Assembly (NCBI GenBank): GCA_017501245.1 | Contig: JAFVXI010000023.1 | Location: 1-42,155 of the forward strand | Length of the DNA: 42,155 bases | Direction: 5' to 3' | From: Clostridia bacterium | Lineage (GTDB): Bacteria; Bacillota; Clostridia; Oscillospirales; CAG-272 | In this document: positions 1-42,155 of the stretch, one piece after another | Numbering within the stretch: the stretch's first letter is position 1 | Layout of the letters: every line of letters begins with the position of its first letter | The notes under the pieces: generated by a model | Seen by the model: the letters and a program-made list of their open reading frames with translations, nothing else | Told to the model about the DNA's origin: nothing | Database searches by the model: none | Position numbers and translations under genes: made by a program

Positions 1-1197
1 CACGTTGCTGCTGTTGAGGTTAGCTGCCATCAGAACGGCTGCGCTGAGTACTGGTACTGCGCAGAGTGCGAGACAGTATTTGCTGACGCACAGGGCATCC
101 AGCTCACCAACCGCAAGAACCTCACCATCCCCTACACCGCAGTTGTCAGCCACACCGATGCTGTTGCAGCAAACTGCCACCAGAATGGTAACGTTGAGTA
201 CTGGCAGTGCGAGGAGTGCCTTGCTGTCTTCACCGATGCAGCTCTCACCCAGCTTTCTAACACTAAGAACGTTGTAATTCCTTCGACCGTTGGTCTCACC
301 AAGGTTGATGCAGTTGCAGTAGGCTGCCATCAGGACGGCTGTGCTGAGTACTGGTACTGCGCAGAGTGCGAGGCGGTATTTGCTGACGCACAGGGCATCC
401 AGCTCACCAACCGCAAGAACCTCGTTATCCCTCACACCGCAGTTGTCAGCCACACCGATGCTGTTGCAGCAAACTGCCACCAGAACGGTAACGTTAAGTA
501 CTGGCAGTGCGAGGAGTGCCTTGCTGTCTTCACCGACAAGGCTCTCACCCAGCTTTCTAACATTAAGAGCGTAGTAATTCCCGCAACCGCAGAGATCGTT
601 AACGTAGAGGCTATCGAGGCAGGCTGCCACCAGACCGGTAACGTTGAATACTGGTACTGCGCAGAGTGCGAGTGCGTATTCACCGACGCTGCTCTCACCC
701 AGCTCTCCAACTTCAAGAGCGTTATCACTCCTGCAACCGCAGAGATCGTTAACGTAGAGGCTGCCGAGGTAGGCTGCCACACCAATGGCAACATTGAGTA
801 CTGGTACTGCTCCGAGTGCAACGCAGTATTTACCGACGCTGCTCTCACCCAGCTTTCCAACCATAAGAACGTTGTTATCCCCGCTGAGAACACCCTCACC
901 CACGTAGAGGGCGTTGCAGCAAACTGCCATCAGAACGGCTGTGCTGAGTACTGGTACTGCGCAGCTTGCGACGGAGTATATTCCGATGCAAACGGCAGAT
1001 ATCTCACCAACCGTCCTAACCTCACCATTCTTCACACCGCTGATATCATTCACGTAGAAGCAGTTGAGGCTACCACCGAGGCTGACGGCAACGTTGAGTA
1101 CTGGTACTGCGCAGAGTGCGACGCTGTATTCACCGATGCAGCTCTCACCCAGCTCTCCAACCGTAAGAACGTTGTTATTCCTAAGCTCGAGGCTTAA
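1..1197 (+). CDS. Surface-type repeat protein, eight 50-residue Cys/His repeats (3' part only)
   Basis: Frame 1 is open from the first base to a TAA at 1195-1197, followed directly by TAG, giving 398 codons; the start lies outside the window. The protein is eight repeats with an exact 50-residue (150-bp) period: the Tyr-Trp pair recurs at residues 17, 67, 117, 167, 217, 267, 317 and 367. Each repeat reads roughly C-H-x-N-G...E-Y-W-x-C-x-x-C...(V)F-x-D-A...T/L-S-N...IP, so it carries two or three Cys and one His, like a small metal- or disulfide-stabilised module. Repeat 8 lacks the first Cys-His pair. Two flavours alternate: DAQGIQLTNRKN (repeats 1 and 3) and DAALTQLSN (repeats 2, 5, 6, 8). 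Such Cys-rich repeats are common in secreted clostridial proteins of unknown function. No anchor follows the last repeat, so any membrane or wall attachment must lie upstream. Confidence 0.85.
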   Translation, partial: HVAAVEVSCHQNGCAEYWYCAECETVFADAQGIQLTNRKNLTIPYTAVVSHTDAVAANCHQNGNVEYWQCEECLAVFTDAALTQLSNTKNVVIPSTVGLTKVDAVAVGCHQDGCAEYWYCAECEAVFADAQGIQLTNRKNLVIPHTAVVSHTDAVAANCHQNGNVKYWQCEECLAVFTDKALTQLSNIKSVVIPATAEIVNVEAIEAGCHQTGNVEYWYCAECECVFTDAALTQLSNFKSVITPATAEIVNVEAAEVGCHTNGNIEYWYCSECNAVFTDAALTQLSNHKNVVIPAENTLTHVEGVAANCHQNGCAEYWYCAACDGVYSDANGRYLTNRPNLTILHTADIIHVEAVEATTEADGNVEYWYCAECDAVFTDAALTQLSNRKNVVIPKLEA

Positions 1198-1212
1198 TAG
1201 AACAACTCTATA

Positions 1213-1249
1213 AAAAAGCGTGTCCTCTGTAATGAGGGCACGCTTTTTC
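1213..1249 (+). terminator. Rho-independent terminator after the repeat protein
   Basis: Ten-bp stem GCGTGTCCTC (1218-1227) pairs with GAGGGCACGC (1234-1243) with one G-U pair. The loop is 6 nt, followed by five T, with an A tract upstream. It lies 20 bp after the stop codon. Confidence 0.9.
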
Positions 1250-1366
1250 ATTTATCGGGGCAGAAGAGCTGATATTATTCAAGGCTTGCGTGTTAGGAGA
1301 TCGCTTAGCGCTTTTTGGCCGGGAGGAGGATGCTTGCTCTCGCCGGTATTCTTAACGTGATAGCTA

Positions 1367-1395
1367 TTGTATTTTTCACTTTCGGGTGGTATAAT
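1367..1395 (+). promoter_or_regulatory. Sigma-A promoter for the aldehyde dehydrogenase
   Basis: TTGTAT at 1367-1372, a 17-bp spacer and a perfect TATAAT at 1390-1395, about 45 bp upstream of the ATG at 1441. Confidence 0.65.
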
Positions 1396-1440
1396 TAATA
1401 AAAAAGCAAACAAATATATGAAAAAACGGACGGACAAGCT

Positions 1441-2820
1441 ATGGAAAAGCAGATGATAGAAGCCAGACTCAGGGCTCAAAAAGAATATTTTCAAAAGGGA
1501 AGCACCCTCACTTACAATTATCGCATAAATGCCCTGAAGGCGCTGAGGGCGTGGATCTCTTGCCACGAGGCACAGATCTCGGAGGCTCTTTTTGCCGACC
1601 TTGGCAAGAGCGCTGACGAGGCGTATATGTGCGAGATAGGCATGACTTTATCCGAGCTTTCCTATATGATCTCTCACCTCCCGGGGCTTATGAAGCCGAC
1701 GAGGGTGAGGACGCCGCTCGCCCAGTTTCCGGCGCGCAGCTACAAGCTGCCCTCCCCCTACGGCAGCGTGCTTATTATGAGCCCCTGGAACTATCCCTTC
1801 TTGCTCACGGTCGGCCCGCTGATCGATGCGATAGCCGCAGGCAACACGGCGATAGTCAAGCCGAGCGCCTACTCACCCGCAACCTCCGCACTTATCGAGC
1901 GGATGATAGGCGAGGTCTTTTCACCCGAGCAGGTGTCCTGCGTCCTCGGCGGCAGGGAGGAGAACAGCTGTCTTTTAGAGCTGAAGTTCGACCTCATCTT
2001 CTTCACGGGCAGTCAGTCGGTCGGCAGGGAGGTGCTGCGCCGTGCGGCAGAGCATCTCACACCCGTTATCCTCGAGCTCGGCGGCAAGAGCCCCTGCATC
2101 GTGGACGAAACGGCAAGGATACCCCTTGCCGCAAGGAGGATAGTCTTTGGCAAGCTCCTAAACTGTGGTCAGACCTGCGTAGCCCCCGACTATATCCTCT
2201 GCCACTCATCGGTAAAGGATAGGCTCGTCGAGTGTATAATTTCCGAAATCATGGCGCAGTACGGCGCATCACCGCTCGCCAACCCCTCCTACGGCAGGAT
2301 AGTTAACGAAAAGCATTTTAACCGCCTCCTCTCCCTGATAGACCGAAAAAAGCTCGTCCTCGGCGGCGAGTATGACCAAGATAGCCTCCGCATTTCTCCC
2401 GCGGTGCTTGACGGCGTCAGCCGGGATGACGCTGTGATGAAGGAGGAGATCTTCGGCCCCATCCTCCCGATACTGACCTATGACGATAAGGAGGAGATCT
2501 ACTCCGCACTCAGAGATACCGAGAAGCCGCTCGCCCTCTACCTCTTCACCGAGGATAAGCGCTTTGCCTCTATGCTTACGGGTCGCCTCGGCTTCGGCGG
2601 AGGCTGCATAAACGACACCGTCATCCACCTCGCAACCACCGAGATGGGCTTCGGCGGCTTCGGCGAGAGCGGAATGGGCTCCTACCACGGCCGTGACGGC
2701 TTTGCCGCCTTCACGCATTATAAGAGCATAGTAGAAAAGTCGACACGCCTCGACCTCCCCATGCGCTACCAGCCCTATAAAAAGGCAAACAGCCGCCTCA
2801 TCCGTATGTTTTTATCCTGA
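1441..2820 (+). CDS. Aldehyde dehydrogenase, ALDH3-like class
   Basis: 459 residues. Oxidises aldehydes to carboxylic acids with NAD(P)+; the substrate cannot be read from sequence. The catalytic pair is visible: Glu212 in VILELGGKSP and the nucleophile Cys246 in NCGQTCVAPDY. Both position and total length match class 3 (fatty/aromatic aldehyde) dehydrogenases, which are about 450 residues with Cys near 243, rather than the roughly 490-residue ALDH1/2 group. SPWNYP (about residue 115) and the GFGESGMGSYHG stretch near the C-terminus are also typical of the class. The ATG at 1441 follows a good promoter but only a weak GGAC-type ribosome binding site. It is a single-gene unit ending at a bidirectional terminator. 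The C-terminus is basic but has no clear membrane helix. Confidence 0.93.
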   Translation: MEKQMIEARLRAQKEYFQKGSTLTYNYRINALKALRAWISCHEAQISEALFADLGKSADEAYMCEIGMTLSELSYMISHLPGLMKPTRVRTPLAQFPARSYKLPSPYGSVLIMSPWNYPFLLTVGPLIDAIAAGNTAIVKPSAYSPATSALIERMIGEVFSPEQVSCVLGGREENSCLLELKFDLIFFTGSQSVGREVLRRAAEHLTPVILELGGKSPCIVDETARIPLAARRIVFGKLLNCGQTCVAPDYILCHSSVKDRLVECIISEIMAQYGASPLANPSYGRIVNEKHFNRLLSLIDRKKLVLGGEYDQDSLRISPAVLDGVSRDDAVMKEEIFGPILPILTYDDKEEIYSALRDTEKPLALYLFTEDKRFASMLTGRLGFGGGCINDTVIHLATTEMGFGGFGESGMGSYHGRDGFAAFTHYKSIVEKSTRLDLPMRYQPYKKANSRLIRMFLS

Positions 2821-2943
2821 GCGGATGATCCGTCAGCACTTTCTCTTGCTTATATACCCAAGACGGCGTTGATGTTGCGAAATAACAGCTTTATGTAAAT
2901 AATAATTGTCATACCGCGTCTATTCGTAAGCGATATCGACAAA

Positions 2944-2975
2944 AAAAGGAGCTTTCAGCAGTGAAAGCTCCTTTT
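2944..2975. terminator. Bidirectional terminator between convergent genes
   Basis: Fourteen-bp perfect stem AAAAGGAGCTTTCA (2944-2957) and TGAAAGCTCCTTTT (2962-2975), loop GCAG. The A and T tracts on both sides let it serve the plus-strand dehydrogenase and the minus-strand metallopeptidase. Confidence 0.9.
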
Positions 2976-3006
2976 GCTTATAATAGGATGGCTGATGTCC
3001 TCGCCA

Positions 3007-6000
3007 TTATCCGGCGTAGGTTATAGTCAGCTCGGCGTTGTCATCCGCAAGCGAGCCTACCGTGATGCGGTAGGGGATCTCGGTGCCCCCATCGGTGACG
3101 AGGCCGCTCACGCTGTCGCCCTCTCCAAAGATGGAGTGCCCCTTGATGCTCACAAGCTCGATGAGGTTGAACGCCGTTCCGTATTCCTCGTCGGAGGGGT
3201 CGGTGTTGTTGTAGTAGGGATCGTAGTAGGTGACGTCGCCCTGCTTATCAGCGTAGAGCGATGCGTTAACGTGGTAGATGACGATGCCCTCGGTCTCGAA
3301 GTAGCCTGCGTTCTCCCCCTCGTTAAGTCCGATATTGCGGTAGTAGGTTATGATGAAGTATTCCTGATATAAGCCGAGCGCATCGTCCCAGTTTGCCGCA
3401 AGCAGGATGGTGTCACCCGAGGTGATAAAGGCACCGAGCGACATCTCAAACCTACCCTCACCGACGATAAGCCTCGAGAAGTCCAGCCAGCCGTAATGCA
3501 TCTTCGTAAATGCGTTATGGTCGCCCGCCTCGGAGTCCATCACGTCGCGCCCGTCCATAGGCGAGCCGACCTTCGCCGTGTCGTAGTAGTCGTCCGCACC
3601 AAGCACGTGGCCAAACTCGTGGATGTAGGTGTAGGTGTTCATAGCGCTCTCGTCATCAAAGCCGCCAAGCTCGTCCTCGTGGAGGAACTGGAAGGACGCC
3701 CACATATAGTCGTTAGCGCTGACGTCGTCGTAGGTGTAGTAATTATCCTCTGCGTCGGTGTATATGTTCCAGTATCTGTATGCCCTGTTGAAGTTGTCCT
3801 CGCTGTCGATCTCAAGAGTGTTGATGATAACGACGGCGTCTATCATCCCGTTGCCGTCGCTGTCAAAGGCAGAGAGATCCATTCTTCCCTCAAGGTATCT
3901 GAGCGCCTCGTCGATGACCATCTGATCGCCGATGGCGGTCTCGGCACCGAAGTATTCCATCGTCTGCGCCTCGTAGTAAGCGCTGGATTCTGAGGGCATA
4001 AACCACTCGTCAAGCACGGTGATATCCAGGGTCAGCTGACCCCAGCTCGACGTGAAGTAGTAGTCGTAAACGCTGTGATAATCGTTTACTCCCCCCTCGA
4101 GGAACGCCGCCTTTATCGCATCTATCGAATAGCCGCGGCTCTCGGCAGTTATATCCGAAAACTCAACGGGGATAACCAGCACTGCAGGCGAGCCCACCGT
4201 CGGGCATCCGTCGAGATAATATCCGGTTTCGGTAACGTTTTTGGCATATTCCGCCTTAGTCAGGTCAACGTCGTGGACGCCGTCAAGCCCCTCGGGCAGC
4301 CCCTTTCCGTCGTTGGTCAAGACGCCCTCGACGGCTGTGGTCGTGTCCTCCGGCTCCTCCTCGGGCTCGGTCGAAAGCTCTGAGTAGATATAAACGTCAA
4401 CCCAGCTTACCCCCTCGTAGAGGTAGTATGAGAGGTCGATAACGACGCCGCCCTTTTCATAGGTATACCAGGTGTCGCCGTAGTCGTCCTCGTAGGCTGC
4501 GGTCCTTTGATAGCCTGCGGCATCGAGTATGCCGAGGTAGGCTTGGAAGTGAGCCTCGGTGTTCCCCATCGTGTAGAAGTTGAGCCCGTGCTCGTAGTCA
4601 GCCTCCTCGTAGTAGCCCTCGATATAGTATTCGTTATTGGGGAGGAAGGGGATTACCTCGCCGATATAGTCGGTGAAGAGAGCCTTATCCTCCTCACTGA
4701 ATTCATTGTTGGCAAAGGGCTCGCCGGTTCCAAATCTTGCGGTGTTTATAGCGGCGATAAGCGATGCGTGATCCATCGCTCCGACACGGCTGAAGGTGAT
4801 AACGCCGTCCGCATTGACAATCACCGTCATCGGGTATGAGCCTTTGCCGCCAAGAGCGGAGTAGTAGGCGTCGTAGCTTGCGGAAACGGGGGTATCCATA
4901 GCGAAAACGATATCCGAGTCGGGGTAGTTTTCTTTTATATAATCCTCCGCTTCACTCGTATTATCGTAGTTATGTATCGCCAGCACGGTCAGCTCGTCGG
5001 CATATTCGCTTGCCACGTCGTCGAAGTGCGGCATCTCGATAAGGCAATACGGACACCACGTGCCCCAGAAGTTGATAACAACGGTCCTGCCCTTATAGTC
5101 CTCGAGGCTCACGCTGCCATCCTTGCCTATCAGCTGAAGGTCCATGACGGGTGCGGTATTTCCGACCTTATTTCCAACCTCGGGCTTAGGCTCGACGTCG
5201 TCCGGCTCCTCGTCCGGGTCGGTCGAGAGGGAGGAGTAGATATAGACGTCTACCCAGCTCTCGTTTTCATAGAGATAATAGGAGAGGTCGACGACGACGT
5301 CCTCCTTCTCGTAGGTATACCAGGTGTCGCCAAAGTCGTCCTCGTAGGTGGCTGTGAGCAGATAGCCGTCAAGCTCAAAGAGCGCACGGTAGAGCGTAAA
5401 CTGCGCCTCGGTGTTTCCTATCGTATAGAAGTTCAGCCCGTGCTCGTAGTCTGCTTCCGCAGTGTAGCCCTCGATATAGTATTCATCGTTAGGCAGGAAG
5501 GGAATGACCCTGCCGATATACTGTGTGAAGAGTGCCTTATCCTCGGCAGAGAAGTCGTTATACTTATAGGGTGAGTCCTCGCCGGGGTCTTCGGTGCCGG
5601 GCTCGTCGGTGTTGCCGCCGCCGGGGTTCTCGTTCCCGCCGGGCTCGTCGCCGTCCTGATTTCCGCCACCCGTGTTGCCGCTTCCGCCGGTTCCGGGCTG
5701 CTCGGGGATGGGGTCCTCCGTCGGCCTTGCAAAAACGTCGATTATCCATTCTCCGCCGTAGCTATAATAGGAGATATCGACAGTCGTTCCGTCCTTTTCA
5801 AGCTCGTGCCACTCAGCGCCCTTGTCGTCGCGGTAGGTGCGCACGGCGGTGTAGCTGTCGAATTTATCGAGATAAGCCTCAAACTCCTCCTTCGTGTTTC
5901 CGATGGTGTAGTAGTTAACTCCGTCGGAGAAGTCGCCCTCCTCGGTGTAGCCCTCGAAGTAGTATTCGTTCGTCGGGCAGAAGGGAATGACCCTGCCTGC

Positions 6001-6162
6001 GTAGCGGATAAGTATATCCGCCTCGGAGGAGCTGAACGCCTCGTAGGTGTAGCCCTCGTTCGTGTCGGGTGTATCACCGAATAATCCCTCTATCACCGTG
6101 CAAGAGGTAAACAGCAGGGATATAGCCAATATCAGTAAAGCAAGCTTTATTAGCCTTTTCAT
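3007..6162 (-). CDS. Lipoprotein with three repeat domains, a TlpA-like thioredoxin domain and an M6-type metallopeptidase
   Basis: 1051 residues. The N-terminus is a lipoprotein signal (basic start, hydrophobic core, LLFTSC with the lipidated Cys at 21), so the protein should sit outside the membrane. Order: repeat domain 1 (about 43-146), a Gly/Asn/Pro/Asp-rich linker (150-198), repeat 2 (204-311), a TlpA/ResA-like thioredoxin domain (334-478) with active site WCPYC (Cys370, Cys373) and a cis-Pro region GSYPMT, repeat 3 (488-595), then an M6 (immune inhibitor A-like) peptidase from about 640. Peptidase features: zinc motif HEFGHVLGADD with His848, Glu849, His852 and Asp858; a Ca-loop-like DSDGNGMID at 767-775; and DVMDSEAGDHNAF after the zinc site. 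Repeats 2 and 3 are very similar (VIPFLPN, EYYIEGY, YTxGNTE, GDTWYTYEK, SWVDVYIYS); repeat 1 is divergent. AGGAGG-type ribosome binding site. A thioredoxin domain joined to an M6 peptidase is not an architecture I know. Confidence 0.9.
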   Translation of the reverse strand: MKRLIKLALLILAISLLFTSCTVIEGLFGDTPDTNEGYTYEAFSSSEADILIRYAGRVIPFCPTNEYYFEGYTEEGDFSDGVNYYTIGNTKEEFEAYLDKFDSYTAVRTYRDDKGAEWHELEKDGTTVDISYYSYGGEWIIDVFARPTEDPIPEQPGTGGSGNTGGGNQDGDEPGGNENPGGGNTDEPGTEDPGEDSPYKYNDFSAEDKALFTQYIGRVIPFLPNDEYYIEGYTAEADYEHGLNFYTIGNTEAQFTLYRALFELDGYLLTATYEDDFGDTWYTYEKEDVVVDLSYYLYENESWVDVYIYSSLSTDPDEEPDDVEPKPEVGNKVGNTAPVMDLQLIGKDGSVSLEDYKGRTVVINFWGTWCPYCLIEMPHFDDVASEYADELTVLAIHNYDNTSEAEDYIKENYPDSDIVFAMDTPVSASYDAYYSALGGKGSYPMTVIVNADGVITFSRVGAMDHASLIAAINTARFGTGEPFANNEFSEEDKALFTDYIGEVIPFLPNNEYYIEGYYEEADYEHGLNFYTMGNTEAHFQAYLGILDAAGYQRTAAYEDDYGDTWYTYEKGGVVIDLSYYLYEGVSWVDVYIYSELSTEPEEEPEDTTTAVEGVLTNDGKGLPEGLDGVHDVDLTKAEYAKNVTETGYYLDGCPTVGSPAVLVIPVEFSDITAESRGYSIDAIKAAFLEGGVNDYHSVYDYYFTSSWGQLTLDITVLDEWFMPSESSAYYEAQTMEYFGAETAIGDQMVIDEALRYLEGRMDLSAFDSDGNGMIDAVVIINTLEIDSEDNFNRAYRYWNIYTDAEDNYYTYDDVSANDYMWASFQFLHEDELGGFDDESAMNTYTYIHEFGHVLGADDYYDTAKVGSPMDGRDVMDSEAGDHNAFTKMHYGWLDFSRLIVGEGRFEMSLGAFITSGDTILLAANWDDALGLYQEYFIITYYRNIGLNEGENAGYFETEGIVIYHVNASLYADKQGDVTYYDPYYNNTDPSDEEYGTAFNLIELVSIKGHSIFGEGDSVSGLVTDGGTEIPYRITVGSLADDNAELTITYAG

Positions 6163-6228
6163 TTTTTTAAAACCTCCGTTTCGCCTCGGGGTGCCTTCTG
6201 CATATTAATGCCCGCCACCCTTAAGTTG

Positions 6229-6257
6229 ATTATAGCATAAGGCTTTTTATTTTGCAA
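6229..6257 (-). promoter_or_regulatory. Promoter for the thioredoxin-M6 lipoprotein
   Basis: On the minus strand: TTGCAA (6257-6252), 17-bp spacer, TATAAT (6234-6229), about 65 bp upstream of the start codon. Confidence 0.75.
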
Positions 6258-6320
6258 TAAAATATTTTTTCACACGTGTATATGTACGAGCCGCCCTCGG
6301 TTGATGGACATTGTCATCAA

Positions 6321-6353
6321 AAGCAAAGAGAGGTCGGAAGCTCCCGACCTCTC
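6321..6353 (-). terminator. Terminator after the phosphofructokinase gene
   Basis: Ten-bp stem GAGAGGTCGG (6328-6337) / CCGACCTCTC (6344-6353), 6-nt loop. On the minus strand it is followed by TTTGCTTTTG. It lies about 85 bp beyond the stop codon. Confidence 0.75.
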
Positions 6354-6436
6354 CGGTAAAATCTCGATATATGACAACTATAATTGTCATTACACGGCAA
6401 AGAAAGCCGTTTTGTCATCAAAAACGCCGCACTGCC

Positions 6437-7666
6437 TTACTTGTCGATGAACAGATGCCTCGGCATTCCGTCGACCATAAAGGGTGAAAGCTCGCCGATG
6501 ATCAGGGGGCGTGCATAGCTGTCAAACGCCGCTGTAACTCCCGTGCCCTCGGGTGTTATCCATTCGTCGGGCACGACCTTCTCCTTGTTTGCGATTTTTT
6601 CGATGTCGCAAATGCCGGTGACCATCGAGTAGGGTGCGTCGGATATGCGGTTAAACACTATCATCTTGCCCGTCTCGCCGTCTAGCGCCGCAACTGCCGC
6701 ATCTGCTCCCGCCATATAAGCCTCGGTTATGTCACGTCGTGAGACGAGGTGTGAGGCACATCTCTGGAGGGTGGACAGCACGATACCTCTTGATTTGAGG
6801 CCAGTGCTCTCGGTCATAAAGTCGGAGAGATAGAGCGCAGTTCCGCCGAGGAGCTTGTGTCCGAAGGCGTCCGTCACGGTGCTTTTCTTGTTAGCCTCGC
6901 AGACGTATTTTCCGTCAGACGTCTTAACTCCCTCGGAAACGGCTACGATCACCGCACGGCTCTCCCGCCTCTTTTCCTCGACCTGCTTGACGAAGGTCTC
7001 GTGGTCAAACACTCTCTCGGGCAGATATATGAGGTCGGGGCCCTGGCAGTCCTCTGCCTTCGAAAGTGATGCAGCCGCGGCGAGCCAACCGGCGTTTCTT
7101 CCCATTATCTCAACTATGGTAACCGAGTCGTTCGGGTAGGTCTTTGCATCCCTGATGATCTCCTTCATCGCCGTGCCGATATACTTCGCCGCTGAGCCGT
7201 AGCCGGGGGTATGGTCGGTGCAGTCCAGATCGTTGTCGATAGTCTTAGGCACGCCCATAAAGCGGATGTCCGAGCCTATCCTTGCGGCAAAGCGGGAGAG
7301 CTGCATGATCGTGTCCATCGAGTCGTTTCCGCCGATGTAGAAGAAGTATTCGACGCCGAGCTTCTTGAGTATGGAGAATATCCTCTCGTAGACCTCGGGC
7401 GATTTTTCCGCCGAGGGCAGCTTATAGCGGCAGGTGCCGAGGAAGGAGGAGGGCGTCCTCTTGAGCAGCTCAATGTCAAGATCGTTTTTGATATAGTCGG
7501 AGAGGTCGACGTAGCGCTCGTCGATTAGACCCTCTATTCCGTTTCTCATACCGTAGACGTGTGCGCAGCCGCCGTCCTTACAGGTCTTGAAAACTCCCGC
7601 CAGGCTGGAGTTGATAACAGAGGTCGGACCGCCCGACTGTCCTACCATTACGTTTCCTTTGATCAT
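6437..7666 (-). CDS. pfp: 6-phosphofructokinase, pyrophosphate-dependent type
   Basis: 409 residues. Interconverts fructose 6-phosphate and fructose 1,6-bisphosphate in glycolysis. Phosphoryl-donor choice can be read from two positions. GGNDSMDT (residues 112-119) has Asp115 where ATP enzymes have Gly, and PKTIDND (140-146) has Lys141 where ATP enzymes have PGTIDND. Asp and Lys at these sites mark pyrophosphate-dependent enzymes. The N-terminal GQSGGPTSVINSSL and MGRNAGWLA are standard family motifs. Ribosome binding site AAGGAG lies 8 bp before the ATG. Transcribed alone from a near-consensus promoter and ended by a hairpin. Together with ppdK at the other end of the window it points to PPi-linked glycolysis. 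Database labels often say only 6-phosphofructokinase; the PPi call is an inference from residues. Confidence 0.93.
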   Translation of the reverse strand: MIKGNVMVGQSGGPTSVINSSLAGVFKTCKDGGCAHVYGMRNGIEGLIDERYVDLSDYIKNDLDIELLKRTPSSFLGTCRYKLPSAEKSPEVYERIFSILKKLGVEYFFYIGGNDSMDTIMQLSRFAARIGSDIRFMGVPKTIDNDLDCTDHTPGYGSAAKYIGTAMKEIIRDAKTYPNDSVTIVEIMGRNAGWLAAAASLSKAEDCQGPDLIYLPERVFDHETFVKQVEEKRRESRAVIVAVSEGVKTSDGKYVCEANKKSTVTDAFGHKLLGGTALYLSDFMTESTGLKSRGIVLSTLQRCASHLVSRRDITEAYMAGADAAVAALDGETGKMIVFNRISDAPYSMVTGICDIEKIANKEKVVPDEWITPEGTGVTAAFDSYARPLIIGELSPFMVDGMPRHLFIDK

Positions 7667-7709
7667 ACCGTTCTCCTTTTATTTATTATTAGAGCAATTC
7701 CACAGCCTC

Positions 7710-7738
7710 ATTATACACCAATATAAACAAAATTACAA
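7710..7738 (-). promoter_or_regulatory. Promoter for the phosphofructokinase
   Basis: On the minus strand: TTGTAA (7738-7733), 17-bp spacer, TATAAT (7715-7710), about 44 bp upstream of the start codon. Confidence 0.8.
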
Positions 7739-7790
7739 TATGATTTATCGTGTTTTTATTGAAAAGTCACAAAACGACAGCGTTCGCCAT

Positions 7791-7818
7791 TTACAGACCG
7801 AAATATATCTGCTATAAT
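7791..7818 (+). promoter_or_regulatory. Probable promoter for the short-chain dehydrogenase
   Basis: Perfect TATAAT at 7813-7818; the -35 candidate TTACAG (7791-7796, 16-bp spacer) is poor. The -10 overlaps the most upstream in-frame ATG (7818), which argues for the later start at 7860. Confidence 0.5.
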
Positions 7819-7859
7819 TGCTTTATAACGAGCAAAATATGGCGAAAAGGGTACGGTAT

Positions 7860-8675
7860 ATGAAAAAAACACTTAATGTGCTTCTCACGGGCTCGGCATC
7901 GGGCATAGGCGCTAAGGTCGCCGAGGCGTTTGCTGCCGAGGGGCACGGCGTTTACGGAATAGATATAAAAGAAACCAAGATAGAGGGCGTCCGCAGCTTT
8001 ACCGCCGACGTCAGGGATGCGGCGGCTCTTGACGGCGTCAGGGCGGAGCTTGAAGCCGAGGGCGTTCTGCTTGACGTCATCATCTCGGTGGCAGGAGTGC
8101 ACGAAATGATCTCTCTCGTCGAGGGCGAGCCCTCGCATATGGAGAGGCTTATAGATATCAACCTTCTCGGCCCGATGAACCTCTGTCGCATCTTTCATCC
8201 GCTCCTATCTCCAACAGGCAGGGTAATCCTCGTCACGAGCGAGGTGGCAACCCTCGCACCCTTGCCCTTCAACGGGCTATACACGGTTTCAAAAAATGCG
8301 CTTGAGGCCTATGCGCAGGCGCTCAGGCAGGAGCTGGGGCTCCTCGGGCAGAGGGTCATAACCGTGCGACCCGGCGCTATCGCAACCCCCTTGCAGGACG
8401 GCTCGATCAAGGACACCGAGCGCCTCGCCCAATCGACTGGACTCTTCTCCCGTCAGGCGTCACGCTTCTCGGGTATAGCTCGCCGATTTATGGGAACTCC
8501 CCTGCCGCCCGAGCGCCTCGCACGCACCGTCCTCCGTGCCGCTAAGGCAAAGCGCCCTCGCCTCGCCTATAACAAGCACAGGAGCCTCGGCTTGCTTTTA
8601 TTAAATCTTCTTCCGCTTCGCCTCCAGTGCGCAGTCATTAAGCTCTTGCTCGGCAGGAGTGGGAAAAAGGGATAA
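7860..8675 (+). CDS. Short-chain dehydrogenase/reductase (SDR)
   Basis: 271 residues. A classical SDR, an NAD(P)-dependent oxidoreductase of unknown substrate. The Rossmann motif TGSASGIG is at residues 10-17. The catalytic tetrad is Asn101, Ser127 (VTSEVA), Tyr141 and Lys145 (YTVSK). Asp35 in GIDI at the end of beta-2 suggests preference for NAD(H), though this is not certain. PGAIATPL follows the active site, and the C-terminal 50 residues are basic and hydrophobic (LLLNLLPLRL), perhaps for membrane association. I chose ATG 7860 over 7818 and 7839 because the -10 box lies on 7813-7818 and AAGGG precedes 7860 at good spacing. It stands alone and diverges from the phosphofructokinase, so the neighbours do not indicate a pathway. 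Confidence 0.88.
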   Translation: MKKTLNVLLTGSASGIGAKVAEAFAAEGHGVYGIDIKETKIEGVRSFTADVRDAAALDGVRAELEAEGVLLDVIISVAGVHEMISLVEGEPSHMERLIDINLLGPMNLCRIFHPLLSPTGRVILVTSEVATLAPLPFNGLYTVSKNALEAYAQALRQELGLLGQRVITVRPGAIATPLQDGSIKDTERLAQSTGLFSRQASRFSGIARRFMGTPLPPERLARTVLRAAKAKRPRLAYNKHRSLGLLLLNLLPLRLQCAVIKLLLGRSGKKG

Positions 8676-8787
8676 AAGCGACGGCGTCTGATATATACGC
8701 CATAGGCACACGGCTCCTTTGCTCGCACGTCGGTAGGCTCCGGCCATCACAAGAGGACGGAATAATAAATATAAGAGATGACAAAAA

Positions 8788-8828
8788 AACAAACAGAGCA
8801 GATGCAACTTGCATCTGCTCTATTTTGC
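8788..8828. terminator. Bidirectional terminator
   Basis: Twelve-bp stem AGAGCAGATGCA (8795-8806) / TGCATCTGCTCT (8810-8821), with an A-rich run on the left and TATTTTG on the right. It sits between convergent genes. Confidence 0.85.
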
Positions 8829-8892
8829 TCAAAGAGGGCGAAAATATCCTTCGATGTCGCCGTTTTGTAAACAACTATTCTCGAAAAACGCA

Positions 8893-9840
8893 CTACCTGT
8901 AATAATCACCGTTATAGCCGCCTGCGTTATAGCCGTCACGCTCGTTGTAGCTCTCGCCTCTGTCGTAGCCCGTGCCGTCGTCATTTTGGCCGCCATCTTT
9001 ACCCTTCCTTATGCGCTTTACGATGACGATGACGAGCGTCACGATAATAGCGATCAGCAGTAGGATGACCAGTATCTCCATAACTCCGATGCCCTTGCCG
9101 AACACCTTGGCGGCGTCGTCAACGACGATAGCCATGGTTATATTAGTAGATGAGCTGAAGCTCGCAAGAGCCGTGTTTACGGTGTCCTCGTTTATCTCAA
9201 GCTCGGTGTAGTTATAGATTATGCCCCTCGAGTGATCCTGCGCACCCGTGTCAATATAATAGGGGTCGCCCTTCGTCTTTACAGTTTCCTCAACCGTCCT
9301 TACCGCACTTGCAAGATTTGCCGCAAGCGAATACTTATAGTTGTCGGCAACCGAGGAGGAGAGAGCCCTGCCCAGGGTCGAGTATTCGCCCTCAAGCTCG
9401 TTTGCCACCGCATCGGTCAGATTATCTCCCATCCAGGCGATGGCGTAGTAGCCGTCGTGCTTCTCGTTGGTTAAAAAGACGACCAGCACCTTGTCCTCGT
9501 AGGTCCTCGACGATGGGTCAAACAGCTCGTCGTATCTCGCCGCCGTATAGTCCTGAAGGACCTCCTCGTCGTATCTTATATCGCCGTTCACAGCGCTCGA
9601 AACAGTCGCCGTTATCATAATTACGAGGAAGATGACCACGAAGCCGAGTATGATAAAGGGCGCAAGGAGCGCACCGAGACAGCCGCCTCCGTAGTATCTT
9701 CTCCTGCCAAAGAGCCAGAAGCCTCCGAAATGAGGTCCTCTCGGTCCTCTGTATCCGCCGCCGAAGCCGCCACCTCCTCTGAAGCCGCCTCCGCCAAAGC
9801 TACCGCCGCCGAAGCCGCCGCCACCTCTCGGTCCTGCCAT
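8893..9840 (-). CDS. Glycine-rich membrane protein with a TPM-like extracytoplasmic domain
   Basis: 315 residues. The first 50 residues are almost entirely Gly, Phe, Arg and Tyr (GGGGF repeats). A transmembrane helix follows (about 54-80), then a soluble domain (88-250) and a second helix (252-275) with a basic stop and a Gly/Tyr/Asp-rich tail. The soluble part, with VLVVFLTNE, GYYAIAWMGDN and a nearby YDELFD, resembles TPM/YgcG-type domains, which are usually extracytoplasmic; the assignment is by resemblance only. A low-complexity N-terminus ahead of the first helix is opposite to the usual TPM layout, where the Gly-rich tail is C-terminal. The ATG follows GAGG at 9 bp, and the promoter is near consensus. 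Function unknown; a role at the envelope is inferred from topology. Confidence 0.8.
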   Translation of the reverse strand: MAGPRGGGGFGGGSFGGGGFRGGGGFGGGYRGPRGPHFGGFWLFGRRRYYGGGCLGALLAPFIILGFVVIFLVIMITATVSSAVNGDIRYDEEVLQDYTAARYDELFDPSSRTYEDKVLVVFLTNEKHDGYYAIAWMGDNLTDAVANELEGEYSTLGRALSSSVADNYKYSLAANLASAVRTVEETVKTKGDPYYIDTGAQDHSRGIIYNYTELEINEDTVNTALASFSSSTNITMAIVVDDAAKVFGKGIGVMEILVILLLIAIIVTLVIVIVKRIRKGKDGGQNDDGTGYDRGESYNERDGYNAGGYNGDYYR

Positions 9841-9871
9841 TCGTTTTTCCTCGCTTTCTTTCTTTTTATTT

Positions 9872-9901
9872 ATTATACCCCCCGTAGCAGGGGTTTGTCA
9901 A
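9872..9901 (-). promoter_or_regulatory. Promoter for the glycine-rich membrane protein
   Basis: On the minus strand: consensus TTGACA (9901-9896), 18-bp spacer, TATAAT (9877-9872), 31 bp from the start codon. Confidence 0.8.
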
Positions 9902-9979
9902 ATGGCGCAGGTCAAATTTAATAAAAAGTTATAAGATCAATAGCACAAAGCTTCTTTCTCCGTGCATTTTCGCTCGGAT

Positions 9980-10023
9980 AAAAAAGCGGGCTTGGCGCCC
10001 TGAAACGGGTCTTACCCAAGCCC
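9980..10023 (-). terminator. Terminator after the NhaC-family carrier
   Basis: Outer stem GGGCTTGG (9988-9995) / CCAAGCCC (10016-10023) enclosing a smaller CCC/GGG helix. On the minus strand it is followed by CG and six T (9985-9980). Confidence 0.8.
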
Positions 10024-10058
10024 ACCCAAGAGGTAGCTATATAAAATTGATCTTCCTA

Positions 10059-11641
10059 TCAGCCCTTCTGTGCCTTTTTCTTGTTTCTGAACCAGATGAA
10101 GGCGTAGAACGCCGCCATAAGCGCAAGGCCCGTTCCGAGCGTGACGAGAGCAGAGAGGCCGTAGCCAAGTCCTGTGCTTACCACCGCACCTGCGATAAGA
10201 TAAGCCACGAAGGATATAGCGGCGCAAACGGTAGCGTAGGGAAGCTGGGTTTTTACGTGGTCGATGTGGTTGCACTGTGCGCCCGAGCTCGCCATAATGG
10301 TGGTGTCCGAGATGGGAGAAACGTGGTCGCCGTATACCGCACCCGCAAGGATCGCCGAGATAACGAGGATAACGCCCGGCTCAAGCGATGTTCCGAGAAT
10401 GGAGGTGGCAACGGGGATGAGAATGCCGAAGGTGCCCCACGAGGTTCCCGTAGCGAAGCTGATAGCGCACGCCGCAAGGAAGAAGATAGCGGGGAAGAGC
10501 ATCGTCGCAAGTCCGCTCTCTGCGAGCGCCTGCATATTCTCCTCGACGAAGCCCTGAGCGTCAAGATATCCGCCCTTAGAGCCCATAACTCCCGAGAGCG
10601 TCCAAGCGAAAACGAGGATGAGAATTGCAGGAACCATCGACTTGAAGCCCGAGGTCAGGCTCTTCATGCATTCGCCAAATGACATAGCCTTAGATGCGAT
10701 AAAGACAACAAATGTTATGATTAAGGCGATAACCGAGCCAACTCCGAGCGAAAGACCCGCATCGCAGTTGGAGAACGCCTCGATAATGTTCGATGACTGA
10801 AGAGTGCTGTCCATAGCCCCGGTGTCCCAGTTGTAGAAGAAGCCGTTGTAGATCATAGAGCCGATGCAGCAGGCGATGAGGATGACGATGGGAGCGATCA
10901 GCTGCCAGACCCTTCCGCCCTCCTTTACCTCGGTGGAGATGTCCTCGCTCGGCAGATCGGTCTCTCCTGCGAGCAGGTCGCCCGTCTCGTCTGCTATCTG
11001 CTGGTTTTTCTTCATCTTGCCGAAGTCTAGCCCGAGGAGGGTGACGCAAAGCATAGAAACGATCGTGAGGATAGCGTAGAGGTTGAAGGGGATGGTCATA
11101 ATAAAGGTGATGATCGCATTTTCCCCATCGAGGAAGCCGCTGACGGCAGCCGCCCAGGAGGAGATGGGTCGATGATGCATACGGGCGCCGCAGTCGAGTC
11201 GATTATGTAGGCGAGCTTCGAGCGGGAGATACCCCTCTTGTCGGTGACGGGTCTCATGACCGAGCCGACGGTAAGGCAGTTAAAGTAGTCGTCAACGAAG
11301 ATGAGGCAGCCGAGTGCGATGGTTGCGAGCAGCGTTCCCTTCTTCGAGGTGATCTTCTCCGCCGCCCACTCTCCGTAGGCACGGGTGGCACCCGTTGCGG
11401 AAAGAATGACTGCAAACACGCCAAGCACGACGAGGAATACGAGGATGCCGCCGTTCTCACCGAGCTTCTCTGCGATCAGCATGATAATATCCGAAAACGC
11501 ATTCAGGATATTGCCCTCTGCAAAGAGGAGGGCTCCGACGAATATACCCGCAAACAGCGAGGGGTATACCTGCTTCGTCACCAGTGCAAGCACGATGGCA
11601 ACGAGCGCGGGCAGGAATGCCCATAAGGTTGCTTCAAACAT
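10059..11641 (-). pseudogene. NhaC-family Na+/H+ (probable lysine) antiporter, single-base frameshift
   Basis: A polytopic membrane carrier split into two overlapping frames. The N-terminal frame (11641 down to about 11170) runs 157 residues to ...STAAPVCII and then turns into nonsense. The C-terminal frame continues as PISSWAAAVSGF... for about 370 residues to the stop at 10059. The span is 1583 bp, one short of the 1584 needed for 527 codons plus stop. One extra C in the CCC run at 11166-11168 (minus sense) restores a continuous DPISSW reading. No slippery heptamer is present, so programmed -1 frameshifting is unlikely; a real deletion or a sequencing error remain. The gene sits behind a lysine riboswitch, and NhaC-type carriers under that element are predicted lysine transporters (often called LysW). 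Ribosome binding site AAAGGA before ATG 11641. Confidence 0.88.
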
Positions 11642-11686
11642 AAAAAGGTCCTTTCGGTAATAAGTAATCAGGATAGCATGCTCATC

Positions 11687-11718
11687 AAAAAAGAAAACGC
11701 CATGACACCAGTCATGGC
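11687..11718 (-). terminator. Riboswitch-controlled terminator
   Basis: Minus-strand stem GCCATGAC (11718-11711) / GTCATGGC (11706-11699) with loop TGGT, followed by GTTTTCTTTTTT. It lies between the lysine aptamer and the ribosome binding site, where a transcription-attenuating expression platform belongs. Confidence 0.85.
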
Positions 11719-11736
11719 ACGGTCAAAAAAGACTCG

Positions 11737-11903
11737 GCATGAATAGCGCTCCACGAAAACGTGACAGCCGAATGCATATTCTGCAAGCGGCCAACCTCTG
11801 CCCCCGGGAAGAAGGGGAAAAGATTTCGGCGACAGCTCCTTTCGCACAGGGCGTCTCCCCGCCCACTTTGTGCTACTCTTAGATATCGCGCCTCTATCCT
11901 GTG
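11737..11903 (-). ncRNA. Lysine riboswitch (L box) aptamer
   Basis: Read on the minus strand this 5' leader carries the conserved blocks of the lysine aptamer in order: GGATAGAGGCGCG, AAGAGTA, GCGAAAGGAGC, GTCGCCGAAA, CAGAGGTTGG, TTCGGCTGTCACG and GGAGCGCTATT, closing P1 by pairing GATAG with CTATT. Length is about 165 nt, usual for the class. A hairpin with a T tract follows before the carrier gene, so high lysine should terminate transcription. I know the class by these core blocks; covariation was not computed. Confidence 0.93.
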
Positions 11904-11908
11904 CGACT

Positions 11909-11937
11909 ATTCTAGCATATATCGTGTTAAAAATCAA
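11909..11937 (-). promoter_or_regulatory. Promoter of the riboswitch-carrier transcript
   Basis: On the minus strand: TTGATT (11937-11932), 17-bp spacer, extended -10 TGCTAGAAT with TAGAAT at 11914-11909. The predicted start near 11902 lies just before the aptamer. Confidence 0.7.
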
Positions 11938-12133
11938 TAGCTATTTAGCTTTTATTTTCCTTTCTTCGTTTTTCCTCACTTTCGCCGCCCCGCCTGCCGC
12001 ACCCCGGCTTATATTTTTCTTGCGTGGTGTATACCGCACCGCGGCTCGTATTATTATCCGCACCGCCCCGCCTGCCGCCGACAGCTTCCTGCGGATACGC
12101 ACAGACGTACGGTAGCTACTCCCATTCTCCCTC

Positions 12134-12162
12134 TTGCAAAAACCGCACGGATGGTATATAAT
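12134..12162 (+). promoter_or_regulatory. Promoter for the HAD phosphatase
   Basis: TTGCAA (12134-12139), 17-bp spacer, TATAAT (12157-12162), 31 bp upstream of the start codon. Confidence 0.8.
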
Positions 12163-12193
12163 ATAATGGAAGAAATGACCAAAGGAAGATTAT

Positions 12194-12862
12194 ATGGATA
12201 AGAAAAGATACGACGTCGTAGCCTTTGACCTCGACGGCACGCTCTCCGACCCTGCAAAGGGGCTTGTCGAGGGCTTCGTTTACGCCTTTCGCAAGATGGG
12301 GGTAGACTTTGGCGAGCGTGATTCGCTGCGCAGATTTATAGGCCCTCCCCTGATCGAAACCTGGATGCCCGAGTTTGGCTTCAGCTTTGAGGAGGCGGAG
12401 CGTGCCGTCTTGCTCTTCCGTGAGTATTACAATATCTACGGCTGGTGGGATAACAAGATCTATCCCGGCATAAGGGAGCTGCTCTCCGAGCTTAAGGAGA
12501 GGGGCAAGAGGATAGTCCTCACCACCTCCAAGCCCGAGGACACCGCCCTCGACATCCTCGAGCTTTTCGACATCAGAAAATATTTCGACTTCGTAGGCGG
12601 TGCCAGCTCGCATAAAACGAGGGAGCGCAAGAGCGAGGTCATAGAGTACGTCCTCTCGGAGATAGGCGTGGGAGACAGCCCCGAGGAGAGGGCGGCGTGC
12701 ATCCTCGTCGGCGACAGGGTCTACGATGCGCACGGCGCTGCCGAATGCGGCATCGACTCCATCGGCGTCCTCTGGGGTCACGGCTCCGAGGAGGAGATCG
12801 CCGAGAGCGGCTTCACCTACATGGCAAGAAACGCCGCCGCCGTCCTCGAGATCGTCTGCTGA
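12194..12862 (+). CDS. HAD-superfamily phosphatase, phosphoglycolate phosphatase-like
   Basis: 222 residues, a soluble phosphohydrolase. All four HAD motifs are visible: FDLDGT with nucleophile Asp12 and acid Asp14, TTS at 110-112, Lys146 in the third motif, and GDRVYD with Asp174 and Asp178. The helical cap between residues 20 and 90 is the C1 type of Gph/PpaX-like enzymes, which act on small phosphate esters such as phosphoglycolate or pyrophosphate. The exact substrate cannot be decided. AAGGAAG lies 8 bp before the ATG. The small lipoprotein gene follows 75 bp downstream on the same strand with no terminator between, so they may share a transcript. Confidence 0.9.
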   Translation: MDKKRYDVVAFDLDGTLSDPAKGLVEGFVYAFRKMGVDFGERDSLRRFIGPPLIETWMPEFGFSFEEAERAVLLFREYYNIYGWWDNKIYPGIRELLSELKERGKRIVLTTSKPEDTALDILELFDIRKYFDFVGGASSHKTRERKSEVIEYVLSEIGVGDSPEERAACILVGDRVYDAHGAAECGIDSIGVLWGHGSEEEIAESGFTYMARNAAAVLEIVC

Positions 12863-12936
12863 CGCACTTGTTGCGTTATATTTTCATTTATCAAACCGAC
12901 TGACAAGTTGGCGCTAAGCGCTGTGAGGTACAAAAT

Positions 12937-13362
12937 ATGAAAACTATTATTTGCAAAACTATCGCTATATTAACGGTTTTATGCCTTGGTCTTGGCCTCT
13001 GTGCTTGCTCGGTGATGATCAGCTCGTATAGCGCAACCGTTATGACGAGGGAGAATAGCTCGGATCACTTCTATATGAGCTTTGGCTCTATGAGGGGCAG
13101 GGTCGTCACCAAGATGATCCACACGGGTGACCAGGACGGAGCCTTCGTTTGCACGGCGTCGCTCGATGAGGGCGAGATAAGAGTTTATTACCTCACAGCT
13201 CTCTCGGATGCCGAGCAGCCGCTTTTCACCCTGAAGGGCGGCGAGAGCATTTACGGCGAGCGCCTCGGCTATCTCACTAACGGTGAGGACCCTCACCTCG
13301 TCGTCGAAACCGTTGGCGGCTCGGCAAAGGGCGCAAGGATAACGGTGGATATCGTCCATTGA
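12937..13362 (+). CDS. Small lipoprotein of unknown function
   Basis: 141 residues. Lipoprotein signal peptide with core ILTVLCLGLGLCAC; Cys24 follows Leu21-Cys22-Ala23 and should be the lipidated residue, placing the protein on the outer face of the membrane. The mature part has no motif I recognise; it is predicted to be mostly beta-rich (GRVVTKMIH, GAFVCTASL, EIRVYYLTAL) and may be a small beta-sandwich. GTGAGG precedes the ATG. It may be cotranscribed with the HAD phosphatase upstream and ends at a shared bidirectional terminator. Confidence 0.8.
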   Translation: MKTIICKTIAILTVLCLGLGLCACSVMISSYSATVMTRENSSDHFYMSFGSMRGRVVTKMIHTGDQDGAFVCTASLDEGEIRVYYLTALSDAEQPLFTLKGGESIYGERLGYLTNGEDPHLVVETVGGSAKGARITVDIVH

Positions 13363-13392
13363 CGCCAAAACAAAAACACAAGTCTTTATATT

Positions 13393-13453
13393 AAAAAAGC
13401 CGACCCTATGCGTGCTATCCTTAGCGGAGAACATGCGCACGGTCGGCTTTTTT
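13393..13453. terminator. Bidirectional long-loop terminator
   Basis: Perfect 13-bp stem AAAAAAGCCGACC (13393-13405) / GGTCGGCTTTTTT (13441-13453) around a 35-nt loop, between the convergent lipoprotein and tspO genes. The loop is longer than usual for a terminator. Confidence 0.75.
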
Positions 13454-13465
13454 ATTTCGATCTCC

Positions 13466-13948
13466 TCAGTTCAAAACGTAAACGCCGAGGTTGAGATACG
13501 CCGCAAAAAGCAGCCAGAGTATATATGGGATCTGCAAGAGCGCCGCAGGCGGATAAACCCGACGGTAGCTGACGGCGGTTGCTATAACCGAAGCCGCAAG
13601 CGCCAACAGCCACACGAAGGCAAGGAGGAAGGCGCCGAGATTAAAGAAGATTATACTCCAGAAAAAGTTCAGGCCGAGGCTGATGGCGTAGTTGCGCAGA
13701 CCAACCACCGCCGCCTCGCAGTCAAGCCGCCTCTCCCATATCATCCCCGAGCTGATCCCCATAAGCAGGTAAAGTATAGACCAAGCGATGGGAAAAACTA
13801 TCGCAGGGGGAGATAAGGGCGGCTTCGTTATAGTGGAGTAAAGCTCCATCCCCTCTCTCGACAGCAGTGCCGAGAGCGCCCCGACGCCGAGCGGTATCGC
13901 TATCGCTATAACGTAGGTAATTATCCGATCTTTAGTCTTTTCGTTCAT
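13466..13948 (-). CDS. tspO: TspO/MBR family membrane protein
   Basis: 160 residues from ATG 13948, five predicted membrane helices. TspO proteins bind porphyrins and related ligands; their bacterial role is mostly regulatory or stress-linked. Family signatures: KPPLSPP at the start of helix 2, FPIAWSILYLLMGIS, and NFFWSIIFF in helix 4. The frame is open upstream to 14077, but that extension is low-quality Arg/Ala sequence. ATG 13948 has GAGG 9 bp upstream, giving the usual family length, whereas the ATG at 13954 is only 3 bp from it. Confidence 0.88.
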   Translation of the reverse strand: MNEKTKDRIITYVIAIAIPLGVGALSALLSREGMELYSTITKPPLSPPAIVFPIAWSILYLLMGISSGMIWERRLDCEAAVVGLRNYAISLGLNFFWSIIFFNLGAFLLAFVWLLALAASVIATAVSYRRVYPPAALLQIPYILWLLFAAYLNLGVYVLN

Positions 13949-14150
13949 TATCATATACCTCGCAAGCATTTTCTGCTTTATCCTATGCGCCGCACAAGCC
14001 CGATATGCCACGCCGCCCCACGGTGAGCCGAGGCGCTCGGTGGTATTCCGTGCCACCGCCCGAGCCGCCGTCGCCATGCGCCTTGCCCCGGCCGCCTTTG
14101 CGCTCCCGTCCGTCGTCTTTTCTTGTCGGTTGGAGAAAGAGGAGCCCTCT

Positions 14151-14585
14151 TTAAAGATAATCCCTCATTTTTCTCCCGAGCTCGTCCTCCATCGAGATGA
14201 GCTTTTTTGCTATATCCTTGGCTCTTTCCTCCGCCGCCTCGTATTCGTTGAGGTAGCCCGAGAGGGATTTTATACCCATCGAGCAGCCGTCGGTTATCAG
14301 GTCGGCGATGCTTCTGTCCGAGGGGTGTAGGCCGAGCTTCATTGCGCACTTCATCTTCGACATCCCCGTCGCCATCAGGGAGGGCGCCTTTCCCTCGTCG
14401 CCGTAGCCTCTCAGCATCCTGTCGCATTCGTCCGCCAGCCTTGCATGCTCGCTCTTCGACGAGGAGAGCGTTTCCTTCAGCCTGTCCGAGGTCGCATAGG
14501 GAAGAACGTCGTCTATGCTCGATATCCCCATTCTTATCCCCGAGTCGCATTCGCGTAGTAGGCGCACCGTGTCCTTTTCTATCAT
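14151..14585 (-). CDS. Helical-bundle protein of unknown function (ferritin-like fold suspected)
   Basis: 144 residues from ATG 14585, which follows a strong AAGGAGG at 4-5 bp; upstream in-frame codons are not supported. The protein is all-helical and charged, with heptad-like segments: VRLLRECDSGIRMGISSID, LKETLSSSKSEHARLADECDRML, SDRSIADLITDGCSMGIKSL, AAEERAKDIAKKLISMEDEL. This layout resembles the four-helix DUF2383/ferritin-like proteins of clostridia, but I do not see a metal ExxH pair, so metal binding is not claimed. It is divergent from the pseudouridine synthase gene and 202 bp upstream of tspO on the same strand. Confidence 0.8.
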   Translation of the reverse strand: MIEKDTVRLLRECDSGIRMGISSIDDVLPYATSDRLKETLSSSKSEHARLADECDRMLRGYGDEGKAPSLMATGMSKMKCAMKLGLHPSDRSIADLITDGCSMGIKSLSGYLNEYEAAEERAKDIAKKLISMEDELGRKMRDYL

Positions 14586-14682
14586 ATATCCTCCTTTTTC
14601 GTGGCTTTTTGTTTTAGGATTGCCAAACCTCCGGGCTTTTATACCGAGAGGGAAAAAAGCTCCTTTAATTTTGAATATGCCC

Positions 14683-14711
14683 TTTACAAAGGGCGGGATA
14701 TGTGGTAAAAT
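14683..14711 (+). promoter_or_regulatory. Promoter for the RsuA-family gene
   Basis: TTTACA (14683-14688), 17-bp spacer, TAAAAT (14706-14711), about 50 bp before the GTG start. Confidence 0.65.
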
Positions 14712-14761
14712 ACTAAACGGCGAAAGTTGGCAAAAATCAAAAAAGAGCGGAGGCTTTGGGC

Positions 14762-15469
14762 GTGAGGATAGATAAATTTCTTTCTGAAATGGGAATTGCA
14801 TCCCGCTCCGAGGCTCGCTCTGCCGCATCCCGAGGCGGCGTGCTTATCGACGGCGTGCCCGTCAAGGACCTCTCGAAGCATATCGACCCCGAGAGGGTCA
14901 GCGTCAGCTACCTCGGAAGGAGGATAGATTATAACCGCTTCGTCTACGTTATGCTCAACAAGCCCGAGGGCTACGTCAGCGCCACGGAGGATTCAAGCCT
15001 GCCGGTGGTAACCGATCTTTTGCCCGACGAGCTTCAAAAAAGAGAGCTTTTCCCCGTTGGGCGCTTGGACAGAGACACCGTCGGCATGATGATACTCACA
15101 AACGACGGTCACCTTGCGCACGACGTGCTTTCCCCTCGCCATCACGTAAAGAAGGTTTATTTCTTCACCGCCGCCGAGCCTATGGCGGAGGGCGTGGAGG
15201 AGTATTTCAAAAACGGAGTTACCCTGAGGGACGGCTACGAGTGCAAGAAGGCAGAGATCAGCCTCTCTGAGGACAGGCTCTCGGGATATATCACCCTCAC
15301 GGAGGGGAAATATCATCAGATCAAAAGGATGGTCGCCGCCTCGGGCAACCGTGTCACCTCGCTTGAGCGTGTCAGCTTTGCGGACATAGCTCTTGACCCC
15401 TCGCTTGATAGAGGCGAGTGGAGATATCTCACAGAGGAGGAGATCGGGCTGCTGAGAAGCGGGGAGTAA
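14762..15469 (+). CDS. rsuA: RsuA-family rRNA pseudouridine synthase
   Basis: 235 residues. Converts a specific uridine of small-subunit rRNA (U516 in E. coli) to pseudouridine. An N-terminal S4 RNA-binding domain (about 1-60, MRIDKFLSEMGIASRSEA) is followed by the synthase domain, with KPEGYVSA and the catalytic motif GRLDRDTVGM, where Asp103 is the nucleophile. KYHQIKRMVAASGNRV near 190 is also typical. The start is GTG 14762: GGAGG ends 8 bp upstream, while the TTG at 14756 would be only 2 bp away. RsuA and RluB/E/F relatives share these motifs, so the target uridine is inferred from closest resemblance. Confidence 0.9.
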   Translation: MRIDKFLSEMGIASRSEARSAASRGGVLIDGVPVKDLSKHIDPERVSVSYLGRRIDYNRFVYVMLNKPEGYVSATEDSSLPVVTDLLPDELQKRELFPVGRLDRDTVGMMILTNDGHLAHDVLSPRHHVKKVYFFTAAEPMAEGVEEYFKNGVTLRDGYECKKAEISLSEDRLSGYITLTEGKYHQIKRMVAASGNRVTSLERVSFADIALDPSLDRGEWRYLTEEEIGLLRSGE

Positions 15470-15576
15470 TTCCCGAATAGAGCGCACCAAACGCCGCACG
15501 TCTACGAGCGAGGCAAGTCCGCCTCAGCACCCCAGGAGCGGCACACCTACCGTAATTTAGCAAAAGGAGAACATAG

Positions 15577-17772
15577 ATGGACATCGTAAAAACACTGGCA
15601 CAGGAATTCGGCATCAAGGATGAGCAGGTGGTAGCGACCGTTGAGCTTATCGACGAGGGCAACACCATCCCCTTCATCTCGAGATACCGTAAGGAGGTCA
15701 CGGGAAGCCTCGACGACGCTACCCTTCGTGATCTTTATGACAGACTTCAGTATCTGCGCAACCTTGAGGAGAGGCGTGTTCAGATATCTAATATAATCGA
15801 GGAGCAGGGCAAGCTCACCGATGAGATCACCTTCGCTCTTAACAACGCAAAGACCCTCGTTGAGCTTGAGGATATCTACCGTCCCTTCAAGCCCAAGAGG
15901 ACGACCAGAGGCTCTATCGCAAGAGCTAAGGGACTTGAGCCCCTCGCAGCCTACATTATGGAGCAGAGAGATTCCTACGAGCCCTCGATCGAGGCATACG
16001 CTGAGGAGTTTATCAGCGAGGAGGAGGGTAAGGAGGTTCCCGATGCGGCTGCCGCTCTTGCAGGTGCATCCGACATCATCGCAGAGGACGTCTCCAACAG
16101 CGCCGAGATCAGAAAGCTGCTCCGTGAGTTCACTATGGCGAACGGCTCTATGACCACGAAGGCAGCAACCGAGGAGCCCTCCGTCTACGAGAACTACTAT
16201 GATTTCTCCGAGCCTATCAAAAAGCTCAAGGGCCACCGTGTCCTCGCTATCAACAGAGGCGAAAAGGAGGACTTCCTCAAGGTCTCCGTCACCCTCCCCG
16301 AGGAGGACGGCATCGCTCAGCTCGTCTCCAAGATCATCACCAACAAGCAGTCTCCCGCCCTCCCCAGGCTTATGGACACGCTCAAGGACGCCTACGACAG
16401 GCTTCTTTTCCCCGCTATCGAGCGTGAGGTACGCACCTCGCTCTTCGACGATGCCTGCGAGGGCGCACTCAAGGTATTTGCGGAGAACCTCCGTAATCTC
16501 CTTCTCGTTTCTCCCTTAAAGGGCAAGACCGTCCTCGGCTACGACCCCGGCTACGGCCACGGCTGTAAGCTTGCGGTGGTTGACAAGACGGGCAAGGTGC
16601 TTGACACCGCCGTCATCTATCCCTTCCGCACCAAGGGCAGGGACAACGAGAGCGATCTCGATAAGTCGAGGCTCGTCGTCCTCCGCCTTATCGTAAGGCA
16701 CAACGTTGACGTCATCTCTATCGGAAACGGAACCGCATCCCGTGAGTCCGAGAGGTTTATAGCAGAGCGTGTCCTCCGTGACCCCGCCTGCCCCAAGAGC
16801 GTTAAGTACACTATCGTCTCCGAGGCTGGAGCGTCGGTATATTCGGCATCCAAGCTCGCAACCGAGGAGTTCCCCGACTTCGACGTTATGCAGAGGAGTG
16901 CCGTGTCTATTGCACGCCGTCTGCAGGATCCCCTTGCAGAGCTCGTTAAGATCGAGCCCAAGGCTATCGGCGTAGGTCAGTATCAGCACGATATGAAGCA
17001 GGCAAGGCTCACCGAGGCTCTCGGCGGCGTTGTCGAGGACTGTGTAAACGGTGTCGGCGTTGACGTAAACACCGCATCCTATTCGCTCCTCGCTTACGTA
17101 TCGGGCATCAATTCCGCAGCTGCTAAGAACATCGTTAAGTACAGAGAGGAGCACGGCGAGTTCAAGACCCGTGCCCAGATCCTCAAAGTGCCCAAGATCG
17201 GTGAGAAGGCGTTCACTCAGTGTGCAGGCTTCCTCCGCATCCCCGGCGGCAAGGAGGTCTTTGACAACACGGGCGTTCACCCCGAGTCGTACAGCGTAGC
17301 TCTCGACTTACTCAAGAGATTTGATTTCACCACCGAGGACGTCGCCGCCGGCAACCTTACCCTCCTTCGCTTCAAGGCGGAGAAGTACGGCATCGCTAAG
17401 CTCGCGCGTGAGCTAGGCTGCGGCGAGCCCACCCTCAACGACATCATCTCCGAGCTTGAGAAGCCCGGCCGTGACATCCGTGACGACGCACCCGCACCCG
17501 TCCTCTCCTCCGAGGTCCTCGACATCAGCGACCTCAAGCCCGGCATGCAGCTTAAGGGCACCGTACGTAACGTCATCGACTTCGGCTGCTTCGTCGACAT
17601 CGGCGTCCACCACGACGGCCTGCTCCATATCTCCGAGATGTCGGATAGGTTCATCAAGCATCCCTCCGAGCTGTTTAAAACCGGCGACGTCATCGACGTG
17701 CTTATCAAGGACGTAAATATCGAAAAGCACAGGATCTCCCTCACCCGCAAGGGCATGGGCGGCAAAAAGTGA
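15577..17772 (+). CDS. tex: Tex, S1 RNA-binding transcription accessory protein
   Basis: 731 residues, slightly shorter than many family members. Tex is a conserved cytoplasmic nucleic-acid-binding protein linked to transcription and RNA processing. The N-terminal helical part has the usual NTIPFISRYRKEVTGSLD signature. A YqgF/RNase H-like domain follows (LGYDPGYGHGCKLAVVD, about residue 322), then helix-hairpin-helix segments (NTASYSLLAYVSGI, about 493) and a C-terminal S1 domain from about 652 (GMQLKGTVRNVIDFGCFVDI). AAGGAG lies before the ATG. It is 107 bp downstream of the RsuA-family gene on the same strand with no terminator seen between, so readthrough is possible. Confidence 0.95.
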   Translation: MDIVKTLAQEFGIKDEQVVATVELIDEGNTIPFISRYRKEVTGSLDDATLRDLYDRLQYLRNLEERRVQISNIIEEQGKLTDEITFALNNAKTLVELEDIYRPFKPKRTTRGSIARAKGLEPLAAYIMEQRDSYEPSIEAYAEEFISEEEGKEVPDAAAALAGASDIIAEDVSNSAEIRKLLREFTMANGSMTTKAATEEPSVYENYYDFSEPIKKLKGHRVLAINRGEKEDFLKVSVTLPEEDGIAQLVSKIITNKQSPALPRLMDTLKDAYDRLLFPAIEREVRTSLFDDACEGALKVFAENLRNLLLVSPLKGKTVLGYDPGYGHGCKLAVVDKTGKVLDTAVIYPFRTKGRDNESDLDKSRLVVLRLIVRHNVDVISIGNGTASRESERFIAERVLRDPACPKSVKYTIVSEAGASVYSASKLATEEFPDFDVMQRSAVSIARRLQDPLAELVKIEPKAIGVGQYQHDMKQARLTEALGGVVEDCVNGVGVDVNTASYSLLAYVSGINSAAAKNIVKYREEHGEFKTRAQILKVPKIGEKAFTQCAGFLRIPGGKEVFDNTGVHPESYSVALDLLKRFDFTTEDVAAGNLTLLRFKAEKYGIAKLARELGCGEPTLNDIISELEKPGRDIRDDAPAPVLSSEVLDISDLKPGMQLKGTVRNVIDFGCFVDIGVHHDGLLHISEMSDRFIKHPSELFKTGDVIDVLIKDVNIEKHRISLTRKGMGGKK

Positions 17773-18120
17773 TCGCAATCAGTGCGGTGCCCGCAAGGGC
17801 ACTACGCAGTTATGATCGCCTCCGGCGAGCTTAGAGCTATGATTGGCTACGCCAAGTTATGATGTGCCTGTGGCACAGCTTGAAGAAAAAGAGGACAGAG
17901 AAAGCAGTCTGCGATCTCTGTCCTTTGCTTATTCCTTAAAGATATATGAAGATACGCATCCCTGCGGCGAGTGCTTCGCCCTTCGGGATATATACATATA
18001 AGACGCATCCCCTTTGCATGCTTTACTCTTTGGTTTAATATACGCAATGACGCATCCTCTCCTCATGTGCTTTGTCATTTAGAATAAATATTTATAAAAA
18101 GTTTTTCATAATTTAACAAA
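17773..18120. repeat. Intergenic region packed with small hairpins and short direct repeats
   Basis: A gap of about 400 bp without a gene. Part 1 (17787-17876) is a ladder of four perfect hairpins: GTGCCC/GGGCAC, TCGCC/GGCGA, TTGGC/GCCAA and GTGCC/GGCAC. The first has a GCAA loop and the others 3-nt loops; the last three are each preceded by AGTTATGAT or AGCTATGAT. Part 2 (17954-18057) has ACGCATCC three times, at 17954, 18003 and 18050. It also has the hairpin GGCGA-gtgc-TTCGCC (17966-17980) and the wider pair AATGAC/GTCATT. Confidence 0.7.
17892..17930 (+). terminator. Terminator after tex
   Basis: Ten-bp stem AGGACAGAGA (17892-17901) / TCTCTGTCCT (17915-17924), 13-nt loop, tail TTGCTTATT. 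Confidence 0.75.
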
Positions 18121-18190
18121 AACGCTTTTATTTGTGCTATACTTAATATAATGGGCAGGGTATGCCCAAATTTTGGCGTGGGGAGAGCTT

Positions 18191-19063
18191 ATGTTCGGTT
18201 ACGTCAAGCCGGTAGTCGGCGAGCTGCTCGTAAAGGAGCATGAGTTCTATAAGGCTACCTATTGCGGCATCTGCCGCTCAATGAAAAAGCATACGGGCAT
18301 GCTGTCCACGGCTATGATAACCTACGACAGCGTCTTTCTCGCCCTCCTTCGTATGGCGTATATCCCCGACGGCGCCCTTAGCGTCGCTAAGGGCAGATGC
18401 ATTGCGCATCCCATAAAGTCACGCCCGATAATGAAGGATAATTCCGCTATCGAATACACCGCCCGAGCCTTCGCCGTTCTCAGCTACTACAAGCTGATGG
18501 ACGATCTTTCGGATGAGCCACTCGCAAAGAGGATGGCTGTCGGTATGGCACGCCCCGTCGCATCGGGTGCAAAGCGCAGAGCAGGAGAAGCGGAGCTTGA
18601 GAGGATAGCTAAGGAAAAGCTCGACGCCATCACTGCCCTTGAGAGGGAGGGATGTCCGTCGGTTGACAGACCCGCAGAGCTTTTCGGCGAGCTGCTCGGC
18701 GAGATATTTGCTCACGGGCTTGAGGGTGAGGGCAATATCGTTATGCGAGAGGTCGGGTACAGAACGGGAAAGTTCATCTATGCGGCAGATGCAGCCGAGG
18801 ACTACGACGAGGATAGGAAAAAGGGAAGCTACAACCCCTACGTCATATCCTACGGAGGCGCAGACCTCACCGACGAGAACCGTGCGACGATAAAGTGCGC
18901 ACTGCTTCTTGAATGCCGTCTGCTCGAGGCGGCGATAAACCTCGTACCCTTCGGCAATAAGGTGACGGTAGAAAATATAGTAAGAAATATAATTTACGAG
19001 GGACTGCCAAAGCGCATAGAGTTCCTCGACGGGGCAAAGAGTGCCTCGCAAGACGCAAAATAA
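18191..19063 (+). CDS. DUF5685 family protein
   Basis: 290 residues from ATG 18191, which follows GGGGAG; a TTG at 18173 is in frame but has no site. The MFGYVKP start, ELLVKEHEFYKATYCGICRSM and the later YAADAAEDYDEDRKKGSYNPY are hallmarks of DUF5685, a clostridial family of unknown function. The Cys pair CGIC at 30-33 and the Asp-rich AEDYDEDRKKGSYN segment could form a metal or ligand site; this is inference. TATAAT at 18147-18152 (or TATACT at 18138) may be the -10, but no good -35 is visible. The J-domain gene follows 26 bp later, so the two are probably cotranscribed. Confidence 0.88.
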   Translation: MFGYVKPVVGELLVKEHEFYKATYCGICRSMKKHTGMLSTAMITYDSVFLALLRMAYIPDGALSVAKGRCIAHPIKSRPIMKDNSAIEYTARAFAVLSYYKLMDDLSDEPLAKRMAVGMARPVASGAKRRAGEAELERIAKEKLDAITALEREGCPSVDRPAELFGELLGEIFAHGLEGEGNIVMREVGYRTGKFIYAADAAEDYDEDRKKGSYNPYVISYGGADLTDENRATIKCALLLECRLLEAAINLVPFGNKVTVENIVRNIIYEGLPKRIEFLDGAKSASQDAK

Positions 19064-19089
19064 ATAAATTTTTCCGAGGAGAAAAAACA

Positions 19090-19719
19090 GTGAGAGATCC
19101 TTATGAAACCCTGGGCGTCGGCAGAAATGCGACCGACGAAGAGATCAAAACGGCGTACAGAAACCTCGCCCGCAAATATCACCCCGACAATTACACGGAC
19201 GATAACCCCTTAAAGAGCTTAGCCGAGGAAAAGATGCAGGACATCAATGCGGCATACGACGCTATCCAGAACGAGAGAGCGGGTAAGAAAAGCTCGGGAT
19301 ATTCAAATTATGACAACAATAGCTCGCATAATAGCGGCTCCGGGCTCTATTACGAGGTCAGACAGCTCATCCAGGCTAAGAAGATCGTTGACGCAGAGCA
19401 GAAGCTGATGAGCGTTGACGAGTTTGACAGGGTCGCAGAGTGGCATTATCTTATGTCCATCTGCCTTATGCAAAGGGGCAGGGCAAGCGACGCTATGCGC
19501 GAGCTTGAGATCGCCTGCTCGATGGACCCCTCCAACGCGGAGTATCAGCAGGCAAAGCATATGTTCAACAACCGTGCGGGCGGTTACGGCAGCACCTATT
19601 ACGGCGACGGAGGCTATCGTCGCTCTGAGGCTGACAGAGCCTGCGACTGCTGCACCAACCTCATCTGCCTCGACTGCCTTTGCGAGTGCATGGGCGGCGA
19701 CCTGATCCGTTGCATCTGA
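19090..19719 (+). CDS. J-domain protein with a Cys-rich C-terminal tail
   Basis: 209 residues, GTG start with GAGGAG 9 bp upstream. A DnaJ-type J domain occupies residues 1-60, with YETLGV, the HPD tripeptide in KYHPDNY and INAAYDAI. It should stimulate an Hsp70 (DnaK-like) partner. A Ser/Asn/Gly linker (70-88) leads to a helical region with TPR-like pairs (WHYLMSICLMQRGRASDAM, about 116-150). The last 25 residues hold eight Cys (CDCC, CLDC, CEC, and one near the end), unlike the DnaJ zinc finger. Sharing an operon with DUF5685 suggests that family is its client or partner, which is inference. Confidence 0.88.
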   Translation: MRDPYETLGVGRNATDEEIKTAYRNLARKYHPDNYTDDNPLKSLAEEKMQDINAAYDAIQNERAGKKSSGYSNYDNNSSHNSGSGLYYEVRQLIQAKKIVDAEQKLMSVDEFDRVAEWHYLMSICLMQRGRASDAMRELEIACSMDPSNAEYQQAKHMFNNRAGGYGSTYYGDGGYRRSEADRACDCCTNLICLDCLCECMGGDLIRCI

Positions 19720-19723
19720 CGCT

Positions 19724-20266
19724 ATGAAGCAAACGAAAAAGCTGACGGTCAGTGCGATGACGGTGGCGCTCGGAGTAGTGTTTATGACGCTTGGCGCAGT
19801 CTTTTCCGTCCTCGACCTGTCGACGGCGGTGCTGGCATCCCTGCTCGTGTCGTTTATCTATATCGAGCTTGGCTCGCCCTACACCTGGCTCGTCTGGCTC
19901 TCGACCTCGCTTATATCCTTCATTATGTTTCCGGGCAGCTTTATGTGGCTCGTCTATCTCACGGTCTTTGGCGTCTATCCCATACTCAAGGGATATATCG
20001 AGCGCCTGCCGAGGTGGACGTGGCTTATATTAAAGCTGGTGTTCTTAAACGCTATGCTGACCCTCCTCGTCCTCTTCTCCGAGGCCCTGATCGGTCAGTC
20101 GCTCTTCGGCGACGTGTCGGAGATACCTCTTGCGCCTACGGTCGTCTACTGCATACTCTGGGCGATGATGAACGTCGCCTTTCTTCTTTACGACAGGCTG
20201 ATCGTCGTGCTGGTGGTATTCTACGAGCAGCGCATCCGTCCGAAGCTCGCCAAACTTTTAAAGTAG
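19724..20266 (+). CDS. Integral membrane protein, about five helices
   Basis: 180 residues. Hydrophobic segments lie near 10-30, 35-55, 57-85, 98-120 and 135-165, with a short basic N-terminus (MKQTKKLTV) and a basic C-terminus. The overall look (TVSAMTVALGVVFMTLG at the start, loops of charged residues) resembles small substrate-binding membrane components such as ECF-type S proteins, but no diagnostic motif is present, so no function is claimed. The ATG lies 4 bp after the J-domain stop with no clear ribosome binding site, indicating translational coupling. rimO follows 60 bp downstream. Confidence 0.8.
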   Translation: MKQTKKLTVSAMTVALGVVFMTLGAVFSVLDLSTAVLASLLVSFIYIELGSPYTWLVWLSTSLISFIMFPGSFMWLVYLTVFGVYPILKGYIERLPRWTWLILKLVFLNAMLTLLVLFSEALIGQSLFGDVSEIPLAPTVVYCILWAMMNVAFLLYDRLIVVLVVFYEQRIRPKLAKLLK

Positions 20267-20326
20267 GCGAGAAAAATAAAAACCAACCTACGCCGTGGCA
20301 TCCCCGCGGCGACTCCAGAGGACAAT

Positions 20327-21655
20327 ATGACTAAGGTTTCATTCATTTCCCTCGGCTGCTCTAAAAATCTCGTAGACACCGAGGTCATGCTTCACCACCT
20401 CCACCGTGCGGGCTTCGAGGTCACCTTCGAGGTCGAGGAGGCTGAGATAGTTATCATCAACACCTGCGGCTTCATCGAGTCTGCTAAGCAGGAGTCGATA
20501 GACAACATTCTCGATGCCGCCGAGCTTAAAAAGTGGGGTAAATGTAAACATATCATAGCAACAGGCTGCCTCGTCGAGCGTTATCGCGAGGACGTCATGC
20601 GTGAGCTGCCCGAGGTTGAGGCTATGGTCGGCGTCGGCTCTCTCGAGGATATAGCCGAGGCCTGCCGTGCCGTTTTGCGCGGTGAGAGATATACCTCCTT
20701 CGGCGATAAGGAAAGGTCAAAGCTTGGCGGCGGCAGAGTTCTTACCACCGAGCCGCACACGGCTTATCTCAAGATCGGCGAGGGCTGTGACAACCGCTGC
20801 ACATATTGCGCCATCCCTCTTATCAGGGGCGGCTTCCGCTCGAGGACCGTCGAGGACATCGTCGCCGAGGCTAAGCAGCTTGAGGCGACGGGCGTAGTTG
20901 AGCTGAACCTCATAGCGCAGGACACTTCTCGCTACGGCCTTGATATCTACGGCGAGTATAGCCTTGCACGCCTCGTGCGTGAGATAACGAAGGAGACCTC
21001 CATACCCTGGATAAGGCTGCTCTATTGCTACCCCGACAAGATCACTGACGAGCTCATCGACGAGATGAGGGATAACCCCAGGCTCGTCAAATATATGGAT
21101 ATACCCATTCAGCATATCTCGGACAGCGTGCTTGAGCGTATGAACAGGCACGGCGGCAAGGCTCTTATCAAGAGCGTTGTAAAAAAGCTGCGTGAGCGCA
21201 TCCCCGGTGTAACCCTCAGAACCACGGCGATGGTCGGCTTCCCCGGTGAGACGGAGGAGGACTTCGTCGAGCTTTGCGAGTTCATCAAGGAGGCGGGCTT
21301 CGAGCGCTTCGGCGCCTTCACCTATTCTGCGGAGGAGGACACCCCCGCCGCTCTTATGGAGGATCAGATCGACGAGCAGCTCAAGCAGGACAGATACGAT
21401 ATCCTTATGCAGACCCAGCTCACCGTAGTCGAGGAAAAGACGGCGTCTATGATCGGCAAGGAGCTTACCGTGCTTTGCGACGGCTGGGACAGCGTGGCTG
21501 AGATCTACTACGGCAGATCCGAGGCAGACGCCCCCGACGTAGACGGCAAGGTGTATTTCTACGCCCCGAAGGGCTCGGTGCTCCCCGGCAGCTTCGTCAG
21601 AGTTCACATCGACGAGGCTGAGGACTACGACCTCATCGGATCTATTATAGATTAA
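20327..21655 (+). CDS. rimO: Ribosomal protein S12 methylthiotransferase RimO
   Basis: 442 residues. A radical-SAM enzyme that adds a methylthio group to an Asp of ribosomal protein S12. The N-terminal UPF0004 domain has the three cluster Cys at 11 (LGCSKN), 47 (NTCGFI) and 81 (TGCLVERY). The radical SAM CxxxCxxC is Cys154, Cys158 and Cys161 (GEGCDNRCTYC). A TRAM domain occupies the last 60 residues. MTKVSFISLGCSKNLVDTE is a RimO rather than MiaB start. AGAGGA precedes the ATG. rimO directly upstream of pgsA is a common Bacillota arrangement. Confidence 0.95.
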   Translation: MTKVSFISLGCSKNLVDTEVMLHHLHRAGFEVTFEVEEAEIVIINTCGFIESAKQESIDNILDAAELKKWGKCKHIIATGCLVERYREDVMRELPEVEAMVGVGSLEDIAEACRAVLRGERYTSFGDKERSKLGGGRVLTTEPHTAYLKIGEGCDNRCTYCAIPLIRGGFRSRTVEDIVAEAKQLEATGVVELNLIAQDTSRYGLDIYGEYSLARLVREITKETSIPWIRLLYCYPDKITDELIDEMRDNPRLVKYMDIPIQHISDSVLERMNRHGGKALIKSVVKKLRERIPGVTLRTTAMVGFPGETEEDFVELCEFIKEAGFERFGAFTYSAEEDTPAALMEDQIDEQLKQDRYDILMQTQLTVVEEKTASMIGKELTVLCDGWDSVAEIYYGRSEADAPDVDGKVYFYAPKGSVLPGSFVRVHIDEAEDYDLIGSIID

Positions 21656-21691
21656 GCCCCAAAGGCTACCGATGGCATCCCTGCGCCTCAC

Positions 21692-21931
21692 GGCTTACCC
21701 CTGAGAAAGACGCTACCGAGCCTACCCGGTTTACCCCTGCGAAAGACGCTACCGAGCCTACCTGGCTTGCCCCTGCGAAAGGCGCTACCGAGCCTACCCG
21801 GTTTGCCCCTTCGGCAGACGCTACTTGCATCTTGCTTATCTGCGATGTCGCCGGTATAGCCCGATCGATCGGCTTGATCTTAAACTAAACCCACCCCGTG
21901 TCAAATAATAAACCCACCCCGTGTCAAATAA
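21692..21931. repeat. 36-bp tandem array followed by a 23-bp tandem pair
   Basis: The 373-bp gap between rimO and pgsA holds no gene. A 36-bp unit repeats about four times in direct contact (21692, 21728, 21764 and 21800, the last partial and diverged); its core is CCCCTGCGAAAGACGCTACC. Shortly after, a 23-bp unit containing ACCCACCCCGTGTCAAATAA occurs twice (from 21887 and 21910). There are no spacers, so this is not a CRISPR array. Confidence 0.85.
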
Positions 21932-22028
21932 ACGGCTTGTGGCTGACGGCCATCAGGCGCTGCGTGCGCCGGGGGAAAAGAAGTAATACCACATCATTTT
22001 TTACATATTTTCATCGGAGGATATAGCT

Positions 22029-22658
22029 ATGACTAACCCGAATAACGTAAAAGAGCCCTCAAAGGTGCTGAACCTGCCGAACATCCTGTCGCTCATCAGG
22101 GTGTTTCTCGTTCCCATCTTCGTTGCATCGCTTATTTTTATGCGCCACATCAGCGTGTGGGGCATCATTGTGCCTACAATTATTTACATTTTGACTGCAT
22201 TTACCGATATGCTTGACGGTCAGATAGCGAGGAGAAACAATCTCGTCACCGAGTTTGGCAAGTTCATCGATCCCCTTGCGGATAAGTTTATGGTCATAGG
22301 CTCGGGCATCGCCATCACGCTCTGGCTCGTGCTTCGCGCAGTGAGTGCGGCTGACGTTATCCTCGCCTGCGTCTACGTCTTCGTGGTCCTTGTTATCCTC
22401 TTCCGTGAGCTGGCGGTCACGGGCCTCAGGCTCGCCGTCGGCGGCAAGGTCGACGTTGCGGCAAGCATCTTCGGCAAGATGAAGACGGTGTCACAGATGG
22501 TCGGCACGGTCGTCATCCTCGTTGAGCCGCTCATCCCCTTCTTCTCGGAGAATCATATCCTCTCCTACGTTATGATGGCTATAATGACCCTGACGACGAT
22601 CTACTCCGGCATCGAGTATCTCAAGGCATACCTGCCTCATATAGACTTCTCTAAGTAA
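22029..22658 (+). CDS. pgsA: CDP-diacylglycerol-glycerol-3-phosphate 3-phosphatidyltransferase
   Basis: 209 residues, integral membrane enzyme making phosphatidylglycerol phosphate from CDP-diacylglycerol and glycerol 3-phosphate. The CDP-alcohol phosphotransferase motif is complete: Asp60, Asp63-Gly64, Ala67-Arg68, Gly77, Asp81 and Asp85. The NLPNILSLIRVFLVPIF start is typical of PgsA. GGAGG lies 9 bp before the ATG. Two unknown membrane-anchored proteins follow at 11 bp and by overlap, so they probably belong to the same operon. Confidence 0.95.
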   Translation: MTNPNNVKEPSKVLNLPNILSLIRVFLVPIFVASLIFMRHISVWGIIVPTIIYILTAFTDMLDGQIARRNNLVTEFGKFIDPLADKFMVIGSGIAITLWLVLRAVSAADVILACVYVFVVLVILFRELAVTGLRLAVGGKVDVAASIFGKMKTVSQMVGTVVILVEPLIPFFSENHILSYVMMAIMTLTTIYSGIEYLKAYLPHIDFSK

Positions 22659-22669
22659 AGGAAACCAAA

Positions 22670-23413
22670 ATGGAAGATATGGAACGCTACGGCGACTATA
22701 ACGAGGTCGACGGCGAGGACGAGGGCAAAAAGGGCGTCCTCGGAATTATCATAAAGCTTCTTATCGGAGCCGTGCTTGTCGGCGTCATCGGAGTTATCGC
22801 CTTCCGTATATTTATCTTTAACACCTACCCGTCCGAGGTCTCGGAGCTTATCATGACGGATAAGCTTGAGGATTTTCTCGTCGGCTACGACGGCACGCCC
22901 GAGGCGTTTTCGCAGTCGGCGCAGGCAAGATACGATGACCCAAAGGAGGGCAACTTCTTCTTCGATCATCTCGTCGTCATCCCCGAGGCGGATCATATTC
23001 AGTTTGCCGTCAGGTATAACGAGTCCTTCTTCGACTCGGTAAAGAAGGAGTTCGGCGTAGAGATAGACCCCGCCTCAGATCCCTTCGAGATCTTTGACTT
23101 CAAGCTCGTGATGACAGAGCGAGGCTATCAGCCCCCCGAGGACGGAACGACGGAGCCCGTGCCGCTTGAGACGGTCGGCAGCCTCGGCGCCGCGACTACC
23201 GCAACCAGCTTTATGTACCGTTATTTAAGGCTCGCATTTGACGAGGTCGATCTTGGACTCGGCGAGGGCGAGACCCCCGTCGGCTGGGTACGCCTCGATA
23301 TAACCCTGAAGGATCCCAAGGTGACGAGAACGTATAGCCTCCCCGTCTATCAGCCCGAGGCTACGCGCGCCGATTATAAGCTTGATTATAAGCTTGCGGA
23401 GGCAGAGAAGTGA
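22670..23413 (+). CDS. Single-pass membrane protein of unknown function
   Basis: 247 residues. An acidic cytoplasmic N-terminus (MEDMERYGDYNEVDGEDEGKK) is followed by one membrane helix (about 23-50, VLGIIIKLLIGAVLVGVIGV), then a soluble domain of about 195 residues that should be extracytoplasmic. The domain has no motif I recognise; it is rich in beta-prone stretches (IQFAVRYNESFF, FKLVMTERGY, WVRLDITLKD). AAGGAAA precedes the ATG, 11 bp after pgsA. The stop overlaps the next start (GTGA), indicating coupled translation with the following gene. Confidence 0.85.
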   Translation: MEDMERYGDYNEVDGEDEGKKGVLGIIIKLLIGAVLVGVIGVIAFRIFIFNTYPSEVSELIMTDKLEDFLVGYDGTPEAFSQSAQARYDDPKEGNFFFDHLVVIPEADHIQFAVRYNESFFDSVKKEFGVEIDPASDPFEIFDFKLVMTERGYQPPEDGTTEPVPLETVGSLGAATTATSFMYRYLRLAFDEVDLGLGEGETPVGWVRLDITLKDPKVTRTYSLPVYQPEATRADYKLDYKLAEAEK

Positions 23414-23943
23414 TAACCGAATTTTCCATGCGCCCGAAGGCGTCAAACAAGCGCTCGATCTATCTATTTATCGCCTTTTCGATCGGGGCTGTTGCCGCTG
23501 CGCTTCTTTATATGTTCATACCGCTCTTCAAGGGCGTCGTCGGCATAGTCGCTATGATCTTCATCGTCGGCGCAGTGTTTATTTACACGAAATATATGGC
23601 GGCTGAGTATATATACGATATCACCGTCCTCGACGGAACTCCCCTATTCGTCATCAGGCACAGGACCGGCAAGAGGGAAACCACCCTCTGCCGCATCGAG
23701 CTATCCTCGATTAAGTCCGTAGAGCGCCAGACGAGGGAGCAGCGCCGTGAGCATAAGACCCCCACAGACCGTGCGAGATATTTCTATTGTCCGACCTTCT
23801 CCCCCGACGAGACCTATCTCATCATCTCCGAGACGAGGTATGAGAAGTCGGAGATCTCCATCGAGGCAGGCGAAGAATTTGCAAGCCTGCTTCTTGCCTA
23901 TGCGGCAGAGGCACGCTCGGCTATCCCCGAGGACGAGTTCTGA
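23410..23943 (+). CDS. Two-helix membrane protein of unknown function
   Basis: 177 residues, GTG start overlapping the previous stop by four bases. Two membrane helices (about 17-37 and 42-62) are followed by a cytoplasmic domain with FVIRHRTGKRETTLCRIELSSIKSVER. The short strand-rich pattern resembles a PH-like or YdbT/YcxB-type domain behind a helical hairpin, but this is only a resemblance. Coupled translation suggests it works with the preceding single-pass protein, probably at the membrane. A strong terminator follows. Confidence 0.83.
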   Translation: MITEFSMRPKASNKRSIYLFIAFSIGAVAAALLYMFIPLFKGVVGIVAMIFIVGAVFIYTKYMAAEYIYDITVLDGTPLFVIRHRTGKRETTLCRIELSSIKSVERQTREQRREHKTPTDRARYFYCPTFSPDETYLIISETRYEKSEISIEAGEEFASLLLAYAAEARSAIPEDEF

Positions 23944-23992
23944 TACGCTTCTCACTTACTTGGCATATCGTAAAGAGGCTCCCACAAAAAGT

Positions 23993-24027
23993 GCAGAGAA
24001 TGTTATGCGTTCTCTGCCTTTTTTATT
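23993..24027 (+). terminator. Terminator of the pgsA operon
   Basis: Eight-bp stem GCAGAGAA (23993-24000) / TTCTCTGC (24010-24017), 9-nt loop, then C and TTTTTTATTT. Confidence 0.88.
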
Positions 24028-24035
24028 TGAGGAAA

Positions 24036-24275
24036 AAGTATATACACGGCAGAGCAGTGATGATAATCAAGCACGAGCGAGTCTGTGCTTGCACAAGCGA
24101 GCCGTGCGCAGATTGCTCCACGGCGCCCTCGGCTATCAGGCGAGGAGGAGTGCGGAAGCACGCGGGGCGCATTTGCGCACCTGCGCCGTTGGGAGTATAT
24201 ACAACCCGCAGAGCCGTGATGATATACAAGGCTGGCGCCTTTGCGCACCTGCGCCGATGGGAGTATATACAACAC
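24036..24275. repeat. Non-coding repeat region with a 68-bp unit
   Basis: The gap before lexA contains two close copies of a unit at an offset of 68 bp. GGCGC...TTTGCGCACCTGCGCCG then TGGGAGTATATACAAC lies at 24166-24205 and again at 24234-24273, with one mismatch in the last 34 bp. Each carries a GGCGC/GCGCC hairpin. A partner element, GTATATACA...GCAGAGC-GTGATGATA, occurs at 24038 and 24195. No convincing coding potential. Confidence 0.75.
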
Positions 24276-24341
24276 TACGTGTTGATACAGCTTGCGGCTG
24301 GATCGGTAGCAGCCTCCACGAAAAAAACTAAAAATTCCCTC

Positions 24342-24370
24342 TTGACAACCTTAGGCGGCGGTAGTATAAT
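24342..24370 (+). promoter_or_regulatory. Consensus promoter of the lexA operon
   Basis: Perfect TTGACA (24342-24347), 17-bp spacer, perfect TATAAT (24365-24370): the strongest promoter in the window, as expected for a gene that must be held down by a repressor. Confidence 0.92.
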
Positions 24371-24384
24371 GTAATTACCAAAAC

Positions 24385-24398
24385 GCAACAGATGTTGC
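24385..24398 (+). promoter_or_regulatory. Probable LexA operator (variant SOS box)
   Basis: Perfect palindrome GCAACAGATGTTGC about 8 bp downstream of the predicted transcription start. It keeps the AAC-N4-GTT core of the Gram-positive box GAAC-N4-GTTC but has C/G instead of G/C in the outer position. Assignment to LexA rests on position and autoregulation in the family. Confidence 0.6.
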
Positions 24399-24420
24399 AG
24401 ATAGAATTTCGGGAGGGCTT

Positions 24421-25035
24421 ATGAGATCCAAGAACGAAAAAACTATGCAGGATATCCTTGACTTTATTAACGAGAGCTATTTCTCGTCGGGCAGCGTGCC
24501 TACGCTGAGGGAGATAGCAGATGAGGTCGGGCTCGACAAGAGCAACGTCTCGAGATATCTCTCCGAGATGGAGGAGCGGGGTATGATCAGCCGTACGGGC
24601 GGCGCACGCGGCGTCGAGACCGAAAGGATGAGAAAGCTCGTCGGCAGGGTCGTTCATCTGCCCGTCGTTGGCGAGATCGCCTGCGGCTCACCTATCCTCG
24701 CTGAGGAGAATATCGAGTCCTACGTCACGATCTCGGCAAGCTTCCTTGATGCGGGCGATCATTTCATCCTCCGTGCCAGGGGCGAGAGCATGATCAACGT
24801 CGGCATCCGAAACGGTGACTACGTCATTATCAGAAAGCAGCAGTATGCAAACGAGGGAGATATCGTCGTAGCTATGGTAGACGGTAGCGACTGCACGCTC
24901 AAGCGCTATTATATAGACAGGCAGCAGCGCAAGATCCGCCTCCACCCCGAAAACGATGCGCTCTCGGATATGTATTTCGACACGATAGCCATTCAGGGCG
25001 TCGCCGTCAAGGTAATTAAGAATATAGCGGTGTAA
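24421..25035 (+). CDS. lexA: LexA, SOS-response repressor and self-cleaving protease
   Basis: 204 residues. Represses DNA-damage genes and cleaves itself when RecA is active. N-terminal winged helix-turn-helix (1-70) with recognition segment LDKSNVSRYLSEMEERG, which differs from the usual SxxSVHxHL form. The C-terminal S24 protease domain has Ser123 (GESM) and Lys161 (CTLKRYY), 38 residues apart. The scissile bond is Cys88-Gly89 in EIACGSP rather than the more common Ala-Gly; Cys-Gly is also used by UmuD. GGGAGG precedes the ATG. First gene of an operon with a Y-family polymerase and a YolD-like gene. Confidence 0.93.
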   Translation: MRSKNEKTMQDILDFINESYFSSGSVPTLREIADEVGLDKSNVSRYLSEMEERGMISRTGGARGVETERMRKLVGRVVHLPVVGEIACGSPILAEENIESYVTISASFLDAGDHFILRARGESMINVGIRNGDYVIIRKQQYANEGDIVVAMVDGSDCTLKRYYIDRQQRKIRLHPENDALSDMYFDTIAIQGVAVKVIKNIAV

Positions 25036-25038
25036 GAT

Positions 25039-26295
25039 ATGGATAAGAGGTATTTTTGCATTGATATGAAGTGCTTCTATGCCTCGGTCGAGTGTGCGGA
25101 GAGGAGGCTTGACCCCTTTGAAACCGATCTTGTCGTCGCCGACGTGGAAAGGGGAAAAAACGCCCTCTGCCTCGCCATCTCCCCGCATATGAAGGCGCTG
25201 GGAGTAAAGAACCGATGCAGGCTCAGTGAGATCCCTAAGAGCATCAAATATATCATAGCGAAGCCTCGGATGAAAAAATACGTTGACTACGCCGCAGACA
25301 TCTACGACGTATACCTCGACTACGTCTCGGGCGACGATATCCACGTCTATTCGATAGACGAGTCCTTTATAGACGCCTCGCCCTATCTTGCGAGGTATAG
25401 GACGGATGCTCACGGATTTGCCCGCCTCCTTATAAACAAGGTAGCAGAGCGGCTGAGGATACCCTCGACGGCAGGCATAGGCACAAATCTCTATCTCGCC
25501 AAGATCGCCCTTGACATTACGGCAAAGCACGCCCCCTGTCATATAGGCTACCTCGATGAGGAGTCGTATAAAAAAACGATATGGGATCACAGACCGATAA
25601 CCGATCTGTGGCAGATCTCGGTCGGCACGGCGGCACGCCTCGGCCACTACGGCATCTACGATATGCGAGGTGTGGCAAATGCACCCGAGGAGCTTTTATA
25701 CAAGGCGTTCGGAATAAACGCCGAGCTTCTTATAGACCACGCATGGGGCAGGGAGCCCTGCACGATAGCCGACATCAAGAGCTATAAGCCCTCCTCGCGC
25801 TCGGTCTCCTCCTCGCAGATCCTCTTTGAGGATTACAGCTATGAAAAGGCGCTGCTCGTTATGCGAGAGATGGCGCTCGGCGGAGCGCAGGAGCTGATGA
25901 GGCGCAAGGTGATCGCATCGAGCGTCGGCATAGGCGTTTCCTATTCCGGGGGCAACCCACCGTCAAGCGGCGCAAGCATGGCGTTTTCTCAGCCGACGAG
26001 CCTCTATTCGGTCATTCGCCCTGCGGTAGACGAGCTTTTTGCACGCACGACGCATAGGGGCGTGCCGATCAGGCGGCTTGCCATCAGCTTCGGCTCGGTT
26101 ATGGACGAGGGATGCGAGGGCTACGACCTCTTTACCGACCGTGAGGCTATGGAAAGGGAAAGGCTCCTTGAGCACACGGTCCTCGGCATCAAGGATAAAT
26201 TCGGCAAAAACGCCGTCCTCCGAGGCTTTGACCTCGAGGAGGGAGCGACGGCAATGATAAGAAATAAGCTTATAGGCGGTCACAACGGTGAATAA
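25039..26295 (+). CDS. Y-family (UmuC/DinB-type) translesion DNA polymerase
   Basis: 418 residues. Error-prone polymerase that copies past damaged DNA. Catalytic carboxylates are visible: Asp9 in CIDMKCFYASVE, and Asp107 and Glu108 in YSIDESFID. A steric-gate-like aromatic follows (FYASVE). The thumb region AGIGTNLYLAKIA and the little-finger domain (residues 240-400) are present. SVSSSQILFEDY, length and the YolD-like partner resemble the Bacillus YqjW/UvrX group rather than classical DinB. The ATG is 3 bp after the lexA stop, so translation is coupled. SOS control through the upstream promoter is inferred. Confidence 0.92.
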   Translation: MDKRYFCIDMKCFYASVECAERRLDPFETDLVVADVERGKNALCLAISPHMKALGVKNRCRLSEIPKSIKYIIAKPRMKKYVDYAADIYDVYLDYVSGDDIHVYSIDESFIDASPYLARYRTDAHGFARLLINKVAERLRIPSTAGIGTNLYLAKIALDITAKHAPCHIGYLDEESYKKTIWDHRPITDLWQISVGTAARLGHYGIYDMRGVANAPEELLYKAFGINAELLIDHAWGREPCTIADIKSYKPSSRSVSSSQILFEDYSYEKALLVMREMALGGAQELMRRKVIASSVGIGVSYSGGNPPSSGASMAFSQPTSLYSVIRPAVDELFARTTHRGVPIRRLAISFGSVMDEGCEGYDLFTDREAMERERLLEHTVLGIKDKFGKNAVLRGFDLEEGATAMIRNKLIGGHNGE

Positions 26296-26602
26296 CATTC
26301 AAAGAGCAAAGCAGTTTTTGCCCTTCGACGCTATGAAGGGGCTGACGGAGGCACTCAGAGAGCGTGACGAGCGCAGAACTAGGGTCGAGCGACGAGAGCT
26401 GGACGAGGGCGAAAAGGAGCGCATCTCCGCGGAGCTATGCCGTATTGCGCGCGGCGACGAGGTCGAGATCTGCTTCTATTCGAGCGGCCACTATCTCACC
26501 CTCAGCGCCAGCGTCACCGACCTCGATCCCACCTATCGCTACCTGCGCCTCGGCTCCGAGCGCATATACTTCTCGGACATCTACTCGATAAGGCGGATGT
26601 AA
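26288..26602 (+). CDS. YolD-like protein
   Basis: 104 residues, GTG start overlapping the polymerase gene by 8 bases. AKQFLPFDAMKGLTEALRERD at the start and a C-terminal strand-rich half (VEICFYSSGHYLTLSASV) match the YolD-like family, which in Bacillus is repeatedly encoded beside Y-family polymerases (YqjX next to YqjW, YolD next to UvrX) and is thought to act with them. The charged helix with many Glu/Arg (residues 18-48) is typical. Function of the family is not firmly known. Confidence 0.88.
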   Translation: MNNIQRAKQFLPFDAMKGLTEALRERDERRTRVERRELDEGEKERISAELCRIARGDEVEICFYSSGHYLTLSASVTDLDPTYRYLRLGSERIYFSDIYSIRRM

Positions 26603-26692
26603 TAGCTCCCTCGCTCACAAACGAAAGGAGCGAAGCTGCTATCCAAAATGGCAAAGGTCAAAAAATCCTGAGGCTCCCCCTCATAAATGAAT

Positions 26693-26740
26693 AGAGCGAA
26701 GCGGAAAACGGATCCGCCTCGCTCTTTCTTTATTCGTTTT
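26693..26740 (+). terminator. Terminator of the SOS operon
   Basis: Thirteen-position stem AGAGCGAAGCGGA (26693-26705) / TCCGCCTCGCTCT (26713-26725) with one A-C mismatch, then TTCTTTATTCG and a T7 run. Confidence 0.8.
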
Positions 26741-26815
26741 TTTGTTTTGGTGCTCAGCTTCACAGCTTACCGAAATGGTCACACATTTGTAAATAAGAGT
26801 TTGCTTATTCCGCTC

Positions 26816-29368
26816 TTATCTCTTCTTGAATATCGCAAGAAGATCGCCGAAGCTCTTTTTCTTGATGACGAACCAAACTAGGGCAAATCCGCCGACGCCA
26901 AGGACGGCAACCGAGCCGACGACGATGCCGACTATCGCACCCGTGCCGAGGCCGCCCGCCTCTAACGTATCAAGTCCGAAGCCGCAGATGTCGCAGGTGC
27001 CGTTTTCGTTTGAATCGACGTGTGCGCCGACGTGCTGCTTTTCGCCGCAGGCGCACTCCTTGCAGTGGCCACCGTCATCGGTCTGTCTCCAGTCGCCGAA
27101 GCTGTGTACGTGGGGAGGAAGCTCGTAGGAGCATACGTCGCAAAGGCTGTTATAGTCTGCGTCTATATGAGCCGCAAGCTCCGCCTTGTCGGTGCATTTG
27201 CATTCATGCCAGTGGCTGCTTGCGTCGGTCTGCCAGTCGGTGCCGTAGCTATGCACGTGGACGATCTCGGCCTCGCAGACGTCGCATATCTCGTCGCCAC
27301 CCTCATCGGGATGCTCGGCGAGGTCTGTCTTTTCGCCGCAGGCGCACTCGTGCCAGTGGCTTTCGTTGTCCGACCTCCATAGATCGGGGTAGTAATGAAC
27401 GTGAGGAAGCTCAAAGGAGCAGACGTCGCAGACGTCGTTGTGGTCGAGGTCGGTGTGCTCTCCGAGGTCCTGCTTGTCTGTGCATTCGCATTCATGCCAG
27501 TGGGAGGTTGCGTCCTTTTTCCATTCTGCGCCGTAGCTATGCTCGTGTGGGATGTCCTCCCAGATGGCGTAGAGGATCGCATCCTTCATAGGTGTGAAGG
27601 TCTCGCCCGTGAGCAGCTCGCCGTCAAGTGCGAGAGCCCAGCCTAGGAACCTCTTGCCCTCGGGCGCCTCAAAGTTACATTCGGGGATAGTCAGCTCTCC
27701 GTAGAACTGCTCCTCCGGCAGCATCTCGCCCGTGCCGCCGTTGGCGTTATACTCTATCCTGTAATAAGGGTAGATATGAAGGTAGGAGATCATATCGACG
27801 TTTTCTTTTTTATATTCGATAGGATTGTCGCCTTCGACGTTTGTAAAGGCTGCAACGTCGTAGCCGTTATTGTAGAGCGAAAGAGTGGGGAAGCTGCTGA
27901 CCGCCTGATTTCCGATGAGCTTGATATCCGCTCCGATAAACGAGGGGTAGAGAACGGCGTTAGTCGTCATTACGCACGTAGACACGTATTGTGCCTCAAG
28001 AGGACCCGTCGCAGTGACGTAGAGGGCGCCGTGCGTAACGGTAACGCTGCCTGCGTTCGCAATAACTCCAAATGCCGCACCCTCGCCGGACGGATCGGCC
28101 AAGGCGGTGATCACGGTTTTTGAATCCGAGATCGCCACGTTGTCGCCCTGAATACCGCCCGCCGAAATGCCGGAGGCGTATATCTCGATCTCGGATGAGC
28201 TTACCGTAACGTCGCCGCCCTCAGGCATATTTCCGAGAGCGATAGCCGCTTCCTTTCCGCCGGAGCGAACGTCGAGCTTAAGCCTTGTGTTCGAGATGTT
28301 TACGGAGGCATAGGAGCAGATTCCGAGAGCTATCTCCGAGGTGGATCTTGACGTGACCTGGAGCTCCGAGTCCTTGAGGTTTATTCCCACGGCGGAGTAT
28401 ACGGCATATGCTACCGTGCCGGTGCAGTTGATCTTTCCCCTGGCGCCGTTAAAGTCGATCTTGCCGCCGTTAGAAAAGATGCCAAATCCCGTCGAGAGGA
28501 TGTCAAGCTCGGTGTTTTTAAACTCAACTCCGCCGCTCACCTCTATAGCGTAAGCGTCCTCAACTCCAAGAGCATTCAGCTTTATGGACGAGTCCTCGAC
28601 TACAAGCTTTCCGCCCTCGTTTAAGATGCAGGGTCCATTGGTGGTGACATCAAGAGACGAGCTCTTGATCCTGATCGTGCCACCTGCCGCTTCAATGCAT
28701 GCAAGTGCTTCGGAGGATGATGACCTTATGACCGAATTATCTATGGTTATATCACCCGAGCCTACACCTATACCCGCACCGTTTTGGGCGCCACTTAAGA
28801 TCTGGGAGTCCTTGACGGTAACATCACCGCCCATAGCCCAGGAGTAGGCACCGTAGAGCGTAGCTCCCGAAATGTCGAGCCCGCCCGACATAGAGGTAAA
28901 GCCCAACGTGGGAAAGGACATCTCGCAATCCCTGACGGTAATATCGGAGATAGCTGCAATACCGGCGCCTGATTCTATCTTAAGGCTTCCGTCACCGATG
29001 ATAGTGAGATCGCCCATAGAAAGTGCGGCGTAGGAGGTGTCGGTGTCACCGGGGTCTCCGACGGCGATCCTGTTTTCGCCCTCGAGCCTGATCTTTAAAC
29101 CGCTCGCGGATGAGTAGATGCCAACCTCCGGCGAGTCGACCATATCTATCGTGTAGCCCGTGGTTATATCTGCGCCCGTCAGCGTCAGCGTTGCGCTCGC
29201 CGCATCGTAGGACACGGTGCCGTCGCCGAGAACGTCTGGGGCATTATCCTCAGTAACCTCAACGCCGCCTACGTATAGGCCATAGGTTGGGGTAACGGCT
29301 GAAGCCGAAATGACAATAGATGTTAACAAAATCACTAAAATTACAGTAAATAAAGCAAGCTTTTTCAT
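26816..29368 (-). CDS. Large membrane-anchored surface protein: beta-repeat region, InlB-type repeat, Cys/His modules
   Basis: 850 residues from ATG 29368, chosen because AAGGAG lies 6-7 bp upstream; an in-frame ATG at 29404 lacks a site and would bury the signal peptide. Signal peptide 1-24 (ends SASA). Residues 25-530 are short repeating strands (DSxIxI, SGGVEFKNTELDI, NVAISDSKTVIT), a parallel beta-helix-like pattern. An InlB/Listeria-Bacteroides repeat lies at 537-605 (YNANGGTGE...GKRFLGWAL...ILYAIWE). Four modules of about 45 residues follow (608-800), built on H-x-H-S-Y-G...SHWHECxCxxK...H-x-D...CDVC. A membrane helix (808-834) ends in a Lys-rich tail, so the bulk is outside and no LPxTG motif is present. 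Probably an adhesin or binding protein; ligand unknown. Confidence 0.88.
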   Translation of the reverse strand: MKKLALFTVILVILLTSIVISASAVTPTYGLYVGGVEVTEDNAPDVLGDGTVSYDAASATLTLTGADITTGYTIDMVDSPEVGIYSSASGLKIRLEGENRIAVGDPGDTDTSYAALSMGDLTIIGDGSLKIESGAGIAAISDITVRDCEMSFPTLGFTSMSGGLDISGATLYGAYSWAMGGDVTVKDSQILSGAQNGAGIGVGSGDITIDNSVIRSSSSEALACIEAAGGTIRIKSSSLDVTTNGPCILNEGGKLVVEDSSIKLNALGVEDAYAIEVSGGVEFKNTELDILSTGFGIFSNGGKIDFNGARGKINCTGTVAYAVYSAVGINLKDSELQVTSRSTSEIALGICSYASVNISNTRLKLDVRSGGKEAAIALGNMPEGGDVTVSSSEIEIYASGISAGGIQGDNVAISDSKTVITALADPSGEGAAFGVIANAGSVTVTHGALYVTATGPLEAQYVSTCVMTTNAVLYPSFIGADIKLIGNQAVSSFPTLSLYNNGYDVAAFTNVEGDNPIEYKKENVDMISYLHIYPYYRIEYNANGGTGEMLPEEQFYGELTIPECNFEAPEGKRFLGWALALDGELLTGETFTPMKDAILYAIWEDIPHEHSYGAEWKKDATSHWHECECTDKQDLGEHTDLDHNDVCDVCSFELPHVHYYPDLWRSDNESHWHECACGEKTDLAEHPDEGGDEICDVCEAEIVHVHSYGTDWQTDASSHWHECKCTDKAELAAHIDADYNSLCDVCSYELPPHVHSFGDWRQTDDGGHCKECACGEKQHVGAHVDSNENGTCDICGFGLDTLEAGGLGTGAIVGIVVGSVAVLGVGGFALVWFVIKKKSFGDLLAIFKKR

Positions 29369-29437
29369 TTTTATCTCCTTGACTCCGCATACGCCACGGT
29401 GCATAAAGCTCGTGCGCTGTGCGGATCTTCTTTCTCC

Positions 29438-29830
29438 TTAGTCGGCTCTTACGATCTTTATTAATCCGCCCGAGATAGAGAGTGTGCCATCGTCGTCCGT
29501 CCAACACGGGGAGTAGTCAGCTCCGCTCCTCTTGTAGTCCAGCATGAGGACGCCGTTCTCTATACGCGCGGGGAAGGATTCGAGCAGGATGCCCTCCTCG
29601 GTCAGCGTCTTGCCGCATGCCTCGGCATCCTTAGCCTCGCTCTCGGTCGGCTTGATATAGATATCGAGCGAGCTCTCGCTGATAATGAACACCGCACGAA
29701 GCATCCTTTTAAACTGCTTGTTGGCGTCGTTATCATCGATGGTCGCAAGCTCTTCGGCATTCATCCTTCTGAAGCCGGTTTTAGAGACGCCGATCGTCTC
29801 TTTAAGCTTCCATTTTCCGATCAGTTCCAT
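29438..29830 (-). CDS. GKWKL-type small protein, copy 2 of a tandem pair
   Basis: 130 residues from ATG 29830, preceded by GCGAGG; the upstream in-frame ATG at 29872 has no site. No signal peptide. The opening MELIGKWKLKE, a middle helix-rich segment, then EGILLESFPARIENGVLMLDYK and a C-terminal SISGGLIKIVRAD match the neighbour at 29901-30281 along the whole length. The Gly-x-Trp start with strand pairs is reminiscent of lipocalin-like barrels, but no database family is claimed. Lies between its paralogue and the surface-protein gene in a minus-strand series. Confidence 0.78.
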   Translation of the reverse strand: MELIGKWKLKETIGVSKTGFRRMNAEELATIDDNDANKQFKRMLRAVFIISESSLDIYIKPTESEAKDAEACGKTLTEEGILLESFPARIENGVLMLDYKRSGADYSPCWTDDDGTLSISGGLIKIVRAD

Positions 29831-29900
29831 AATTGCCTCGCTAAAGAAGTTTTTTTGGATGCTGTACTGCACCCTGTTGACAGAAGGCTTCGTCGATGCC

Positions 29901-30281
29901 TTACGCCCTCTCGATGATCATCATACCGTCTGAGATGGAGATGCACTCCTCCTCGTCGATAGAAACGGGCAAATAATCTCCGCTGCCGTCGTAGTCTATC
30001 ATGAGGGCGCCGTCCTCTATCTTAGCGGAGTGGCTCTCGATCAGCACGCCAAGCTCGGTGATCTCCAAGCCCTCCTCTATCGCCATGGGGATCTCCTCCT
30101 CGTTAGGGCGGAAATATATCTCTATCGCCTCCTCGGTGATATAAAAGTCGGAGCGCAGGAGCTTTTCTATATCGCCGTCCTCTGCCGCAAGCTTCAAAAG
30201 CTCCTCACCCTCTAGCAGCTTAACTCCGTTTTCGTCTGCGGAGAGCATCTTCTTGAGCTTCCATTTTCCTAAAAATTCCAT
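29901..30281 (-). CDS. GKWKL-type small protein, copy 1 of a tandem pair
   Basis: 126 residues from ATG 30281 with TGGAGA upstream; the longer frame to 30344 is not supported. MEFLGKWKLKKML, LGVLIESHSAKIEDGALMIDYDGSGDYLP and ISISDGMMIIERA parallel the 29438-29830 gene, so the two arose by tandem duplication and have since diverged. Very acidic (many Glu/Asp), cytoplasmic by lack of a signal. Function unknown. Confidence 0.78.
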   Translation of the reverse strand: MEFLGKWKLKKMLSADENGVKLLEGEELLKLAAEDGDIEKLLRSDFYITEEAIEIYFRPNEEEIPMAIEEGLEITELGVLIESHSAKIEDGALMIDYDGSGDYLPVSIDEEECISISDGMMIIERA

Positions 30282-30330
30282 AACCGTTTCTCCATTCTGC
30301 CAAAGTGGCTGATATGTCTTTATCGTTTTC

Positions 30331-30455
30331 TCGCCCTCGGGCAAGCCTTGCCCGGCTCACGCTTAGGGCTCGCCGATATATTTGTTTAGTTGGTGTTTTC
30401 GCTCGCCCTCGGCCAAGCCTTGCCCGGCTTACACTTAGGGCTCGCTGATGTATTT
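30331..30455. repeat. Two imperfect intergenic repeats with a 72-bp period
   Basis: A 53-bp block begins TCGCCCTCGG and ends in TATTT or close to it (30331-30383). It recurs at 30403-30455 with a handful of changes. The first copy holds a perfect palindrome GGGCAAGCCTTGCCC. It lies between the DUF6935-like gene and the first GKWKL gene. Confidence 0.8.
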
Positions 30456-30480
30456 ATCGCTTTGCCGCTTTTTCTGAGGC

Positions 30481-31059
30481 TTACGCCCACGCATCCTGCG
30501 ACTTGGGGATCCTGATGTCGGAGAGGAGATTCTGCTCCCAGAGATACCAGGTTCCGCCGCCCGTCTTTCTGAGCGTCACAGAGCGGGGGCTGTCTGCACC
30601 GCCGCTGGAGATGAGCAGCTTCATATAGTTGCCGCCCTCAAGGGAGGAATACTGGTTGGAGTCCACCTTGACGGTGTAGGGAACGGTGGGGGTATACTCA
30701 TTTTCGGGCTTTGCTCCCGCAAAGTAGGAGCGGGGTATATAGGTCTTTCCGTCCATGAGCCTGTCGTTTAAGAACTGAATTTCCGCAGGGCTCATCGGGC
30801 GAGGTCCGCGCAGATGGTTGAGCATCTCGATGCCAACCTCCTTGTCGGTTGCATATGCGCAGAGCGCACAAACGGTCAGTGCCGCCGTCTTGAAGGGATC
30901 GTCCATAGCCGCCTCTGGCAGCGCCTTCAGCTCGTCAAGGCTCGTGGGCAGAGCCTCAAAGCTGAAGCTCGCCTTCTTTGAAAACGCCGCCTGCAGCTTG
31001 TTTTTGATAAACAGAAACGGGTTCGATATCTTAGAAAAGATCAGTCTGAGAAAATCCAT
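30481..31059 (-). CDS. DUF6935-like protein
   Basis: 192 residues, ATG 31059 with AAGGA upstream. A basic amphipathic N-terminus (1-30) is followed by LPTSLDELKALPEAAMDDPFKTAALTVCALCAY, GPRPMSPAEIQFLNDRL, and a C-terminal region with YIPRSYFAGAKPENEYTP, SSGGADSPRSVTLRKTGGGTWYLWEQ and LSDIRIPKSQDAWA. I recognise this as the widespread clostridial family DUF6935 from memory. No signal peptide or helix, so it is probably cytoplasmic. It is followed by the repeats at 30331-30455 and then the GKWKL pair, all on the same strand. Confidence 0.8.
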   Translation of the reverse strand: MDFLRLIFSKISNPFLFIKNKLQAAFSKKASFSFEALPTSLDELKALPEAAMDDPFKTAALTVCALCAYATDKEVGIEMLNHLRGPRPMSPAEIQFLNDRLMDGKTYIPRSYFAGAKPENEYTPTVPYTVKVDSNQYSSLEGGNYMKLLISSGGADSPRSVTLRKTGGGTWYLWEQNLLSDIRIPKSQDAWA

Positions 31060-31106
31060 AGAAATCCTTTAGCTCCTTATCTTAAGTAATGTATTTTTTA
31101 TCGGGG

Positions 31107-31646
31107 CTAAGCCCTGTCGGGATCGCATAGACCGACGCCGAAGAGTCGGCATACCCCGCAAATAAATCCAATGGGCAAAAACATATCCTGGTTGTTGTAG
31201 CAATAGATCTGCTCCCCGGAGTCATACTCGGCTTCGACCTTCGCACCGAAGAACTCAGGCAGGCCGCTCACCTTATACGATCTGCCGTTAAAGCTCGCTA
31301 CGTTATGCTCCTTTATGAGCCTGTTCAGCTCCTCGAGCATAGTAAATGTAAACAGTTCTTCGCTTTTTTCGACGTTATCTCGCCCTCTTAAGGAGCAAGA
31401 GTAGCAAACGCCGCTCTCCGTCCTCTTAGCCGAGAAGGAGAAAAAGCCTCGCTCCAGCCCCTCCGCCTCGTCTATCAGCGACACGGTGGAGAATTTGCAG
31501 GAGAAGCTTATCAGCACGTCCGAGAGGATCTCCTTCGGCATATCGCAGTCGTTTCTTATGCGCACGCCTCCGTCCTCCGACGGGCTCTCGTAGATCCGCT
31601 CGCGCCTTTTGCGCTTTTGCTCCTTAAACCATTTTATGATGCACAT
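31107..31646 (-). CDS. Protein of unknown function next to the DUF6935-like gene
   Basis: 179 residues, ATG 31646 preceded by AAAGG at some distance. The N-terminus is strongly basic (WFKEQKRKRRERI), then mixed strands and helices with Cys residues scattered (about eight). LEELNRLIKEHNVASFNGRSYKVSGLPEFFGAKVEAEYDSGEQIY is the most structured stretch. I recognise no family. The short gap (47 bp) to the DUF6935-like gene suggests one transcript. Confidence 0.75.
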   Translation of the reverse strand: MCIIKWFKEQKRKRRERIYESPSEDGGVRIRNDCDMPKEILSDVLISFSCKFSTVSLIDEAEGLERGFFSFSAKRTESGVCYSCSLRGRDNVEKSEELFTFTMLEELNRLIKEHNVASFNGRSYKVSGLPEFFGAKVEAEYDSGEQIYCYNNQDMFLPIGFICGVCRLFGVGLCDPDRA

Positions 31647-31802
31647 AGCCTTTTTTTCCTTTCAAACTCGGGTCAGGCCTGCCGGGAGATCTGCTCCGGG
31701 GGGATCGGAGCCCCTCCGCGCAGCCGCCGTGCCGCATTTATATCCTTAATTAAGCGCAGGGGTCAGGAAAGCCCCAACCCCTGCCCGAGGGCTGTCCCTC
31801 GA

Positions 31803-34800
31803 TTATTCGGCAGCGTCAGAGGACGCACCGACGCTTATTTTCTTTCTGATAACGAACCAGAAGAGGCAGAAGCCTCCGCCGCCGAGGAGAAGCACGGAGC
31901 CGATAACGATCAGCGCTATCCAGCCGCCGCCAAGTCCCTTCGACATATTGTAGCCGCAGACGTCACACTTCTCGTCGCCGTCAGCGTCGCTATGCTCGCC
32001 CTCATCGACCCTCTCGCCACAGCCGCAGAGCTTGTGGTGTCCTGCCTCGTCGCTGATCCACTCAACTCCGCCCTCGTGTCCGTTGGCGGGTGCAAGCTCC
32101 GCACCGCAGACGGTGCAGGTCTGTGCCTCGGTGCAGGTCGCTGCCGCACCGGGAGTGTGTATGCCGGTAGCCTCTGCCAGGACGTCGCCGCAAACCGTGC
32201 AGGTCTGATCAGCGCCGCAGGTCGCCGCCTCGCCGGGTGTGTGTCCCTTCTTTGCATCAAGCTCAGCGCCGCAAACGGTGCAGGTCTGTGCCTCGGTGCA
32301 GGTTGCGGGGTCACCGGGAGTGTGGTTTCCGGTAGCGGGGGTTAATTCATCGCCGCAGACGGTGCAGGTCTGTGCCTCGGTGCAGGTTGCGGGGTCACCG
32401 GGAGTGTGGTTTCCGGTAGCGGGGGCTAATTCATCTCCGCAGACGGTGCAGGTCTGTGCCTTGCCGCAGGTCGCCGCCTCGCCGGGTGTGTGTCCCTTAG
32501 CGGTGTCAAGCAGCTTGTGGCAGACAGTGCATTCCTGGTCGTCGGTGCAGTTTGCAGGTGCGCCGGGGGTGTGGATCGTTTCTCTCTCAAGTCCGCAGTT
32601 CGGGCAGACCTCAGAGCAGGCAAACTCATAGAAGTGTAAGTCGGAGGAGCCGAGGTAATTATCTCTTACGTAGCCGCAGACGGTACAGGTGTCGTCGCAA
32701 GGGGTGTTGTTGCCCCAGTCGTGGCCGGAGATAAACTGCTTGGATTCCTCGTAAGCAGGACACTCGGGGTCCTGGCAGTACTTGTAATGCTCAAATTCGT
32801 TGTGATCGTACTCATCGGCGTAAACGTGCTTATGGTCGTTCTCGTCTACGTAGTATGCCTCGAAGGTGACGCCGCCCTCGGTCGTGACGTTATAAGCGCC
32901 TGCGAGAAGGGTCATTCCTCCGTCGGTCGTCCAGCCGGCAAACTTCTTGCCCTCGGGTGCTGTAAACTCACAGTCGGGAAGGGTAATGACTCCGAGCTTT
33001 ACTCTCTCTTCGATGCTCGCGCCGTCGCCCTCTCCGGGGCTGAAGGTGACGATGGAGTAGGGAAGCTCGGTGGGATAGAAGGACGTGTAGGCGATCAGCC
33101 TGCCCTCGCCGTCGGTGTACGAGTAGATCTCGCTGCCGTTTATAGTAGCGTATACGACGCTGTCAAACTCATAGCCCTCCTTGGCTACGAGGTTGATATA
33201 CACGCCGTAGTTCTTTCCGGCGACGAACCTATCAAGAGGATCCCACTCCTCGTCCGTGTCGTTGTCTACGAAGTAGAATTTCTCTACTGAGTACCAGTCT
33301 CTGTCAAGAGTGATCTTGTTTCCGGGGAAGCTACCCTCGACGGGCTCATCCATTCCGATATATACAGACTCAATAAGCGCCTTAGCGCAGTCAAATCTGA
33401 GCGTCACCTGCGCCATATCCTTCTCATCGGCTGTGCCGTATGCGCTGACGCTGACCGCATCGAAGCCGCCCACCTTGACGGAGAGCTGATCTGCGGGCGC
33501 AAGCTCAAACTTACCCGCATTGCCGTTCAGGTATTTATCACTCGCCACGACGATGCGAAGCTCGTAGGTGTGTCCGTAAACGAACTTATCCTCGGTCTCC
33601 ATGATCTCATCTGCCGTAACGTCATACCATACGACGGCGTCGCCGACGGGAGCGAGGTCGAAGCCGTGGCCGCCCGCAAAGTTGGTGAAGTTGGGCTTGT
33701 TACCGTTTATGGGCTGAACGTCCCCTCTTAAAGCAATGCTCGAAAGCACGCCGCCGTTACAGGGTGCAAAGGAGATATTGACCATAGCCAGGGTAGGATC
33801 GCCGAATATGGGGGTTATCTCGACGTCGCCCTCGTTAGCCGTAGCGCTGACCACGTCTCCGAAGCGATAATCGCTGGTAGATCTGATGAAGAAGGTAAGA
33901 TCGTAGCTGATGCCGTTTTCAAATACGTAGCTCTCGTCGAGCGCTTCGCCTATCAAGTTAGCCCAGCGGATGCCGCCAACGAAGCCGTACTGTGCGCCGC
34001 CCGTAACAGCCTCGTCGGTAACGAGAGAGTAAATGCTGTCGCCCATAGTAGGTGCGGTGAAGATGGGGTTCTGACCCTCGGAGGGGATAGAAATGCCGTC
34101 AAAGCTGACCTCGTCGATGATCTTTGCGTCAATGGAGGCGAACTCATACTCTATATCCACCCTCGTGTCGTGGTAAACTGCGCCGTCGTTGTTCTCGCCC
34201 ATATAGGTAAGCTTGATAGATACCTTTTTTCCGTTTACGTTGCCGCCGATGCAGTTGTTCTCGTCGGCATTTTCAGTGGCGAAGCGGAAGCCCTCGTTGG
34301 CTATGAGAGAGAGCTTTACCTTGTAGCTCTCGCCTGCTACGAACTTCTCGGATGCGCCCATGCTTCTCCACTCGCCGTTATCAAGGGTATACCAGCCGTG
34401 GTCAAGGGAGGAAACGAAGGTAGCGCGGTCGTTCAAGGGGATTATAGCCGTATGAGAGGGAGCGGTCTCGCCTGCAACGGGTGTGGGGATGAACACGCTC
34501 GGTCTGACGCTCTTCTTAGGTATGTTATGGAAATCGCAAAGCACGCTGATGGTCTTTGAATCGGGATTGAGCTCACGGTAGGTGACTCGTGCCGACTCGC
34601 CGTTTATAGTAGCGGTAATGCCGCTGTAATCGGTGCTCTCGCCCGCCCAGGTGAAGTTCCATTCGCTCATGCCCTTTACCTGGAGGTCGATCCTGACGGT
34701 GTAGGATCTGCCGCCGATGAAATATTTTTCGGTTCCTGCGTCAACACCGACGTGATCGTCAAATCCGTAATGATACCACGTGATGCCGACGACCTTATAG

Positions 34801-34997
34801 TCCATAGGGTTTTTGACCGTAACCGACGAATAGTCGCGGGTTACGTCAGCTCCCGCTACGGGAGCGGCGATCGTCAGTTCGACGTCGCTTATCTTAACGT
34901 TTACGCTGTAAGCAAAGGCCGTAACCGCCATCGATGCGACGACGAGAGCTATCGCTAACAGGACGGTAAATGCCGCCAACAATCTTCTTGTTTTCAT
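31803..34997 (-). CDS. Large membrane-anchored surface protein: Ig-like domains, InlB-type repeat, Cys-rich repeat stalk
   Basis: 1064 residues from ATG 34997, which follows AGGAGG; the frame is open to 35297 but that stretch is not coding. Signal peptide 1-29 (AVTAFA). Four or five Ig-like domains of about 120 residues run from 34 to 645; each ends in an FxxGxxYxvxixLxAxxgYxF-type strand pair, e.g. FVAGESYKVKLSLIANEGFRF and FVAGKNYGVYINLVAKEGYEF. An InlB-type repeat is at 648-717, and a His/Cys-rich stalk at 723-1015. Within the stalk a 28-residue unit, with CTEAQTCTVCG and HTPGDPAT, repeats in tandem. A membrane helix (1026-1050) then ends in IRKK and a short tail. It shares InlB repeat, stalk style and C-terminal anchor with the 26816-29368 protein. 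Confidence 0.9.
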   Translation of the reverse strand: MKTRRLLAAFTVLLAIALVVASMAVTAFAYSVNVKISDVELTIAAPVAGADVTRDYSSVTVKNPMDYKVVGITWYHYGFDDHVGVDAGTEKYFIGGRSYTVRIDLQVKGMSEWNFTWAGESTDYSGITATINGESARVTYRELNPDSKTISVLCDFHNIPKKSVRPSVFIPTPVAGETAPSHTAIIPLNDRATFVSSLDHGWYTLDNGEWRSMGASEKFVAGESYKVKLSLIANEGFRFATENADENNCIGGNVNGKKVSIKLTYMGENNDGAVYHDTRVDIEYEFASIDAKIIDEVSFDGISIPSEGQNPIFTAPTMGDSIYSLVTDEAVTGGAQYGFVGGIRWANLIGEALDESYVFENGISYDLTFFIRSTSDYRFGDVVSATANEGDVEITPIFGDPTLAMVNISFAPCNGGVLSSIALRGDVQPINGNKPNFTNFAGGHGFDLAPVGDAVVWYDVTADEIMETEDKFVYGHTYELRIVVASDKYLNGNAGKFELAPADQLSVKVGGFDAVSVSAYGTADEKDMAQVTLRFDCAKALIESVYIGMDEPVEGSFPGNKITLDRDWYSVEKFYFVDNDTDEEWDPLDRFVAGKNYGVYINLVAKEGYEFDSVVYATINGSEIYSYTDGEGRLIAYTSFYPTELPYSIVTFSPGEGDGASIEERVKLGVITLPDCEFTAPEGKKFAGWTTDGGMTLLAGAYNVTTEGGVTFEAYYVDENDHKHVYADEYDHNEFEHYKYCQDPECPAYEESKQFISGHDWGNNTPCDDTCTVCGYVRDNYLGSSDLHFYEFACSEVCPNCGLERETIHTPGAPANCTDDQECTVCHKLLDTAKGHTPGEAATCGKAQTCTVCGDELAPATGNHTPGDPATCTEAQTCTVCGDELTPATGNHTPGDPATCTEAQTCTVCGAELDAKKGHTPGEAATCGADQTCTVCGDVLAEATGIHTPGAAATCTEAQTCTVCGAELAPANGHEGGVEWISDEAGHHKLCGCGERVDEGEHSDADGDEKCDVCGYNMSKGLGGGWIALIVIGSVLLLGGGGFCLFWFVIRKKISVGASSDAAE
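32269..32520. repeat. 84-bp tandem repeat inside the Cys-rich stalk gene
   Basis: Three successive copies of an 84-bp (28-codon) unit; GGTGCAGGTCTGTGCC recurs at an 84-bp step, with CAGGTCTG beginning at 32281, 32365 and 32449. The first two copies are nearly identical in DNA, indicating recent amplification or gene conversion. Confidence 0.85.
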
Positions 34998-35159
34998 TTT
35001 CTCCTCCTTGGTGCTGTGCCTCGGGATGTCTCCGTCAGCAGAGAGTAAGTTTTGCCCGAAGGGTATAGCAAGCGTCCTTGCAGAAGCCTGCACGGCAGCC
35101 GCACTGCGGTATAAGCCGTCAGCCCTGCACACACGTATGCGTGCCCGTGGGATATAATA

Positions 35160-35226
35160 ATTATAACAAAATATGTGCGCCGCGCACCTACCCGCGGGGG
35201 ATAGTTTAGGTATGGGGTGCGGGTAG
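35160..35226 (-). promoter_or_regulatory. Probable activator-type promoter of the large surface-protein gene
   Basis: On the minus strand a TATAAT lies at 35165-35160, but no -35 box is found 16-18 bp upstream. Instead the near-palindrome CTACCCGCGGGGGATAG (35188-35204, plus sense) sits there, centred about 43 bp upstream of the predicted start. CTACCCGC (35188-35195) also has a perfect inverted partner GCGGGTAG at 35219-35226. Confidence 0.45.
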
Positions 35227-35281
35227 TTTTTTAAAAACGGTGCATCGTTTCTCGTAATCTCTGCTGCCCTGCTTGGCAAAT

Positions 35282-35311
35282 AAAAAAGCGGCGGCACAGC
35301 TGTGCCACCGC
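35282..35311 (-). terminator. Terminator after the LuxR-type regulator
   Basis: Minus-strand stem GCGGTGGCAC (35311-35302) / GTGCCGCCGC (35297-35288), loop AGCT, then T6. It isolates the regulator transcript from the surface gene downstream. Confidence 0.9.
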
Positions 35312-35331
35312 ATTATGTAAAGAAATATTTA

Positions 35332-36282
35332 CTATTTGTCCGAAAGAAGCATAAGCAATTCGTCCTTGCCTCCGACTCCCAGGGCGGAGTAGAGCAGTCC
35401 GACGTGCCACTTGACCGTGTTTTCCGAGATGTGCAGCTCGGCGGCGATCTCCTTCTGGCTCTTTCCGTCAAGTATGCCGTCGAGCATCTCCATCTGCCTC
35501 TCGGTCAGCCTCTTTCCCTTAGGCAATAGGGTCATGACTCTCTCGAGCTTTTCTGCCTTTGGGATGGAGTCAAGCACGATGACTCTCGGCCTTACGACGG
35601 GCGCCTCGGGCAGATCCTCCTTATGCACGTAGTCCTGCATTATCCAATAGAGGAAGAAGAGCATGCCCTCGCTGAGGATGTAGGACAGCGAGAGAAATTC
35701 AAAGTTCCAGCTGACGAACTTCTCGATCAGCCACATAGCGATGTTACATAGCACGACGCCTGCGAGCAGTGCCGCGTGCTTCCTAGAGGACACTCTCCTC
35801 GTGCGCACCGACCATACGATGGTCGCTATCATCATAATGAAATAGGCGAGCACGTAGATGAGGTAGACGCTGTGCAGGGGTCCGTATTCCTTAACGAGCT
35901 TTGCCGCACCGTCGGCGTATTCGAGCCTCACGGAGGTGTAATACCAGGGCAGATAGCCCGCCGTGCAGACCACGCCAAGGACAACTGCACCAAGCGAGCA
36001 GAGCACTGTCGGCAGAGCCTTGCCGTAATTAACTCCCGATATCTTAGCTATCGTCAGAAACATACTGATGAGCAGGAAGATATGCCCGAGGTAAGCAAGC
36101 TTGGTTGCAAAGAGCGCAAGCGACACCGTGTGCGAGAGCGATAGGAGAAGGTATCCGAGGTTAACGATGCATACGCAGGAATACATCACTATGAGCCACG
36201 GCTCCTTCTTGCGTATATTTAAGCAGTATAAAACGAGCAGGGCTGCCGCTACTGCCAGAATTATTCCATATACAATTGCCAT
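35332..36282 (-). CDS. Membrane-embedded LuxR-type regulator with a 7-TM sensor
   Basis: 316 residues, ATG 36282 after a strong AGGAGG. The first 220 residues hold seven hydrophobic segments of the histidine-kinase N-terminal 7TM type (loop GYLPWYYTSVRLEYADGAAKLVKEYGPL between helices 3 and 4 as usual). A short linker leads to a LuxR/GerE helix-turn-helix (about 252-312): LTERQMEMLDGILDGKSQKEIAAELHISENTVKWHV. No kinase or receiver domain is present, so sensing and DNA binding are fused in one membrane protein. It sits directly upstream of, and on the same strand as, the surface-protein cluster, its likely target. The promoter is visible (TTGCTT, 17 bp, TAAAAT). Confidence 0.92.
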   Translation of the reverse strand: MAIVYGIILAVAAALLVLYCLNIRKKEPWLIVMYSCVCIVNLGYLLLSLSHTVSLALFATKLAYLGHIFLLISMFLTIAKISGVNYGKALPTVLCSLGAVVLGVVCTAGYLPWYYTSVRLEYADGAAKLVKEYGPLHSVYLIYVLAYFIMMIATIVWSVRTRRVSSRKHAALLAGVVLCNIAMWLIEKFVSWNFEFLSLSYILSEGMLFFLYWIMQDYVHKEDLPEAPVVRPRVIVLDSIPKAEKLERVMTLLPKGKRLTERQMEMLDGILDGKSQKEIAAELHISENTVKWHVGLLYSALGVGGKDELLMLLSDK

Positions 36283-36337
36283 GAAGCCCTCCTCCTATAG
36301 TCAGTCACTAAGTGCTGCTTATGCACAGCCCTTTATT

Positions 36338-36366
36338 ATTTTAACATATGTCGCAGAAAAAAGCAA
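36338..36366 (-). promoter_or_regulatory. Promoter of the LuxR-type regulator
   Basis: On the minus strand: TTGCTT (36366-36361), 17-bp spacer, TAAAAT (36343-36338); leader of about 50 nt. Confidence 0.65.
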
Positions 36367-36480
36367 GCCGTTTTCAAAATGAGTTTGTCTTTATCTCTGT
36401 CCCGGATGAGCTTGCAACTCCGATTGCGGATGAAAAACGCAGCTCGGCATCGGAAAAAACCAGCTATTTGTCAATTATTG

Positions 36481-37605
36481 TTAACGAAACTTATTAAAAA
36501 ATCCGCTGTCGACGATATAGTCGTCTATCTCTGCGGCGATCCTTGCCGCCTCCTCCTTTGCCTTAGCCTCGCTTATCATCTCCACCGCCTCTCTGAAGGA
36601 GTCCGCCCTCTTTTCCTCCTCCTTGCGTATATAGCATTCGACCGATCTTCTTTCCGCCTCGGCCTCCCGGATAGCCTTATCCATATCACCGAGGAAGAGC
36701 GAAAAGGCGCTCTTATATTCTGCGAGGTATTTTACACGCTTCTCCATAGTGAAGCTATCCGGCACTCTCAGGCTCGGGTCCATATAGTGCGCCAGGTCGT
36801 AGAGCGTGCAGGCGTCGAGCCCCCTCACCGTAGGGCCGCCCTGAAGCGAAAAATCATTCGCAAGATGATATAGGAAGGTCGGCGTCGGTGTGAGGTGGAG
36901 GGATGTCGCCGTTATCTTCTCGTTCATATAGTCTATTTTGCAGGAGGGGCTACCCGTGTTAAGAAAGGCCTTGTTATTTATGACGTTATCGTCGATGATA
37001 TAGCAGCGTGAGGGCAGTGATTTAGCAAAGGCTATCGCCCTCGCTCTCGCCTCGGGTGCCGTCCTCGAGCCCTTGATCTCGATGCCGTTCAGGATCCATT
37101 CGGCAACGGGCTTGACGGTAGTGATGCCCCTATCGTCGTTTGACAAAAGGTGCGCCAGCAGTATCCTCGGCATAGCCGCCGACGGACTCTTTACGATCGC
37201 CGAAACGCACATCTTAGCAACCTCCTTGAGGCTTGCGCCGACACCCGAGAAGTAGAGCTGCTTAGCAGAGGTGAAGTCCGCCTCCGCCTCCTTGGAGATC
37301 GTCTTAAGCATCTCCTCGAGCGCCTTAGCCTTCTCGGTGTGGTAATGGGTCTTAAACTGCTCGGATATGCGATAGAAGCTCGAGCCGCCGACAAAGGCGC
37401 CCGACCTCTGCCCGAAGCGCTCGAGAATATTCGCATCACGCTTCCTGAAGCCCGCCATCAGGTAGCCGTAAAAGCCGTCGATGACGTCTCTCTTCCTCGA
37501 CAGCATAATTGTGGTGGTCAGCTTCGCCACCGCCTTGACGCTCTCGAAGTCGGTCTTTCTCGCATTGAAAATCTCATCAAGCCTCTTAGCCTCAAGCTCG
37601 GTCAT
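36481..37605 (-). CDS. Unknown 374-residue protein with a C-terminal helical region
   Basis: 374 residues from ATG 37605, which follows GGAGG at 6 bp; the frame stays open to 37803 but that part consists of short repeats. No signal peptide or membrane helix. The N-terminal half is helical (TELEAKRLDEIFNARK, SKEAEADFTSAKQLYF). The middle contains DRGITTVKPVAEWILNGIEI and RCYIIDDNVINNKAFLNTGSPSC. The last 90 residues are a charged coiled-coil-like helix (DKAIREAEAERRSVECYIRKEEEKR...). I recognise no family. It may be a nucleic-acid or plasmid-maintenance-like protein, but nothing proves this. Confidence 0.75.
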   Translation of the reverse strand: MTELEAKRLDEIFNARKTDFESVKAVAKLTTTIMLSRKRDVIDGFYGYLMAGFRKRDANILERFGQRSGAFVGGSSFYRISEQFKTHYHTEKAKALEEMLKTISKEAEADFTSAKQLYFSGVGASLKEVAKMCVSAIVKSPSAAMPRILLAHLLSNDDRGITTVKPVAEWILNGIEIKGSRTAPEARARAIAFAKSLPSRCYIIDDNVINNKAFLNTGSPSCKIDYMNEKITATSLHLTPTPTFLYHLANDFSLQGGPTVRGLDACTLYDLAHYMDPSLRVPDSFTMEKRVKYLAEYKSAFSLFLGDMDKAIREAEAERRSVECYIRKEEEKRADSFREAVEMISEAKAKEEAARIAAEIDDYIVDSGFFNKFR

Positions 37606-37620
37606 TGTCAGCCTCCTTTT

Positions 37621-37699
37621 TGCCCCTCTCGGTGCGTGCTGTATTTTTTGCTCATCTCGGTGCGTGTACGTTGCATTTGTTTGCTCATCTTGGTGCGTG
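37621..37699. repeat. Three direct 18-bp repeats in the leader of the 374-residue gene
   Basis: TGCYCMTCTCGGTGCGTG-type copies at 37621-37638, 37649-37666 and 37682-37699 (Y and M mark variable bases; the third has TTGG for TCGG). Spacings are 28 and 33 bp. They lie just upstream of the ribosome binding site of the minus-strand gene. Confidence 0.75.
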
Positions 37700-37876
37700 T
37701 GCGCACTTAACACGTTTATCACTGCGTGTACGCATGATACTCTGCTTTTTGAAGGCGCGTTTAGCTTTTCGTAAAGCAGGGTAGTGCGCTTTACCTGCCG
37801 CACTCTCCCGGACTCTCGCCCGCCTATTTTGATTATATCATATAAAAATGGAAAGTTAAAGTAGCAAAAAGCATTT

Positions 37877-38059
37877 TTATTGCCAGCCTAAAACAGAATG
37901 ACCGCCGCTATTTAAAAACCGGTATAACGGCTGACAAAGCCTGTATAGCAAAAAAAGCAGGATCAGCGCACCCTCGCCGAGGATTACACGCTTGTATTGC
38001 TCTGCTTGTTTTCTGAGGATGGTGTAGTCGTATGTGGCGAAAACGTATATATGCGTCAT
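37877..38059 (-). CDS. Small membrane protein coupled to AbrB
   Basis: 60 residues. Its ATG overlaps the AbrB stop (ATGA), and AAGG lies about 7 bp upstream, so translation is likely coupled. One membrane helix (about 27-48, ILGEGALILLFLLYRLCQPLY), with a short polar N-terminal part. No family recognised. Short length leaves some doubt, but the overlap and helix argue for a real gene. Confidence 0.55.
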   Translation of the reverse strand: MTHIYVFATYDYTILRKQAEQYKRVILGEGALILLFLLYRLCQPLYRFLNSGGHSVLGWQ

Positions 38060-38271
38060 CCCTTTGCCTTGTCTTTTGCACTTTTGCCATTTGTACGGCG
38101 GCGCTTAACTAGTGCATATTCGGGATTACGAATCAGAACGCCATCCTCCGTCATCAAGACCTCAACCGATTCGCCTAGCGAATAGCGCTCACGCATCTCC
38201 TTTGCGATCACTATCCTGCCTTGCTTGTCTATCTCCTTGATAACCCCTATTCCGGCACATTTACCTATCAT
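38056..38271 (-). CDS. AbrB/SpoVT-type DNA-binding regulator
   Basis: 71 residues. The whole N-terminal 48 residues are an AbrB fold: GVIKEIDKQGRIVIAKEMR, LGESVEVLMTEDGVLIRN. The rest is a basic tail (KRRRTNGKSAKDKAKG). Such proteins act as dimeric or tetrameric DNA-binding regulators, including transition-state regulators and antitoxins. GAGGA precedes ATG 38271. It is divergent from the XRE gene, with a 19-bp palindrome repeated twice between them. It could be an antitoxin, but the downstream 60-residue protein does not resemble a known toxin. Confidence 0.88.
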   Translation of the reverse strand: MIGKCAGIGVIKEIDKQGRIVIAKEMRERYSLGESVEVLMTEDGVLIRNPEYALVKRRRTNGKSAKDKAKG

Positions 38272-38303
38272 TTTTATTCCTCAAAATTACGATAATTTCC
38301 AAC

Positions 38304-38322
38304 TGACACTCAGTGAATGTCA
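38304..38322. promoter_or_regulatory. Operator site 1 of the AbrB-XRE divergon
   Basis: 19-bp palindrome of form TGACANTCANTGANTGTCA, eight of nine arm pairs matching. It overlaps the expected -35 region of the XRE promoter. Confidence 0.75.
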
Positions 38323-38342
38323 TATGCTGTATTTTATCACAA

Positions 38343-38348
38343 TATAAT
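38343..38348 (+). promoter_or_regulatory. -10 box of the XRE regulator promoter
   Basis: Perfect TATAAT, 38 bp before the ATG at 38386. No good -35 hexamer; the -35 position falls on operator 1, and the predicted start falls on operator 2. Confidence 0.6.
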
Positions 38349-38353
38349 AGATT

Positions 38354-38372
38354 TGTCAATCACTGAATGTCA
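38354..38372. promoter_or_regulatory. Operator site 2 of the AbrB-XRE divergon
   Basis: Second 19-bp copy (TG-CA-TCACTGAATGTCA core, seven of nine pairs), starting exactly 50 bp after site 1. It covers the predicted transcription start of the XRE gene. Confidence 0.72.
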
Positions 38373-38385
38373 AAGAGGAAGAAAA

Positions 38386-38628
38386 ATGTTTAAAAACAAG
38401 AACGGCGGCAGCAACAATCTCTCGGGCGAAAACATCCGCAGATTAAGGCTTGCATACCCTACGAAGCTCTCGCAAAAGGCCCTGGCGGACAAGTTGCAGC
38501 TCATCGGCATCGACGTCGATAAAAATGCTATACAAAGGATAGAATGCGGCAAGCGCTTCGTAACCGATATCGAGCTTGCGGCGTTTGCCGATGTCTTTGC
38601 GGTCGACGTCTCCGAGCTTATACGCTGA
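38386..38628 (+). CDS. XRE-family helix-turn-helix regulator
   Basis: 80 residues from ATG 38386 (GAGGAAG upstream); an in-frame ATG at 38317 lies inside the operator region and is unlikely. A single Cro/CI-type domain: LSGENIRRLRLAYP, LSQKALADKLQLIGIDVDKNAIQRIECGKRFVTDIELAAFADVF. It probably binds the flanking palindromes and autoregulates, or AbrB does; sequence cannot say which. Confidence 0.88.
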   Translation: MFKNKNGGSNNLSGENIRRLRLAYPTKLSQKALADKLQLIGIDVDKNAIQRIECGKRFVTDIELAAFADVFAVDVSELIR

Positions 38629-38723
38629 CGTCATCCCCGCCATCCATCGGCTTACGTTAATTTTATACTGATCAAAATGAACTAACCCATCAAAAGAAAC
38701 TAAAAAGCCACATCAAGCAAATC

Positions 38724-38750
38724 AAGCCCTCGGCAGACCGCCGAGGGCTT
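38724..38750. terminator. Hairpin between the XRE gene and the next minus-strand frame
   Basis: Perfect 11-bp stem AAGCCCTCGGC (38724-38734) / GCCGAGGGCTT (38740-38750), loop AGACC. The T tail is weak on both strands (AATCTT on plus, GATTTGCTT on minus). Confidence 0.6.
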
Positions 38751-38755
38751 AATCT

Positions 38756-39115
38756 TTAGATATGAACGCTGACTTTAATATCTTCCCGCCGCGATGGGCG
38801 CATATGATACCCTGGATGCCGAGTTTTCATATACTCCATTGCGATTTCTTTCGTTATTATAAAATCAGCGATTTTTATCGTTTTGTTATCCTTGCTTTCT
38901 CTTTCGAGATAGCATAGATTACTTAAGAGCGTGTGCCCGATAAGTTTGCACTTGCCCGACTTAATAGCGGGGCACACATGCATCATCGCCGAGGCGAAGA
39001 TGCGCTGACTTGGTTCCGCATCTTTGAGCTGCCGCAAGTTCGAGGCGTTTAGCCGAAGAGTAAAACAGGCGAGTGCTTTCGCACCCGCCTTTTTACTGTC
39101 TCTATACAACCTCAA
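38756..39115 (-). CDS. Uncertain 119-residue frame
   Basis: Frame from TTG 39115 to 38756. The C-terminal half (ESKDNKTIKIADFIITKEIAMEYMKTRHPGY...) looks protein-like. The N-terminal half overlaps two hairpins and lacks a convincing ribosome binding site; the only upstream purines are very close to the TTG. A shorter product from ATG 38983 is possible but also lacks a site. No family recognised. It could be a gene fragment or chance. Confidence 0.3.
   Translation of the reverse strand: MRLYRDSKKAGAKALACFTLRLNASNLRQLKDAEPSQRIFASAMMHVCPAIKSGKCKLIGHTLLSNLCYLERESKDNKTIKIADFIITKEIAMEYMKTRHPGYHMRPSRREDIKVSVHI
39068..39094 (+). terminator. Plus-strand terminator-like hairpin without an upstream gene
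   Basis: Stem GGCGAGTGC (39068-39076) / GCACCCGCC (39081-39089) with one mismatch, loop TTTC, followed by five T. No plus-strand CDS ends nearby; the XRE gene stops more than 400 bp upstream. Confidence 0.6.
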
Positions 39116-39237
39116 TCAGCCTCAAAAATACAAAACCAATTATTCTCACCAACCACAGGTTTGCCACCACCAACACCACCAATATTAACAGTACCAAAAC
39201 TTAGCTGAACTTGGAGTTGATGCCCATAGATTCGTTT

Positions 39238-39966
39238 CTACTTGGATTCTATGATTATTTTTTCTATAAGATATGTTAAATTGATGTTAGGAAATGAAAA
39301 AGATTCTCCAATTTTCTTTCCTAGCGTAATTTTTTGAATAGGTCGTGCGTTTATATCAACGTATATTGAAGTTTTTTTGCCATTTTCAATTATGTGTGAA
39401 TATATTATGCAACCATCAACAACTTCTTCAACACTTGTTATTTTTTTCTCGATGGTTTGAGCTTCTTTTGTTTGCGGTATGTGAGATATCGTTTTAGGTG
39501 TAGGGGTTTTGTTAATTGGATATGTAGACGAAATTTTCTTAAAGGTTCTAACAAAAGCATATTTGAAATAGATTTCTTCCATACCACATTCTTCAAGAAC
39601 ATACACACCATTAAAAACGTATTTGCCTTGCTTGTTTTTCAAAAAAATGATTCGAGGGATAAAATCTTTGGTATTGACTTCTGTCGTATCGAACCAAACT
39701 TCTTTTATGGTATTAGAGTCAGCGATTATGTTGAACCAATTGCGCGATTCGTTAAAACTATCTATTAGACTATGGTGTGCAAGCATCCAAACATTATATC
39801 CTTCAATGGTTGCATTCGTTGCATATAGCTTTTTTTGTTTGGCAAAGTTGCCTCGAAGCGAACGTTTAAACTGGAATAAATCACAGCACGCATCGTAAGT
39901 ATCAATAGCTTTAGTTCCTATACTGAAACCATAGTTTAAGTTTTGTTTTTTATCATAGGTGCACAT
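39238..39966 (-). CDS. AT-rich orphan protein, probably acquired
   Basis: 242 residues, ATG 39966 with GGAG upstream. Much richer in A and T than neighbouring genes, with Lys, Asn and Ile codons of AT-rich type, so horizontal transfer is likely. The middle segment FIPRIIFLKNKQGKYVFNGVYVLEECGMEEIYFKYAFVRTF resembles small PUA/EVE-like or restriction-associated specificity domains, by pattern only. The final 60 residues are strand-rich. The same reading frame continues for about 43 codons after the TAG stop and remains AT-rich. No mobility gene is adjacent. Confidence 0.75.
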   Translation of the reverse strand: MCTYDKKQNLNYGFSIGTKAIDTYDACCDLFQFKRSLRGNFAKQKKLYATNATIEGYNVWMLAHHSLIDSFNESRNWFNIIADSNTIKEVWFDTTEVNTKDFIPRIIFLKNKQGKYVFNGVYVLEECGMEEIYFKYAFVRTFKKISSTYPINKTPTPKTISHIPQTKEAQTIEKKITSVEEVVDGCIIYSHIIENGKKTSIYVDINARPIQKITLGKKIGESFSFPNINLTYLIEKIIIESK

Positions 39967-40055
39967 TAGAAAGACTCCAATTATCTTGTTTTATATATAA
40001 TATACGACAGACAAGTACAAAACACTTTTTTGATGGCTGTTTTGAAAAGATTGCT

Positions 40056-40098
40056 CAAAGAAAAAGACCCTCATCCGAGAAACCTCGAACAAGGGTCT
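40056..40098 (-). terminator. Terminator of ppdK
   Basis: Minus-strand stem AGACCCT (40098-40092) / AGGGTCT (40071-40065), enclosing a CGAG/CTCG inner helix, followed by T-rich TTTTCTTT. Confidence 0.85.
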
Positions 40099-40180
40099 AT
40101 TGTTATTCAGTTAGAATATTTGTTTTTGTTTCAAATGCACTACACAAGGTTGTGCCGAAACATTTACCGACTTGTGAATA

Positions 40181-42155
40181 TTATTCAGAGAGAGCTGCCT
40201 GAGCTGCTGCAAGTCTTGCGATCGGAACTCTGAAGGGAGAGCAGGATACGTAAGAAAGGCCGATCTTGTGGCAGAACTCAACGGATGTGGGATCACCGCC
40301 GTGCTCGCCGCAGATACCTACGTGCATGTCGGGGCGAACCTTCTTACCGAGGGTTACAGCCATCTCCATAAGTCTGCCTACGCCGGTCTGGTCGAGCTTA
40401 GCGAAGGGATCGTTCTCGAAGATCTTTCTGTCATAGTAAGCATCGAGGAACTTGCCTGCGTCGTCTCTCGAGAAGCCGTAGGTCATCTGAGTGAGGTCGT
40501 TGGTTCCGAAGCAGAAGAACTCAGCCTCAGCTGCGATGTCGTCAGCGGTAAGGCAAGCTCTGGGGATCTCGATCATGGTTCCAACCTCGTACTTAAGGTC
40601 GGAGCCTGCAGCTGCGATGATAGCATCAGCGGTTGCAACGACTACGTTCTTAACGTACTTGAGCTCCTTGATCTCGCCAACGAGGGGGATCATGATCTCG
40701 GGAACTACGTTCCAGTCAGCGTGCTTCTTCTGAACGTTGATAGCAGCCTTGATAACTGCTGCGGTCTGCATCTTTGCGATCTCGGGGTAGGTAACTGCAA
40801 GGCGGCATCCTCTGTGACCCATCATGGGGTTGAACTCGTGGAGAGATGCGATGATAGCCTTGATGTCAGCGACGGTCTTGCCCTGAGCCTTAGCGAGAGC
40901 TGCGATGTCCTCCTCCTCAGTGGGAACGAACTCGTGGAGAGGGGGATCGAGGAATCTGATGGTAACGGGGTTGCCCTCGAGAGCCTCGTAGAGAGCCTCG
41001 AAGTCTGCCTGCTGAATGGGCTCGATCTTTGCGAGAGCTGCCTCACGCTCCTCGACGGTGTCAGCGCAGATCATCTCACGGAATGCTGCAATTCTGTCAG
41101 CCTCGAAGAACATATGCTCAGTACGGCAAAGGCCGATACCCTCAGCGCCGAGCTCACGAGCCTTCTTAGCGTCGCGAGGAGTGTCAGCGTTGGTTCTTAC
41201 CTGAAGTCTTCTATACTTATCTGCCCAAGCCATGATCCTGCCGAACTCGCCTGCGATAGTTGCGTCAACGGTGGGGATGAGGCCGTCGTAGATGTTACCG
41301 GTGGTGCCGTCGATGGAGATAGCGTCGCCCTCATGGAAGGTCTTGCCGGCGAGGGTGAACTGCTTGTTCTCCTCATCCATCTTGATGTCGCCGCAGCCGG
41401 ATACACAGCAGGTACCCATACCACGAGCAACGACTGCTGCGTGAGAGGTCATACCGCCGCGAACGGTGAGGATACCCTGAGCAGCCTTCATACCGGTGAT
41501 GTCCTCGGGAGAGGTCTCAAGACGAACGAGAACTACCTTCTCGCCTCTCTCCTTCCAAGCAACTGCATCGTCAGCGGTGAATACTATCTTACCGCAAGCA
41601 GCTCCGGGAGAAGCACCGAGACCGCGGCCCATAGGAGTAGCAGCCTTGAGCGCCTTAGCGTCAAACTGGGGGTGAAGAAGGGTGTCAAGGTTACGGGGAT
41701 CGATCATGAGGACTGCCTCCTGCTCGGTTCTCATACCCTCGTCAACGAGGTCGCAAGCGATCTTGAGAGCGGCCTGAGCGGTTCTCTTACCGTTTCTGGT
41801 CTGGAGCATGAAGAGCTTACCGTGCTCAACGGTGAACTCCATATCCTGCATATCTCTGTAATGGTTCTCGAGGATCTTGCAAACCTCAACGAACTGTGCG
41901 AACGCCTCGGGGAACTTCTCCTCCATCTGTGCGATGGGCATGGGAGTACGAACGCCTGCAACGACGTCCTCGCCCTGTGCGTTGGTGAGGAACTCACCCA
42001 TGAGCTTCTTCTCACCGGTAGCGGGGTCGCGGGTGAACGCAACGCCGGTGCCGCAGTCATCGCCCATGTTACCGAACGCCATCATCTGTACGTTAACGGC
42101 GGTACCCCAAGAATAGGGAATATCGTTGTCACGTCTGTAAACGTTTGCACGGGGG
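40181..42155 (-). CDS. ppdK: Pyruvate phosphate dikinase, C-terminal part (5' end outside window)
   Basis: 657 residues in the window; the frame is open at 42154 (NVYRRDNDIPYSWGTAVNV), so roughly the first 220 of about 880 residues are missing. Catalyses pyruvate + ATP + phosphate to phosphoenolpyruvate + AMP + pyrophosphate, reversibly. In view: the end of the nucleotide-binding domain (NMGDDCGTGVAFTRDPATGEK, EHGKLFMLQTRNGKR); the swivelling domain with phospho-His in GGMTSHAAVVARGMG (codon at 41441-41443); and the PEP/pyruvate domain with RFLDPPLHEF, GTMIEIPRAC, FFCFGTNDLTQMTYGFSRDD and the catalytic Cys in GICGEHGGDP. It pairs metabolically with the PPi-type phosphofructokinase at 6437-7666. 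Confidence 0.97.
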   Translation of the reverse strand, partial: PRANVYRRDNDIPYSWGTAVNVQMMAFGNMGDDCGTGVAFTRDPATGEKKLMGEFLTNAQGEDVVAGVRTPMPIAQMEEKFPEAFAQFVEVCKILENHYRDMQDMEFTVEHGKLFMLQTRNGKRTAQAALKIACDLVDEGMRTEQEAVLMIDPRNLDTLLHPQFDAKALKAATPMGRGLGASPGAACGKIVFTADDAVAWKERGEKVVLVRLETSPEDITGMKAAQGILTVRGGMTSHAAVVARGMGTCCVSGCGDIKMDEENKQFTLAGKTFHEGDAISIDGTTGNIYDGLIPTVDATIAGEFGRIMAWADKYRRLQVRTNADTPRDAKKARELGAEGIGLCRTEHMFFEADRIAAFREMICADTVEEREAALAKIEPIQQADFEALYEALEGNPVTIRFLDPPLHEFVPTEEEDIAALAKAQGKTVADIKAIIASLHEFNPMMGHRGCRLAVTYPEIAKMQTAAVIKAAINVQKKHADWNVVPEIMIPLVGEIKELKYVKNVVVATADAIIAAAGSDLKYEVGTMIEIPRACLTADDIAAEAEFFCFGTNDLTQMTYGFSRDDAGKFLDAYYDRKIFENDPFAKLDQTGVGRLMEMAVTLGKKVRPDMHVGICGEHGGDPTSVEFCHKIGLSYVSCSPFRVPIARLAAAQAALSE

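Follow-up and report, generated by a model that had tools for sequence, protein, structure and literature searches.

A lipoprotein gene at positions 3007..6162 (minus strand) of the window, as we call the whole 42,155-nucleotide stretch of DNA analysed here, encodes three copies of a repeat domain (R1 to R3), a TlpA-type thioredoxin domain and an M6-like metallopeptidase domain in the order R1-R2-TlpA-R3-M6. This order appears to be new among what was searched, and it reflects a one-off insertion, seen in one assembly. We are highly confident both of the architecture and of the protein's membership of a family of lipoproteins in which R domains precede an M6-like peptidase (R-M6). The combination of repeats and peptidase is that of an existing, unnamed family, and only the TlpA insert is new. 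The host is an uncultured Clostridia bacterium that probably lives in the gut, and its metagenome-assembled genome (MAG) is around 73% complete.

The open reading frame and its translation give one intact lipoprotein gene, beginning with ATG and encoding 1051 amino acids. It lies on the minus strand, as do all the features described below; the sequence-only reading from which this work started had described the frame without its strand. A signal peptide and the lipobox LLFTSC, with Cys21, were recognised by eye at 6100..6162, bearing out the lipobox claimed in that reading, and the mature protein (computed mass about 115 kDa, pI near 4) would be lipid-anchored at the cell surface, facing the exterior. 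Its only cysteines are residues 21, 62, 370, 373 and 653. Pairwise alignment and the search for R place the repeats at residues 43-146 (R1; 5725..6036), 204-311 (R2; 5230..5553) and 488-595 (R3; 4378..4701). R2 and R3 are identical at 81 of 108 positions (75%), compared to 48 of 104 (46%) for R1 against either, and local alignment scores of 262-447 may be compared to values of no more than 79 in 1000 shuffles per pair. The earlier description of three repeats of about 105 residues, the second and third being the closest, therefore stands.

Between R2 and R3 lies the TlpA/Redoxin domain (residues 327-475; 4738..5184), defined by Pfam matches, domain limits and its place in a tree. Redoxin (PF08534) matches residues 332-464 with 64.9 bits (cut-off 26.6; E=9.2e-18), and AhpC-TSA (PF00578) also matches here, with 59.7 bits (cut-off 26), so that the redox domain previously read from its WCPYC motif is recovered by both models above their cut-offs. 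The active-site WCxxC of TlpA/ResA-like oxidoreductases is present as WCPYC, its CPYC portion (Cys370 and Cys373) being encoded at 5044..5055, and a YP dipeptide occupies what we take to be the place of the cis-proline. The M6-like metallopeptidase domain (residues 613-1048; 3019..4326), delimited by TIGR03296, alignment and domain limits, contains the aligned zinc site HEFGHVLGADD (residues 848-858; 3589..3621). Both catalytic motifs, WCPYC and HExxHxxGxxD, are kept.

The peptidase assignment of the sequence-only reading holds for the zinc motif, which begins at residue 848, but not for full M6 status. TIGR03296 (the NCBIfam M6 domain) matches residues 666-903 with E=2e-20, yet the scores of 73.9 and 76.2 bits obtained in two scans fall under the curated cut-off of 110.8, and we therefore refer to the peptidase as M6-like. 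The Pfam M6 models give no match to the window protein at E<=1, and the M6 profile finds a single chance match in the PDB (E=0.55). The domain nevertheless carries the HExxHxxGxx(H/D) zinc motif and the Met-turn methionine of M6 peptidases: His848, Glu849, His852, Gly855, Asp858 and Met875 are each conserved throughout the 14-row M6 alignment, and every row matches TIGR03296 at E<=0.01. Five distant relatives were scored with the same model: L171 exceeds the curated cut-off with 117.5 bits, and the other four, at 84.0-106.1 bits, do not. M6 itself is placed in subclan MA(M) by PMC3890501. The M6 tree does not assign the window's domain a position within the family, no starred set containing it.

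The sole cysteine of the window's M6 domain is Cys653 (4204..4206), in the sequence GCPTVG. It sits just ahead of the domain's first strand. Alignment places a cysteine at this position in 21 of 21 R-M6 proteins, the window's included. More distant M6 proteins lacking R cover the position in five cases, four having Leu, Leu, Val and Leu there and the fifth (L133) a cysteine; two further such proteins do not cover it. Extra cysteines are found in the M6 domains of most R-M6 relatives.

We define the R-M6 lipoprotein family by at least one R domain followed by an M6-like domain with a cysteine in GCPxxG, a combination that the window protein possesses. Twenty distinct relatives were identified, all belonging either to the same bacterial family or to Clostridia MAGs of gut origin, and in each the M6 domain is accompanied by between one and three copies of R; 19 are complete frames and one (L115) is cut at a contig end, and two (L032 and L131) are 87% identical. 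Of the five GTDB loci encoding R-M6, four derive, according to their records, from gut samples (roe deer, yak and sheep). In 59 genomes, our own included, R was matched 16 times, in 15 cases sharing a frame with M6. The 16th match lies in genome G028, in a frame of 207 residues truncated where its contig ends; the M6 frame of that genome likewise starts at a contig end, and the two frames seem to be parts of one gene. A search for the identity of R, proposed in the sequence-only reading, was run by sequence and yielded no Pfam or PDB family: the best Pfam candidate, Halo_GVPC, was matched by 5 of 19 members with a best E of 0.011, so that no family recurs consistently, and the PDB gave a single chance match (E=0.81).

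Duplication within the family is common. Of 12 proteins with at least two R copies, seven have a closest pair at least 69% identical (window, 75%; L113, 69%; L114, 86%; L116, 85%; L163, 91%; L164, 82%; L165, 73%) and the other five one of 45-57%, which points to R duplicating often and, in many cases, recently. The two R copies of L114, 86% identical, are separated by a stretch of about 170 residues that is not R, M6 or TlpA; this is the same pattern as the window's TlpA insert. In a further relative (L166), collagen and LRR models score above their cut-offs and an OB model falls just short. Other modules therefore come and go around R and the peptidase.

In the tree of repeats the window's R2 groups with its R3 at 97/61, on a branch that is not starred, and the acidic tails that follow them are homologous (LSTDPDEEP and LSTEPEEEP, respectively). 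Together these observations put the TlpA domain inside a duplicated pair, and the insertion proposed earlier on the basis of repeat similarity is well supported, whichever of duplication and insertion came first. Presence of the fusion in one MAG only, and of repeats flanking the insert on both sides, would also fit an assembly artefact in which two genes had been joined, an outcome that the sequence-only reading named as fatal to its claim. However, the reading frame continues across both TlpA junctions, no N occurs in the gene, and exact DNA identity extends over at most 21 bp in the comparison of R2 with R3 and 24 bp in that of the thioredoxin part with the gene in the same genome for a NapH-TlpA fusion (a NapH-like membrane protein bearing a TlpA domain, discussed below). 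In addition, the TlpA domain is merely 55% identical to the sole close copy found in the genome. An assembler join is consequently extremely unlikely.

No TlpA domain was found when the full frames of the 20 R-M6 relatives were searched by phmmer, using the window domain as query (E<=1e-4), nor, at the same threshold, in seven more distant M6 genes without R, among which two (L134 and L169) run off a contig end and a third (L135) is a short frame. In a sample of the phylum, TIGR03296 was matched at E<=1e-6 in 25 of 398 genomes (own included), at 30 places. None of the 29 places in the 24 other genomes has Redoxin in its frame, the nearest on the same contig lying some 16 kb away; PF08534 alone was sought here (E<=1e-4), and M6 and Redoxin places were compared by eye through contig and coordinates. 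The claim that no other protein shares this domain order thus holds for all the relatives, distant M6 genes and phylum-sample genomes surveyed. Searches with the whole protein gave a match of any kind in 28 of 59 genomes of near relatives, 131 of 394 of the order and 134 of 395 of the family, all three totals including our own genome. The samples overlap, and in most cases nothing but the TlpA domain is matched; the order and family genomes were drawn from larger groups, and at most two candidates were scored per genome. No second assembly with the fusion was present, among the matches listed, in the near-relative, order and family samples or in a GTDB scan that retained 80 of 318 encoding stretches and from which records very near our own genome may be missing. 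Among titles and opening lines of abstracts in open-licence PMC articles, nothing relevant to M6-thioredoxin or TlpA-metalloprotease fusions was encountered.

The likely relations of the insert emerged from a tree of 119 TlpA-like domains, obtained by phmmer at E<=1e-6 over at least 100 residues after dropping copies and shorter or weaker matches. A NapH-like 4Fe-4S part, detected as a phmmer match to our genome's own NapH at E<=1e-10, is present in the same frame as 83 of the 119. The window domain falls within a clade of 99 (100/99) containing all 83 of these fusions, in a tree whose bootstrap had not settled. Within the clade it pairs with the NapH-TlpA of its own genome (L122:11528-13018, minus strand) at a weak 93/37 (SH-aLRT 37), the 13-row group enclosing this pair being placed at 93/89. 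The two domains are 55% identical over 150 residues (167 bits); for comparison, the remaining rows reach no more than 48% identity to the window domain among the matches listed. The NapH-TlpA domain of our genome is equally close to the NapH-TlpA of another MAG (L043; 55%, 177 bits). Homology between the window protein and NapH-TlpA begins at PEVGNKVG, shortly past the last membrane stretch, and extends almost to the C-terminus; the window chain does not contain the 4Fe-4S membrane part and is not itself a NapH-TlpA fusion, the TlpA domain alone being common to the two. GC3 is 0.664 in the insert, 0.72-0.76 in the R and M6 parts and 0.773 in our genome's NapH-TlpA domain, values that give no sign of a very recent copy, and 55% identity points to either an old capture or fast change. 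In all likelihood the insert is derived from a NapH-type TlpA domain. Capture from such a protein is the simplest reading, the presumed direction being into the lipoprotein, and the NapH-TlpA of the same genome is a possible candidate for the exact source gene.

The 83 NapH-borne domains are dominated by CTPC (33) and CGPC (23), with two lacking CxxC. None of them has an aromatic residue before the second cysteine, compared to six of the clade's 16 detached domains (counting the window's), although the associated Fisher p of 7e-6 is inflated by kinship among the rows, which are not independent. The pattern hints that detached TlpA domains change their redox role. CPYC is glutaredoxin-like and less reducing than CGPC. 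In its difference from the CTPC and CGPC of most NapH-TlpA domains, the window's motif could signal a less reducing role than the one assumed here. The CcdA/DsbD membrane domain (PF02683) was not found in our genome by a search that was positive in 10 of 14 control genomes, which makes NapH-TlpA the only candidate outward electron relay seen, albeit in an assembly sufficiently incomplete that CcdA could be missing from it. PMC5449189 describes NapH as a membrane protein whose 4Fe-4S clusters lie on the cytoplasmic face, and mentions neither thioredoxin nor TlpA.

The explanation that we favour, and to which as a whole we would give an even chance, is of an anchored M6-like peptidase aided by its captured TlpA domain in the cleavage of disulfide-locked proteins. 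The starting point would have been a lipid-anchored extracellular M6-like metallopeptidase from a family with one to three copies of R, a domain specific to that family, before the peptidase. The unit of R and its tail would have been duplicated in the window's lineage, and between the two copies a NapH-like 4Fe-4S membrane protein's extracellular TlpA domain would have been captured in its entirety. The anchored TlpA domain may carry out thiol-disulfide exchange on protein substrates, or on other proteins nearby at the surface, held beside the peptidase; disulfide-locked proteins would be opened and then cut by the adjoining peptidase, with electrons for TlpA coming perhaps from NapH-TlpA or from another surface TlpA. 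The mechanism proper, disulfide opening beside a peptidase, is put forward tentatively, at somewhat short of an even chance, and we infer rather than observe the activity of both enzyme domains, the electron supply and the nature of the substrate.

A rather unlikely alternative is that the TlpA domain is an exchangeable surface module with a job of its own, for instance repairing or isomerising proteins that the cell exports, and has no more than the anchor in common with the peptidase. The variable modules of the R-M6 family are in keeping with this, as is the occurrence of TlpA domains of the same clade on a peptidyl-prolyl isomerase (PPIase)-like lipoprotein (L130) and on short stand-alone proteins. 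The aromatic residues noted above, six of 16 against none of 83, would hint at a redox shift after detachment, but the relatedness of those rows inflates the p value, and the TlpA domain is positioned between two R copies beside the peptidase rather than at an end. It is also conceivable, if improbable, that TlpA regulates the peptidase in cis, Cys653 blocking the zinc as a cysteine switch and TlpA freeing or protecting it through thiol exchange. The invariance of Cys653 in R-M6 proteins, its absence from four of the five distant proteins covering the position and its being the only cysteine of the window's M6 domain are suggestive, and there is precedent in the bacterial metzincin mirolysin, for which PMC6949598 reports a cysteine switch within a short pro-segment. 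However, GCPTxG differs from the matrix metalloproteinase (MMP) motif PRCGXPD and from the cysteine-glycine motif of mirolysin as given there. The 20 relatives have Cys653 without a TlpA domain, which is therefore not needed for whatever Cys653 does. L133, a distant M6 protein without R, has the cysteine too, and the further cysteines in the M6 domains of most relatives make a disulfide role for Cys653 possible there. A self-contained redox-gated surface peptidase, in which TlpA, fed by NapH-TlpA as a ferredoxin-type membrane relay in a cell lacking CcdA, would both reduce substrate disulfides and reset the family-specific Cys653 switch, thereby coupling extracellular proteolysis to the cell's electron surplus, strikes us as very improbable.

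The surroundings of the gene suggest that it is expressed by itself. Upstream on the same strand is a phosphofructokinase gene (6437..7666), and between the two genes is a terminator-like hairpin of 12 pairs (6327..6354), found by scanning. A consensus scan picked out a promoter-like site, TTGCAA-17-TATAAT with TG preceding the second hexamer, at 6229..6257, and a GGAGG ribosome-binding site was seen by eye at 6173..6177. Sites of these kinds are not rare, the region 2700-7900 having seven promoter-like sites compared to a mean of 4.3 (s.d. 2.3) in shuffles, and seven terminator-like sites against 4.3 (s.d. 2.2). The hairpin, promoter-like site and GGAGG ahead of the lipoprotein gene together indicate that it is probably its own transcription unit. 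An operon reading was rejected, the neighbours being an aldehyde dehydrogenase and the phosphofructokinase and the gene having its own promoter-like site with a terminator-like hairpin before it. When five window neighbours were compared with stretches of a few kb around relatives, a short-chain dehydrogenase recurred near two R-M6 genes (L117 and L119) and an antiporter near the distant M6 gene L133; the other neighbours compared did not recur near R-M6 genes.

If its TlpA domain is active, this would be a peptidase with its own disulfide-handling tool, useful against disulfide-rich proteins. The case suggests a way for an exported enzyme to acquire the outer domain of an unrelated electron relay in the membrane, and it raises the possibility that uncultured gut Clostridia deliver reducing power to their surface by a CcdA-independent route. 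It also draws attention to R, a domain without a Pfam entry, and to an M6-like family with an invariant cysteine.

Comparison with known systems brings out how the parts of the protein are related to, and distinct from, their nearest counterparts. With the M6 (immune inhibitor A-like) peptidases of TIGR03296 it shares the zinc motif, the Met-turn methionine and a profile match, whereas R domains, a family-wide Cys653 and a TlpA insert, all three present in the window protein, are not part of that model. It resembles the TlpA/ResA-type oxidoreductases (PF08534, PF00578) in its above-cut-off Pfam matches and WCxxC, and differs from them in having the domain embedded in a peptidase and in its CPYC dipeptide. 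The NapH-TlpA of the same genome is alike in the TlpA domain, with 55% identity and the same start, but is a membrane electron protein with CTPC and no peptidase, as opposed to CPYC and a peptidase here. Finally, a lipoprotein (recognised as such by eye) from another genus of the same family, the FKBP/trigger-factor-like PPIase L130, bears a TlpA domain that belongs to the window domain's clade and shares its WGTWCPYC; this protein, however, is a foldase rather than a peptidase, and its TlpA domain is positioned toward the C-terminus and not, as in the window protein, between repeats.

Beyond the lipoprotein gene, TlpA domains were encountered in several other settings among the surveyed loci. 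One lies in another genus of the same family (L130:5681-7477, minus strand), where an FKBP/trigger-factor-like PPIase lipoprotein carries a fused TlpA domain and is possibly an all-in-one extracellular foldase. NapH-like proteins of L055, L061, L067 and L096 bear two TlpA domains in tandem. A TlpA-like domain is also present in long frames of approximately 860-1090 amino acids, at L122:5509-8346 (plus strand) in the own genome, where it is accompanied by a weak Ig-like match, and at L040, L041, L043, L064, L068, L076, L097, L102 and L107. In several genomes, inspected non-systematically, these frames lie a few kb from the gene for NapH-TlpA, the NapH-like 4Fe-4S membrane protein with a C-terminal TlpA domain, and on the opposite strand.

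Within the window, a lysine riboswitch (11736-11904, minus strand; Rfam RF00168, 91.8 bits) precedes a Na+/H+ antiporter gene (10059-11641, minus strand). The latter seems to be spread, as though by a frameshift, across two minus-strand frames that overlap, one at 11096-11641 and a second at 10059-11180, with the PF03553 match falling in the second. Two large minus-strand ORFs of 862 and 1164 amino acids (26816-29404 and 31803-35297, respectively), for which a Pfam search at 1e-5 gave no match, look by eye to encode exported proteins, with Cys-containing repeats and a hydrophobic C-terminal stretch. Adjoining them is a membrane protein (35332-36282) whose C-terminus appears, again by eye, LuxR-like.

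The R-M6 family, in which one to three repeat domains precede an M6-like peptidase, includes a 1614-residue frame (L166:2417-7258, plus strand) that contains seven collagen-repeat stretches, matches a BspA-type LRR model and scores below threshold against an OB model.
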